A stretch of DNA of 64,000 nucleotides from Porphyra umbilicalis. Its lineage: Eukaryota; Rhodophyta; Bangiophyceae; Bangiales; Bangiaceae. The translations under genes and the position numbers were made by a program. Below are positions 1-64,000 of the stretch, one piece after another; position 1 is the stretch's first letter, and each line of letters opens with the position of its first letter. The notes under the pieces are model-generated. The model did not search any database. It was not told where the DNA came from and was given only the letters and a program-made list of their open reading frames with translations. The stretch is from positions 124,001 to 188,000 of the forward strand of contig KV918841.1 of assembly GCA_002049455.2 (NCBI GenBank). Reading direction: 5' to 3'.

Positions 1-653
1 CCCTAGCGGTCGTGGAGGGGCCCCACAGAGGGGCCGTCAAAAATCGGTGTGATGCGGCGCCCCGGGTGGCGGCGGCGTCATTTGTCGCCGGTGACCGTTA
101 TGGAGTGCGCGCGCGCGCGCGCGGGAAATTCCTCGGTCCCCCAACGGTGCGGCAGACCGGGATGACAGTGTGGCCAGAAAGCTCCGGATCAATATGGTGC
201 CAAATAGTCGTCGCTACAGCGTGGGCGGCGAGCTCATACTCCCGCCTCAGGACGGCCTGCAGGGCGCCCAGGTAGCGACGCATGAGGCTCCTCATTGGTC
301 CACGATTCTGATTCATACTCACGCACAAGAAAAAAGATGCGCCGCGCCGTGCGTGCCCCATCGCGAAAGCACCCCTCGTTCTCCCCAGAGCGGTACGACG
401 GCCGCACGTGGAACGGATGGCTGGCCATGACAGACGGATAGACGGCTGATGAACCGAACAGCTGTCTCATGCCCTGCCCGGATGGTCAGCCGGTAGCTCC
501 TCGCAGCTGGCCTGTGTGGTAACTACAATCCGTCTCTAATTGTATTGCGTAGGCCTCCTGTGCCCGAGTTGAGATGCTGCGACGCCATTGGGTGCGCTTG
601 AGTTCTGCAACGTCGAGCTGAGATGTTCATTTACTCCATGTCATGTGCATTCT
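1..653. other. no gene recognised
   Basis: Mixed-composition DNA with only short overlapping open frames on both strands. There is a short CG-alternating run near 108-121. I see no domain, splice pattern or promoter that would support a gene. Confidence 0.5.
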
Positions 654-1129
654 ATTCCGCGTGTTTTGCAACGACTTCAATAAATGAAGTATTATACGTT
701 TGCGACATTGGGAATGTAACCCCCGCATCCTCATCAACATAAGACAGAAGTTTCTAACTGGATTCCTAACGCATCAGCCGATGAAAGACGGTATGAAAAA
801 AAAAGACAACAGTGACCAACTCCGTAAGAGAGATTCAAAAACAAGAACGCTACTTATCCATGTTCACATCCCAGCTTAGTGCCAGTTGCCAAAAATTGGA
901 ACGTGATCGGCCGGTAGGAAGAGCATGAGAGGAAAAGTTGCTGGCACACTCACTGGCAGAGGTTTACTGTGAAAGTGTGCGAAAGCTTTTATCCACTTGC
1001 AGGCTCCAGTGAGGTGCCTAGAGCCCCTATTTCAAATTGTGAAATAATTTGCCGGATAGTGAAGTGGCCCCCATCCTTTTGCCTCGGTCGCATTCAAATG
1101 CTGAATAACGCTACGTGCATGAAACATGG
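654..1129 (+). repeat. 476-bp dispersed direct repeat, copy A
   Basis: This stretch recurs without any indel at 2685-3160, offset exactly 2031 bp. By eye I count six substitutions between the copies, about 98.7% identity, so the duplication is recent. It is less GC-rich than its surroundings and includes an AATAAA near 680. It lacks TG...CA ends and I see no flanking duplication, so I do not call it an LTR. It could be a segment of an unclassified mobile element or a simple segmental duplication. Confidence 0.9.
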
Positions 1130-1160
1130 TCCCCTATGGACCCCCGCACCATGCACGTAG
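1111..1160. repeat. 11-bp inverted repeat at the edge of copy A
   Basis: CTACGTGCATG at 1111-1121 is followed by its exact reverse complement CATGCACGTAG at 1150-1160, with a 28-bp spacer. The first arm lies inside the 476-bp repeat and the second lies in the flank. In copy B the second arm is missing, so the pair marks the junction of copy A only. Confidence 0.8.
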
Positions 1161-1190
1161 GATGTTCGGATACTAAGACGAAGCTCTGTC

Positions 1191-1222
1191 CAGTCGTTAC
1201 AACTCGACAGTTGTAACGACTG
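1191..1222. repeat. perfect hairpin, 14-bp stem and 4-base loop
   Basis: CAGTCGTTACAACT at 1191-1204 is followed by CGAC and then by its exact reverse complement at 1209-1222. A transcript from either strand would fold into a tight stem-loop. No gene can be assigned to it. Confidence 0.85.
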
Positions 1223-2684
1223 CCTACTACGGCTTTCTCAGGACGGCTCTCAGCCATCCTTGTAACGATTGGGTATGCGTGAGCCACGTGCACTCACTCT
1301 GATCCACATAGCTATCCGCGTCCCACCACGCATTGAAAGATTCAAGGCATTCCAAAGCTGGCTCCGATTTCAACCCTTTCTCAGCGCATGTAAAGCGCAT
1401 GTCCTTGATTATCAGCGAGATTTTCATGCCGGTTTTTCTGACCTCCGCTCTTGGTACCTAAAGGCATCAGTATTAATCCTAGATGAGTTCTGAGGATCTA
1501 ATACTCTCTGACGATTCTGGCCCCAGAGCATCGCGCTCTCAGGGTGTCCCCCCCAGCGGTGTGCGGCCGAACAGCCTCGTCAATAATACGCTTCTCCCGG
1601 CCGTGTCCCATTTCTATGCCCACACACATCCCTTTCCCACCGACGGCGCAATTCCAAGGACGCTCGTGGTGTGTCTGTGCTTGTCGGAAACGCCGCGATG
1701 GAACCCCGGCGTTGCGCACGCTACCTTGCATCGAAAGATTTCGACACTGTGCATCTCTTTTCTGTATACTGCGCGCACGTTCGTGTATCCAGTTTGCACC
1801 ACCCCACCACGAGAAGAATTACCATTCTATTGTGTACGACCAACAGGTACCAACGCAGAAATCGCGCCGTGATGCCAGTCCGCGCTTCATCATGCCCCCA
1901 GTCCACGCTTGTCTGCGAGGCCGCCGTGTTCGAAACAGTCGCAGTTAAGACAATCCGTAGCATTTAGGTTGACTGAACAGTAGTTTATTCGTGGTCCAGA
2001 GGGGCCGCATGACAAATACGTAATCCTGATACTTTCTTGGTTCTTTGGCGATGCTGTCATCGCCGCTGTCAGGGAGGGTGAAACGTCTCGCATGTCAGGC
2101 CGTCACCAAGTTTCCTTTGCGTCACAATTTTGGTAGCAGAGTGGGCGAGCGGTATGTTGTCGATGTATGTGCCTTGATGTGTGGCGATTGAATGGCGCGC
2201 TGTGGTACGCAGGAGTATTATTGGTGGGGAGGCAAAGAAAATGGATCCGAGCTAGCCCAGGTCAGACACAGTCGAGGCCGTCGTGCTACTTGGGTGGAGT
2301 GCAGAGGCGGGAGGTTGGTATGGTCGGGGTCATGCGGTGTCTGTTGCACTGAATGGGTTAGGGTGCGGACGCGAGTGGGGCTCTAAGCACATATGCCACA
2401 AAATCAGAAATATGATGAAACGTTAGACTACCGATATATGGGAACAAATTCGATAAATCGGTATTCCGATTGCGAAAGGGCATTCATCGCAACGTTCGGT
2501 AAACGCCAACATTAGTGGCCACGCCCTGACGGTCAAGAAACACAGACCGACGGGACGGCTACGCATCGCGCGTTCGAGATGAGAACGTCCACTCCAGCAG
2601 CGAGACGCCATTGGCCACTCGCCAGGTCTGACGTCACACTGTCATGCGGACTTACATCCACCTCATCCAGCCTGATCCTGTGCA
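1223..2684. other. no gene recognised between the direct repeats
   Basis: This is the remainder of the 1.56 kb between the two 476-bp copies. It holds only short overlapping frames without recognisable domains. Nothing marks it as the interior of a particular element. Confidence 0.4.
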
Positions 2685-3160
2685 ATTCCGCGTGTTTTCC
2701 AACGACTTCAATAAATGAAGTATTATACGTTTGCGACATTGGGAATGTAACCCCCGCATCCTCATCAACATAAGACAGAAGTTTCTAACTGGATTCCTAA
2801 CGCATCAGCCGATGAAAGAAGGTATGAAAAAAAAAGACAACAGTGACCAACTCCGTAAGAGAGATTCAAAAACAAGAACGCTACTTATTCATGTTCACAT
2901 CCCAGCTTAGTGCCAGGTGCCAAAAATTGGAACGTGATCGGCCGGTAGGAAGAGCATGAGAGGAAAAGTTGCTGGCACACTCACTGGCAGAGGTTTACTG
3001 TGAAAGTGTGCAAAAGCTTTTATCCATTTGCAGGCTCCAGTGAGGTGCCTAGAGCCCCTATTTCAAATTGTGAAATAATTTGCCGGATAGTGAAGTGGCC
3101 CCCATCCTTTTGCCTCGGTCGCATTCAAATGCTGAATAACGCTACGTGCATGAAACATGG
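2685..3160 (+). repeat. 476-bp dispersed direct repeat, copy B
   Basis: Near-identical partner of 654-1129, in the same orientation. The left flanks are partly alike (both carry TGTGCA just upstream), while the right flanks diverge abruptly after AAACATGG. That gives a sharp 3' boundary. Confidence 0.9.
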
Positions 3161-3264
3161 GCCTTCCTATGGTCTATTCTCTCTCGACTGCGCCAAGGCC
3201 AGTGTTGCCCCACACAGCCGCCGGAGACCACCAACGTAGGATACTGTACCGTCGGGCGGTCGCA

Positions 3265-4421
3265 TCAGCGTCCACGAACAAGGAAAAACGAGTTGCAGGC
3301 TCCGAGACTTGCACGCACGGACGTCACATGTCGCTCTCCCTTCAGCATTGATGCAAGCCGGTGGATGGAAACGGTGGCCCCGTCGCCGCCAGCCGGACCA
3401 CCCGGCGGATCGGCTGCGGGCGAGGACTCCTGCTGCAATGGGTGGTCGCGGTGCCCCCCTGCCGGCGAGCTGCCTCCGCTTCTTGACGATCCGCATTCGC
3501 ACGAAAGAGGGCCACCTTCAGCGCCCGAATGGACGGGATAGACCGCGCTGGAGACCCTCAGCAGGGCAACGCCGATTGGCACCCGCTGGGGTGGTAGGCC
3601 CTGTGCAAGCCCTGGACACGTCGTCGTTGACACGGCAAGTGGATGGCCCGCCGGGCCCCCACGTTGCGGCGCGATTGGAGGGGGCGCCCTGGAAGCTTCC
3701 ACCCTCCTGTGCGTGCTGTCTGTCGCTGCTTGGTGGAGACTTCGCCCCGCGGCCGAGGCTCGAGAGCAACGGGGATCGACTGTCAGATCTGATGGGCCCG
3801 ATGGGCGTGCCGCGGTTCGGCGGCCGAAGACAGCACCGAGCAATACCCGACTGATGACTGCAGGAGGACCACCCAAATCGCCTCGTGACACGGCATGCAG
3901 GAGCGCCGCGACTTCAGAGGCCAAAAAAGCGCCTACAGTACAGACCCCAACACAAGCCCCTGAACAAGGCGATGGGAGACCTTGACAACCGTGCAGCCCT
4001 ATAAAGTTTCGTACGAGGCCGCTGGCGCCGCCGCTCGCGGAGGGCTGTCGTGCACATTCGTCAGGCTCTGACCTCCCTTCGATGTCCCATCTGGTGGGAC
4101 GATCCCCCATACTGGACGGCGCAGTAACAAGGGGGTGTCCCGGCGCGAGCGGCTGCCCCCAGGTCAATCTGGTACCGTGAACTGGAACGGCTGCAAGGGC
4201 GGCACGTGGAGCGTCCACGATTGTTGCTGGATGTTGATCTCGTCCCGCGCGTGAGCTTGACAGAGCGAGGTCGGCGGTCCGTTGCAAGCCGCCTGTCTTG
4301 CTACGAATCGTAGCGCGAGCGCTCCCGTGCGGCCCACTGCGCACAGCCCCACACGGCCGCCGACACGGCGGTCGGGATTCGACAGCCCCGTGTGGTTTGG
4401 GCACGCAGCGCCAGCGGTCAC
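3265..4421 (-). pseudogene. possible decayed reverse-transcriptase-like remnant
   Basis: The minus strand carries scattered pieces that resemble non-LTR reverse transcriptases: a stretch like the 'GGVRPIAVG' block near 4250-4380 (RVGGRVGLCAVGRTGA), and near 3780-3850 a stretch resembling the catalytic 'GCPLGP..F.L.VDP' neighbourhood (GPSDLTVDP). They lie in the right order but in different frames, and no YxDD box is visible. The piece looks old and broken in several places. The resemblance is by eye and weak; chance similarity in GC-rich DNA is a real alternative. Confidence 0.25.
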
Positions 4422-4465
4422 CCACGAACGGGCGATGTCTCCTTGACTGATTCAAACCGTCCAAG

Positions 4466-6085
4466 ATCGTCGACCGGGCAGGAATCTCCATCGATAAGGA
4501 TTCTCGATGGGGCTTCGATGGGGCCTTGAGAACCCCATTGAGGCATGGTTTCGATGGATCTTCGATGGACCCTTGATGACTGTACTGTACGCCGAGGAAG
4601 CCGGCTCGGAAGCTCCAGTCTCATGATTCGTTGCTCATGACGTTCGCCAATAGAGGCTTGTCCAATAGCGTGATTGTTCTATGAATGGGTTGAACGTCAT
4701 AACTATATTACCATGGTGATTATAATTTGTATGTAATATGAGTCGAGCGTCATTGCAATTAGGCCGAGACAGGGCACTCCCCGACAGCACGCCAGCACCC
4801 GACCTCGGCAGGCCCTCCAGCTAGTTGCCGGCTCCCCGCCACGGGGCGGGAATGCTCCCCCGGCCGCTCTTTCGCTGAGGTCTGTGACCACCCCCGCGCG
4901 CTTCCTCGCCCCAGCTACGCCGGCGGCGGGTTGCCAGGCGATACGGCGGCGGCGGTCGGGCCGCCGTCGCCGCTGCGCCGCATGGCGCCGCGTTCGCGGA
5001 AACGGTCCGCCCGACGAGAGACCCCTGCCAGCCCGATAGGCTCCCCGCGAAGACGGAGTGCGAACCCGTCGCCGACGGCGACTACAGAAGACAAGGGCCG
5101 GCGCGGCTGCCGACGAGGGGGCAGACGCGCCACCGCCGCCACCCGCCGGACCGGACATGTGCCACAAACGGTAGCGCGCAAGCACACTGACACCCCCACC
5201 CCCCTTCCCCTCCACGGCAAGCGTGTGGCGGTTGCGGCGCCATGCCGCCGCCCGGCGGGGGTCCCACCTCGACCGCGTCACCGCTGCACGGATCACCCGC
5301 ACGTCGGACGGGAGAAATGCCTTGAGGGCGCACGCCCACGCCAATGACGCGGTGGTCAGCGACGGCGGGCACCGGCGGGGAGGGGGCGGGGTACCCTGCC
5401 GCCGCACACGCCCGGGGGGGAAGGGGAAGCTCCTCCCGCCAGAGTCATCCGCCGCCACCGACGGCGGCGGCGGCGGCCGCTCGGGTGGCGACGGTCTGGG
5501 TGGTGGGGGTCACGGCGCCCCAGGGGCGGGGCCGCCCCTTAGCATGCCCGACCGGCAGGGTCAAAGATGAGAAGGGACTGCCCGCTACAGTGTAAAACCG
5601 CGCCTTGCTGGCGGCCATCTCTTCGCGAGCGATTCTCAGACACCTTTAAGTCACGACGGTTCGCACTTGCGGCCTCGCTCGTTAAATCGCAACGTAAATC
5701 AAAGACCTCGAGCAGGTAAGCTCGTCGTGGATACCGCACCCTGCTGGTCACATTCCCTGGGAATTCCAGTTCCAGTGCCATCCACAGTAAGCAGCATGCC
5801 TGTCGCAGCCGTGATCCAAAGGGTACAGTAGCTGGGCCAATCATTCGCGGAAGAGCCCGTGCACAGTGCACAATGAAACGGCGCCAGAGTCTCGAAGTGC
5901 AGTCTGTCGGAAAGAAACGCACGTGGTGTTGGGTTCTTGCCAGCTGTTGTTCTGCATCGGTCGATGCACTTCGATGGAGACTCAGATGCACCCAAAAACG
6001 CCCATCGAACCCCGCTTTCGATGGCCGATGCAGCCCGATGCATGCTCGATGCATGCTCGATGCGATTTCCTGTCGGGCCGACGAT
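4466..6085. mobile_element. candidate non-autonomous CACTA-like element (about 1.6 kb)
   Basis: The two edges are inverted: ATCGTCGACCGGGCAGGAA at 4466-4484 resembles the reverse complement of 6067-6085 (ATCGTCGGCCCGACAGGAA), with three differences in 19 bases. Just inside each edge is a cluster of the hexamer TCGATG or its complement (4487-4580 and 5958-6065). In CACTA elements such subterminal clusters bind the element's own protein. The interior is GC-rich, with no ORF I can support and no transposase. I could not find a matching 3-bp target duplication, so the exact ends are uncertain. Confidence 0.45.
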
Positions 6086-7071
6086 GTGAAAAAAGACTGT
6101 ACAGTACCCGCCGTGGACTCATTCCGGCGCCCCTACACTGGGAAACAGGCCCAGAACGATGGCGCTCTCCCCACCGATCACTACCGACGCGGAGGGCGCT
6201 CCGCGTTCCTTGCCATGCCATTTAGCAGGGGTGGGGCTGTTTGCAAACACCCCCGTCGGCCGAGTCAAGCCGCGGCGACCTTGGCTCGCCGCTGGCGGTA
6301 GCGCTTTGGACTCGGGCCCTCGGCCGCCGCCGCAACCCCTTCCGAGCGCTTCCCCCAGCAGTTTGCCTTGATTCTTATGCGCTGGACGGCGGCCTGACGC
6401 CTCCCTCCCGAGGCTCGCGAAGGGCACCAGCGGCGGTCATCCACGTGGTGTTTGCCGGCTTGCAGACCTCCCCGATCCCGCGCGGCCCCGCGTTCTCTGT
6501 CGCTGCCCGCCGCCACAAGAGACCGGCCGCGGTGCTTTTCTTTCAAAGAACCAAACCACCCCCTGCACTGTAGCCTCGGGCGTGCCGCAGCTCAACCCGG
6601 TTGTCCTTCTCTGGTTGCTGACCCGATTTGCCGGGCCCGCACGCTTCTTTTGCCTCCCCGTGGCGGCTGCCGAAGCGGTCGCTGTGGCGGCCGCTCAGGC
6701 GTTCTGTGTCGAGCGCCGCCCGTCGCCGTGTCCCCAACCGCCGTCGGCGGTGCGCACGCCAGCGCAGCACGTTGTGCCGCGGGTCCGTCGGGGCCCGACC
6801 GCCCCGACCGCCGGTCAGCCCCGAGGCGGCGCGTGTCACGCGTACGCGCGCGGCGGCCGCCGGCGCTGTGCACTCCTTTTGGGGGGGGAAGGGCGGACTG
6901 CGGCTTTTCCCGACCGCCGCCGCCGGTGCCTGTGCCGCCGGTGCCCGTGCAGTGGGTAGGACACGCTGTCTGGGGCACGGGACTGGGGGCTGCTGCCGGC
7001 GGCAGGCTGCCAACTTCGACGCGGGGTGGCGACCGATTTTGGACACCCCCCCCCCCTGGCGGCCACGCGTC
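6086..7071. other. GC-rich upstream region of the GATA gene
   Basis: Long frames exist on both strands but they are Arg/Pro/Ala shadows of GC-rich DNA. I see no gene. The last part is presumably the promoter region of the gene starting at 7275. Confidence 0.4.
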
Positions 7072-7079
7072 TATAAAAG
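7072..7079 (+). promoter_or_regulatory. TATA box (TATAAAAG)
   Basis: A consensus TATAAAAG, rare in such GC-rich DNA, lies 196 bp before the Kozak-type ATG at 7275. Transcription would be expected to start roughly 30 bp downstream, near 7100. Confidence 0.6.
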
Positions 7080-7274
7080 CGGGCGGCGATGCCGCCGACG
7101 GCCGAGGACGGACCGACGCGCACGGGACGGGCGGGCACGTCACAAAGCCGCCAACCGCGTCACGGCCGTCTCGCTCCCTTCAGCGTCGCGCACACCATCA
7201 CACTCCCCCTCACGGGTGGTGCGCTCCTCCCCCCCGCCGCCTGGCGATCGCCCCGTGACCGCCGTGCCGCCACC

Positions 7275-8662
7275 ATGGCAATACCCGTGTCCGAGACGGC
7301 GGCAGCGGCGCCACGCACTGCCGTGCCGTCGTCGCCACCGCCGTCGCCACACCCGCCGCCCGTGACGACGCGGATGGACTACCGGGTGGCACGCCCGCGC
7401 AACTCGGGCGGCCGCTTTGTGCGGCTGACGCCCGCGCAGCGAAACGCTCTACTGGCCGCGTCGGGGCCCCGCTTGTGTGCCGCGTGCGGCACGGCTTCGA
7501 CGACACAGTGGCGGTTTTGGGGGGGGGACCTGCCCGGCGGGGAGGTGGCGGGGGCGGCGGACCGCTGGCGGGGAACCAAGATCGGTCGCCGCGGATTGGG
7601 ATCGGGCAAGGGTGCGTCTGCGGGGAGCTCAGGAGGGGGGGCGGTCGGCACCGGGTGCGCGGCTTGCGTTTGGCTCTTCTGGCGGTGGGTGGCGGCCATG
7701 AGGGGGTGGCCGCGTGGAGTGGCGGTCGCGCGAGGAGTAGTAGACTAACGCGTCCGCTGCTGACCTTGTGCGCGTCGGCGGTCTCCTTGCTGCGTTTGGG
7801 CGCATTGGCACCGCGTGTCGCGTCCCCCACAGACGACCGCTCGCTGCTGTGCAACGCGTGCGGCATTAGCATCAAGCGCCGCACCCGCCGCCTGCGCGCC
7901 GCCGTCGCCGCTGCAGCCACGGCCGCCCCGCCGGCCGCCGCCTTTACCGTCGGCGGCGGCTGCGCCAGCGTCCCCGGGCCCGGCCAAGGTCCGTCGGTCG
8001 GCAGCCCGCCAGCCGATGGGACCACCCACGGCGATCCCGCGCCCCCCCGCGGGTGGCCAAACGCCGACGCCATGAGCGGCGTGACCACCTCCTCGAGGCG
8101 CAGCGCGGCAGCCGCCGGCAGCCGCGTCGGAGTGACGTCCCCGAGCCATAGCGGGCGGGGCTGGGGCACCGCCTGGGCTACCACCTCACCCGAGCCACCC
8201 AAGGCAGCGTTCACCTCCCCGCGTACCGGCGGCGGTGGCGGCGCCGGTGGCAGCGGCGGCGGCGTCGGTTCGCCCATCACTATTTCCAACCTCCTCGCCG
8301 ATGACACCACCTGCTACTACACCGAGTTGGGCTCCGCGGTGGCAATGCTGCCGCTGACGCTCGGCGGCCGGCCGTGGCACCCACCCGCCCTCCCCTCGAC
8401 GCCAGCGTCGGGGGTACCGCCGCCGCCGCGGCCGATGCCCGCCGCTGCCGCCATCGCCACCGCTACCGCTGCCACTGCCGTCACCGCTGCCGCGGCCGCC
8501 GTCACCACCGCTGCTGCCGTTCCCGCCCTGCCGGCCGCGCCGCTGCCGCCGCTGCCACCGCTGCGCGGGTGCGGCACCGACTTGCCGCCGCTCGGGCGGC
8601 CGCCCCACCGCCGGCCGAGCTCCGGGCGTGGCGGTGATCGTGACGCTTGGTCGCCACCCTGA
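7275..8662 (+). CDS. GATA-type zinc-finger transcription factor
   Basis: The start is chosen for its strong context CCACCATGG. Two half fingers are visible. CAACGTASTTQWR (about 7477-7512) gives the first Cys-x2-Cys plus the W-R turn, and LLCNACG (about 7845-7862), followed by a basic tail KRRTRRLR, gives the second half. They lie in different frames, so an intron must join them. Its acceptor is probably the CCCCCACAG ending at 7832, with branch-like CTAAC and CTGAC upstream. Donors with the right phase are at 7585 and at 7612 (GTGCGT). Either gives a loop longer than the usual 17-20 residues, so the donor is uncertain. After the finger the protein is Ala/Pro/Thr-rich low complexity up to the stop. 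GATA factors bind (A/T)GATA(A/G) in nuclear promoters. It has a single finger of plant-like type. Confidence 0.7.
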
Positions 8663-8699
8663 GGAGGAGTGCGTCCTGCGTGACGGGTGCCCTATGGTG

Positions 8700-8705
8700 A
8701 ATAAA
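8700..8705 (+). terminator. poly-A signal AATAAA
   Basis: AATAAA begins 38 bases after the stop of the GATA gene. It supports the plus strand and the 3' end of that gene model. Confidence 0.5.
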
Positions 8706-11700
8706 GAGAGCACCAAGGGCAGCGAGCTGTCTCGGAGAGTAGGAAAACGGTAGAGAGGGCTCGCCCAGACTCACCAACGATGGAGCACACACAGAGGAAG
8801 AAGATGCAGGGCCGGGGGTGACGGCGGTAGAACTTGGCACGCCACCTTTCCCCTTCAGCGCTCGCACACGGCGGGTGGCCGAAGGCGGCCGCTCTGCAAA
8901 TCGAGGGCCGGCCGCACAGGAAAAGCCGGCCGACGCGCAAGCGGGCCGCCCCTGCAGGGCACGGCCCACGCCTTGCCGCCGTCGGCGGCGCACAATATCG
9001 CCGCCACCGCCAACCACCGCCTTGCGCCGGACACGTCGTCGTTCTGCTCTGGAAGCACTTGGAAGCGTGACAAGTGGTCTCCCTCCCGGAACAGTGTCAC
9101 CATCTGTCAGTTGGATTGCCACACGGCGGCGGCAGAGGTCCACGCTCCTTGGAAGGTCACGGCACCTCGCCAGCCGACTTCGAGCAATGAGGCCACCTGG
9201 TCGTGGCCCACGAGGATCCTATTGACGAATCCTGACCATCACACCATTGATGGTGACAGGGGCGACCGCAAGTCATCACCAAGGGCCATTGAGGAGCCTG
9301 CATGATGATGCCGCTCGCACACTTCTGGGAACAGAAAAACACAGAGAGTAGCAGGACGAAGTGCAGGGGCGACGGCAGTCCGAGGCTGATCCCAGATCCC
9401 CTGTCTCCGTTTTCGGCCCGTTGTTGGGCAACCCCATGACCTCACACGTTTTGCGCTCGAGGGTGCTGCCCGCCCCGCTCACCTGCCCGTAGTAAAAGAA
9501 TCGCGCGCTCATGGGCCGCGAGAGCCAGGTGTCGTTGCGCGGGGGCGGGGGTCGGTCGGCCAAGGTGAACCAGCCCGTCCACGTCGCCCCGGCAGGACGA
9601 GCTCGTCGCGAGGCAAGCGCCGCTCCAGAAACCACGAAGATTTGGTGGCGAACTGGGCGGGCGCGATTCTGCGCCGCGTTCATTGGCTGGTCCTGGGTCA
9701 GGTGGCCGACAAGCATATCATATGCTCAGGATGATCCTGAGCCCAGTCTGAGTTGGGGCACGTGTGCTGGTGGCGTTTGCGGTGGCCGCCCCCCCGGCGG
9801 TTGGCCGACCTCCTTAACGGCAGTCGGCCCTACGGATCGTGAATTTGTGTGGACAACCGTCGCACATAGATTGAGGGCCAGCCGCTCCAGTGGGCGATTC
9901 ACGGCATTGAAAACAGGGTTCTCGCAGTAGATTCATTGTCAAAACGGCGGGCGCCACGGCCAATCCCGTGGAGAGAGACAACGCTGCACAGGACCGCCGT
10001 GCAAGGCGTTTCTTGAATACTAGCGGTGCCACTTGCCACAAAGAGCACGCAATCGGCCCACGACCCATTGGTGAATCCCCGAATGCGTTCTGTGACGGGT
10101 CGACTTCCACTTGCGTTCGATCATGTCCAAACACAGCGTTGCGGCCGTCGACATGTGGGAGACAGCAGTGTGTGCTAGACCGACCATCTGCGACCATCCC
10201 CCTCCAGTCCTGTGGCTGTCTGCCACTCAGCCGGCCGGCCCAGCAGCCAGCTCAATCGCGCCACGCGGCGGCGCCTCAGGAGACGGGTTCAAATGGATCG
10301 TGGGTTTGAGTGGGTCTTTTTTCGTGTGGCTGGGTTTTAATTACTCCGAGATGCCGTTTGATTTCGTGCCGTGTGCATGAGGAGCCGTCTGGTAAATGGG
10401 TCGAAATTCTGAGGTTGGGATCAAAGTCGTGGGAGCTTGGTGACTTACATACGCAGAAGCCTGACCTCGTGCTAATTAATTTGCACGCGCGCTCCAGCTC
10501 TTGACCAGAAACCGGGGCAGGCGAGATCAGTTGCGCGACCACCACGCGTGAGTGCTGGCAGCCGTCACGCCCTCGCCGGCTTTTGCCGAGCCTGCCGGTA
10601 GTGCGACGACGGGTGGTATGCGCGCCTGGTCATCACCGTGAAGAAAAGGGCGGGGAGCGGCACATTGCCGAGAGGATGGCTTGGGCCGGCCGTTCACAGA
10701 TTGACGTAGTTTACCATCTGCTCGAGTCGTGGCTATCTTGGCGGGAAGCTTCCGCCGTTAAGCGGGCGGAGAGGGGCTGCATACAACCGCGTAGACGACG
10801 CCTGCTGACATGAGATGTGCGCCATGAGGAAGGGGACGTTGCCGGCGAGAACAAATTTAGCGCGCTGATTTCTCAGCGTACAACAGATCACCTGGCAACG
10901 TCCTCGTCAGTTCTTTTCGTTGCTTCCAAACCTTACGGATGAACTGCCAAGACATGACCACCGATGGAGGTGGAGAGGGGAATACCCAGCTGCTTGTGTT
11001 TCTTTGGTGGAGCAGGGGCGCGGCGTAAGAGCCGAATGTCTGACTGCCGCCCATCCGCGGCCGCCACACAGAGCCCCACCATTGCTGCTCGAGTCTCCTC
11101 CATGTTTGTGACCTCACGGCCGCCTCATGACCTACCGGCATTGTCTCCGCCCGTCTTAGTGTCTCACACTCCGCGTCGTTCGGCGTGCCGCCGTCGTCAA
11201 CGCCTTGGCCGCCTTCGTCCCCGCCGCCCGTACGGACCAGACGTCGGCCAACAGCGTCATGCCCGAATTTTTGTGTGCGTCACGCGCTGTGTTGTGCACA
11301 CGGAACTCCCGTGGACCCAATCGAGGGTGTTTTGAGCGCGATACCCCGTCGTTTCGCCTCCGAATGACATTTCACGAGCGGGCGCCGATCATGTCCCCGG
11401 GAGTACTTTCAATTGGGCCTACAGACGCACTTAGTCCTCGTGGTTCATCTGGACCATCCAAATCTTGCATTCGCGATCCATTCCGTCATTTGCATGATAG
11501 CTACAAGACAGCCACGGATCGAACTAGCTCGATATCACCATCAGATCTCGGCGGTCTCAGAACACGGAGCCACATCAAAGTTTAACCTCGTGGACGCTGG
11601 TGCCGGAGTCCTGCGCGAAAGGCCGCCTCCACAGCCGCTCGTTGGAGGAGTGCCGCGCCTCGAAAACCAAATCTAGAACCTGGGCCGGCGGCGGCAGAGG

Positions 11701-12864
11701 GCCCCCCGAGGGGAGCCACCGCCGCCCCCCCGCCGCGTGCCCTCGTCTGCGGCTGGTGTTGGCCGGCGCGGCGCGAGGCCAAGCCCCTCGGCGCCGCACG
11801 CGGGCGGGGTTTGGACGGGACGACCCCATCCTCGGCGCACCCCGTGGTGGTGCTCGCCGCGCGGCCAGGATGCGGACCCACCCCCCCGCCGCCGTCTCAG
11901 AGCGCGCTCCAGCCCGACACGTGTGTGCCTTGGCACAGCACGCCAGCTGGGCGCGAGCCCGCGCGACCACTCAGTTTCCCACGCGCACCTCCACTGGCCC
12001 CACGGCGGCCCTCTGAGCCTGCTTTGCATCGGAAAGTGGCGTCCCCCCCCTTCTGGGCGGCGCCCCACACCAGCTGCGCGCGCGCCGGCCGCGACCCAGA
12101 TATGCACCGCCTGCCGCATCAGAGCCCTGGATACGGTCACATCCACCGGGCGGGCGCGCCGGCTGGACCGGCGGGCGGCGGCGGCACGGCCGAGGCCGCG
12201 TGCGGTGGCGGCAACCGTCGCCGCCGCCAGAGCGCACCCCGCCCAGCGAGTCAGGCGCCCGCCGTCGTGGCGGGCGTGGGGGGGGCGCGGTGTCGCCGAC
12301 TTTGACGACCCGACAGACTGGGTTGGTGGCCGCTGCCGCCGCCGCCACCGCCCCCGCCGCCGCCGCCGCCGCCGAGGAGCGGCGCGTAGCCCGCTGGGCG
12401 TGCGCGTCGCAGCCGGGGGGGCGGGGGGGGGGGGCCTGTGGTCGGGCAGTCGGCCGGCAGGGAGGGAGGGCGCGAGGGAGCGGGGTGTCGGGAGCGCCGG
12501 CGGCGGCGTGGGCGCGCCCACGCCATCCGTACCGGCCGGTGGGGCCCCCGCGTGTCGACGGCGGGGCGCAGGGGCGCAGGGGCGCAGGGGGGGCGCACAC
12601 GTGCAGTGCGCGGCCCCCCAAACGGCCCCCGACCTCATCGCGCGCATCGCCCCGTTGCCGCGCCGGCGCATTGCCCGTATTGCGCGCCGGCGGCGCTGCC
12701 GCGCACCCCCGCGTTGCGCGCCGCGCGGCCCAGACGGTCGGTCGGTGACGGGCGCGTACCCGCCGCACCCACCCGCCGCACCACCCGCCGCGCACCCGCC
12801 GCGTCGGCGACGAGCATCCGCGCGACGGCGCCGTGCCGCGGGCGGCCGGCGCGCGTCGGTCGCC
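8706..12864. other. no supported gene (4.2 kb)
   Basis: 8.7-11.6 kb is mixed-composition DNA with short frames only. A minus-strand frame at about 9380-9660 reads less like low complexity than its neighbours but has no recognised domain. 11.6-12.86 kb becomes extremely GC-rich, with frames open on both strands. These are Arg/Ala/Pro shadows and I do not call a gene there. Confidence 0.4.
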
Positions 12865-13045
12865 ATGGATCCATACACGCCGGCGGCGGGCGGCTCGTTG
12901 CCCGACGGCGCGAGCCCGCGGCGCGCCGCCGGCGGTGCCAGCCGCGGCGGCGGTGGTGGCGGCAGCCGCCGCCGCCGGTCGAGCCACCCGCCCGACGGCC
13001 GCTCGCTGCTGCCCGCCCGGCGACCACCCCCCGATGAGGAGCCCG

Positions 13046-13083
<38 letters not shown>

Positions 13084-14342
13084 GGCGGCGGCGGTGGGGA
13101 CGGGCGTGGCAGCCGCCTGCCACCCCGCCGCCCGCGGGGCGCGCTGCCGCCGGCGCCGGCGGCGCCCCCACCGCCCCCGCCCCGCCTGCCTGTACCGCCA
13201 GCGGGGCTCATCCACCACGGCGGCGGCGGCAACGGGTTGAACGGATCCCCAGGCGGCGGCCTGCCGCTGCCGCCGCCGCCGCCGCCGCCGCCGCCGGTCC
13301 GCACCGCCGCCGCCGCCGCTGCTGCCGCCGCCGCCGCCGCGTCTGCAGCTGCCGCCGGGGCGGGCCGCCGGTTTGGCATTCCGCCGCTCCCGCGATTGGC
13401 GGTGCCCCCACGACGAGGCGGCGGCGGCGGCGGTGGCGGCGGATCCCCGGGCGGTCCCACCGACGGGCTGGCGGCGCCGGCGGCGGCGTTGGCCGACGCC
13501 ACCGCATCAGCCGCCGCTGCCGCCGCCGCCGCCGCCGGCCGCTCGCCAGGTGGCGTCTCCCCGGGCGGCGCGCCGCCGCCGCTCCCCCCGCTCGCCCACC
13601 CCGTCTCGTACGCGTACCGGCCGCCGCTGATGACCGACGCGGCCGCCGCGGCGGCGGCGGCGGCGGCGTATGCGAGCAGTGGCGGCGGCGGCGGCGGCGG
13701 CAGTGGCGGCGGACCCGTCATGGGGGGCATCGGGCCCCCCTGCCCCGTTGGCGGCGCGGGGCGCTCCGCCCCCCTCGGCGGCATGGCCGTCGTTTCCCCC
13801 TTGCAAGAGCTGTCGGCGGCGCTCTGGGCCGCCGGCTGGCACGTCGCGCGGGTCGTGTTGCAGGAGGGCCCCGCGCCACAAGGCGGCGGGGGGGCGCCCC
13901 CAGGGTGGACCGTCAGCGTGTCGACGACCGGCGGGGGCGGAGGGGAGGGCGCCTCTGTCGGCGGCGGCGGCGGCGGCGGTGGCGGCTGCGGGGGGGACGG
14001 TGGGGCCGCGGGGCGAGGCGTCGGTGCTGGCGCCGCCACATCGGCCGGCCGCGCCGTGCAGCCGGAAGCGCTTGAAGCCGTCCGCCGGGCGGCCATCGGC
14101 GTGCAGCGGGGCGGCTGGGCGCTTGCCAGCGTCGAACTCCGTGCCGTCGACGGGTGGGCGCCGGGCGGCTCGGCCGCCGGCGGCGACGCGGGCGCGGTGG
14201 GGGTGGGGACGGGGGCGGGGATGGGGGTAAGGACGCCGTCCCCGCCACCCCCGCCCTGGGCCGGCACCGACGTCAAAGTGATGGTCGATGAGTGGGGGGG
14301 GCGCCTCGGCCGGGGGGGGAGGCGGGGGGTGGCAGCGCGAGC

Positions 14343-14384
<42 letters not shown>

Positions 14385-14406
14385 GGCAAATCTCTTGGTA
14401 CGTTGA
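12865..14406 (+). CDS. Gly/Ala/Pro-rich protein of unknown function (513 aa)
   Basis: The start is the GCCATGG at 12865, reading MDPYTPAAGG. The frame stays open to 14406. The protein carries long Gly runs (13044-13100), Pro runs (13260-13300) and Ala runs (13300-13340, 13640-13670), separated by short normal-looking segments. Two of these look alike: LWAAGWHVARVVLQEG (about 13830-13870) and GVQRGGWALASVEL (about 14097-14140). I recognise no family. It lies in the same orientation between the GATA gene and the C2H2 gene and could be a regulatory protein with low-complexity interaction regions, but that is inference. The minus strand is also open across this region; I prefer plus because of the start context and the amphipathic segments. 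Confidence 0.4.
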
Positions 14407-14885
14407 ACGCGTTTGATTGGGCACACGTATGGGGCTGGTGCTGGCCCCGCCCCAACCCAGCCGGGGGGGGTGGGGGGGGGGGAGGTGACCGTGAGGTGGT
14501 GGCATCCGTTGTAGGTCTCGGGGTGACCGCCGGGGACGCGCCACCGCGTCTGCCGACGTGATTGTCGGCACCGCCCCCGACAGACAGCCGCCGCGTCCGT
14601 CTGCGTGGCCGCCTCGTGCGAAGGGGGGGGGAGGAGGAAGGGAGGGCTGGACGCGATACCTACGTGTGTGCCCGATCGGTCGGGAGCCCTATGGAGGGGG
14701 TCGGCCATTGTCGTGCCGCGGCGTGCAGCATTTGGCCTGGAGGCAGGGTGGACCGCCAACTGACGCCTTGATGCTTGTTTTGGCTGTGACCTGCGTCCTG
14801 CCCTCGCTTTGCTTCCCCGTTGCATTTTTATGTCTCCCCTTATCTCCACCCTGCCACCCACACACACGTCCGCATCCACTAATTC

Positions 14886-16874
14886 ATGCTGGCGGCTCTG
14901 CGCTCGGCCTTCCTCATGACCTCGTTCAACCGTTTCGATCGGTCGCCTTCCTCATCACGGCCGCCCCTCCTCAGCCCTCCTCGCGCCGCTGTCTGCATCC
15001 AATTACCACCCGGCGCAGGCCTACCCATACGTATCTCTCATCAACCCCCTAGCGGTGCCCCCCCCCCCCCACCACCCGGCCTGTACGGGTGGCCGAGCGC
15101 GCCGCCACCCGGTGCGCCGCCTCCACCGCCAGTGGCGGCGTCGGCACCCCCCCCGGGGGTGGCCCCGCCGCCGCCACAGGCGCTCCCACGACCACCGGCG
15201 GGGGCCTCCCACATCCCTCTGTCACCGCGGCAGACGGGCGGCGGCGCCTACCCACAGGTGCTGCTCGCGGGCGGCGGCGGGCCGCCGCTTGGCAGCAACG
15301 GCGTCGGGCCGGCGGCGGGGCCCAACGTGGTCGTCGTTGGGGGCGGGCAGACGGCGACGGCCGCCGCCGCCGCCGCGGCTGCAGCCGCCGCCTCGAGGCC
15401 GTACGGCTGTCACCTGTGCGCGGCAGCCTTCACGCACCGTGCGTACCTCGTTTCCCACCTGCAAACCGTCCATGGGGGCCCCTGGGGTTGTCTCACCCGG
15501 GCATGCACCCGCCACCACTGGGCGTGGGCGTTGGTGGCGGCGTGGCAGGGCCGCCGCCGCCGCCGCCCCCCGGCCTCGGACCGCCGCCTGGGGTTGGCCC
15601 CCCGCCGGGTGGCTATCCGCCACATACTCCCCCCGTGGGGGTGCTCGGCCACGGGCCGCACCTCCCACTGGGCGGGGGGGGCGTCAGCGGCCTGCCCCCA
15701 CCGCACCCACCACCACTGCGCCCGACATACGCGACGGATGCGGCGGCGCTCGACGCGGGGCCGCCGGGGGGCGCGGCAGCGGCGGCGGCCGCCGCCGCGG
15801 CCGCTGCTGCCGCCTCGGGCAGCCGCGGCCACCTGCACCCGGGCATTATGCCGGGAGCACACCACCCGGGGATGGTGCCACAGGCACCACCCCCACCACC
15901 GCCACCGTTGGCAGCCCCGATGCACGCCGCCGCCGTCGGGCGGCGCGGTCACGGTGGCGTCTTGGCGCCGCCACCCGTGTCGCCGCCCGCTGGCAGCGGG
16001 CCCGCCCTCGCGCCCGCCCCGCTGGCGACGCCCGGCGTGCCGGCCGGGGCGTCGAGCGGGTCGGCTGGCCCTTCGGCGGGGACGGGGACGGCGGCGGCGC
16101 CCGTGGCGGCGGCCGCGGCCGCCCCCACGCCCCAACCCGACGCGCGGCGGTCGGCATCGGCGGCACGCCCCTTTCCCTGCGCCATCTGCGGCGCGTCCTT
16201 TGCGCTCGCGTACAACCTCAAGACGCATACGCGGACGGTGCACTTCAAGCAAAAGCCCCACCGGTGTGGGGTGTGCGGGCAGGCGTTTGGGGAAAAGGGC
16301 AATCTCGCCCGCCACGTGGCCGCCCTCCACGGCAGCGGCAAGCGGTTTAGCTGCGGGTGGTGCGACGCGCGCTTCCACCGCAAGGCGCACAAGGTCGAAC
16401 ACACGGCGAGCGCACATGGGGTGGAGCGCTCCCGGGGGGGGGCGCCGGCGCCGCGTCGGGGGGGGCGGCGGCAACGCCGCGGGCGACGACGCCGCTCCGT
16501 CGGCCGCCGCCGCGTCGAGTGGCGGTGGCGGTGGTAGAGGCGGTAGCGGCGGCGGCGACGGCGGCTACACCAATGGCGCAAGCAGCGGCGGCGGCAGCGG
16601 CGGCGGCGGCTGGAGCAGGGACGCTCCGGCGGGCAACGACCGAGACGCCTGGGCGGGCGGCCGTGGCAACCTCGGCGTCCGCGCCAACAGCGCCGGCGGT
16701 GGCAGTGGTGGGGCGGCCGCGAGTCCGGTGCGAACGACCGGTGGCGGCCGCCGACGAAACGGTGGCGGCGGCGGCGGCGGCGGCGGTCCGCCGCCGGGCG
16801 CCGATGGCAATGGCGACGGCGGCGGCGGGCGGGGCCGGCGGGGGATGGGAGTCCGGCTGGGAATGGCCGGATAG
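14886..16874 (+). CDS. C2H2 zinc-finger protein with four fingers and one small intron
   Basis: The ATG at 14886 opens a Pro/Gly-rich N-terminus, then finger 1 (YGCHLCAAAF...HLQTVH, about 15400-15472). The frame then changes. A 62-bp GT-AG intron at 15487-15548 (GTTGTC...GGCAG, phase 1 on both sides) joins it exactly to the downstream frame. That frame has a Pro/Ala-rich linker and three adjacent fingers at about 16172-16240, 16258-16330 and 16348-16420 (CAIC...H.RTVH, CGVC...H.AALH, CGWC...H.ASAH). Such clustered fingers usually bind DNA in the nucleus. After the last finger the frame is unclear. G9 at 16434-16442 and G8 at 16458-16465 sit where the called frame becomes Arg-rich and ends at 16537, while the next frame reads a natural Gly/Ser-rich tail to 16874. 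A homopolymer length error or a second intron would explain this. Confidence 0.65.
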   Translation: MLAALRSAFLMTSFNRFDRSPSSSRPPLLSPPRAAVCIQLPPGAGLPIRISHQPPSGAPPPPPPGLYGWPSAPPPGAPPPPPVAASAPPPGVAPPPPQALPRPPAGASHIPLSPRQTGGGAYPQVLLAGGGGPPLGSNGVGPAAGPNVVVVGGGQTATAAAAAAAAAAASRPYGCHLCAAAFTHRAYLVSHLQTVHGGPWGCLTRACTRHHWAWALVAAWQGRRRRRPPASDRRLGLAPRRVAIRHILPPWGCSATGRTSHWAGGASAACPHRTHHHCARHTRRMRRRSTRGRRGARQRRRPPPRPLLPPRAAAATCTRALCREHTTRGWCHRHHPHHRHRWQPRCTPPPSGGAVTVASWRRHPCRRPLAAGPPSRPPRWRRPACRPGRRAGRLALRRGRGRRRRPWRRPRPPPRPNPTRGGRHRRHAPFPAPSAARPLRSRTTSRRIRGRCTSSKSPTGVGCAGRRLGKRAISPATWPPSTAAASGLAAGGATRASTARRTRSNTRRAHMGWSAPGGGRRRRVGGGGGNAAGDDAAPSAAAASSGGGGGRGGSGGGDGGYTNGASSGGGSGGGGWSRDAPAGNDRDAWAGGRGNLGVRANSAGGGSGGAAASPVRTTGGGRRRNGGGGGGGGGPPPGADGNGDGGGGRGRRGMGVRLGMAG

Positions 16875-17941
16875 GAGCAAACGGCTAGCCAAGGAGGGGT
16901 GGGGGAGGTGGATGGGGGGGAGGAGGCAGAGAGGGTGGGGTCGGTGTGACAGCAAACGTCGTGGCCGAGGGCGGGGAGGACGGCGAGGCGGTGTGGAAAG
17001 CGGCACGAGGCCGCCGCCGGCGTGCATCTTTGAGTGGGGACAAAAGAAACAAAACGAAAAGGGCCAGTCGGCTCTTGGGGATCTAGGGGAGCCGGCAGTG
17101 TGGCACAAGCTGACGCACTTGGACGCGTGCGATGCGGCCCGGACGGCGCCGGGCGGTACGACCGCCGTGAGGAGGATGAAAGTCCCACGATTGAAAGCCA
17201 CTGGTCCAGGAGCTCCACGTCGGCCCTCACACGCTACAGGCAAGGGGTGGGCCAAAACGCACAACGAAGAGAGCATCGATGGCATCCACGCGCGCCTCTG
17301 GGCAGCCGGTCGGCAGAGGCGGCCGAGTCACCTGCTGCCCCCGCCCACCATCTTACCCGACGTCAGTACCACGACGGGTTATCGTAGTTGGTCGAGGGAC
17401 CGACCGCGGGCGGCGGGGAGAGCGGGAGCACCGTGCGGGGCGTGGGGGGGGGGCGGCAAGCCAGCGCCGCGGTCGACGACTCGCTGCGGGTCTGAGACCA
17501 CCCCAATTTCGTCCCAGCTGCAGCAACGAGCGAGCGAGAGAGGAGACGGTGTTCTCATGCACACCCGGCAGCGCTTCGGGGGGAGGCGCCGCCGACTTGT
17601 TCGCACGGATCTCATCTGCGGTGGATGTCGTGTCGTGCGACTTGCATCCGTCACCTCCCTGGCACGCGGACGACGGGAGTGGCGTCTGGGTGCCCTCTGC
17701 GACACACCAAGGTCGGCTGCCGGTAGCGCAGCGTCCTGCTGCCGGACGGGGGTGCAAACCAATGGGCTCAGCCTGCAAAGTGTGGGTTGCCGTCCACCTC
17801 TGTATCCTGGATAGGCGGTGCCTCCGGCCAATCGCGTGTCTTCGTTAGTTGCGAGTTTCGGCTCTGGGCAGTACCGCGAGCCTCGCAGGAGAACCTCCCC
17901 AGAAGACGGCGCTCCGCCGCGTCGACATCGGCATTTTATTG
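16875..17941. other. no supported gene
   Basis: Overlapping short frames on both strands, with no recognisable domain or consistent splice pattern. This is probably the 3' flank of the C2H2 gene and the left flank of the next candidate element. Confidence 0.4.
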
Positions 17942-18748
17942 ATCGTCAGAAGACTGAACATCGCGACGGGAGTCCAGACGGGAATTCCGTCGAGGTGCGT
18001 TCTGCACAGAAAAAATCCCGTGCAGGAGGTTGTTCGTGGACCGCATCCTCGACGGGAGAAATTCCCGTTCGGGTTTCTCATGCAAGCCTCTCCGTTCTGC
18101 TCTCGCGACGTGCGACGGATCACCACGTGCTCGCGACTGAGTACCACTGGACAAGTCTAGTATCGACCAATGGTGTTTCTTAGATCAGGGAGTCCCCGTC
18201 GACGAGGTGTAATATGACGGAGCACTCGATCTGGGACACTGGATGTGGGGACTTTGAGCGATGAGGGGCGACCCGAGGCGTCGCAGTACCGACTGTGTAT
18301 TCGCAAGTCGCCACGGCTGGACTGGTCGGGCTCGTTTCATGTGGTCATTTCATGGGCACGAAGAAGTTTCGACGCTGCAACCTGCTTCGGCGGGCAGCAC
18401 AGCTTGCACATACCAGGCGATGGGGTTGACGACCTATGAGGACGCCTCCCTCCTAGTTCCACAACTGATGCCAGAGCTCCGAGGACGACGAGACCAGGAT
18501 GGGGCTCGAAGAACCTGACAGACCTTCACAACAGCAGGCGCAATGGGGGCACAAAGAAGAGTATGCTGCCGATGGCGTCCACGCTCGAGGCCATCAGGAT
18601 CTCTTCAGTGGCCTGGCGACGGCGTTTTGGCACTGACATGTGAAGAAAAAAGAATACAAGTGTAGGCTGACACGAAGGCACAAAACAAACTCAAACCGTA
18701 CGTGCCCATCAACGCCCCAGCACGCGACATCTGCAGCTCTCACCCAAC

Positions 18749-21700
18749 TCAAAAGCCTGGACGCATTGAGCGGCTTGTCCAGGGATAGAAAACGTTGGTG
18801 AAGTAACGGGCGTCACGCCGCTCCGCTGCAGTGATGCGCTTGTTAGCAGGCGTAGCAAACAGTCCTAGCCGGTCGGATAAGTCGAACCAATCGACTTGGA
18901 CGTCCTCCTCGCGGAGGATACGTGTTGCGTCGACCACCTCCAACCCAGGATACTCGTCTGCGGCGCTGTCGAAGTGCCACGTGAGGCGCATGCAACCGAA
19001 GCGAGTAAGAACACACCCTGGGCGGGGGTCGACCCGGCGCATGCGCTGGATGACCACACAGCTTCGGCGAGTGCGCCCCAGGGAGCGAAGCACGAGCCGC
19101 GCGCGACCCCAACACACGGCGCCGTCACGCGCCTCGTAGCGCAAGAAGGAGAACCATGGCTTGCCCATGAAGCTGGCAGCCGCTCGCACGCTCTGCACGG
19201 TGGGCGGCGCGCCCCACTCAAATCGCGCGACGATCCTCGCCGTCCGGTGCACCGTGACCCAGGCATTGTCTGCCAAACCCAGCAATGCTCTGATCTAGGC
19301 AAGGGCCGGGGACAGTCGGAGGTTCCCCACGAACTCCCGCTCGCCGCGGCCGGCAAACGACAGCTGCTCAGTGAGGGTCGGGGGCGCCGTGATGGTGGCT
19401 TCGTCATCGTTGGTTGGGGAGGCCGAGGTAGACGCGCGTGGACTGCAACCAGCATCGGCCTCGACGACCTCGCGCAGCACCGCAGACTGCGCCTCGTCGC
19501 AGCGCATCATTTGCAGCGCGACGGTCGGGCCGCGCTTGTTGCTGCGACGGAACATCCGCTTGCAGCTGCCATGGAGCTTCTCATTCTCGGAGGTGTCCCC
19601 CTCCCATAGGTTGCCTCGGCCCCGCAGCTCTTCATCCATGTGATGGATGATGCGATGCACCTTAGATGTGTTTGTGTGGCCGTACAACATCTGGAGGCAG
19701 TCGACGCCGAGAGCCTTGGCACGCGCGTCCATGCGTTTGATGAGCTCCTCAGGCATGACGGCCGTGTCCGCTACGTTGTCGCCAAAAAAGTCGCCACCAA
19801 GTTGCGCCGTGCGACAAAACAGCTCGAGAATCGCGTCGTGAAGGGGCATATCGCCGAAGACATCCCGGTATCGGTCGGTGGTGACGACATTTGGGCCAGG
19901 TAGCGAGGAGCCGATGCCACGCGACTGGTTCGGCACATCCCCGGCATCGGGGTCATGCGAAAACTCGCTGCCGTCGTCGTCGCTCCCAGCGTGAGACAGC
20001 GGGGCGACCAAAGCGAGTGTGCTGCTGACAGGTGCGACATCATCGCCGTCCATGCCCGACTCGGATGAGGCGGCGGCATCCGCAGGACCCAGGGCACCCG
20101 CCACGATAAACGGCCAATAGGAGCTGAAATGGCGCCAGCTCCGCCCAGTCATTGTGGCCTGCGCGTCCTTCATGGGCACAAAGCACCTGAGAGCCAAGCA
20201 AAGGAGTGGAAAAAGATACTAGGTGAACAAGGTGGCAAGGTTTACAGACGAGGGTCAGATGAGGCCAATGTACACACGCACTACACGCACGGGCGCACAG
20301 CGGTGCCTCCCAAGTCGCTTCGATCCCAGCAGGTTTGCGTGGGAGCTGCTTCCAATGCGGTCAAACGAACGAAGTCAGAGTCTGAGCGAAACATACCCAG
20401 GAGGTGCTGGAGTGGCCTTGCAGTTCCTGCCGAGGTGAAAACCCCGCAGGTTGATGGCGTCCAGTGTGGCGGCTACAGAGCCGAGCCGAGCACCACTGCG
20501 GCCCTCACAAAGGGCCGCCAGGACGTGTGGAAGCCGCTGAGCGAGCAGGCGGAGGAAGCCAAGCTTCCACACGTGCAAGAGGTCGAAAGACACGATGCGA
20601 TAAAGGTCTCGGCATCCCGTCGAGAGGCCGTGAACGGCGCCGAGTGCCGGCACGAACGCCAGAGCACTGTGCTGCTGCCCGAGAGCACGACGACGGCTCC
20701 CGCGGGGGTCCTCAGCACGGACAACCGCAGCAGCCAGCTGCGCGTCGAGGGTGGTGGTAACGTCCCGGTCCACAGCGCGAATGCCCATCAGCGCGCCGCT
20801 TATGCGCTTGTCCTCCATACAGTGCGAGCAAAAAAAGTTGCACCGGTTACCCATCAGTGCCAGCACGTTGCGCTCCTCGACTTGATCGACGACCAGCCCG
20901 ACGACGCGAGGCACCAAGCGCACAGCACCGTGGCCGGCGACCGGTGCCGTGATGCCCGTCTCGCTCGCGCGAATGAGTCGGCGAAGCGACAGGGCGAGAC
21001 AGCGCTGGAAGAGATCGTTCCGGGTGTCGCTGGCGGCGACGCGTGCCGCACTGGTCTTCTCCACGGGCTTGGGTACGTGCTCCATATAACCCACCGTGAC
21101 CCACTGGCCGCCGCCGTCACTCACGTTGATGAACTTAGCTCGAATGGGAAAGATGTAGTTCGCACCCGACCACGACACAAGCGCCTCGTCCGCGTGCAGG
21201 TGGATGCCCATCACCCGCGCGTCCGGCCCGTGCTGCCGCTTCACGTCCCGCTCGTTCAAGAGGTAGATATTACTGTCGAGCGCGTTGCGGCGCACCCGCC
21301 CTTCGTCGTCCCCGTCAAGGTCAATGGCATGCAGGTGGGCCCCCCCATCGTCATCTGCGGCCCGGGCGGCCGCGTCATTCGGGCCAAAAGACACGGTGGT
21401 CGCGGCCGCGAGCTCGTCCAGGCCCGCTTGCAGGATGTCGTGGTAGTAGTATTGGAAAACGCGTTCGCCGACCTCGATTGGCACTTGCTGCCAGTTGCGC
21501 TCCGCAAGGACCCGCTTCACCTCGCGGCGCGTCCCGGTGAGGAATCTGTGCGAGGAGCCGAACGCAGACGTGAACGGGCCGCCCGTGGCAGCGCCGCGCA
21601 CCGCCTCGCGCTCAATCGCGCGCAAGGAACGGGCGTAGCTGACTTGATCGGGCTCGCTCAAGCCGCTGCCGCCTGCGGTCAGCGCAAACAACAAGGCACC

Positions 21701-22621
21701 ACGCAGCGCTGGGGAGTTGAAGCGGCTTGGGCGCGTCGCCCACACAGGGTCAACCACTGGCACCGAGCGGGACGCCTCAGGCAGACGCTCATAGTACGCG
21801 CGGATTCGTGCCGCGGTGCTGCTCACGAAGACGTGCCGCGTCATACCGCCGCCGCCGGCCGCGACTGCGCCAAGGACCGGGTTGAGGTAGTTGTCGACTT
21901 CGTCGAATGCGCAGTACTCGGCGGCCTCGTCTGTTCCCGATGAGTACTCGCCGTCGGCACCATCCCCTGTTTCGTCGTCCGTGTCCAACGCGAGCCGCAC
22001 AATAGACAGCATCACGTCCCCGTCGTGCTCGTGCTCCTCGCCGACGGGGACGCGTCCGTGATTGCCCGCCACGTCGTGTCCCAGGGGGGAAAACACATCG
22101 TCCACCTCACCACCAACCGCGTGGGACACATGCTCGTGAGCGCCAGTGTCGACTTCGTCGTCGATGAGCGGGGGAATCCCACCTTCATCGTCCGACTCGT
22201 AGAACTGCGGAGGCGGCTCGTCGTCTTCCTCCGAGTAGGGGACTAGCGCGGGACGGCCAAAGACGCGGTCTGGCGAGATGGCCGGGAAGAGGTCGTCACC
22301 CGGCGCGTTATCAGCTGCGGTGGCCGCAACCGCATCGGCGGCGGCGGCGTCCGCGTCAACACTGACAGTGAAAAGAGGCACCAACGTGGTCGCGAGCGGG
22401 ACCGGGGCCGGGTCGGAGTCAAGTAGGGGGGGGGGCGCCGACTCGTGCATGCCAACGGTGCCAAAGACGAGGCGTGCCGCCGGCGTGGTGGCGCCTACCA
22501 GCCGGCTTTCACTAGGGTGCGACGTCTGGACGTGGCGCGCAACGTTAGCGGCCGTGGCAAAGGTCGCGGCACAGTAGTCGCACTTGACGAAGGGGCGCGC
22601 ACACGACGACGGGGGCGCCAT
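18749..22621 (-). CDS. Tnp2/Plavaka-like transposase with N-terminal C2H2 finger
   Basis: The start is GCCATGG at 22621. Residues 13-35 form a C2H2/BED-like finger (CDYCAATF...ARHVQTSH). An acidic stretch follows, then the catalytic half: a VVDQ...CNFFCSHC block and FDLLHVWK, matching the D-x-[LM]-H block of Tnp2-type enzymes. The frame continues through a clear 210-bp intron at 20396-20187 (GTATGT...CTCTCAG, phase 2) into CFVPMKD and WRHFSSYWPF. The C-terminal block is HRIIHHMDEE...E..H...KR....N.R. A further in-frame domain runs to 18749 and ends near FYPWTSR. The two last parts share one frame, separated by a single TAG at 19295-19297, so this copy is probably inactive or that base is an error. 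It would cut and paste the element's DNA in the nucleus. About 1,220 residues, which is long for the family. Confidence 0.7.
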
Positions 22622-24573
22622 GGCGTTGTTCTTGTAGAGGGCAGGTGAGTAGGATAGGGGTTAGGATAAAGGCGAGCAGCTCAGGGTAGGCATAAGAGAG
22701 CGAGAGCGTGGGGGGGCGTCTGTGCAGGTGAAAGTTGGTATGGAGGCGGGAAACAGAGGAAACAGAGCCTGCCACTCAGGTTTTTTACCTAGGAGGCGGC
22801 ACGTAGGACGGCGAGCAAGAGTCGAGGAAGTCAGCAATTGTGCTCAGCGTCGCCCGAGGCCAAGCGGGCGCGCAGACGACCACACGATGTGTGCCCTGCG
22901 GGAGGCTCGCTAGCGTCTGCAGAAGGCCACGGCGCGTGCGCCCTCGCAAGGGGCACAGGGGCCGGCACAGACGGCCGTGGGCGGACGGTGAGGCGCCGGG
23001 GGGTCACGTACATTGCTGCCGTGGGCGGACGGTTAGGCGCCGGGGGGTCACGTACATTGCTGCTGCCAATAACGTAGCTCCAACAAAGCACTGTCAGGCT
23101 ACCGCTGTCGATGAAGCGGCAGAGACACGTCGTAGCGCCGCGGCGGGCCCTAACCCCAGGCAGACATGTCTCTCGGTCGTCTCATAGGCCGTCCTCGGAC
23201 CTCGCCCCGCGAAGCACGAGATTGGCACATGCTCAGCAGCGCACGTGCTTCGTGCCTGAGATACCGTCCGTCGGCGGCTACCTGTGGACACGTCGGCATA
23301 CGCAATCGCGGGAGTCACGGGTGACAGCGTTGGAGATGCCTCGTGGAAAGGGCCGGAGAAATAGAATGTCGAGGGAGGGGGTCGCGGGCGGCAACAGACG
23401 GGTCAAGCGGCACGACACAATCCCAGTGACAGGGAGGGCACAGAACGCGGGCGGGGGCAAGTGGCGGACTGGGGCACAGGAGGACCACTTGCACCGCCAA
23501 GTGGCGCAACGAGCACGTGCGTCAGTGTATCTAGCGAGCCCGTGGAGCACGTCACCAAATCTCGAGGCGCCCCCCCGCCCCCCCCCCCCCCCCTCGTATT
23601 GGAAGGGTCCACAGTTTCAGGTCATGGTCGTACGCGGATTGGCGCCAAGCCGGGCGCTCGCCAGAGAAGAAGATGGTGACAGACGAAGCGACGTGCACGG
23701 CGAGGCGACGGTTCGCACGACGGGTCGTCTGGGGAGGAGGCAACGTGCTTTTTGCGGCAAGACCAAGTCTCGTGCATTGGAATGTGGTCCTCGACTCCGC
23801 AGTTGGCGCGTCGTGTCAGGACATTGCAAGGAACTGCGAACTTGCATCAGGAAGCGACCTCCCTTGCATGGTCGGCATCGTCGTTCGTCATCAGGTGTGG
23901 CCAATGGCAGCTTCCCACATAGATGGTAGTACCCCTGCCTTTCATATTACAATCTGTATAATACTCCGATTGGAGCCATTGCATCGTGAGCGATCGCGCG
24001 TGTCCCTGAATTGGGACGTTGTTGCGCGACTGGCGGCGCAGTGATCGCACGTTGCCGAGCACCCTCGCCCCGGGGGCACGTCTTGCACGCGAAACTCGGA
24101 GGCGGCGGTAGCCGGCCGTGGACACGCACGGTGCCGGCCAGAGTCGGCCGCTGTGCCTTCCCCACATGTCACCCCCCCTCGCGCCATCCGGTACTATCTT
24201 GCGAGTCGCTACCGCCCAACGACCGAGATCCTGGTACGTTGGAATGGCGCATCCCAGACGGTCGATCCCACCCGTTCTCGTGGGTTTGCATGCGCTGCGG
24301 GGAAGTGGGAAGCCGCGACATTACGCCCACGGCAGTCACAGTCGTCGCAGCGCTCTCCAAAGCGCTGCAAGCTGGGTTGTGGCGATGCCTCTGCCCGTAC
24401 AAGAACGGGCGAGGTGTGACAGGCTCTCACCTGACGCGAAAGACTCGCCCACCGCCCGCTGGTGAGCGCCCTCTTCCGACCTCAATACGCCTTCGCCATT
24501 CCCACCTACCACCTTGCCCTACCCCTCGCCCTGCATCTTTTGACCCCGCTTTTGAACGCTATGTGCCTGCGTG
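22622..24573. other. intergenic, divergent promoter region of the candidate element
   Basis: Apart from the 44-bp tandem pair at 22974-23061 and a long C run at 23575-23593, I see only short overlapping frames. It separates the leftward transposase from the rightward coiled-coil gene and would have to hold both promoters. Confidence 0.4.
22974..23061 (+). repeat. 44-bp tandem duplication
   Basis: Two head-to-tail copies (22974-23017 and 23018-23061) beginning GCCGTGGGCGGACGGT. I see one difference between them (GGTGAGG versus GGTTAGG). Confidence 0.9.
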
Positions 24574-25113
24574 ATGGGATCTTCTTTTCTGCTCTCACTT
24601 TGGCTGTCGTCCCTCCACCTCTCCCTCATCAAGGCCACGTTCGTGGGAGGTCCGGAACTAGCTCTCCCTTCCAGTCCCCCCTATCTCAACCTACCCTTCC
24701 TCAAGCCACCGGCGGGCGCACCGGTATTGGCTCGGCCTACCACACTCCGCAAGAGCACGGACATCACACCACCGAGGAGTACGTCTTCCTCGCGGGGCAA
24801 CGTGCGACAGCGCCGCCAGTCAGTGCTGCTTGACCCCGCGCCCGCCCCTTCCTCCGTGGAGGACTACCTGACGCTCTTAGCCGCCCGGCGCGTACAAGCG
24901 GCCTTTTGCATGGCCATCCCCCCGGGCTCGATCACGCGACCGTGGCGCGCCCTGGATCCGCTGCTGCTGGTCTTGGTGCAGCTGACGAGCCGGCGGCGGC
25001 TCTTCGTGCTTGGCGTACCCCCGACGCACCTGCGGTCGCCTCTGCCGTCCCGCCGGCAGCGGCCGCTCCAGCTCGCCGCCGACAGCAGACGACTCGGAGA
25101 GCGCCGGTCATGA
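24574..25113 (+). CDS. small ORF overlapping the coiled-coil gene start
   Basis: The ATG at 24574 gives a hydrophobic N-terminus (MGSSFLLSLWLSSLHLSL), then a Pro/Ser-rich part and a more ordinary segment (SVEDYLTLLAARRVQAAF). Its TGA at 25111 overlaps the next ATG at 25110 (ATGA). In a eukaryote such an overlap is more likely to mean that this ORF is an exon joined to the next frame by an unseen intron, or an upstream ORF. No family recognised. Confidence 0.3.
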   Translation: MGSSFLLSLWLSSLHLSLIKATFVGGPELALPSSPPYLNLPFLKPPAGAPVLARPTTLRKSTDITPPRSTSSSRGNVRQRRQSVLLDPAPAPSSVEDYLTLLAARRVQAAFCMAIPPGSITRPWRALDPLLLVLVQLTSRRRLFVLGVPPTHLRSPLPSRRQRPLQLAADSRRLGERRS

Positions 25114-26999
25114 CGGCGCCGCCGTTTCAGCCGCGGTATGTGCCGGTTGCATCATTTAACAACTCCATCGGAGCTGTGCCCGCGGGTGTCGGAGCGAATC
25201 CACAAGCACCGCGATTGCCTTCTTTGGCGCCCCCTCCCCCTGTGTGCGTGTTGCCGGAGGAGTTCAACGGACGCAGCGGGATGGGGATCGGCGACGTGAT
25301 CGGCGGCCAACCGAACCGGGGTAGCCAGGCACCATTGAGCAGTAGCTACGCTCCTCCCTCGCCGCGGTTTTCGTCGGTTGGACCGGCAGTGGCCGGATCC
25401 CCCGACCCGCTACCTGTCGGCTCACGCCGCCGCCGACCAGCCGCTGACAGTCGCTCTCCCAGCCCGGCGGCAGCTCGCACCCGGCGGGCACCGCCGTTTA
25501 CTCGTTCGGGACCGGCCGCACACCCTGGTGTGCGGCAGTCGGGGTCATCTCCCGGCGACGCTGCCCCCGCACTGGAGTTGAGCCGCGTCTACAAGGAGGC
25601 CGTCACGGCCGTCCGCCGGGAGGTCACCGCCACACGGAAGGAGCTCGCCGTCACGAACAGCAACATGCGGGCGCTCACCCAAAAGACGGACGAGGTTGCC
25701 AAGGTTGCTGATCAGCTCTCCGTCGGCCTGATCGTGCAGCGTCGAATTCTTGTGAAGGTTGCGGCGGACGTTGCCACAACCCTGACGGCTGTGACGGCCT
25801 TGGTGGCGTCAAGGACGCCCACGATCGTCGATGAACCGGCGGCGGAGGCGACCGCGACGGCTGGAGCGGATGGCACTGCGCCGCCATTGCCGGATCCCCG
25901 GACGCAGGAAGAGATGGAGACGCAAGACGCAAAGTGGATTTTGGGGCTCAAAGACGACCTGGCCAAATGGCTCCATGACAAGTTCCTGAATAGCACCTGC
26001 ACTACTGACGTGTGGGTGACGACCAAGGACGTCAATGTCTTTTTGCGCGACTGGACCATGCGGCGTTTTGGGGTTAGCGCCAAGGACGCTGTGCGGCTGC
26101 TTGAAAGTCCTTGGCGGTTGCCAAAGCGGCCCCGGCGCCAGTCGGCTCCTCGCGCTAATGGTGACGCGCCGTCCGACGTAGCACCCAAACGGTTAACCAT
26201 CGCCTACCAGTACCTGCACCGCGTGGTTTCACGCTTCTACCAAAAGGTGGGCGCCAAGGTCTTGTCGGCGTTTGCTGCACACGTCAACGAGGAGCTCAGC
26301 AAGGGCACCTTGCGTCGTCTGCGAAAGACAACTTCCAAGTTTGAGATCTACTTTTCGCAGGAGGATGCTCGGTGGCTGCTGGAGGGTGACCGGTTCCTCA
26401 ACAACAGCGTGTGCCGTGACGGCCTCGTGCGGGGCGTCGCGGCTGTCTTCTCGCACTTTAACGTGCTGCACCGGTTCTCCGAGAGCGGGGCGACAGAGGG
26501 TGGACCGCGCATCCTTGCCTGTCGGCTCGCCTACTTCGCGGTCGCCGCCACTAAGGTCCGCTCCCACCTCAAGATGCGCGCGTCTCCCAAGAACACTGAT
26601 GGCATCCAACAGCAGGACGGCACGGAGGAGAACGACGAGGACGGCAGCAACGCGGATGATGACGTCGACGATTCGGCGGGACCCCCTGCCGAGAAGGTCA
26701 GCTGCCTCAACGGCGGCCACCGCCCGGAGTGGGTCGTCGAGTTGCAGACGGTGGGTCTCGTTTTGGCTGGCCAGGGAGCGAGGGCGGACAAGGGCTTTCG
26801 TGTGACAGACGGAAACGACCCGCGACGCACGGACCCCACTCGGCCGCGTCCCCCAGCGCCCGCATCTCGTGCACAAGTGACGGCTGCCGATGGCGCAACG
26901 GACCCTGCTCGTGGCGTCCCTGCTGGTGGGGCTCGACCGTCGAGCGGTAGCGACATTGAGGGCGCGTCTTCCGCGTGGCGGGAACCGCGCGAGACATGA
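25110..26999 (+). CDS. coiled-coil protein, probable transposon accessory (TnpA-position) gene
   Basis: The ATG at 25110 is the first in-frame ATG with reasonable context. The open frame extends upstream without one I trust. The product has a Pro/Ser-rich N-terminus, a heptad-rich helix at about 25575-25800 (YKEAVTAVRREVTATRKEL, then a long Val/Thr/Ala helix), a compact middle domain (about 25920-26560; WILGLKDDLAKWLHD, FLRDWTMRRFG, FYQKVGAKVLSAF) and an acidic tail (EENDEDGSNADDDVDD). I know no named domain. It lies inside the same proposed element as the transposase, transcribed away from it. Pairing and the coiled coil suggest a DNA- or transposase-binding partner; this is inference. Confidence 0.55.
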   Translation: MTAPPFQPRYVPVASFNNSIGAVPAGVGANPQAPRLPSLAPPPPVCVLPEEFNGRSGMGIGDVIGGQPNRGSQAPLSSSYAPPSPRFSSVGPAVAGSPDPLPVGSRRRRPAADSRSPSPAAARTRRAPPFTRSGPAAHPGVRQSGSSPGDAAPALELSRVYKEAVTAVRREVTATRKELAVTNSNMRALTQKTDEVAKVADQLSVGLIVQRRILVKVAADVATTLTAVTALVASRTPTIVDEPAAEATATAGADGTAPPLPDPRTQEEMETQDAKWILGLKDDLAKWLHDKFLNSTCTTDVWVTTKDVNVFLRDWTMRRFGVSAKDAVRLLESPWRLPKRPRRQSAPRANGDAPSDVAPKRLTIAYQYLHRVVSRFYQKVGAKVLSAFAAHVNEELSKGTLRRLRKTTSKFEIYFSQEDARWLLEGDRFLNNSVCRDGLVRGVAAVFSHFNVLHRFSESGATEGGPRILACRLAYFAVAATKVRSHLKMRASPKNTDGIQQQDGTEENDEDGSNADDDVDDSAGPPAEKVSCLNGGHRPEWVVELQTVGLVLAGQGARADKGFRVTDGNDPRRTDPTRPRPPAPASRAQVTAADGATDPARGVPAGGARPSSGSDIEGASSAWREPRET

Positions 27000-28858
27000 G
27001 GTGCGCCGGCGGACGACCGGCGCGAGAGAGACGGTGTGCCGGACGGCAGCTCGGCGGTGCGAGGCGATGGGAGCTCCAGCGATGGCTTAGTGACGTGCTC
27101 CGATCAGGACGAGGAGGAACCGCCTCGTCGTCGGAGGCGCACTGCCACCGAGGCACGGGAGGCGGCCGCGCGTCGTCGGGCGGCCCGCGTTCTCACTGCC
27201 GAGTTTGACTGACGAGGGTCGGTGTACGGTTGAACAGGCCTCTGTCGCGTTTAGTTCGCCATTTGTGTGGTTTGGTTTTGTGTTGCGCGGTGTTCGGGTC
27301 ACTGCACTGTGCGAGGCTTCTTCCCTGACTGTTTACTGTCGTGCTGCAAGTCGGTAGTGGCGTGCAACTGCCAGCACCTGCTGCCTCTTTCCAAGCGTGG
27401 GACGTTGGACGACTGATTGTTGTTGACATGTTTTTCTCTTCACCCTGGTTTACTCCCGCGGGCTCTGCTCTACTGTGCCTTTATCCTTGTAGCTCGTCCA
27501 TCCGGCAGGACCATTGCAAAGCGCCGGCGCCACCCGACCCATGCCCGCGTGGCGCGGACCAAAAGGAGGGAACAGCAGGACTGCTTACGGCACCATGCAA
27601 TACATCCACGTAAAAGAAATTTTGTGCCTGCCCATAGCAATGATAATGCAGGTTCTGCGTCCTTACCATCTCTATCTATCAGCAAGACTAAGCCCGACGG
27701 GTTCTATCTCGAGATTGACTCGTGACAAAACCCATGCATCTGCACAATGTCCGCGACGGGAGTTTCCCGTCTAGGCAGGTGTCCAGCAACATCCGACCGC
27801 ACGGGAAAAACTGCCGTCGGGCTTGTCGATTTGTCTGACGATACGAGCGCAGCCGTCAGTTGCGGGCGGCGGTTTTGGTCGCGGCGTGCGTGCACTCCTC
27901 TTGTTCGCGCTTGTGACGGCGGGCCGTGCACGAGCCCCGCGCGTCCCGCGGCCTGACACGGGGGGGGGCCCGGCCGGGGATCTGCGGCGTGGCACGTGCG
28001 ACACCGTGGCGTGCGCACGCCACCCCGGCATGCGCGGAGGGAGGGGGGCCTGCCGCTGCGTGGCGGTGTGGCCGCGGTGTGAGCGCACCACAGCAGTTCA
28101 AATTCCGGGCACAAGAGCCGATACAAGATATTTCTGGGAGCAGAGGCCAAAATAGCTTGTATGGCCTCTGGGTCAGATCTTGTCAGGCCTTGTTTCAGAC
28201 TACGCAGTCGCCAATGACAAACAATCTCTGGTGGACAGGCTCTGGTCAGTTTGTTGGATCGGCAATCCGAGGAAGGCTCGGCTGACAGATCTCTGTCGCG
28301 CCCGCCACGTGACTGGCGCAAAGCCGCTGATCTGTCGGGCGCCCTCTGCTGAGCCCACTTCACCCCCCCGCTACGCCAACCGCCCATCGACCGACCGCCA
28401 CCACCCCCCCACGTGCTACGGAGCCTCTCTCCCGCACCTCCCCCGTCGTCACTGACTGGGTTTCCCCCCCCTTGTGGCGTCCCACCGGGTCGGCGCGGCC
28501 CGAGGCGGTCCTGCCGCTAAGGCCACCCCGCCGGCGCGGCCACGGGCGGGTGCCGCGGCGCCGTCGCCGTGGCTGCCGCCGTCGCACCCCAGCCGACCAG
28601 GTCGACCGGCGCGGCTGCGGCTAGCGCCCCGCAAGCGCCCGTGCCCAGGGGTCCGGGTCCGTGGCTCTCGCTTGCCTGAGCCGTCTCCGTGTCCGTCGGG
28701 GGCAGTCGGGCAGTCGCTGGTTGCCGACGCCGGACGCAGTCGACACGTCGGCGGTGGGCTGCTGCCCTCCGTGGACGCTTCGCCTGCCCCCAACCAACGA
28801 CACGTCCCCCCTCTCGGCGCCCCCCCCCCCCCCCCCGACCAGGAGCGTCGCAGCCCCC
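27000..28858. other. intergenic with subterminal motifs and an inverted repeat
   Basis: 27690-27842 carries the right-hand ACGGGA/TCCCGT cluster of the candidate element. 28141-28170 is a 9-bp inverted repeat (CAGAGGCCA ... TGGCCTCTG, 12-base loop). The DNA around 28090-28290 is less GC-rich and repeats CTGACAGATC and GTCAGATC-like words, perhaps the edge of another element. No gene recognised. Confidence 0.4.
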
Positions 28859-30328
28859 ATGGCCGGTGAGCCGACACCGGTGGAGGCGCTCGCCAAGCTC
28901 AGCGAAGCCAGATATGTCGAGCGTGGCCTTGTCGAGCTCGGGCTACGCGCGGACTCTCACCAGAGCGTCCTGCATTTGTGGGCACGGCGCCTACCCCGCG
29001 GGATGTTTGACGGCCACCAGAGTGCGCCCCCCGCGCCGGATCACCTGACCTTCCACGGCCTTACCAAGCGACTGGTGACGGGCTTGTTTACGCTTCTCGC
29101 CAAGGACCAGCGTCGGCGCGTCGGCTTGTCGCTCAAGGACGCGCTGGCGCGCAGCCACTACTCCAGCACGACCATCTACAAGGTGAAGACGGACGCTGTG
29201 GTGTCGGTCGGCATCTCGGAGTGGGCGGCGACGCTGACTGTGGCCTGTTTCGTGTTCCGTCGCGTGCTACAGAGCGCCAAGGCCACCGCCGGCGCCACCC
29301 TCACGCCGCTGCAGGCGGCTCTTGAGGTGGTCGATGGGTACACCGCGCTGATCAACGCGCTGTACTACTTTCCCCGGGCGGACGTCGACGGCGAGGCGGC
29401 TTGCCGGTCACGACACACCGCGGCCGAGCTGCTGGCGCTTGCCGACGGCTTCTTTAGGCTCGTGTGTGCCGCCTGCCTCCGCAGGGACACCGCGGCCTTT
29501 GGGCGTAATACCGACGTGCCCAACCTGCATCGGTTGCGGGAGCTGCTGCACGCCGTCATCCGCCTTCTCCTCCATGTGCGGCATTTGCAGGACCTTCTTT
29601 TTGAAAGCGCCCACCAACCGCTCAAGCGCGCTATCACGACGGGAAACGGCCGCAATGACGCGTTGCGAGCCGTGCGCCGCATGCAGCAGGGGGAACTGGC
29701 GTCCCGCATCGCCCTCCAACCCGCCTACTTTGGCATCGACCCCGAGTGGCTGAAGCACGCCGGGGTGATGGCCCACTTGCGCACCTCGAAGCCGCTGTGG
29801 AGCCAGCCAAGCGGGGACTGGCGGTGCTCTGGCGGCAGGATGTTCGGCAGCCAAGTACCGATTGCTGCGCGCGCACTCATTCAGGCCCGCTGGCACCAGT
29901 CCTTTGTTGCCAAGTGGAAGGGCCGCGCCACGCGCGGTGAAGACGGGCGGCTGGTGGTTGGCGATTGTGTGGGTGTTCTAGTCGTGCCGGTTGCCGCGCG
30001 AAGCGAGGTGTGCGTTGCGCGCCGGGAGGAGGTGCGCGGGCCCCTTTGCCGCACGGCGTACTTTCGCACTGTTGCTTTCCTCGACAACCCCAGCGGGCTC
30101 CCCGCAGCTGTAGTCCAACCGTTCGTCCCCATTCCAGACTCGGACGACGTGCGTGTCGACTCTGAGCGCTTTCTTTATTTGCCTTTGGTTCCTGGTGTGC
30201 GCCGTGCGTTGCTATTGCACAGCTGCTGCTGCTCGTGCTCCCTGCAGCCGTCCGGAAGCGGCCACTCGTATGTCAACCGTTGGAGAGTGTTTGGTCGGCC
30301 AGACGGATTTCCATCACGGAGCGGGTGA
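28859..30328 (+). CDS. C-terminal half of a Tnp2-like transposase (489 aa)
   Basis: The start is the ATG at 28859 after a long C run (CCCATGG). An early block FHGLTKRLVTGLFTLL aligns with the D-x-L-H region of the 18.7-22.6 kb transposase. A later block, HRLRELLHAV...ESAHQPLKR...GNGRNDALRAVR (about 29530-29690), matches the HRIIHHMDEE...E..H..CKR...N.R..AL block of that protein in order and spacing. The N-terminal catalytic part with the first Asp is absent upstream, so this is a truncated copy or the 3' exon of a longer gene. The tail contains a small all-beta-looking region ending at LYLPLVPGVRR. It converges with the minus-strand gene ending at 30419, 90 bases away. Confidence 0.5.
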   Translation: MAGEPTPVEALAKLSEARYVERGLVELGLRADSHQSVLHLWARRLPRGMFDGHQSAPPAPDHLTFHGLTKRLVTGLFTLLAKDQRRRVGLSLKDALARSHYSSTTIYKVKTDAVVSVGISEWAATLTVACFVFRRVLQSAKATAGATLTPLQAALEVVDGYTALINALYYFPRADVDGEAACRSRHTAAELLALADGFFRLVCAACLRRDTAAFGRNTDVPNLHRLRELLHAVIRLLLHVRHLQDLLFESAHQPLKRAITTGNGRNDALRAVRRMQQGELASRIALQPAYFGIDPEWLKHAGVMAHLRTSKPLWSQPSGDWRCSGGRMFGSQVPIAARALIQARWHQSFVAKWKGRATRGEDGRLVVGDCVGVLVVPVAARSEVCVARREEVRGPLCRTAYFRTVAFLDNPSGLPAAVVQPFVPIPDSDDVRVDSERFLYLPLVPGVRRALLLHSCCCSCSLQPSGSGHSYVNRWRVFGRPDGFPSRSG

Positions 30329-30418
30329 CACGGTAGGTTTGGGGCAGTAGACACGGCTGGGCAAAGGGGAATCATTGATAATACTTGCTCTTTTTTTTTC
30401 ATGTTCATGCACGCCCTA

Positions 30419-31933
30419 CTACCGACTCAGGTTCCTGAGCCACTGTGCCGTGGAAGGCCGCGTTTGCGATCCACTTACACCCGAAGGCGCCTGGCTTCCC
30501 CCGGAGGAGGATCCACCACCAAAGGTGGCGTCGCCGCTGGCGTTCGAGCTGTTGTCGGCGCGGTACTTGGTCAGGATGACGTCCTTCTCGGCGGCGGTCA
30601 GCCGCTGCGCTGTCAGGTCCAGCTCTTGCCTCCCGTCTGTCCGCGGCATCAGCAGCGTCCACTCGCCCGGCGCAACCCCCTCCTCTGCCTCCCTGTGGGG
30701 CTCGGTCAGCCACGTGCGATCGGGCGACACGAGCAGCCCCCGCAACGTCATCGCAAACGAGAAGACGGCGCGGTTGTCAAACTTGTGGGCCGTCCGCACC
30801 ACGGCCTGCAGGATCCTCAGCGCAATATTGTGCAGGTTGTCGGTGCGGGTGATAGTGTGCTCGCCTGCCAGCGCTGACCCAGGCTCGGCGTCGGTCTTGT
30901 GCACGGGCGCCGGCAGGTCACCGACCGCGATATACCCCGAGCATGTTGCCGTGAGCGTAGAGGTGACGGCAAAGTAGTCGGCGTCGGCGCCGTCGTGGGC
31001 AGACGGCTTGGCGGCTTCAGGGTCGGTTAGCTCCATGGCGGTCGACTCCTTGATCAGGAAATACGCGAACAGGATGTAGAAGAGCTTGCGCGCCCAGCAC
31101 CTCGGGTCATGAAAGGTGCCTCGGATGATGGTGTCGGTGGCATGGTCAACCCGATCCATGGCTTCGGGATCGACGCCGCTCTTGCCGCGGACAACATGCG
31201 GCTGCTGCTGCAGGGGCCTCCTGGCGCTTGCCTGCAGCAAGCGCTCGGCGACACAGAGGCACAGTCTTTTGAAGTTGACATTGGGGAAGGTCTGCAACAA
31301 AATGCTCGCCGGCGGGAACGATACCGTCACGGTGTCGCCCTGGTCGTTGGGAACGTCTTCAATGAAAGACAGCATCATGTTGTTCAACACGTGCGCGTGT
31401 TCCTTGCGGATGGTGGGGGTCGGGAAGGCCTTTTTTAGCGCCGTGATGAGCTCGTTGTCCGTCATTTGCGTCACCGGCCGCTCATGCAGGAACTTCTTGA
31501 GAGAAGCGTCAAAGTGCTTGGTCAGTTCGCCAATCACGGTGTCGCCCATCTTCTCGAGCTTCACAATGCGCTCCTCAAAGGCGTGGAAGCACCCCTTGAC
31601 GGCTGTCTCCACGTCCTCCACAGAGGTGCCGTTGGCGGGAGCCTCCAACGCCGCCGGTGCCGCCAAGCCACCGCCCGAAGAGGCCGCACTTCCGTCGACT
31701 GGCGCCGCCGCCACCCGCGCACGCGCGAACATCTCCTCAAGATCCGGCTTCATGGCGGCCAGCATGGCCCTGGCGATGGCGTCAATCTCAGGTTGACTCA
31801 GCATTGCGCGCGTAGTACGTCCGCGACGACTCGGAGGTGACGCGTCGGTCGGTGACCCGGGGCTTGGCGGAGCGGATGGCGCTGCTCTGCCAGTTGGCAC
31901 ACGAGAGCGCTTTCCGCTGCCTCCCGGCGGCAT
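30419..31933 (-). CDS. coiled-coil protein, probable transposon accessory gene
   Basis: The start is taken at the ATG at 31933 (MPPGGSGKRSRVP); an alternative is 31804 (MLSQPEIDAIARAML). After a basic Pro/Ser-rich leader there is a helical region (VEDVETAVKGCFHAFEERIV), a compact domain rich in aromatic residues (CWARKLFYILFAYFLIKE near 31050-31100) and a Ser/Gly-rich tail. No named domain recognised. It is tail-to-tail with the transposase half at 28859-30328, mirroring the transposase plus coiled-coil pairing at 18.7-27.0 kb. Role inferred from context only. Confidence 0.5.
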   Translation of the reverse strand: MPPGGSGKRSRVPTGRAAPSAPPSPGSPTDASPPSRRGRTTRAMLSQPEIDAIARAMLAAMKPDLEEMFARARVAAAPVDGSAASSGGGLAAPAALEAPANGTSVEDVETAVKGCFHAFEERIVKLEKMGDTVIGELTKHFDASLKKFLHERPVTQMTDNELITALKKAFPTPTIRKEHAHVLNNMMLSFIEDVPNDQGDTVTVSFPPASILLQTFPNVNFKRLCLCVAERLLQASARRPLQQQPHVVRGKSGVDPEAMDRVDHATDTIIRGTFHDPRCWARKLFYILFAYFLIKESTAMELTDPEAAKPSAHDGADADYFAVTSTLTATCSGYIAVGDLPAPVHKTDAEPGSALAGEHTITRTDNLHNIALRILQAVVRTAHKFDNRAVFSFAMTLRGLLVSPDRTWLTEPHREAEEGVAPGEWTLLMPRTDGRQELDLTAQRLTAAEKDVILTKYRADNSSNASGDATFGGGSSSGGSQAPSGVSGSQTRPSTAQWLRNLSR

Positions 31934-33190
31934 CTCAGCGGTAGGGGGGGGTGCGGCAGGCCGACGGAAGGCCGCGGGCGCCTCCGCGAAGCCCTTTCCG
32001 GCAGCGCGGACGTGGCGATGGTCGTGGCCGACAGTGAGGCTTGCTGGCGGCGGTCGCGGCTGGCTCCGCCAAGCCGCGACCGAGGTGCCCCCACCCCCGC
32101 CGCGGGGCGGACGTTGGGCGTCTTCCTCACGGCAGACGGCCGGCCGCAGGTAGTGTCGGCAGGCGCCCTCGCCGCCACCACCGCGTCGCGCCCGACCGTA
32201 GGGGTGGTGTACCTGCACGCCAAGACAGCGGCGGCGGATGTGGCGTCGAGAGCGACTGCTCGCCGCTGCCGCTCGTTGAGTGGCGTCGGAGCAGGCATGC
32301 CCGAATGAAGCCAGCGCAGCCTATTGGTGGAATCTAAGCGGGCTTCCAGGTCGCATAAGGTGCCCATTCAAATTCAAAGGAGCCGGCCTGTACACCGTCC
32401 CGCCGGTCGACTGTTCCCCGCGGCCAACGCCCGACGGCCTGTAGATACAGTCACGGGGCTCTCCCCCTGCGCGCCTGCTTGCAGCGCCGCGGCACGCGCT
32501 CCTCTACACACCCGAGCAGCGAACGCTCAGGCGCCTGTCGCCCGAACCTGCTCGCCGGCTCGCCGCGGTGTCGCTCTCGCTGCCCCAACTGCCCACCCGA
32601 ACAGCCGCAAGCCGACGGATTCGAGGTGGCCACCCGGCCACCTGGCTGGCCACCAAGGACGTTCTTGGATCGCCCGCCCGACCGTCGCCTGCCACTGCAT
32701 TTGGTTGCACCGCTTCAAACCATCCACCATCGTTTCCACCGTGCGGGCTACTACAGACGCCCCGGTCGGGGCGCCACGTTGACGGCGGTGTCGCACCCCT
32801 TCGAGGGCACGGGGGGCGGGGCAACAGCTGCGGGAGACGCGTGGGAGTGCGGGCGGGGGTTCCACGGCGTACCGTACGCGCTCGTCGCGGGCGGGCGGCG
32901 GCGGAAGTGGCGGCGACCCTGCGGCGGTCCCACGGACGCAACCGCTGCTCTTGGCGTTCGCCGCCGACCCGAGCGCCGGGTGGGATTGAGGCCCGCGCAG
33001 CGACTGCGGGACAGCAGTGGAAGCGGCTGACGCGGCGGCAGTCGTCGTCGCGGGCGAGATCAGCATATAGACGCGCGCGGACGCTGTGCCGAGCGTGGGG
33101 GGCTTGCCGCCACACTGGCACCGTTTCCCACGCGGGACGGTCCTGGGTGTACCCGATCCCCCCGCGTCTCTCACCTGGACAAGTTTGGTC
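31934..33190. other. intergenic, GC-rich
   Basis: Open frames here are short or low complexity. An alternative frame at about 33220-33365 (MESAPLPLAGHSELLFVEV) reads like a real N-terminus and may be a first exon of the next gene, but I cannot place its splice site. Confidence 0.35.
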
Positions 33191-35239
33191 ATGGGTCGCG
33201 CCCTTGCTGTTGGTGGAGATGGAGAGCGCGCCACTCCCTCTCGCCGGTCACAGCGAGCTGCTGTTCGTCGAAGTGGCAGTGGTGCGCGCGCCGTTTTTAG
33301 TGGCGTCTATGGAGGACAACCTGCCGTGGCTCTACGATCTGCTTTGGTGGGGGACTCTACCATAGCGCTCCACTGCGGGACGGGTGGTGGAGCCGGTCAG
33401 CACGACGCAGAGCAGCAACATGCTGATGCTAAGCTAGCATCTGACGATGTGGCGGCGGCCGTCGACGGAGGTGTGCTGCCAACGGACGGTGGCGTCATTG
33501 GGGGCGGTGAAGGGGTTGGGGCGGCTGTGGTCGATGGCCTTCCTCTTCAATGTCGGGACGGCAGCGAGGATGGCGACGTCCTGGAGCAGCCGGCAGCCAG
33601 GCAAGCAGAGGACGCTGCCGCCGCGGAATTCCTGTATGGGCGGGGACTGAAGCAAACGGACTGCCCCACGTCGGACGACGAGGAGTTTGTCCTGCAAGAG
33701 GAGATGATCACCTCCATGACGTCGGATGAGGAGACCGGTGGGGACGAGACCTCCCGTCAATCCGCGGACGCCGACGGGGCGAACTTCGGCCATAGCGTCA
33801 TCGCTGCGGGTGATGGGAGAGATGAGGACACCATCGACGGCGTCCTGCCCCCACCATCCGACGTGCCAGCCGGTGTTAGTGCCGCAGTGACCAACCCTTT
33901 CACCTGCGTCGAGCACCTGTACGCTTACTTGCTGCTGCGCGGGCAGGATCACATCACGCAGCAGCAGTACGAGGTGACACGCGCGGCGTTTAACATCGCG
34001 TCCCCCGTCAAGCTCCCGTCCATCAACACCATCCGCTACGAGATCTCCCCCACCATTGAGCGCAAGTGGATGCTGCAGACGAGCACCTGTTGGGCGCCGC
34101 AGGACGGCAAAGACGGGCTGGTGGAGGTCAACTACGTCAAGCCGAGCGAGCACATCCGCCGCGACTTGCAGATTGAGCGCACCTTTGCGTTGTTCAAGGA
34201 GGCGGACGCCCGGACGGACCTCGACAGGGAGCTTCACCCCGAGTTTGTCGACTCGCCGCTCTTCCAAGATCGCTCCACCGTCCTACTGGGCGGCCAAACG
34301 GTGCCCGGATTTGTGTTGGCCGGCGTCTCCATTGTTGTGGGTGACCGGCTCGACGTCGACCTGGGGGGCGGCCGCGTCGTGAACGGTGTAGTCGTCGACG
34401 ATGCATTTTTCGTCGGCTCGACAAGTGGGCTTGCGCCTGACGACGGCCACCATGCTGGCGACTTTTTGGTGCGGTGTGGAGTGGCAGACGGGGGTCCGGC
34501 CGACATTGTGGCCCGCCACTGGCACGCCGCCACCCTCCACCCGTTGTCTTGGTTGACAGACGACGGTGAGGCCGCCCCCATCCATTCACTGCGCCACCAC
34601 GAGTACGATGTACATCCGCAGCGCAACGGACGTGGCGATGACCAAGTGGCTGCCGGCAGTATGGGGCAGGCGGCGACGGACGGCAGTGGGCAGGCGAACG
34701 GTGGGGGGCATGACGCTCACGCGCGAGCGGCGGCTCTTCAAATTCGAGCGGACGACGCTTCGGCTGGTGCTACAAGCTGCCGAGAAGGTGTACAGCGCGC
34801 TCCGACTGGAACCAATGAGGAGAAGCGTACGGGAGACGCGGAGGACTCGGGTGTGGGTGGGTCAAAGTCTGCTGGCGCTCTTCCAAGTAGGCCGCGCCGC
34901 CTCCTGTCGGGCACACGTGATGGGGTTGCTTTTCTCGTTGTCTGCCTGTGTTTCTTCTCCGACGATTTCCGTGCTCGGCTGGGGAAGGAGGTCTCTTTGA
35001 GTGGTGTCTATATGAGTTACCTGTCGTGGCTTTTCCGACACCGCCGCAGTAGCCATTCCGTGCGCACGTTGGCAGCCACTCCACCAGACGTCGACTCGGA
35101 CGTGGTTTTGGAAGCCATTACCCCCGACTTGCGCGCGGGGGCGACAGACGGCTGGTTGATGACGGGTGCCGACGGGACAGACATTCGGGTGTTTGCTGAT
35201 GTTTGCTTTTACGTGGGTGACTACCTGCAGGTGGCCTAG
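33191..35239 (+). CDS. probable transposon-encoded protein, N-terminal transposase-like (682 aa)
   Basis: The start is the first in-frame ATG (33191); the true start may lie in another exon. Residues 1-220 are acidic and low complexity (TSDDEEFVLQEEMITSMTSD). An ordered region at about 33890-34320 reads AYLLLRGQDHITQQQYE, LPSINTIRYEISPTIERKW and ELHPEFVDSPLF. This resembles the region ahead of the catalytic core in Tnp2-like proteins of GC-rich algae, but I see no catalytic D-x-M-H block. A beta-rich segment (VVVGDRLDVDLGGG) follows. It may be the 5' half of an element whose 3' half is lost. Confidence 0.45.
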   Translation: MGRALAVGGDGERATPSRRSQRAAVRRSGSGARAVFSGVYGGQPAVALRSALVGDSTIALHCGTGGGAGQHDAEQQHADAKLASDDVAAAVDGGVLPTDGGVIGGGEGVGAAVVDGLPLQCRDGSEDGDVLEQPAARQAEDAAAAEFLYGRGLKQTDCPTSDDEEFVLQEEMITSMTSDEETGGDETSRQSADADGANFGHSVIAAGDGRDEDTIDGVLPPPSDVPAGVSAAVTNPFTCVEHLYAYLLLRGQDHITQQQYEVTRAAFNIASPVKLPSINTIRYEISPTIERKWMLQTSTCWAPQDGKDGLVEVNYVKPSEHIRRDLQIERTFALFKEADARTDLDRELHPEFVDSPLFQDRSTVLLGGQTVPGFVLAGVSIVVGDRLDVDLGGGRVVNGVVVDDAFFVGSTSGLAPDDGHHAGDFLVRCGVADGGPADIVARHWHAATLHPLSWLTDDGEAAPIHSLRHHEYDVHPQRNGRGDDQVAAGSMGQAATDGSGQANGGGHDAHARAAALQIRADDASAGATSCREGVQRAPTGTNEEKRTGDAEDSGVGGSKSAGALPSRPRRLLSGTRDGVAFLVVCLCFFSDDFRARLGKEVSLSGVYMSYLSWLFRHRRSSHSVRTLAATPPDVDSDVVLEAITPDLRAGATDGWLMTGADGTDIRVFADVCFYVGDYLQVA

Positions 35240-35426
35240 ACCAGCAAGCTCATGGGCCACGGCGCCAACAGCCCATGTACAATGTGCGCTTATCGTCTCT
35301 CTGGTGCGCCTGGGTGTCGCTACGGTCTCGAGGGCGCCAGCAACCTGGCGAAGCTTGTACGTACAACTGCACGTACCCGCAGCGTCTGCAAGGCCGTGGC
35401 TGAGCGGGCTGCTACAGCGGGTGAAC

Positions 35427-35432
35427 AATAAA
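35427..35432 (+). terminator. poly-A signal AATAAA
   Basis: AATAAA lies 188 bases after the stop of the 33191-35239 gene. It is the only good signal nearby, in mixed-composition DNA. Confidence 0.4.
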
Positions 35433-36681
35433 GAGACCCCAATGCTGGAAACATGCACAGTCACAAATGCGACCTTAGCGTCCCTCCGAATCGCCACTCC
35501 AAACTGCTCGAGGCCCCCTGTCTATGCTCGTGCAGACCGCCACCACCAATACTACCCGGTAAAGCACGGTCCCCTATTCCACCTCCGACACTATTATCCC
35601 CTTCCCGCGCACCCTCACGCAGTTGCAGCATCAATCTATGCCTACCCCAGGACGGGCGCGCTCTCCGGCGACGGCTGACGGGCCGCCCGTCGAAGTCTTG
35701 GTCAGCTCCGGGAAGACCCTCTTGTACTCCACCTCGACGACCATCTCCACGCGGCTCTAGGTTCTCTCCACAAGCTCTCCGCAGGTGTCGGCAGCGGACT
35801 TGAGCTCGACGACCTCAGTGCGGCCCTCACCCCGCCCGCCGCCTTGATGGTTACCTACACCTGCAGCGTCTGCACCATGCTCGAAAGTTGAGAGGGGAGG
35901 CCGCGACTGCGCGGCCATCTCGGCTGACGCGGCCGAGGCTGCCTCAGCAGCGCGCCGCAGTGTGTCGGCCAATATGGCCGCTAACGGACGAGGTGGCGGC
36001 CCGCCTGGGGTGTGATGGCGGTGCACCGTGGCGTAGGCAACGAGCTACAGGCAGCACCCACATGCAATGCAGTAAGATGCGTAGGCGGCGAGTCAGTAAA
36101 CGTCCTCCCGCCCTGGTGGTACGGAAAGCACGGCGCTGGTGTCTATCAGAGGCACCCCCCGTTGTGACCTCTGGGTGCGACGCTCGACGGCGGCCAGAAG
36201 CTCCAGTGCTGCTTCACGGTGCGATTGACCAGGTGGTTGTTTCGGCGTGCGCTCCAGACCCCCGGCGCTGTGGGCACAGCTCAACCGCCGTGTGGCCCGT
36301 CGCCATCGCCCGTGCCAGTGACGTGGTCGGGTCGGCCGACAGAGGTGGCGGCCCAGCCCTGACGCGACCAACGGCAGGGGCGATTGGTGATGGCGGCAAG
36401 ATCGTGGCGGTCCGCAAGGCCGCCGGGGAGGTCGCCGCGCGGCCGCGCCGCTGGGCGGCTCGCGCGGCCGAATACAAGTAGCCGGTTGGTAGGGTGGCTG
36501 GCACTCTCGACGGGCGCCGACGCGCGCATCGCGCGAGAGGCGTGGCGTGCTTATCGTTCTACGCCGTTGCCAGTAGTTGGGCGCGCCTCCAGTGGTGTAC
36601 TATCCACGGTTCTTCTGGCGGGGGGGGGAGCGGCTACACACTACGACGGCGGCGGCAGGGGCTCAGAGGCTGACTTGATCG
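35433..36681. other. intergenic with a possible coding fragment
   Basis: Around 35640-35890 on the plus strand two adjacent frames read like protein (MPTPGRARSPATADG, then HLHAALGSLHKLSAGVGSG and LELDDLSAALTPPA), possibly two exons or a broken ORF. The rest, to 36.68 kb, has no recognised gene. Confidence 0.3.
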
Positions 36682-37131
36682 ATGGCGGTGGGCTACCGCT
36701 ACCTTTGTCACCCCCGATTCGCTCTCCACGTCGATCCCCCCCCCTCCGGCGTTCGCTCCGCCTCCCCCCCCGCCGCAGCCTCCACCTCTGGACCGCCGCC
36801 GAGGGTGTCCATCTTGGGCGCCTCCGCCGCCGCCGCGACGGGCAACAACACGACGGCAGCGGCCGCCGCCGCCGCCGCCGCCGCGTGCACCTCCCGGTGG
36901 GCGGTCGCCGCGTCGGCCGAAGCTGCCGCCGCCAACGCGGCCGCGTCCGCGTCGGCCTCGGCCGCCGCCTCGGCGACCGCCGCCGATTGCGTCGTCGACG
37001 CCACCGCCGCGTCGCCGCCCGCCGCGGCGGTGGCAGCGGCGGCGGCAGCCGCCGCCGCCACCGCCGCTGCAGCTGCTTCCGCCACGTCGGACGCCGCGTC
37101 GCCGCCGGCGTGCACGTCGGCCGCGTGCTGA
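36682..37131 (+). CDS. Ala-rich low-complexity ORF (149 aa)
   Basis: The ATG at 36682 opens a frame that is mostly Ala, Ser and Thr from residue 50 on. An AATAAA at 37171-37176, 40 bases after the stop, favours this strand. The minus strand is equally open and also Ala-rich, so neither can be trusted on composition alone. Confidence 0.25.
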   Translation: MAVGYRYLCHPRFALHVDPPPSGVRSASPPAAASTSGPPPRVSILGASAAAATGNNTTAAAAAAAAAACTSRWAVAASAEAAAANAAASASASAAASATAADCVVDATAASPPAAAVAAAAAAAAATAAAAASATSDAASPPACTSAAC

Positions 37132-37334
37132 TGGGTAAAAACGGGTTAAGAGTAGAGGAAGTACGAGTACAATAAAAGGAAAGAGCAGCAGAAAAGAGGG
37201 CTCGTGGAGCAGCAGGTGCGAAACATGTGGTGAGGTCAGCATAAAACAAAATGGTCCACATCACATCTCTCCCCACCACGGTGAGCTACGTACGCATCAG
37301 CACCTTAGGGAGACCCATAGAAATCCACTCGTAT

Positions 37335-37910
37335 GCGACAGCTTACTCATCCAGCGCCCTTTCCGGCTCGCAGCGCAGTCAGGCAGAGCAGTGCGGTCGT
37401 GTGCGGCAGCGTACGCATCCAGCGCCCTTTCGGGCGCGCAGAGCAGTCGGCAGCCGCACACGAGCGAACGCCTCCTGCTCAAATCAAGTAGGCAGAGCAG
37501 TGCGGTCGTGTGCGGCAGCGTACGCATCCAGCGCCCTTTCGGGCGCGCAGAGCAGTCGGCAGCCGCACACGAGCGAACGCCTCCCGTGCAAATCAAGTAG
37601 GCAGAGCATTGCCGTCGTGTGCGGCAGCGTACGCATCCAGCGCCCTTTCGGGCGCGCAGAGCAGTCGGCAGCCGCACACGAGCGAACGCCTCCCGTGCAA
37701 ATCAAGTAGGCAGAGCATTGCCGTCGTGTGCGGCAGCGTACGCATCCAGCGCCCTTTCGGGCGCGCAGAGCAGTCGGCAGCCGCACACGAGCGAACGCCT
37801 CCCGTGCAAATCAAGTAGGCAGAGCATTGCCGTCGTGTGCGGCAGCGTACGCATCCAGCGCCCTTTCGGGCGCGCAGAGCAGTCGGCAGCCGCGCACGAA
37901 CGAACTCGTC
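37335..37910 (+). repeat. 109-bp tandem repeat with a built-in hairpin, about 5 copies
   Basis: Units start at 37381, 37490, 37599, 37708 and 37817, with a degenerate partial unit before 37381. Each contains GCGCCC-TTTC-GGGCGC (37422-37437 in the first unit), a 6-bp stem with a TTTC loop. The first two complete units carry GCGGTC after the start; the later ones carry GCCGTC. Because 109 is not a multiple of three, frames read through the array cycle through all frames; I do not regard it as coding. Confidence 0.95.
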
Positions 37911-38312
37911 AAGCGCGGTGATGGCAGCAATGAGGCTGCGACGACGGACACATTGGAACACTGCGCGTCGAGAACGCGGAGCTGGAAGATCCACGACTGT
38001 TTGGCAAACTACATTGGAGAGACGGCCTGAAGTCCCAATGGCGGCATTCGAACCTCCCCAGATTTTGACGCGTGTCGACATGACTGGGATCCGCCTGCAT
38101 TCAACTGCTCTTCACATTGTCAATTGCGCAATTGTGGATGGATCCGATCCGATTGAGACGGTGGCGCCGTCGACGCGTCGGAGCCACAGTTCCTCTTCCC
38201 CACCGTCTTCGTCGCATGCTCCCAAACGCACCCCCCGTTGATCGGGTGTCCCCCATCCCGTCCTCCCTCAACCCTTCTCTTCCCTTCCCCGTTACCACAC
38301 TACCCCATCCCC

Positions 38313-39319
38313 ATGCCTTCCAAACGGGGAACACGCTCCAAGAAGCTGCGTAGCCTGCAGCGGAAGAAGGTGGCAGCGGCAAAGGCGGCAGCGGGGGCGC
38401 CGGCGGCGGCAGCGGCGTCGCCGCCGGCAGATGGCACGGTCGCCATGGCCGCTCAACATACGATGCCGGAGGGGGAGGCTACTTTGCCTTTCGCGACGAC
38501 GCCGGTTGCGCCGCCGCCCGTGGACGCGACCGAGATGGTCGAGACGGAAGTTGAGATATTGATGGAGGGGCGTGTCGGCGTGCCGCACATCGACTTCCTT
38601 GGGTCGTCCGCACGAGTGCTCCACTCGGAGGTCGAGGCCAGCCTGGCCAGGCCGGGAGGCGCAGGCGTCCTGACGCTGGCCAACTTCATCAACGACCATG
38701 ATGCCGCCCTGACGGAGAAGGCCGCTGAGCGCTTCAACGAGGAGAACACAGTGGCCATCTTCAACACCCAGCCCGTATCCGAGATGCGGGGGCCAGGCGC
38801 AGACCTCAAGCGGCGCCAGGCGGTGATGAAGGCTACCTGGGCGGCTACACGAGTCGTAGTGGCCCGTCTTGAGCGGCTGTGTGACCTGATGTTTTACGTG
38901 TATGGTCGGCGGTATGTCGCATCCGAGCCAAAGATTCTGGTTTCATTGCCAGGCGCGGAACGGCAAATGCCGCATGGCGACGATGCGGAAAAGAAGGATG
39001 TCGGTACCCCCCCGCGCACGCTGGGCGTCGTCATGGCGATTGACGACACCGCCTTCCTAGACACCTGGCCGAGGAGGTTTTGTGATGATTCGACAACGGG
39101 GAGCTCATGTCTATTGTGTATCGGTCTGAGGTGGAGCGTGTGCACGTCAAGAAGGGGTGTATCATCCTTTTTCGAGGGGACGCAATCCACCGCGGCGTGG
39201 AGAACATGTCCGCAGACGACCTCGACCGCCGCGTGCATGCCTACTTACGGCTGGCTGATGAGCCCATCAGCACCGAGTGGCGCGACAAGACCTACCCGGC
39301 CAAGGAGATAATTGACTAG
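38313..39319 (+). CDS. probable 2-oxoglutarate/Fe(II)-dependent oxygenase
   Basis: The start is the ATG at 38313 (MPSKRGTRSKKL), a Lys/Arg-rich leader. The full iron- and cosubstrate-binding set is visible: H-G-D at residues 221-223 (QMPHGDD, codons 38973-38981), a distal His in GDAIHRGVEN (39188-39190) and Arg in DRRVHAYL (39230-39232). LGVVMAIDDTAFLDTWP and KKGCIILFRGD lie between, as beta strands of the double-stranded beta-helix fold. This HxD...H...R pattern defines the superfamily; the substrate cannot be told. The frame changes by one base between about 39075 and 39105, between HGD and the distal His, so this copy is broken there or the sequence has an error. I see no GT-AG intron that fits. 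It sits between the 109-bp and 364-bp arrays. Related oxygenases occur next to DNA transposons in algae and fungi. Confidence 0.55.
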
Positions 39320-39433
39320 AAATAGATTTTTACACACCTGTTGTTTGTTCACCCGCACAGAGCCCACACTCATACGCGACGGACGCCCAGCGACGCCCTG
39401 CTACTGCCGCCGTCGCCGACGTTGCCGCACGTG

Positions 39434-40410
39434 CCACCGACCCACCCAACGACCGCGCGCACCAACCCCCCCCCCACCGACACTCCACCCTTGCCGCCGC
39501 CGCGCCGCGCCGCCGAGGGCGCCGACTGCTCCCCACCCTTGCCGCCGCCCTTGTCGCCACCGCCGAGCCGCGGGCGTCGTCGCCGCCGCCGCGGTGTTGT
39601 CGCACTGCGGCCGTGGCGGTGGCGGCGGCGGCGGTCATCGTGCGGCCGCGCCATGGTGACGCCACGCGGGCGCCGCGGCGTGTGCCGGCGCGGCGGCGAG
39701 GAGCGCGCCGCCGCTCCGGCCGCGCCCCGACACCGCGGGGGTCGTCAGCCCCCCGCCGTGGCCGCGGGGGTGATGCAACCCCCGCGGTCGCTGCCCGTGC
39801 GACCGACCCACCCACCGACCGCACGCACGCACACCCCCCACCGACACTCCACCCTTGCCGCCGCCGCGCCGCGCCGCCGAGGGCGCCGACTGCTCCCCAC
39901 CCTTGCCGCCGCCCTTGTCGCCACCGCCGAGCCGCGGGCGTCGTCGCCGCCGCCGCGGTGTTGTCGCACTGCGGCCGTGGCGGTGGCGGCGGCGGCGGTC
40001 ATCGTGCGGCCGCACCATGGTGACGCCACGCGGGCGCCGCGGCGTGTGCCGGCGCGCCGGCGAGGAGCGCGCCGCCGCTCCGGCCGCGCCCCGCCACCGC
40101 GGGGGTCGTCAGCCCCCCGCCGTGGCCGCGGGGGTGATGCAACCCCCGCGGTCGCTGCCCGTGCGACCGACCCACCCACCGACCGCACGCACGCACACCC
40201 CCCCACCGACACTCCACCCTTGCCGCCGCCGCGCCGCGCCGCCAGGGCGCCGACTGCTCCCCGCCCTTGCCGCCGCCGTTGACGCCGCGCGGGCGGCGCC
40301 ACGGCTGTCGGCGCGGCCGCTGCCGGCGCAGCGCCGATCCCGACTCCCCGCACCACCGCGGGGGTCGGCATCCCCCCGCGGTGGCCGCGGGGGTGCTCCA
40401 CCCCCAGCGG
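39434..40410 (+). repeat. 364-bp GC-rich tandem repeat, about 2.7 copies
   Basis: The word CCATGGTGACGCCACGCGGG occurs at 39651 and again at 40015, exactly 364 bp apart, and the surrounding sequence repeats with few changes. A third, shortened copy runs to about 40410, and a more diverged one to about 40640. Frames on both strands are Arg/Pro/Ala shadows of the repeat. Confidence 0.9.
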
Positions 40411-40856
40411 CCCCCGCCCGTGCTGCCGCCCCACCCGCGAACCGCGCGCCCCCCCCCCCCCCCCCGGGGACGCACCACCCTTACGGCAGCTCGCCCCGCG
40501 CGGGCGGCGCCATGTCCGCCGCGCCCCGCCACCTCGTGGGTCGTCATCCCCGCGCGATGGCCGCGAGGGTGCTCAACTCCCAGCGACAACCGCCAATGCC
40601 GCCACCAAACACGCCACCATCGCCCCCCCCCCCCGCCACGCCGGCGATGAACCCTTGCGGCCGCCGCGCGCCGCCGCCGACAGGGCCGACTGGGCCGAAG
40701 ACTCTCCGCCCTTGCCGCCGCCGTCGTCACCGCCGTCGTCGCTGCCGCCGAACCGCCCGCGTCGACGCCGCCAAGCCGATGCTGTCATGCGACGAAGGCG
40801 GCGGCGGCGCGACGGCAATCGCGCGGTGACGCTGCGGTCACCCCGCGTGGGCGAAT

Positions 40857-43800
40857 CATTGAAACGGCGACATGCTGCTTTTGTGAAAACAGGGAATTAA
40901 ACTTTGACATGCCCGCAACGTTGCTCTCAATGAGACCTATCAAACGCGCCCAAGAACAGTCCAAACGCATTTGTGTGACCAAAGTTATGTCCGATTTTCA
41001 TCTGCTTACGGGAAGCGTCCGGCTACGAGTGCTCCGGCGGCCGGTGAGACCGCTTCAGCTCGCATAGTCAGAAGCTCCCCCTATGTTTCCCAGGGAGCCA
41101 TGTGGTCCCTGAGCCCGTTTCTGCAGTCAAAAACTGAATCCGAGCACGTCCGGAGCACTAGTGGCCATGTGCATTCGTGTACCGCTACAGCATTGAAACG
41201 GCGACCTGCTGCTTTTGTGAAAACAGGGCATCAAACTCTGCCATGCCCGCAACGTTGCTCTCAATGAGACCTATCAAACGCGCCCAAGAACAGTCCAAAC
41301 GCATTTGTGTGACCAAAGTTATGTCCGATTTTCATCTGCTTACGGGAAGCGTCCGGCTACAAGTGCTCCGTCGGCCGGTGAGACCGCTTCAGCTCGCATA
41401 GTCAGAAGCTCCCCCTATGTTTCCCAGGGAGCCATGTGGTCCCTGAGCCCGCTTCTGCAGTCAAAAACTGAATCCGAGCACGTCCGGAGCACTAGTGGCC
41501 ATGTGCATTCGTGTACCGCTACAGCATTGAAACGGCGACCTGCTGCTTTTGTGAAAACGGGGCATCAAACTCTGATATGCTCGAAACGTTGCTCTCAATG
41601 AGACCTATCAAACGCGCCCAAGAACAGTCCAAACGCATTTGTGTGACCAAAGTTATGTCCGATTTTCATCTGCTTACGGGAAGCGTCCGGCTACAAGTGC
41701 TCCGTCGGCCGGTGAGACCGCTTCAGCTCGCATAGTCAGAAGCTCCCCCTATGTTTCCCAGGGTGCCATGTGGTCCCTGAGCCCGATTCTGCAGTCAAAA
41801 ACTGAATCCGAGCACGTCCGGAGCACTAGTGGCCATGTGCATTCGTGTACCGCTACAGCATTGAAACGGCGACCTGCTGCTTTTGTGAAAACGGGGCATC
41901 AAACTCTGATATGCTCGAAACGTTGCTCTCAATGAGACCTATCAAACGCGCCCAAGAACAGTCCAAACGCATTTGTGTGACCAAAGTTATGTCCGATTTT
42001 CATCTGCTTACGGGAAGCGTCCGGCTGCAAGTGCTCCGTCGGCCGGTGAGACCGCTTCAGCTCGCATAGTCAGAAGCTCCCCCTATGTTTCCCAGGGAGC
42101 CATGTGGTCCCTGAGCCCGTTTCTGCAGTCAAAAACTGAATCCGAGCACGTCCGGAGCACTAGTGGCCATGTGCATTCGTGTACCGCTACAGCATTGAAA
42201 CGGCGACCTGCTGCTTTTGTGAAAACGGGGCATCAAACTCTGATATGCTCGAAACGTTGCTCTCAATGAGACCTATCAAACGCGCCCAAGAACAGTCCAA
42301 ACGCATTTGTGTGACCAAAGTTATGTCCGATTTTCATCTGCTTACGGGAAGCGTCCGGCTACAAGTGCTCCGTCGGCCGGTGAGACCGCTTCAGCTCGCA
42401 TAGTCAGAAGCTCCCCCTATGTTTCCCAGGGAGCCATGTGGTCCCTGAGCCCGTTTCTGCAGTCAAAAACTGAATCCGAGCACGTCCGGAGCACTAGTGG
42501 CCATGTGCATTCGTGTACCGCTACAGCATTGAAACGGCGACCTGCTGCTTTTGTGAAAACGGGGCATCAAACTCTGATATGCTCGAAACGTTGCTCTCAA
42601 TGAGACCTATTAAACGCGCCCAAGAACAGTCCAAACGCATTTGTGTGACCAAAGTTATGTCCGATTTTCATCTGCTTACGGGAAGCGTCCGGCTACAAGT
42701 GCTCCGGCGGCCGGTGAGACCGCTTCAGCTCGCATAGTCAGAAGCTCCCCCTATGTTTCCCAGGGAGCCATGTGGTCCCTGAGCCCGTTTCTGCAGTCAA
42801 AAACTGAATCCGAGCACGTCCGGAGCACTAGTGGCCATGTGCATTCGTGTACCGCTACAGCATTGAAACGGCGACCTGCTGCTTTTGTGAAAACGGGGCA
42901 TCAAACTCTGATATGCTCGAAACGTTGCTCTCAATGAGACCTATCAAACGCGCCCAAGAACAGTCCAAACGCATTTGTGTGACCAAAGTTATGTCCGATT
43001 TTCATCTGCTTACGGGAAGCGTCCGGCTACAAGTGCTCCGTCGGCCGGTGAGACCGCTTCAGCTCGCATAGTCAGAAGCTCCCCCTATGTTTCCCAGGGT
43101 GCCATGTGGTCCCTGAGCCCGTTTCTGCAGTCAAAAACTGAATCCGAGCACGTCCGGAGCACTAGTGGCCATGTGCATTCGTGTACCGCTACAGCATTGA
43201 AACGGCGACCTGCTGCTTTTGTGAAAACGGGGCATCAAACTCTGATATGCTCGAAACGTTGCTCTCAATGAGACCTATCAAACGCGCCCAAGAACAGTCC
43301 AAACGCATTTGTGTGACCAAAGTTATGTCCGATTTTCATCTGCTTACGGGAAGCGTCCGGCTACAAGTGCTCCGTCGGCCGGTGAGACCGCTTCAGCTCG
43401 CATAGTCAGAAGCTCCCCCTATGTTTCCCAGGGAGCCATGTGGTCCCTGAGCCCGCTTCTGCAGTCAAAAACTGAATCCGAGCACGTCCGGAGCACTAGT
43501 GGCCATGTGCATTCGTGTACCGCTACAGCATTGAAACGGCGACCTGCTGCTTTTGTGAAAATGGGGCATCAAACTCTGCCATGCCCGCAACGTTGCTCTC
43601 AATGAGACCTATCAAACGCGCCCAAGAACAGTCCAAACGCATTTGTGTGACCAAAGTTATGTCCGATTTTCATCTGCTTACGGGAAGCGTCCGGCTACAA
43701 GTGCTCCGGCGGCCGGTGAGACCGCTTCAGCTCGCATAGTCAGAAGCTCCCCCTATGTTTCCCAGGGAGCCATGTGGTCCCTGAGCCCGTTTCTGCAGTC

Positions 43801-45480
43801 AAAAACTGAATCCGAGCACGTCCGGAGCACTAGTGGCCATGTGCATTCGTGTACAGCTACAGCATTGAAACGGCGACCTGCTGCTTTTGTGAAAACAGGG
43901 CATCAAACTCTGCCATGCCCGCAACGTTGCTCTCAATGAGACCTATCAAACGCGCCCAAGAACAGTCCAAACGCATTTGTGTGACCAAAGTTATGTCCGA
44001 TTTTCATCTGCTTACGGGAAGCGTCCGGCTACGAGTGCTCCGTCGGCCGGTGAGACCGCTTCAGCTCGCATAGTCAGAAGCTCCCCCTATGTTTCCCAGG
44101 GAGCCATGTGGTCCCTGAGCCCGTTTCTGCAGTCAAAAACTGAATCCGAGCACGTCCGGAGCACTAGTGGCCATGTGCATTCGTGTACCGCTACAGCATT
44201 GAAACGGCGACCTGCTGCTTTTGTGAAAACGGGGCATCAAACTCTGATATGCTCGAAACGTTGCTCTCAATGAGACCTATCAAACGCGCCCAAGAACAGT
44301 CCAAACGCATTTGTGTGACCAAAGTTATGTCCGATTTTCATCTGCTTACGGGAAGCGTCCGGCTACAAGTGCTCCGTCGGCCGGTGAGACCGCTTCAGCT
44401 CGCATAGTCAGAAGCTCCCCCTATGTTTCCCAGGGTGCCATGTGGTCCCTGAGCCCGTTTCTGCAGTCAAAAACTGAATCCGAGCACGTCCGGAGCACTA
44501 GTGGCCATGTGCATTCGTGTACCGCTACAGCATTGAAACGGCGACCTGCTGCTTTTGTGAAAACGGGGCATCAAACTCAGATATGCTCGAAACGTTGCTC
44601 TCAATGAGACCTATTAAACGCGCCCAAGAACAGTCCAAACGCATTTGTGTGACCAAAGTTATGTCCGATTTTCATCTGCTTACGGGAAGCGTCCGGCTAC
44701 AAGTGCTCCGGCGGCCGGTGAGACCGCTTCAGCTCGCATAGTCAGAAGCTCCCCCTATGTTTCCCAGGGTGCCATGTGGTCCCTGAGCCCGTTTATGCAG
44801 TCAAAAATTGAATCCGAGCACGTCCGGAGCACTAGTGGCCATGTGCATTCGTGTACCGCTACAGCATTGAAACGGCGACCTGCTGCTTTTGTGAAAACGG
44901 GGCATCAAACTCTGCCATGCCCGCAACGTTGCTCTCAATGAGACCTATCAAACGCGCCCAAGAACAGTCCAAACGCATTTGTGTGACCAAAGTTATGTCC
45001 GATTTTCATCTGCTTACGGGAAGCGTCCGGCTGCAAGTGCTCCGTCGGCCGGTGAGACCGCTTCAGCTCGCATAGTCAGAAGCTCCCCCTATGTTTCCCA
45101 GGGTGCCATGTGGTCCCTGAGCCCGCTTCTGCAGTCAAAAACTGAATCCGAGCACGTCCGGAGCACTAGTGGCCATGTGCATTCGTGTACCGCTACAGCA
45201 TTGAAACGGCGACCTGCTGCTTTTGTGAAAACGGGGCATCAAACTCTGCCATGCCCGCAACGTTGCTCTCAATGAGACCTATCAAACGCGCCCAAGAACA
45301 GTCCAAACGCATTTGTGTGACCAAAGTTATGTCCGATTTTCATCTGCTTACGGGAAGCGTCCGGCTACAAGTGCTCCGTCGGCCGGTGAGACCGCTTCAG
45401 CTCGCATAGTCAGAAGCTCCCCCTATGTCTCCCAGCGTCAGGTTGGGTCTTTGAGCCCGTTTCTGCACTGTAATTCAAGC
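40857..45480 (+). repeat. 334-bp satellite array, about 14 copies
   Basis: Near-identical monomers recur every 334 bp (for example at 40971, 41305, 41639 through 45313). The first begins partway through and is diverged; the last decays after about 45425. Each monomer contains an inverted pair GCTCCC...GGGAGC around CCCAGGGAGCC. Variable positions include CGTCGG/CGGCGG, GGGAGCC/GGGTGCC and GATATGCTCGAAAC/GCCATGCCCGCAAC. The two ORFs repeated in each monomer begin with TTG or GTG rather than ATG. Tandem arrays of this size often lie in centromeric or subtelomeric heterochromatin. Confidence 0.97.
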
Positions 45481-45976
45481 CGAATTTGTAAAATGTTTCT
45501 AGATGTCGTCTTTTTTCACTGAATTTAATGCGTCCGGCCACGTCACCCTCGCCGCGCCTCTTCACTCGCTGTCGTCGCCACCCTGCCCACCAGCCTGCGA
45601 TAAAACCCTGTGACGCCGACGGCCATCCTGCTTAATGCCTACTGCGTGGCGCCAACGACCGGCGTGCGTCTCGCCGGCGGCCGACGTGCATTGCGCCGGC
45701 GGCCGCGTGCGTGGCGCCGACGGTCGCCGTGCGTGGCGCCGGTGGCGGCGCCGGCAGCCACCGGCGACTGTCCGCCGCGCGAGCGTCGCCGCCAGGATTT
45801 CGGCGGCACTCAAGGACCAGGAGGCCGTGGCGGCGGCTAACGTTGCGACGTCTGAGTGAGAAGGGAGGCGGGGGAAAGTGCATGAACATGTCTGCTGACG
45901 GGCAACACCCGCGAGCAATGAACTGTATCAGCATGATCATATCTGTATGACTACCCCACACACAGAGTGCCACAAG
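45481..45976. other. no gene recognised
   Basis: Boundary DNA between the satellite and the coiled-coil gene, GC-rich in its middle. It contains the 3' flank of the minus-strand gene ending at 45977. Confidence 0.4.
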
Positions 45977-47034
45977 TCACTGTCCACCACGCACGACTCC
46001 ACTCACACCAGAGTCCGGGGCACCCTCCACGGGCCCGTCAACCGCCGCTTCTACTAGTCCAAGCACTTCATTGGTTGCAAGCTCAACAACACAACACGGC
46101 AAGGTGAGTGTGAGCTTGCCGCACGTATGGCGCTCGTCAAATGCCAAAATGCCCGTCACGCCGGCCGGACACCATCGTAGAGAAGCCGGACATGCGGGCA
46201 TCAGGCGGAGCAACGAGGCCACAGGAATCGTCTTGCGTACAAGCGGGTGTGCGTAAGCATGGCAAAGGGGGTCAAACACCTCATCCTCCCGCACAGCCAC
46301 GTCGACGAGCTCGCCAGTTGGGTGGCGTCTCAGTACGTACCACGTGCTGCCTTGGTCGTCGCAAAGCCACTCAAGCAGGACGCGCGCGGGTGTAGACCCG
46401 TCCTTGCGAGCAAACCGACGAGACAAGCACCAGTTGCGAAGCGGAGCCGCCATTCCCAGCGCTTGAAGCAGGAGGTCGGGGGAGTGGAACTGCACTGTAC
46501 GCAGCGCCTTTCCGCGACTGGAGGTTGCAGGAACGTCGTACGCCAACGACTGCATCTGGACGAGCTCGTCCAAGGCCCCCTTGTCCGTTACCATGTCAAT
46601 GGTGAGGGTGACCTTGGTGCGGCTCTCGGCCTGGCTGGCCGATCCCCGCGCTTTGTTCAGCTCGGACGGAGGGCACATCTTGAGCCGCTCCACTAGGCGA
46701 CACGACAGCCAACGCTGCAGCGCGCGCCCCAGCGGGTAGTGCTCCTGCTGTGCCACGGCTTGCAGCGCCCGGATGCCATTGAGAGATAGACGCGACGCCG
46801 CTAACTGCTCTTTACATGCAGCCATGTTCTTCTCCAGCGCATCACTTCTTGCCGCCAGCTCTTGCAACTCCTTGTTGACGCGGTCCATGGCTGCTGCGGG
46901 CCGCGTGCAGGACGCTGCGGGTGGAGCCGGGGGAGCGGGGGGAGCAGGCTGTGCTGGAGGGGCGGGGGGGGGGGGGTGTCGAGCGGGAGCGCCACGGCTC
47001 CAGGTGCGGCTGAACCGGCAGGCGCAGTCTCCAT
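45977..47034 (-). CDS. coiled-coil protein of unknown function, possible transposon accessory gene
   Basis: The frame is secure from the ATG at 46888 (MDRVNKELQELAARSDALEK) to the stop. It has a leading coiled coil, then an ordered domain with VTLTIDMVTDKGALDE, RVLLEWLCDDQGSTWYVLR and a basic/hydrophobic tail. Upstream, the same frame reads a Pro/Ala-rich leader, and an ATG at 47034 (METAPAGSAAPGAVALPLD) continues it if a long G run at about 46966-46976 is off by one base. I therefore place the start at 47034 with the frame change at that homopolymer. The coiled coil plus compact domain resembles in style the partner proteins at 25110 and 31933, though no motif is shared. Confidence 0.5.
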
Positions 47035-48095
47035 GGCGTCCCTGTCGTCGCTGGAGTGGTCGGTGGGCTCACAGGGCGACGTCGTTAGCGACTCCCGGCA
47101 GCAATACAGCAGAAGAAGAGCGGCACAACATCAAACTGTACAAAAGGCGCGACTTCGGAGAAACGCGGCAGTGGAAGACCGCAGGCGGTGAAGGCGAGTC
47201 AAGGCCTGAGAGAACAGCTCTTCCGCGGACGATGGTCCGTGAGGCAACGTCCGGTCCGATGAAGACGGGGGCCAAGTGACGGCGGGAGGACGACTGGGCC
47301 TGGGGCTACTACCTTTACAGTGAGACTAGGCTTGTAGCCCCGCTCGAATTTTGGCTGACACCCGCCGTTTTACTGGGCTTCGTGCCAAGGTGGCGGTTGT
47401 CAGTGGATCCAAGTGCACGCGGCGCGCAGGCCACATCGCGCGCAACGCGCTCGCGCGCGTTTGCCAAAGGCGCCGATGCCTTTGCCTGTGCTCGCCCCCG
47501 TCACGTGCCGTTCGGGATCTGCATTCTCCCGTCTCTGCCGCACCCGTGCGACGCTCGTCCCATACCTCCTACGCTCGCTTCTACCCCCGTGGCCGACGCC
47601 CTACCATGGTATCTTTTTGCCGGACGATCGAAGTTTCTCAGCCCCCCCCCGCCACCAGCAGCCAACCGGCATCCTGCCAGTTGCCGTCACCACCGGCCCG
47701 CCCGCCCTTTTTACCTCGATGACCACTCGTGGACGGCAAAGCGCCCGTGGTGCTGTCATATCTTCGTCCTCGGACGGCTTGGGTAAACATTTCTCGATGA
47801 GCCTCTGTGCGCCCCTGTTTACTTTCTTGTGTGCGTGTCGGGCTCGTATGCCTGTCTGTCAACTTGGCGGGGATAGTGGTCATTTGACCTTGTCGGCATG
47901 GCCCAGGGCGGGCATGTGACTGGTGCGAACACGACGCTGACAGCGACGCTCTCCGTGACTCGCTGTAGTTGTTGTTTTTCTTCTTCCCTTTACATATCTC
48001 TCCTTCCATACATGTCATTTGTTGCGCGCTGTGCTCAGATCTACGTGCGGGTCGGTCTGTTGAATGCGGTGAGGTTTCTTGGGGAGTGTGGGGTT
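47035..48095. other. no gene recognised
   Basis: Short overlapping frames on both strands, with pyrimidine-rich stretches. No recognised domain or RNA gene. Confidence 0.4.
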
Positions 48096-48618
48096 CTCTT
48101 GTCGGTGAGCGCGGACACAGAGGGGCGCGCGGGTACAAATCTCCGCCCTCCTCGGAGAGCCCGACGCCGCGGTTGCAGGGGGCGCCCTGTGTCGGCGACG
48201 CAGTTCGGTTCTAACTGGTCTGTCTCGAACATCGTCTTGCGATGGTGTGCTTCGGTTGCCTGTTGTTTTTTGGCTACTGATTTTTCTTCCCGTTTGACAT
48301 AAGCAGACGCATCCTGTCTCCGATTGTCTGAGACGTCAATGGCTGTACGCCTAGGCGGGTGCTCTTGTCGGGGAGCGCAGACACAGAGGGGCGCGCGGGT
48401 ACAAATCACCGCCCTCCTCGGAGAGCCCGACGCCATGGTTGCAGGGGGCGCCCTGTGTCGGCGGCGCAGTTCGGTTCTAACTGGTCTGTCTCGTACCCCG
48501 TCTTGCGATGGTGTGCCTCGGTTGCCTGTTGTTTTTTGGCTACTGGATTTTCTTCCTGTGTGCAATAAGAAGACGCATCCTGTCTCCGACTGTCTGAGAC
48601 GTCAATAGCTGTACTCCT
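48096..48618 (+). repeat. 266-bp tandem duplication
   Basis: CTCTTGTCGG at 48096 recurs at 48362, and the following 250 bases match closely: CAGAGGGGCGCGCGGGTACA, CCTGTTGTTTTTTGGCTACT and GTCTGAGACGTCAAT are all repeated. A few scattered substitutions separate the copies. No convincing ORF. Confidence 0.9.
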
Positions 48619-48765
48619 CGGCCGGCCGTGACGGTCGGGCGCTTGTGGGACGACACCGCGACGGCGCGGCGGCGGGCCAACGCCGTCCTGCGTGCGACGG
48701 TGGGGAGGGCGCGCCATGACAATTGGGGCGACCCCAACGGTCGGCGACGGGGGCGGCGTGAGCAG

Positions 48766-49345
48766 CGGTGGCGGCCGGAGGCATCGCCGCCTCGGCCCTG
48801 ATCGCCGGCGTTCCGGACGGCAACCCCCCCCTCGGCTTCCTCGCCGCCCGGCAGCGCCTCAACAGCGCCTCTCGGCGGCGGCTCTGTACCACCCCAGTGG
48901 CAGCGTCAGTCATCGACGAGGCGGCGGAGCACCTCGCCGCCGCCGCCGCCGTGTGCAAAACGACCGACTCGGCCGGCCGTGCGGCCCGCACCGTCGACGC
49001 AGACGCGGCGAGGGTGCTGCTACGCGATCACCGAGGCTGCGGAAAACCCCTTTTACGCCGCCCTCGACGTGCGGCTCGCGGGCGGCAGCCACCCGGCTGG
49101 GCGGGCACTCACTGAAGTGATGTGGGATGACTGGGCACGGCTGGACCGGGCCGCGTCGGCGGTGGCGGCGGCGGCGGGCCGGGGGGGACGGGGACGCAAG
49201 ACGCGCGGAAACGAGTGGAGCACACGGTGGCTGCGGTGGGTGGCAGAAGAGGCCGGCGTGGGGGAGACCGGTGGCGGCGTGGGGGGGCGGCACGGGGTGG
49301 AGGGAGGGCGAGGCGTGGAGGACCGCGGGGGGGGGCGCCACGAAC
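48766..49345 (+). CDS. possible gene fragment, unknown protein
   Basis: Two consecutive frames read like one protein. The first gives ASALIAGVPDGNPPLGFLAA and IDEAAEHLAAAAAVCKTTD. After a one-base frame change near 49010 the next gives ITEAAENPFYAALDVRLAGG and TEVMWDDWARLDRAASAV. There is no ATG at the beginning; an AG at 48764-48765 could be a splice acceptor, so the 5' exon would lie upstream. The character is helical and ordinary, unlike the flanking low-complexity frames. No family recognised. Confidence 0.3.
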
Positions 49346-50148
49346 GGCAGCGTAGCGCAATCCATAGCTTCGTTCCAATTTCTGGCCCAGTCCCGCAAAG
49401 GCTCTGGCAAGAAGGCCGACCATATGTCTGCTGGTCGACCCCCAAAGAGGTCTGGTTGACGAGCTCGGCCGAGGTATGGTTTGCGACCTGTGACGAGCTC
49501 TGTCGATCAAGCTCAGTACTGCTTCTGGTGTCCAGCCTTTAAGGCCTCGGCCACGCCATCTCTCGTCGAGCTTGGCACCCGAGCTCGGCGACGTGTCGAG
49601 TCGCAAGCTTGCACGGCCTCGGCTGACAAGGTCCAGCTGTCTTGCGCTGAACGTCTCTGGAAATATTTGGTGGGCAAGCTCTGTGTGCCACGAGCCACAG
49701 ATCCGGTCAGCTATATGAAACCGAGTACAGTGCTGCAAGTTCTATATTTTTATTGCGGTTGGCAGACGATCAGAGCTTGAGGCCGAGAGATTGGATCGGA
49801 TATTCTCATCCGATTCTTGAACTCCTGTGGGCCTCTCTCCCACGCCTGGTCAACAGCAGAGTTGCTGCTCTTTTGGGTTTGGCAGCGAACTTCGGCCCTG
49901 GGTTGGCTCCTTCGAATGGATGCCTCTTTCAGCTCAATGGAACGTAAACGTTTTCAGTGGCTGTGCGGTGGCTGTGCGGGTGGCCGGTCCACTGCATCCG
50001 TGGAGAGAGCGCGTGCGAAACACGAAAGACTCACGTACCCGCAGCCCAGTCAGATGCTCTTCGTACACGCGGTGAGACGGGCGCGCGGCACGTCCCGCCA
50101 CCAGCGCCGTCCAGCTGCCCCCCTCGGCTCCCCCCCCCCCCGCCCCCG
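49346..50148. other. no gene; cluster of GAGCTCGG-like words
   Basis: From 49460 to 49830 the DNA is less GC-rich and repeats GAGCTCGG, GAGCTTG and AGGCCTCGG words in both orientations, with a 7-bp inverted repeat ATCGGAT...ATCCGAT near 49797-49816. This resembles the subterminal region of a CACTA-type element, but I could not pair it with another end. Confidence 0.35.
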
Positions 50149-50339
50149 TCACACCTCCACCGCCACGTGCGCCGGCCGCGGCCGCTGCCGGCGGCGCCGG
50201 TACCGCCGCGCCGCCGCCGCCGTGCCGGCGCTACCGCCGCCGCCGCCCGACGCTGGCGGCGACGGCGGTCGCGACGGCGGCGATGGCGGGCGCGACGCCC
50301 AGATGGGGCCCACCCACCAGCCGACGGTCGGCTCCGCCA

Positions 50340-50371
<32 letters not shown>

Positions 50372-51042
50372 GGCGCCGGCAGGGCGGGTGTACCCCGCGA
50401 CACCCCCCGCGGCCGGCGTGGCGCGACGCGCGGCGTGCCGGCGGCCGCCGCCGCCACGGCCGCCGCGTAGACGGCACGCCAGCCCGGCGGCGCGTCGCCG
50501 ACGCTGCCGCCGGCGGTGCCCCCCCCGAGCGGACGGCGGCGCCGCCCCCCCCAACGGCTCGCGTCACTCCCCGAGGCGCCACCCTCCTCCTCGCCGGTCG
50601 TGTAGTCGTCCATGGTGAGGATGGCAGCCGCCGTCAACACCTCATCGTCGAGCACCGACGGTGGGGGGGAGGGCGCCCCGTCCCCATCCGCGTCCGTGTC
50701 CGCCCCGCCCGCCGGCCGGGGGGAGGGGGGGGGGGCGCCCCCCGCTGCAGCAGCGCCGGTCGGCGTCCCCCGCACGGGCAGCAGCGCGGCGGCGGCGGCG
50801 GCGGCGGTTGCGGCGGCAGCGGCAGCGGCGGCGGCCGACGGGTGCCCCCCCCACGACGACGCACGGGCGCCGCGGGCGGCGGCGAGGAGGCGCGGCAACA
50901 GCAGCGCTGCGGCTGCCACGACGGCCACTGCCGCCGCGCCGTGGCCGCCGACCAAGCCGCCCGTGTCGGCAACGACTTGGCCAACGACGACGAGGGCAAT
51001 GGCGGCGGCGGCGGCGCTGCCGCCGCTCGTGCCCGCCGGCAT
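50149..51042 (-). CDS. Ala/Pro-rich protein with two N-terminal hydrophobic segments (297 aa)
   Basis: The ATG at 51042 opens MPAGTSGGS and two hydrophobic stretches: residues about 10-26 (AAAAAIALVVVGQVVA) and about 36-56 (AVAVVAAAALLLPRLLAA). They could be membrane helices or a signal peptide with a second helix. A Pro/Gly-rich middle, an acidic island (VLTAAAILTMDDYTTGEEE) and an Ala-rich, then Arg-rich end follow. The acidic island and the ordered start favour this strand over the several other frames open here. No family recognised; low-complexity artefact remains possible. Confidence 0.4.
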
Positions 51043-51327
51043 GTGGGGGGTGGGGGGGCCGCCGGAAGGAGGGTGGGGGGGGGGGGCACGGCGGCACAGA
51101 CAGCAAATGGGGGGAGGCGGTCAGGGAACAGCGGAGAAGGGACGAGGCAAGCAGGGAGGGAGGGTCTGATGCTCGAGGCGCATCGCCACGGGGGCCGCCA
51201 CTGGTAGCGGCGGAAAGCGGTCGGCGGCGCGGCGCGGGGCGGCAGAGGCGACGGCGAAGCAGTGAGCTCGAGGGCGCCACCGACCGGGAGCGCCACCGCG
51301 GTAGCCGGCAGAATGCTGTGGGCGGCA

Positions 51328-51364
<37 letters not shown>

Positions 51365-52110
51365 CGACTGGGAACCAACCGCCGCGGTCGCGCCGTCAAG
51401 AGTGCCATCCGCAGTCGCGCATGCCGCCCGCCGCCCGCCACGGCCAACCGCCGCGCGGGTAGGCCCCTGTAGCGGCGCGGTCACCGCCGTCGCCGCCGCC
51501 AGGGCGCCCTGCACTGACGTGGTCCCCCACGTGGGGCGACGCCGCCGCCACTGGGGCGGAGCGGCGGCGCGCCACGGCGGCCGCGACGGGGGAGCCGGGA
51601 ATTCGAGGCGCCCACTCAGCAAGCACAACAACAGGAACGAAAAGGAGCAGCAATGGCGGCGGCGCGGGGGGGGGCAGGGCCACTCTGTGCGGGCAGCGGA
51701 CGCCCTGCGGCGACCGCGTGGCGGGCGGGGCATGGCGCTTCTCCGTCACAAGCGCCAAGGCGTCACCGCCAACACCAAGCCGCCCGCACCAGTCGAATTG
51801 TATTCGAGCCGCGCCGCTCGTGTGCCACTACTGTACATCCAGTGCGCCTTATTCTTGGGCGACGTTTGTAAGCGGCTGGCGAACTGGACCTTCCCGTGGG
51901 AGTAAGGATGATCCCGCACTGAAAATGCGTTCGCAGAAAGACCCTGGACTTGTTCACAGCATTGTACTGCGGGCGCTCGACGGTACAGGAGGATGGTCAG
52001 CAGCGCCCACGTCAAAGAACTGGCGGAGGCCCTCGGCCACGTCGCTGGACGTGCGGACGGCGGCCGAGCCAGGGCCGCCGCTGCCTCCGCCGCCCCAGTC
52101 GCCACCGCCC

Positions 52111-52146
<36 letters not shown>

Positions 52147-53710
52147 GCACCACTCCCCGTCGCGCGGCCACCGGCGGCGGCGCCACCACCGTTGCCGCCG
52201 CCGTCGCCCCCCCACAACTCCCCCCCCCGCGCTCACGGCGCCCCCCCCCGCCTCGGCGAGCCACCTCGTGAGGACGGAACACACAATGTGATCCCGCGGC
52301 ACTGGAATGCGCTTGTGTTCCCTGGACACAAACTCCCAATCGTCAACGAGCTGCCGCTTGAGCGAGGAGAGCAGTTTGAACACAACGTCGCCTCCCAGCC
52401 GGGCGTCGACAGCACAGGCCCGCCGCCATTGGCGCCGCCGGCCCAGACGCCGCCGCGTCTGGGCCGCCACCGCCGCCGCCGTCTCCCCCCGCCTCCCCCC
52501 CCCACGGAACGTCCTCACGGCCGCTGCCGTCGGCCCGCCGCTCCCCCGCACCGCTGTCCCCGGCCCCCGCCCCGCACCCGCCCCCCTACACTTACCGGTC
52601 GCCACGGCCACGCCCGTCGGGAGGCGCCGCCGCTGCCGCGGGCGGTCCGCCGCCGACCGTGGCGCTGCCATCCCTCGCCGGCGCGTCGGCGGCGGTGCGC
52701 ACACCCGCCGTCGGCGACAGCGGCGGCGATGGGGTTATGGACAGCACCCCGCCGCCGCCGCCGTCGCCGCCGCCGCCGTCGCCACCAACGCCACCGCCGC
52801 CCGTCGTAGGAGCGGCGGTGGCAAGCGCGGCGTCGGCGGCTGCGGCAGCGGCGGCCGGGGAGGCGGCGGCGCCGCTGCCGGCGCCCTCCCCGGCTCCCAA
52901 CGGCGGCGGTGCCCATCCCCCGTCAGACAATGGCGGGGGCGAGGAGGAGGGGCCTCATCGGCGGGCGTGGCCGCCGTCAATGCTGCCGCCGCGTCGGCGT
53001 GGGGGGGGGGCGGCGGCGCCTCGGACCACGCCATGTCGCGCGCGGCGGGCGGTGCGGCCGCCGGCGGGGCGGGGCGTCGGGCGCCGCGGTCCGTGAAGGT
53101 GACGTGGAGGCGGACGGGCGCCGCGGCGGCCTCGGCGGGGACACCCGCAAGCGTGCGCTGGGGGGAAGGTGGGGGCGGTCGCCGCTTCGGCGCGGCGGCC
53201 GACCGTGCGCCGGCGGTGTCGGTCGCGGGCGGTCGCGCACCGCCGCGCGCGCGGGGAGGGTGTTTTGGTCGTGGGCGGCCGCCGCGGTGGTGGCCCCGAC
53301 GACGGCAGCGGTGCGGTCGTTGGCAGCCCTCTCGCCGACCGTCCAGGTGCCCTCTCCTCCAGGACGAGGATGGGTCGCGAACGTCTGCTTGAAACTTTGA
53401 ACAGAATGTGGCTTGGTTGCCCCGTGGAGCGCCATCGCCGGACTTAACCACAAAGTACAGTCCACTCGTCTGACCAGATCGTCGTTTCCGGCGGTCTGAA
53501 CGCATCACCCTCATTCTGAGGCAACTGACCCGGATGTCCTACGAAACGCGACGTACGGCTTCCGTCTGACCGCGTCTGACATGCTACAGACGAGAAAAAC
53601 TAGAGAAACTGTTGGACGCATGTTGCGCACCGAACCATACCCAAACGACCCGCAGCAGTGATCGATACACTGCGTACCGCCCGAAAAGGTGTGCACACGG
53701 GGCAAACCGC
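51043..53710. other. GC-rich low-complexity DNA, no supported gene
   Basis: CGG/CCG runs (51310-51365, 52095-52145) keep frames open on both strands. The word GTCTGA recurs from 53470 to 53580 and again at 53915-53950, often after CGTTTC, suggesting the edge of an unclassified element. I could not settle a coding strand for 51.9-53.4 kb. Confidence 0.35.
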
Positions 53711-53800
53711 AAGTACTCCCGCGCGTGCACTAGAAAAAAAAAAAAGTTATGTGTGTGACCCCATGCGCATGTTGGTAAGTACCCTAGACTAAAGTCCAGG
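53711..53800 (+). repeat. composite short repeat, copy 1
   Basis: AAGTACTCCCGCGCGTGCAC (53711-53730), then about 40 bases, then GTTGGTAAGTACCCTAGACT with AAAGTCCAGG (53771-53800). The second half is nearly palindromic (CCTAGACT...AGTCCAGG). The same pair of blocks occurs at 54735 and 63526. Confidence 0.75.
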
Positions 53801-54133
53801 AAATTTGAAGAACAAAAACACCGTCCGGAGCATCTCAGGGGCAGGTTCCACAAATTACGCCCTCAATTCCTCATCCGACGCGGTCATATGCAGCACGCAT
53901 CCTCGTTTCCAGCTCGTCTGAAGCACAGACCCCCCGTTTCAAGCCATCTGAACGAGACAAAAAACCCTTCATTCACATGGTTGGACCTCACAAACGCCCA
54001 ACGTACGGCCATGCTGCCAAAACACATGCAGAGATACGTTGCAGAGTGACGCTTCTAACCATGTCGGACTTACCGTACTGCGACGTCCGCCCGAGCCGTA
54101 CGAGTTCTCTCCGCGGCCACCTCGCTTTTTCGC

Positions 54134-54213
54134 AAGTACTCCCGCAACGTGCACTAGCTCGGGAAAGTTTTATACTGTAGGCACGTTCGCGCAAATACCC
54201 TGGCCCGACCTGG
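54134..54213 (+). repeat. composite short repeat, copy 2
   Basis: AGTACTCCCGCAACGTGCAC at 54135-54154, followed by TACCCTGGCCCGACCTGG (about 54196-54213), a diverged version of the palindromic second block. Confidence 0.7.
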
Positions 54214-54734
54214 CTGAGCTATTTGACACGCTCAAAGTAAATACACAGCGCCCATGTCGAAGGAGCACACCAGCCACCTGGTCGAGGACACCAGACAAAT
54301 GAGCCATTCGGCCGCCACTCCCGCAGTTTGTCAGTCACCCACCATCCTCGCCGCCCCACGCATCGCGCCCAGTGGCGCGGTCTCACCAGTCACATCGCGC
54401 GCCTCGCAACGTCCTGCTTTCAAGCGTTCGACTGCAAATAAACGCCCTCAGAGACATCTGAGACCGCCGCTCTCAAAGTACCATCGACATTACTCTGTGC
54501 CACACCGCCGGAGGGCCCCGTAGACCGTGCACCCCGCCTCACGACCCTTTCCATCCAGCTTCTTGCGCTATGAACACTGTCGCGAACCGTACGCGCGAGC
54601 AAGACCTCCCCATGGCGTCCAACTTGGTACGAGGCACCCGACCACGCGTACCAACGTTCCCAGTGCAAAGAAACGGTGACGAAACTTTCAGGGGCTGCAG
54701 AGGGAGTGAAAAGGATGTGTTTTTCGGTCTCAAC

Positions 54735-54875
54735 AAGTACTCCCGCAACGTGCACTAGCTCTCAAAGAGCTTAAAATCGGTCTTCACCATGTTGGTAGAT
54801 ACTCTGACCTAAAGGCCAGGGAAATGGGGGCCCCTATGCGCATGTTGGGTAGTACCCTGTCCTGAAGGCCAGGGG
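54735..54875 (+). repeat. composite short repeat, copy 3 with a doubled second block
   Basis: AGTACTCCCGCAACGTGCAC at 54736-54755 is followed by two versions of the palindromic block: GTTGGTAGATACTCTGACCT (from 54791) and GTTGGGTAGTACCCTGTCCT (from 54844). Each ends in AAGGCCAGGG. Confidence 0.75.
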
Positions 54876-55984
54876 ACTTAAGTAACGCTCGATGACAGGA
54901 ATGTTTGACATGGATGGGCCCTGACCAGGGGTCTTCAAGCCAGGGTTGCAAGAATGGCGTACAATCATCGCATCCTTCGAAGATTGTACCATAATTATCG
55001 TAAATAACAACAATACTGAAAGCGCGTTCGCGAAAACACCCTGGACTTGAGAACCTTCGAACTATTTTCACACCACGAAAGAGCCAGCAGGCCGTCATGA
55101 CGTCAAGAGCAGCACCGGCGGGGATTTCCGTCCCACGGGCGCGATTTTCTGTCTCACGCTATCAATTCTCCGCCTCATTTTTGGAGGGCGTTCGGTGACA
55201 ACAGCCTCCTCGTCCGTCCATCCCTCCCTCACGCGCGCCGCAACATGGCAGCCACTGGAGCCCACTACAGTTCTCCCTCCGCCACCTCCGCCGCAGCCGA
55301 CTGCCCACACTGGGGGCGACGCAGCGGGGCGACCGCGGGGGGCGTCGACCCCCCACCCCTGCCGTGACCACATGCTGCCAGCCGGGTGCCGCCACGGGCA
55401 AGCCCCTCACCCCCCGCACCGGAACGGCGGTCGGCAACGGCACCGACCGCACCGCCGCCCCCGCACCGAGCCGCCGCCGACTGTGCACGCTCGCGCGCGC
55501 CGCGGCGGCGGCTGCGGCCCGCCGCTGCTGGACGCACGGTCGCTGCGGCGCCGCGGGCGGCGGGTGGTACACCCGACAGGCGTCACCGCACCTCAACCGG
55601 CGGGATGTTGCCCGCCTCCCCGCCGCCGCTGCAAGGGGGTGGGGTGCGTCGGAGACGCTGCGGCACCGGCGGCCACCCATGTGGCCGCCACAGACCGCCG
55701 GCAGGCGCGCACTAGCAATGGGAGACCGAGGATGCTGATGCGAGGCGGCTGACGGCGGGCACGTGGAAGCCAGGCGGCGGGCGGCAGGGAAGGGGTTCCC
55801 CGACCCCCGCTGGGTGAACCCCCACGCGCGGCGGAGGGCGCCTTGCGGGCACACCACCTCGGGCGGCAGCGGCAGCGCCGGGCCATCGCCCGCCGCTGCG
55901 GCGCTCGGGCGCGACCGTCGATGCTGTTGGCGGGGCGGGGTCGCTGCCCCGGCGGCTGCAACGGCAAGGACGACGGTGGCGGTA

Positions 55985-56016
<32 letters not shown>

Positions 56017-56248
56017 ATCAGCGGCGGCTGCAGCCGCTGCGGAGGCAACGGCAGGGGCAGCAGCGACGGCGACGGCGGCGGCAGAGGCGTCCCGCCCGGG
56101 GGGCGCGCCGCCAGCAGCAGCCGGAAATCCCGGGCGCGGCCGCCCCGCCCGCCGGCGGGCTGCAACACGGTGTCCGACGCGACCGAGGCGGCCGCGGGCA
56201 CGCGCACCCCCCCCCCCCCCGGCGGCGCGGCCGCCTGCAGTACCCCGG
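54876..56248. other. no supported gene; GC-rich from 55.2 kb
   Basis: A TGACGTCA palindrome lies at 55098-55105. The rest is Arg/Ala/Pro shadow frames on both strands. This is the 3' flank of the interrupted methyltransferase-like gene. Confidence 0.35.
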
Positions 56249-56349
56249 TCAAGGCAGCCGCAAGACGTTCCGCTCCGCCGCCCCCAACCCTCCGTACCAC
56301 GGCACGCGGTGGAGGTGTGGGCCGAGCGCGGCCGCCGCCCCCGCCGCGG
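56249..56349 (-). CDS. last exon piece of a methyltransferase-like gene, left of the CACTA insertion
   Basis: Reading the minus strand from the insertion point in the frame of the 62501-62895 ORF gives an Ala run, then LGPHLHRVPWYGG, LGAAERNVLRLP and a TGA at 56251-56249. That the frame carries through the empty site to a plausible C-terminus is the evidence that both flanks once formed one gene. The first three bases (56347-56349) are the duplicated target CGG. Confidence 0.45.
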
Positions 56350-56392
56350 CCCTACTAGAACATCTAACGAGAAATCCCAAGTTTTATGGCCC
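56350..56392 (+). repeat. left terminal inverted repeat of the CACTA element
   Basis: It begins CCCTACTAGAACATCTAACG and runs into AAATCCCAAGTTTT. Aligned without gaps to the reverse complement of 62455-62497, I count 32 identities and 11 differences. Confidence 0.85.
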
Positions 56393-56559
56393 ATAATACC
56401 AGGTGAAGTGGCACAAAAAACCAGGTTGTGTGGCTCAATATCCCAGGTCGAAGACCTTCACAGCCCTGAAAAAAGGACCTCAAGCTCATGCGGAATACCA
56501 GCTTGCCTGGGATCTTCGGGCATCGCTGGGGCTTAGAATCCCAGGTACAACCTGGGATT
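56377..56559. repeat. left subterminal repeat cluster
   Basis: At least seven copies of (A)TCCCAGGT or close variants in both orientations. One is a perfect 10-bp inverted pair at 56537-56559: AATCCCAGGT, 3-base spacer, then its complement. In En/Spm such motifs are bound by TnpA. Confidence 0.8.
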
Positions 56560-56869
56560 GTATGGACTTTGGTTCGCTCACAGGCATCCACGTTGCATAG
56601 ATGGGTGGCTGAGAGCAATGCTGTCAGACAGCGCAATGGTCCATATTCAAGTATGAGTGCAGGTGTGACTTCACAATCTTACACTGGGATACCTTCAAAG
56701 AATGTTACATATAAGAGTGAAGTACGGTATTACGTACTGGCATATCAGTTTCTGCTGTACGCTGTGTTCGAGTATACTTGACAGCTTGCTATAATAGCAA
56801 TATTCCGTTTAGTCAAGTATTCATTGATTAGACAATGTTGTGAACAGGTCGGATGGTTGTGTTTATTAA

Positions 56870-57891
56870 CTAGCGATGAGAAGCAAAGAAATCCTCGGCC
56901 GACTGGGCACCCGTCGCACTGTCAACGGTTGCGTGATCGCTGGCGTTAGTTCCCGATCTGACCCGTGCAGCCGGTGACGAGGGTCGCACCGACCGATTCG
57001 GCGGCGGTGGCAGCGGCCGTGTTGGCGGCGGTGGCAGCCGCCGTGTCGGCGGCGGTGGCAGCGGCCGTGTCGGCGACGGGAGCGTTGCCCCGCCCGCCGT
57101 CGCCGCCGCGGCCGCCGCCTGCCCGGCCTGCCCCTTCTTTGCGAGCGCCTTGTGATAGGCCGCGCTGTTGTTGGCTACCTTAGACAGTAGACAGCAGGCA
57201 CCCCAGCTCCGAACGCAAACGCCCAGCCGCGGCTCGAACCGCTCAAGGTGCCGGACGGCCACGTCAATGTCCACTCGCGCCTGTGCGCAGAAGGTGACGA
57301 GGGGGTCAAACACCTTAGCGGCCGACTTTGCCAGCCGCTTGATGTGTGTCACGTCCGGCCCAGAGATGTTAAGGACCTGAAAAACTGGCAAGCGGTTGAC
57401 GGCGGCTGCGGGTATCGCCACCGCACGCCGCGCGGCATTTGGGTCCGGGTGAAGATCGAATCCGCACCGGCCGTTCGTGGTGCCGCGGGTCCTGCCCGCC
57501 CCACGTGACCGAGATGGGACGGGCAGAACCACCAGCGGGCGCTCCGAAGAGCCGTTCAAAACCGCCGCAGGCCCAGCAGGGCTCGCCGGAACGGCCGCAG
57601 CCTCGGCGCTGCCGCGCCCGTTCGGGCACGCGGAAGTAGCCCCCGTCGCCGAAGAGCTTGGCGCGCCGGCACCGCGAGAAGAGAGACGCGTTCGCACGGG
57701 GGGCGGGGGCAACGCCTCGCGGGGAGAGGACAGCCGACGATTCGGCGGTGGTGGCGGCGTGGCAACGGCCGCGCGCCGGCGTCCCGAAGTTCGATTCGGC
57801 TGCGCTCGCGGGGGTGACGATGCGTCGTTCGACGCGCGGGGAGCCGCCGCCGGCAGTGCTGCAGCCGCCGCGACGGCGGCGGCCAAATTGC
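56870..57891 (-). CDS. second gene of the CACTA element (TnpA-position), last exon
   Basis: The open frame reads back to about 58069, but a very good 3' splice site (TTTTCTTTCCAG, ending at 57892) lies inside it. I therefore start the exon at 57891 in phase 1; the 5' exon is not identified. The product has an Ala/Pro/Arg-rich first half, an ordered middle (LPVFQVLNISGPDVTHIKRL, then PLVTFCAQARVDIDVAVRHL, about 57230-57380) and a repeated Pro tail (repeats of RPLPPPPT). The stop at 56870 is followed within a few bases by AATAAA on this strand (56862-56867). By position and by analogy with En/Spm it would bind the subterminal repeats; there is no sequence motif to prove it. Confidence 0.55.
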
Positions 57892-58069
57892 CTGGAAAGA
57901 AAACGAAATGGATCGAAGAGAAGGATATCGAGCACAAAGAAACACAACGCAAAGGAAAGCACTCAAGTATTTCGGTCTCGTCAGTCACCATACCAGTGTG
58001 CATTCCCCCCGTATGTACACCATTCTGTGCCGAAAAAAGACAGACGAGGAGGACCGGGTGTCCATACAA

Positions 58070-58655
58070 AGATGGGACAGCATATCACACACATATAACA
58101 CGTGGCCGTACGGACAAAGAGCATAATCACGCTCAGAACGGGGGATGTTGGGGGGGAGTGGGGGGGTGGGGGCAGTGGGTATACATCAGATCCAAAGAAA
58201 CGAACAACACGTACCGCTAGCACCACGCGCTCGCTTGCGGCCGGCCGCCATGTTACGGGAGCTCGGGAAAGGATCGGTCCAGGGGTATCGGGGAAGGAGC
58301 GTCGAGAGTGCGACACAGATGACAGGTGCAAAAGGGGCGGGGAGTGTGCGTGCCTTTGTGAGACGCGACGGTGAAGGCGACGTTGGATGCGACGGGGTGG
58401 TGCCTGCGACTGCGGTGACCGCGTCACTCACACCGTGGTAGTCAGTGTGGCCAGGTGTGCGCTGGCATCGTCTGGGCCGTGGCCAGAATACTCACAGTGC
58501 GCAGGCTCTGAGCGCCCCCCTTCCGTAGAGCGCCCACGAAGCACTGGTGGCGGAAAGCTGCCGCCGGGCGGTGCTGGTGAACGGGCACCCCCGCCAGAGG
58601 CCATTGGAAACCAATGCCAAGTGGTTTGCGTCCTCTTAGCCCACCCCTTCTGGTT
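58070..58655. other. spacer between the two CACTA genes
   Basis: No ORF I can support. In En/Spm the two proteins come from one differentially spliced transcript, so this may be intron or untranslated sequence. It includes a long G-rich stretch (58150-58180) and the palindrome ATTGGAAACCAAT near 58604. Confidence 0.4.
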
Positions 58656-61615
58656 CTACAGGTCCTCAGAAAACGGCTCCCTATTAAACAACACAAAATG
58701 GAGGCCCTCTCTCCCAATTGTGGCGACAACTTCGGCCACGGCGCCGACTGGTACGTATCCGCACGACCCGCCTAGCCCGAGGATACACTCAATCCCGTAC
58801 TTGGTCGCCGCGTAACCATACCGGCCGGGGCAATCCTTAGCCGACTTAACGCGCTCTACGTAGGCGAAGGCCATTGCTTGGCCATCAATGAACACGGCCG
58901 CGTAGTGTAAGATGGCCCCAAACGTTGAGACTGAGCGCTCCCCCACGGAACCGTCGGGGAGGAAGAAATCTTCTCGGGAGTTGATCCGTACCAAGTAGTT
59001 GCGGCGCCGGCGCTTGTCGCAGTCCGACCCGACAGGCCTAGATCCGCCAATTTTTCCGGACGCCAGCTTAGCTCGGTAGTACTTCTTCGCCAAAACCTGA
59101 AGAGGCACTTCGTCGGCGTTCTCTTGGATCAGCACTGCCCGCATACTGGAAAGCTCCGCCCCTTCAAGGCCCACCGGCTCGCTCCTAGGTGGTAGCAGCG
59201 CGCAGTCAGCGCCGACATCCTGAGGTACCTTCAGGCTGCCGCGAGGAAGACCGGGCGCCGTCCAACGTTTCTTAGTTGTTTCTGCCCATTCGGTGGGTAA
59301 GTATTGCTGGCCAAAGGAAGTAATGAGGTCGGCCTTGCATTTGCGCGTGACATTCTTGACGAGGGTGGCGTGCGGTCTTGAACTGGAGCGGATCAGCTTT
59401 CCCAGCGTCCCAACTTTCCGCTCCATCGGAAACTGCCAGACGACCCAGGCTGGGCCGCACGCGCGGAGCAGCGGAACAATGTCTAGAAGAGAAGAAATTG
59501 TAGACAGGCAGAGCGGTAACCGCTCGGCCGATCCGCGGTATACCTTATCGTAGTAGTTGGTCAAGAAGTACTTGAGATCGTTGTCAATCGACTGGATATC
59601 CGCCTCAGACACGCCCCTAGGTCGGAATAGCAGACGGCAGGCGCGGCTTAGTGCCATGAAGATCTTGTAGAAGGCGCTTGGAATCCGACTTGCCAGCAGT
59701 ACTTCTCCGCTGCACAGGATAAAGTGCATCCAGTCGACCGCCTTGAAGGACTTTTGATGGATGTCGATATTTCTCAGAGATCTGGCCTGGGCCAGGGGCA
59801 CCGTCTGGCGCGCCTCCCGCAGCTCCCGGCCGATGAGGGCCACCGTCGCCTTCGGTAAGAAGTAGTCTTCGTCCTTCTTGTTGTTTACCAGCTTAAGCCC
59901 AGCGAAGAGCTTCCACAGGTGCGGCACAACGTTTAGGAGCACCAAGTGCATGGTATCGTAGGGGGCGGCGGTAGGACCCATTGTCCATAAGTGTTTCAGG
60001 TGCGGGTAGGCGGTGCGCATTGCTGGGCTGGGCGCGAAGAACAGGGAGTAGCCCTTGACGCCACTCTTCTGCTGCAGCCTTGTCTGGTACGCGACCGATC
60101 TGCCTTCTGCACGCGCGTCCTCCACTTCAGCCGCACTTACGGCGATACTTGCGGCCGTGCGTCGCGGTGCAATGCAGTCACGTACTTTGAACAGAGACTT
60201 GCCGCTTAGATCCTTAGGCGGGAAGTAGACATGGCTACTTGCAGGAGCGTAGATTCCCTGGAAGAGGCGAAAACGGTTGTAAATGTAGCTGCTGACGCCA
60301 GTTAGCTGACAGAGCTTGTCGCCGCCCGGCTGATCCGTCGTAAAGTTGAGCACTCCGGCCCTTAACACGACTGGGGTTGGCGAGTTGGCTACTATTAGAC
60401 CGGGAACACCCTTGGCCAGCTCGTTTAACTCCGCCGCAATGGGGTGTAGAAACGATTCGAGGTCGGCAGGTTGTCTTGGCCCAGGCGTTACGACCAGCAG
60501 TAGCTGATACTTCATGCGCGTCCGTTGGTTAGGGCTCAGGCTCAGGGGTGTGACCGTTACCGGCCAGCCTTCGAACCCGTTCTGCCGAAAGAACTGAAAG
60601 CCGTCGGTTCCACAGTTAACTGGTACGAAAGGGCCGTGATCAAGTAGTCCTGCATCGCGGTAGTGACGGAAGTTCGAGCTGTGGGGGTAGTCGTGGACCC
60701 CGTCGGCCACTTCATCCACAGCCTTGCGCGCCGCAGCCATGTTCTCCATCATTGACTTCCCAATTATGGGGTCGCTGAGAAGGTGAGCCAACCAGGATGT
60801 CAAGGACCAGTACGTGACCTGTTTGGCCGGCTTGCCGTTGGCTTTGAAGCGCGGTGATCCGCAAGCGTCGCACGTGGTCTGTTGCGCGCGCGTATGGGTG
60901 AAGGCCACGCACCCGTGGACGCAACAGTCGACTAACCTTGTCTCCAAGTTGACGCTTGCATCGACGAAACGCTCCATAAGGTGGGGCGTGCAGTACGTGG
61001 CCGCGGAGGAGCTTAATTGAAGTAGATCCGCAATCGACGCTTGCGTCAAATCGTGTTGAACTGTAAAGGCATGCAGCGCAAGGTCTGCTCTGCAATCCTT
61101 AAACTGGCCCACCGTCAGACGCACTTCGTTCGTGCTGACGGTTGGTTGGTAAATCGGGATTGGTGGAGCCCCAATCTGATCTTCTGGCTCCGGATCAGCG
61201 ATGAAATCCGGTGGTGGCACGTCGTTTGACCCGTCTGATCCGTCTGATCCGTCGTTTGACGTGGAATCGCTCGATGCCACACTTGCGTCCGGCGTTTCGT
61301 CCGCATCGCATCGGCGCCGGTCCGCCTCGACGGCCGCCTGTGCGCTGGCGCCGTCATCCCCTGGCGGTTGTCCACCCTGGCCGCCCGACGGCACCGAAAG
61401 CCCGTCGCCCGCTGATGGTCCCCCCCCCCACCATTGGGGAGTAGGGCATTTGCTGGACCGCCACCGTGGCCGCCATGCTCCAGACGACGGCGCTTTTCAC
61501 GCTGTCGGTGGATAAAAAAAGTTGACCGACACACCGAGTTGGGACCACTGCGGCCGTCGTCCGTGCAGGATGGGCAGTAACAGGCGTACCGCTCGCCGAC
61601 GCCAGAGGGTACCAT
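58656..61615 (-). CDS. Tnp2 (TnpD-like) CACTA transposase
   Basis: The start is ACCATGG on the minus strand at 61615. Residues 10-37 form the usual N-terminal Cys/His finger (CYCPSC...STFFIHR). An acidic linker follows, then a second zinc ribbon (CCVHGCVAF...CDACGSPRFKANGK), YWSLTSWLAHLLSDP, the first catalytic Asp region (CGTDGFQFF), YDTMHLVLLNVVPHLW (the D-x-M-H block) and WQFPMERKVG. This is the Transposase_21 family order, and at about 986 residues the length is normal. It cuts the element at its inverted repeats in the nucleus. One frame change coincides with the C10 run at 61420-61429, between the acidic linker halves. It may be a sequencing slip; everything else is open. Confidence 0.88.
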
Positions 61616-62348
61616 GGCCACTGCTGGTAGGGGGTGGAGGTTGGGATGGGGGGGGGAGCTGGAGCAGCAGGTCGATGACGAGGCGGCGAAGAAGGAGCAC
61701 CGGCGGTGGCAATGCGAGTGTCGATGGCTGATGGAACACATCGTCGGTAAGGCCATGGGAGACTCTTTTACAGGCAAACAGGGCGAAGCAGTGCCCTATC
61801 AAATGGCAGGATTGCACGGCTGACAGTGGAATGCTCTGGAAGCTTCCATCGGCATCTAGATCTCAACGGTGGAAGGCCAGACTGGAAGCAGCTCGCTCGT
61901 CATAAGCCTCAGGTGTTTCGACCAGGTGGCCACAAGTCTCACTTTTCCCTTCCAGCACGCACACGAGAGGGGCTCAATGCATCGCTGTGTTGGCCACCTT
62001 CCACCCGCTGCACCCCCCCCCCTGCTCCAGTCTGACAGCTCGAGGCATGCTGGTCCTGATGTCCCCACATGCCGGAATGGTCGCTTGGCGGCGGCCCAGA
62101 GCGCCGCCGGCCCGCGTCACCGGACCTTCTGTATCGGGGCACAAGCCCAGCCGGGGATACCCTCCCTCCCTGAAGCCTGACGTGTCACTACGCCGCGGTG
62201 GCGATGGGGCAGGCCGAAGGTCGGGAATGTATGAGGACACGGCCACTTCACAATTTGTTCCGAGCTGGCGGGGATTGTTGGCGTGCGAAGCGGCATGAGC
62301 AGAGAGGCTGAGGATCCCATCCAGGCCGATCCGCGACATTGGACTCGA
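61616..62348. other. 5' region of the CACTA element, no gene
   Basis: Upstream region of the transposase, expected to hold its promoter. I see no TATA box on the minus strand. Open frames here are shadows. Confidence 0.4.
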
Positions 62349-62475
62349 AATCCCAGGTCGATCCGCACGGGCCAGGTCGCCGTTGCACGGAATCCCAGGT
62401 AAATCGCTCCATGGAAGTGGGTTTGGCTCGGTATCCCAGGCGACCTGGGATTTCGAGGCAGAAAACCTGGGATTT
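62349..62475. repeat. right subterminal repeat cluster
   Basis: ATCCCAGGT occurs at about 62350 and 62391. An 8-bp inverted pair ATCCCAGG...CCTGGGAT lies at 62433-62451, and ACCTGGGAT again at about 62465. The same word forms the left cluster, 6 kb away. Confidence 0.8.
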
Positions 62476-62497
62476 TCGGTCAAATTTTCTTGTAGGG
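62455..62497 (-). repeat. right terminal inverted repeat of the CACTA element
   Basis: Read inward from the right end: CCCTACAAGAAAATTTGACC, then GAAAATCCCAGG. Followed directly by the CGG target duplication. Confidence 0.88.
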
Positions 62498-62500
62498 CGG

Positions 62501-62895
62501 TCGGGCCGACCCACACCGTCTTCACCTGCGTGACGGCCGCGTCGACGAGCCCCGCCGCCGTCAGAGCGGACGCCACCCCCTCCGCCGTCGCGCACGCACG
62601 CACGCCCGCCCGCGGCGGCGGCGGTGGGTGCCGCCAAAACGCCCGCCGGAAGGCGGCGGCGGCGGCCCGCGCGCACGCCCCCCCCTCCGCGTCCGCCGAC
62701 GCGGTGACAACGACGCGGCCGCCGCGCCGTGTGACGCGGTCGAGCTCCACCACCCCCCCCGCCAGTCGGGGAAGGTCACCACCCCAAACGCGGATGCGGC
62801 CACGTCGACGGCGGTGGCCCGTAGCGGCAGCGCCGTGCCGTCGGCGACCGCCGTGGCGGCGTGGCACCCGTACGCAGGAAGCTTCCCGCGCCTGC
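62501..62895 (-). CDS. SAM-dependent methyltransferase-like gene, interrupted by the CACTA element
   Basis: The minus strand reads VADGTALPLRATAVDVAASA, FGVVTFPDW, VVELDRVTRRGGRVVVTA and LTAAGLVDAAVTQVKTVW in this order. That matches the second half of class I methyltransferases: the acidic ...LPL...VD block, then the E-x-x-RV...GGR-x-V-x-T strand and the C-terminal AAG strand. The N-terminal glycine motif that binds S-adenosylmethionine is not visible; a phase 2 acceptor (GAGCAG ending near 62896) suggests it lies in an upstream exon. The frame changes at the C8 run 62753-62760, probably a homopolymer slip. The CACTA element starts right after VWVGP-T, three bases before 62498. Substrate unknown. 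Confidence 0.5.
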
Positions 62896-63525
62896 TCCGA
62901 TGAAGCTCGCCACCATCACCACCATTCATGGCACAGCAGCACAACCACAGCCCGTCCGAGGTCAGCCACAGCCCCACGCAAGCGACACCCCTCCATGACG
63001 TGCCGTGCGACCACCACCCTCCCCTCCCCGGGGCTCCCACATGTGGTCGACGTACGCCCAAACGCTCGCGCCGGTGCCCAGACCGCCACAACCGCCGCCC
63101 CATGCCGTTGACGCGCGACCTCACAGCTCGCAGCCCGGCTTGTTGCGGGAACGGACGCGACCACGGAGACCGCCACGTATTCAGCGCCGGCACGACCCCC
63201 CGTTTGAAAAGTCAAAACGGACACCTCCCACAGGGCCCCCAGAGCCCGATTCTGGCCAACTACCGCGGAGCTGTGACGTCATGGCCGTTCGTGGCCGCTT
63301 CCACCTGCCCCCACGACCCCGTAAACACCGCACCTGCCCTCACGTACCTTTTTAACCACAATCTGCTCCCGCGGACCGTACGGACGATGAAGACGTCGCC
63401 ACCTCGAGCAAACTCGTACGATGGTCGGGCGGACCTATGCGCTTCTTTCCATCGTCAAGAGACAAACTGGGGACGTCGCCGGACAACGTAGGACGCAAAA
63501 AGGCCCGCCCGGGACGGTTTTGGTC
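62896..63525. other. upstream region of the methyltransferase-like gene
   Basis: Probably contains its 5' exon or exons, which I could not place. A TGACGTCA palindrome (bZIP-type site) lies at 63274-63281. No other gene recognised. Confidence 0.35.
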
Positions 63526-63610
63526 AAGTACTCCCGCAACGTGCACTGGAAAAGGCAACTTATTCTTCAACGTGCGGGTGTGTACAGTACCCTGTACTAA
63601 AGTCCAGGGA
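63526..63610 (+). repeat. composite short repeat, copy 4
   Basis: AGTACTCCCGCAACGTGCAC at 63527-63546, then TACAGTACCCTGTACTAAAG and TCCAGGG (63583-63607), nearly palindromic. It is the only copy to the right of the CACTA element. Confidence 0.75.
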
Positions 63611-64000
63611 ATTGATGAAACCACGAAAGACCCACAAGGACATGTATTTAAGTTACTGGTTTTCACTTTTGGGCTGCCGTATAGGCAGGCGGCGTAGACA
63701 TCCGTCGTCGTGTCGCGGTGATGACTGGACGGAGACCGCCCCCACGACAGCTGGCACGGCTCAGCAAGCAGCGAGGGCACCCAGACAAGCCGACACGGCT
63801 CAGTCGTTTCGGCTGCACTGGCGTGACACGGATGCTGCCTGAGAGGCCAGCAACCCGGCTGTTCACAGGTAAATAGACAGGCCCGTCCGCCACTCCCGCT
63901 ACGCATCCTCGATGCCGTTGTGTTTTTGACAGAGCCGCTTTTGACAGAGCCGCCCCGTGCCACGAACTGAGTGACATGGCTGTGTCCAACGAGGCGCCAG
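63611..64000. other. no gene recognised
   Basis: Short frames only. The window ends here. Confidence 0.4.

Follow-up and report, generated by a model that had tools for sequence, protein, structure and literature searches.

A CACTA-like DNA transposon, complete at both ends, in the red alga Porphyra umbilicalis

INTRODUCTION

A zinc-binding C(2)C/H(3-4)H site has been reported for the transposases of CACTA, Mirage, Chapaev, Plavaka and Transib elements and for RAG1, and in the CMC/Transib (CMCT) group the C(2)C and H(3-4)H parts lie between the second Asp and the last Glu (PMC12730594, in the portion of the article available to us). Plant CACTA elements pair conserved ends with diverging subterminal repeats (excerpt of PMC2613891), the same contrast that we describe below for a red alga. 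EnSpm elements have already been recorded in red algae, according to the part of PMC12477816 that cites the Bostrychia genome paper. Listings from an open-access library showed no description of a red-algal CACTA element with the ends reported here.

Here we analyse an element in a 64,000-nucleotide stretch of Porphyra umbilicalis DNA (the window; contig C81:124001-188000), which we compared with the whole assembly of 83.8 Mb in 665 contigs. We identify it with confidence as a CACTA/EnSpm (tnp2) DNA transposon of the cut-and-paste kind, residing in a red alga. Coordinates below are those of the window unless a contig is named.

RESULTS

Element boundaries and sister copies

The element, its flanking duplication and its termini are as follows.

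56350..62497, unstranded, 6148 bp: CACTA-like DNA transposon with both ends complete, delimited by sister copies, unrelated flanks and paralogous empty sites
56347..56349, plus strand: left copy of the target duplication, CGG; present as a single copy (CAG) at the empty site in C7
62498..62500, plus strand: right copy of the target duplication, CGG, from the sequence, the sister copies and the empty site
56350..56361, plus strand: left (A) terminus, CCCTACTAGAAC, part of a 30-bp end repeated across the assembly
62485..62497, minus strand: right (B) terminus, CCCTACAAGAAAA (13 bp), with 54 exact occurrences in the assembly
58617..58618, unstranded: deletion junction, where 210 bp found in the 16 sisters are missing; lies in the spacer separating the genes, close to a short CCAATG repeat

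Read on the forward strand, the window copy starts with CCCTACTAGAAC at 56350 and ends with TTTTCTTGTAGGG at 62497. The initial annotation had described a whole CACTA transposon with these ends, CGG outside both of them and 43-bp terminal inverted repeats. The ends and the flanking CGG are borne out by 16 sister copies and by the junctions of empty sites. The inverted repeats are present but imperfect, with 32 of 43 positions identical (74%), and 11/13, 23/30 and 42/60 identities over shorter and longer stretches. Likewise, the word 'whole' holds for the two intact ends but not for the interior, which lacks 210 bp and has an interrupted transposase frame. The 30-bp left end is found exactly at 17 places in the assembly and with 1-3 mismatches at four more, while reversed controls for this end and for the right terminus gave no occurrence. 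The 11-mer CCCTACAAGAA is less telling by itself (91 occurrences in the assembly versus 45 for its control).

The 16 sisters are 6356-6359 bp long, have both ends in common with the window copy and are 99.5-99.9% identical to it. All 17 copies align end to end, and the 210 bp missing from the window copy are present in every sister. Because the window copy is deleted in the spacer and interrupted in its transposase frame, it is probably reliant on its sisters and, if mobile at all, most likely uses their proteins. Among 6144 ungapped columns 101 are variable, 85 of them as singletons, and the mean pairwise difference is 0.24%; by shared changes the window copy and L010 are sisters. The set looks like a recent, star-like burst, with recent movement in the alga.

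A 3-bp duplication of varying sequence flanks 16 of the 17 core copies (the window copy and its 16 sisters), with a chance 3-mer match at about 3%; flank matches of 4 or 5 bp occur in 0/17 and one of 6 bp in 1/17. The search for further copies with the same ends and 3-bp duplications, proposed in the initial annotation, was thus successful. The CGG match of the window copy is little proof by itself, since its left flank is CGG-rich. In the wider set with both ends defined the duplication is found in 25 of 27 copies, or 24 of 26 when L038, whose ends were chosen with the duplication in view, is left out. It is absent at L021 and L037, and L021, the sole core exception, sits in a local tandem duplication. 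Flanks of up to 600 bp from 27 copies were also compared for homology reaching past 56350 or 62497, and none was found between copies save for the duplicated pair L021/L022. The left and right flanks of L025 share stretches of 72-75% identity with each other.

The region C320:51527-66535, which holds L021, L022 and L056, is a tandem duplication with a unit of about 7.5 kb and a breakpoint exactly at the right end of one of the transposon copies. The breakpoint may be such as aberrant (alternative-end) transposition would leave, or it may be an assembly error.

Empty sites

To locate unoccupied sites, we took out one of the two duplicates at each of 20 copies, joined the flanks and looked for the joined sequence in this genome; the sites recovered are paralogues, not alleles. 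Unoccupied paralogous sites that align across the junction were found for at least four of the 20 copies, a lower bound since 40 of 316 candidates were scored. The joined flanks of the window copy align to the site in C7 over 695 columns with no gap and 91.8% identity, and to more distant sites in C222 (87%) and in C401 and C318 (83%). L009 is matched by C568 at 98.5%, with identity across all 120 bp around the junction, L011 by C36 and C33 (98.7% and 98.0%) and L036 by C83 (86.8%). These junctions agree with the element boundaries given above. Peptides from the joined flanks have an uninterrupted Pfam domain across the junction in two of four cases, Lipase_3 for L010 and adh_short for L040; those of L012 and L028 matched no Pfam family. 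The L010 copy sits in a host class 3 lipase gene and the L040 copy in a host short-chain dehydrogenase gene.

Subterminal repeats

Two clusters of 9-mers lie just inside the termini.

56374..56558, unstranded: left cluster, six ATCCCAGGT-like 9-mers with up to one mismatch
62350..62473, unstranded: right cluster, five ATCCCAGGT-like 9-mers with up to one mismatch

The clusters, already noticed in the initial annotation, are real and far above expectation from dinucleotide shuffles. The left 300 bp contain six ATCCCAGGT-like 9-mers, compared with a mean of 0.12 and a maximum of 2 in 500 shuffles, and the right 200 bp contain five (shuffles: mean 0.09, maximum 1). Exact ATCCCAGGT occurs seven times in the element, always close to the ends, and not once elsewhere in the window; allowing one mismatch gives 11 in the element versus five in the other ~57.9 kb. 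The element thus has the closely spaced direct and inverted subterminal repeats by which CACTA/EnSpm elements are recognised.

Families in the genome

A protein search with the transposase returned at least 54 rows of 51-100% identity from the 50 scored of 334 candidates. Among the 52 rows used, which omit two short rows and include two rows each from C41 and C216, 41 have an outward-facing CCCTACAAGAA no more than 3 kb upstream of the transposase (40 of them at 591-1126 bp), and the other 11 have no terminus within that distance. For the 99% copy at C5 the nearest terminus is 2.9 kb upstream. Besides family 1, to which the window copy belongs, we distinguish family 2 (71% transposase identity), with the end CCCTACAAGAAAAAT, and family 3 (51%), with the end CCCTACAAGAAAT[AG]TACC. 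CCCTACAAGAAA begins both ends in C29, C63, C163, C238 and C21 and single ends in C139, C245 and C66. CCCTACAAGAAA did not turn up in print as a transposon end, and the papers found to contain the string deal, judging by their titles and opening abstract lines, with subjects other than transposons. In six further end pairs the 3-bp duplication matches in four (that in C163 inside a run of C). It does not match at C63 or at C77, where the two ends come from different families. L042 (C77:117922-119719, about 1.8 kb) is bounded by one family-2-like and one family-3-like end, with no shared 3-bp duplication; it is a hybrid or two remnants.

The 9-mer changes with the family. In one copy of each, it is ATCCCAGGT in family 1 (seven exact), ATCCCGGGT in family 2 (five exact, plus one ATCCCAGGT) and ATCGCGGGT in family 3 (six exact), and the exact 9-mers are in each copy confined to within 350 bp of the ends. 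CCCTACAAGAA stays fixed while the 9-mer switches. The terminal ~11 bp and the transposase are frozen, and the 9-mer and gene 2 (below) drift between families.

In every family examined the terminal core reads CCCTA and not CACTA. The statement that the right terminus differs by one base from plant CACTACAAGAAAA is correct when set against the published form in the accessible part of PMC7210773. Of the accompanying claim that the terminus is deeply conserved, we can uphold the part that concerns this genome, in which families with transposase identities as low as 51% keep CCCTACAAGAA. An exact match to plant CACTACAAGAAAA occurs once in the assembly, in the plastid contig C665. This contig carries 10 of 11 phycobilisome-family matches, and its phycocyanin beta chain is closest to entry 6kgx, a red-algal protein. 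Sites with CACTACCAGAAAA at C55:56354-56366 and C512:15654-15666 may mark the termini of elements that have a genuine CACTA core.

The transposase

The larger of the two genes has the following features.

58656..61615, minus strand: transposase gene, ATG at 61615-61613 and stop at 58656-58658; frame interrupted in the window copy
60312..60617, minus strand: match to Transposase_21 (PF02992), residues 260-361 of the 912-aa frame, which include the candidate catalytic Asp264 and Asp354
61420..61429, minus strand: homopolymer run that breaks the transposase frame of the window copy and of 11 sisters; the frame is uninterrupted in 5 of the 17 copies

An open frame of 912 aa occupies 58656-61394 on the minus strand, and we placed the start upstream of it, at the methionine where conservation with family 2 begins. 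The window protein matches Transposase_21 at 30.6 bits, narrowly over the cut-off of 28.6, its only Pfam match above cut-off, and the element thereby has the tnp2/Transposase_21 transposase of CACTA/EnSpm elements. At E up to 1 the domain is found in all four aligned members, the family 2 member scoring 26.0 bits, below the cut-off, and DUF4218 is found weakly in three of the four (best E 0.043). In both family 3 copies examined, L039 and L040, the frame is likewise lost at a G-run, in the region of the protein where it is interrupted in family 1. The shared interruption could reflect slippage, an assembly error or a programmed frameshift; the homopolymer interruption does not follow the grouping of copies by common substitutions, so that slippage and assembly error look alike.

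For the transposase, dN/dS between families 1 and 2 comes to about 0.10, and for gene 2 to 0.38, which indicates purifying selection; both values are rough because synonymous sites are near saturation. Comparison of family 1 with the decayed copy L037 gave 0.73, and synonymous change relative to family 3 is saturated. Asp264, Asp354 and Glu658, chosen through known motifs, are invariant in the four aligned transposases, and we take them to be candidate acidic catalytic residues.

A profile search of solved structures with the transposase returned one meaningless match (E 1.6), and NCBIfam returned chance matches only. Among viral contigs 35 stretches matched a pattern and none was confirmed as a relative, and phages gave no match; we therefore rejected a viral or phage origin. 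A conserved gene on the opposite strand was likewise rejected, because the protein matches fall mostly in transposase antisense and the spacer itself is poorly conserved.

The zinc motif

Neither C(2)C nor H(3-4)H is found anywhere after Asp264 in the window transposase. Across families 1-3 there is no conserved pair, with single unshared instances in families 2 and 3. The signature of the CMCT group is thus missing, and for this reason we file the element as CACTA-like. The zinc motif has likely been lost from the transposase of families 1-3, as far as the alignments indicate. In all four transposase sequences Arg376 and Asp638 are unchanged, and their spacing is that expected for ligands. 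When the transposase alignment was compared by profile with a Plavaka-like protein in the window, the two did not align (probability 0.2%), so that the individual ligands of the lost site are placed by spacing only. A whole-genome Transposase_21 search with at least 150 matches (150 scored of 176 candidates) is in line with the missing motif: the rows of families 1-3 end at profile position 145 or before, and many others reach 153-201.

Many Transposase_21 matches (profile 84-161 and beyond) look like lineages other than families 1-3. The Plavaka-like transposase lies at 20375-22621 on the minus strand, with a further frame at 19295-20197 (minus). It scores 20.6 bits against PF18759, below the cut-off of 26.3, and contains CSHC, with HRIIHH in the downstream frame; at least 87 matching rows were found in the genome from 59 scored of 550 candidates. 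The window also carries a satellite array at 40857-45435 (334-bp unit, 13.7 copies, 98% matches) and other arrays at 37381-37905 (109 bp) and 39430-40286 (364 bp).

Gene 2

Downstream of the transposase lies a second gene with one predicted intron.

58215..58251, minus strand: exon 1, with ATG and basic N-terminus; start, phase and GTACG donor are common to families 2 and 3
57892..58214, minus strand: intron inferred from sequence, GTACGT...CAG
56870..57891, minus strand: exon 2, with a conserved stretch of ~85 aa and an FFAS-type C-terminus

The predicted spliced product is 352 aa long in the window copy and in the 16 sisters. Families 2 and 3 also have a gene 2 with an ATG, a basic peptide, the GTACG donor in the same phase, the ~85-aa stretch and the FFAS-type C-terminus; no acceptor pattern was seen in L028 (family 2), and L036 encodes a truncated product. 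All three families therefore carry a second gene in the position of TNPA in CACTA/EnSpm elements. No Pfam family was matched by the open frame that contains exon 2, and the case for a TNPA-like role of the product is for that reason made from its position, inferred splicing, basic N-terminus and faster change, which together suggest such a role.

DISCUSSION

We propose that the transposase would recognise the CCCTAC[A/T]AGAA end and cut, that the gene 2 product would act as plant TNPA does, attaching to the 9-mers and so pairing the ends of the element, and that the excised element would insert at a 3-nt staggered cut. A non-mobile segmental repeat or duplication, with inverted ends present by chance, could be read from the CGG-rich left flank of the window copy and from the C320 pair with its common flanks. 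It is refuted by the different insertion sites of the other copies, their different flanks and 3-bp duplications and the empty sites, and we regard it as almost certainly wrong. Recent gain of a plant CACTA element through horizontal transfer would account for a terminal 13-mer one base off the plant form; it is very improbable given that the Transposase_21 score is 30.6 bits only and that families at 51-74% identity have the same ends in this genome. That spread of identities makes the lineage look old here, and deep conservation of the terminus with plants is plausible.

Membership in another CACTA-Mirage-Chapaev-Transib lineage (Plavaka, ESTA, Lanisha or animal TRC elements with CCC ends) deserves more weight, although we still consider it unlikely. 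The missing C(2)C/H(3-4)H motif speaks for it, as do the CCC ends of animal TRC elements, such as a beetle end that begins CCCTAGTAG (available part of PMC1636069). However, TRC elements are described in the same excerpt with 2-bp direct repeats, and here CCC is combined with a duplication of 3 bp. Plavaka elements end in TGT..ACA or CATCA..TGATG (PMC12730594, as excerpted), different from the ends here, and the transposase has no PF18759 match at E up to 1. The right end has 12 of the 13 bases of the plant terminus, and Transposase_21 is the sole Pfam match above cut-off, which also argues against another lineage. We therefore retain the CACTA/EnSpm type. A fuller reading is that a long-lived red-algal CACTA-like lineage lost the zinc site, possibly replacing it with conserved charged residues (Arg376 and Asp638), kept the plant-type terminus minus one base and changed its 9-mer and gene 2 together; we offer this combination tentatively, as something that could be so but that we would not bet on.

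Overall, these results show the plant terminal signature, save for a single base, in a red alga as well. With its several families and clean empty sites, this genome separates the frozen parts of the element from the drifting ones. Two questions become testable, namely whether CACTA ends were inherited from before the split of plants and red algae, and whether the zinc site is dispensable for a transposase with relatives in the RAG1 group.

Among known systems, TRC elements of animals and fungi (SmTRC1 and relatives) resemble this element in Transposase_21 and CCC ends, with CCCTA in Tribolium, and the remainder of their end is dissimilar (in the part of PMC1636069 at hand). Fungal EnSpm/Plavaka elements belong to the same broad group, and fungal EnSpm families make 3-bp duplications; in contrast to the red-algal element, they have CAC..GTG, TGT..ACA or CATCA..TGATG ends and C(2)C/H(3-4)H is present, so far as the excerpt of PMC12730594 describes them. 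The algal EnSpm elements of Ectocarpus and red algae are, in the accessible text of PMC12477816, giants with accessory genes, whereas the element here has two genes in 6.1-6.4 kb. Plant CACTA/En-Spm elements differ in having CAC where the red-algal end has CCC and in carrying C(2)C/H(3-4)H in the transposase, and the red-algal gene 2 is set apart by its single inferred intron and an exon-2 frame that matches no Pfam family. Yet the likeness to the plant elements (maize En/Spm, soybean Tgmt*, lettuce LsC1) is extensive: 12 of 13 terminal bases agree, judged against the published CACTACAAGAAAA and the lettuce query CACTACTNGAAA, and both kinds have a 3-bp duplication, direct and inverted subterminal repeats, a tnp2-type transposase and a second, faster-changing gene.
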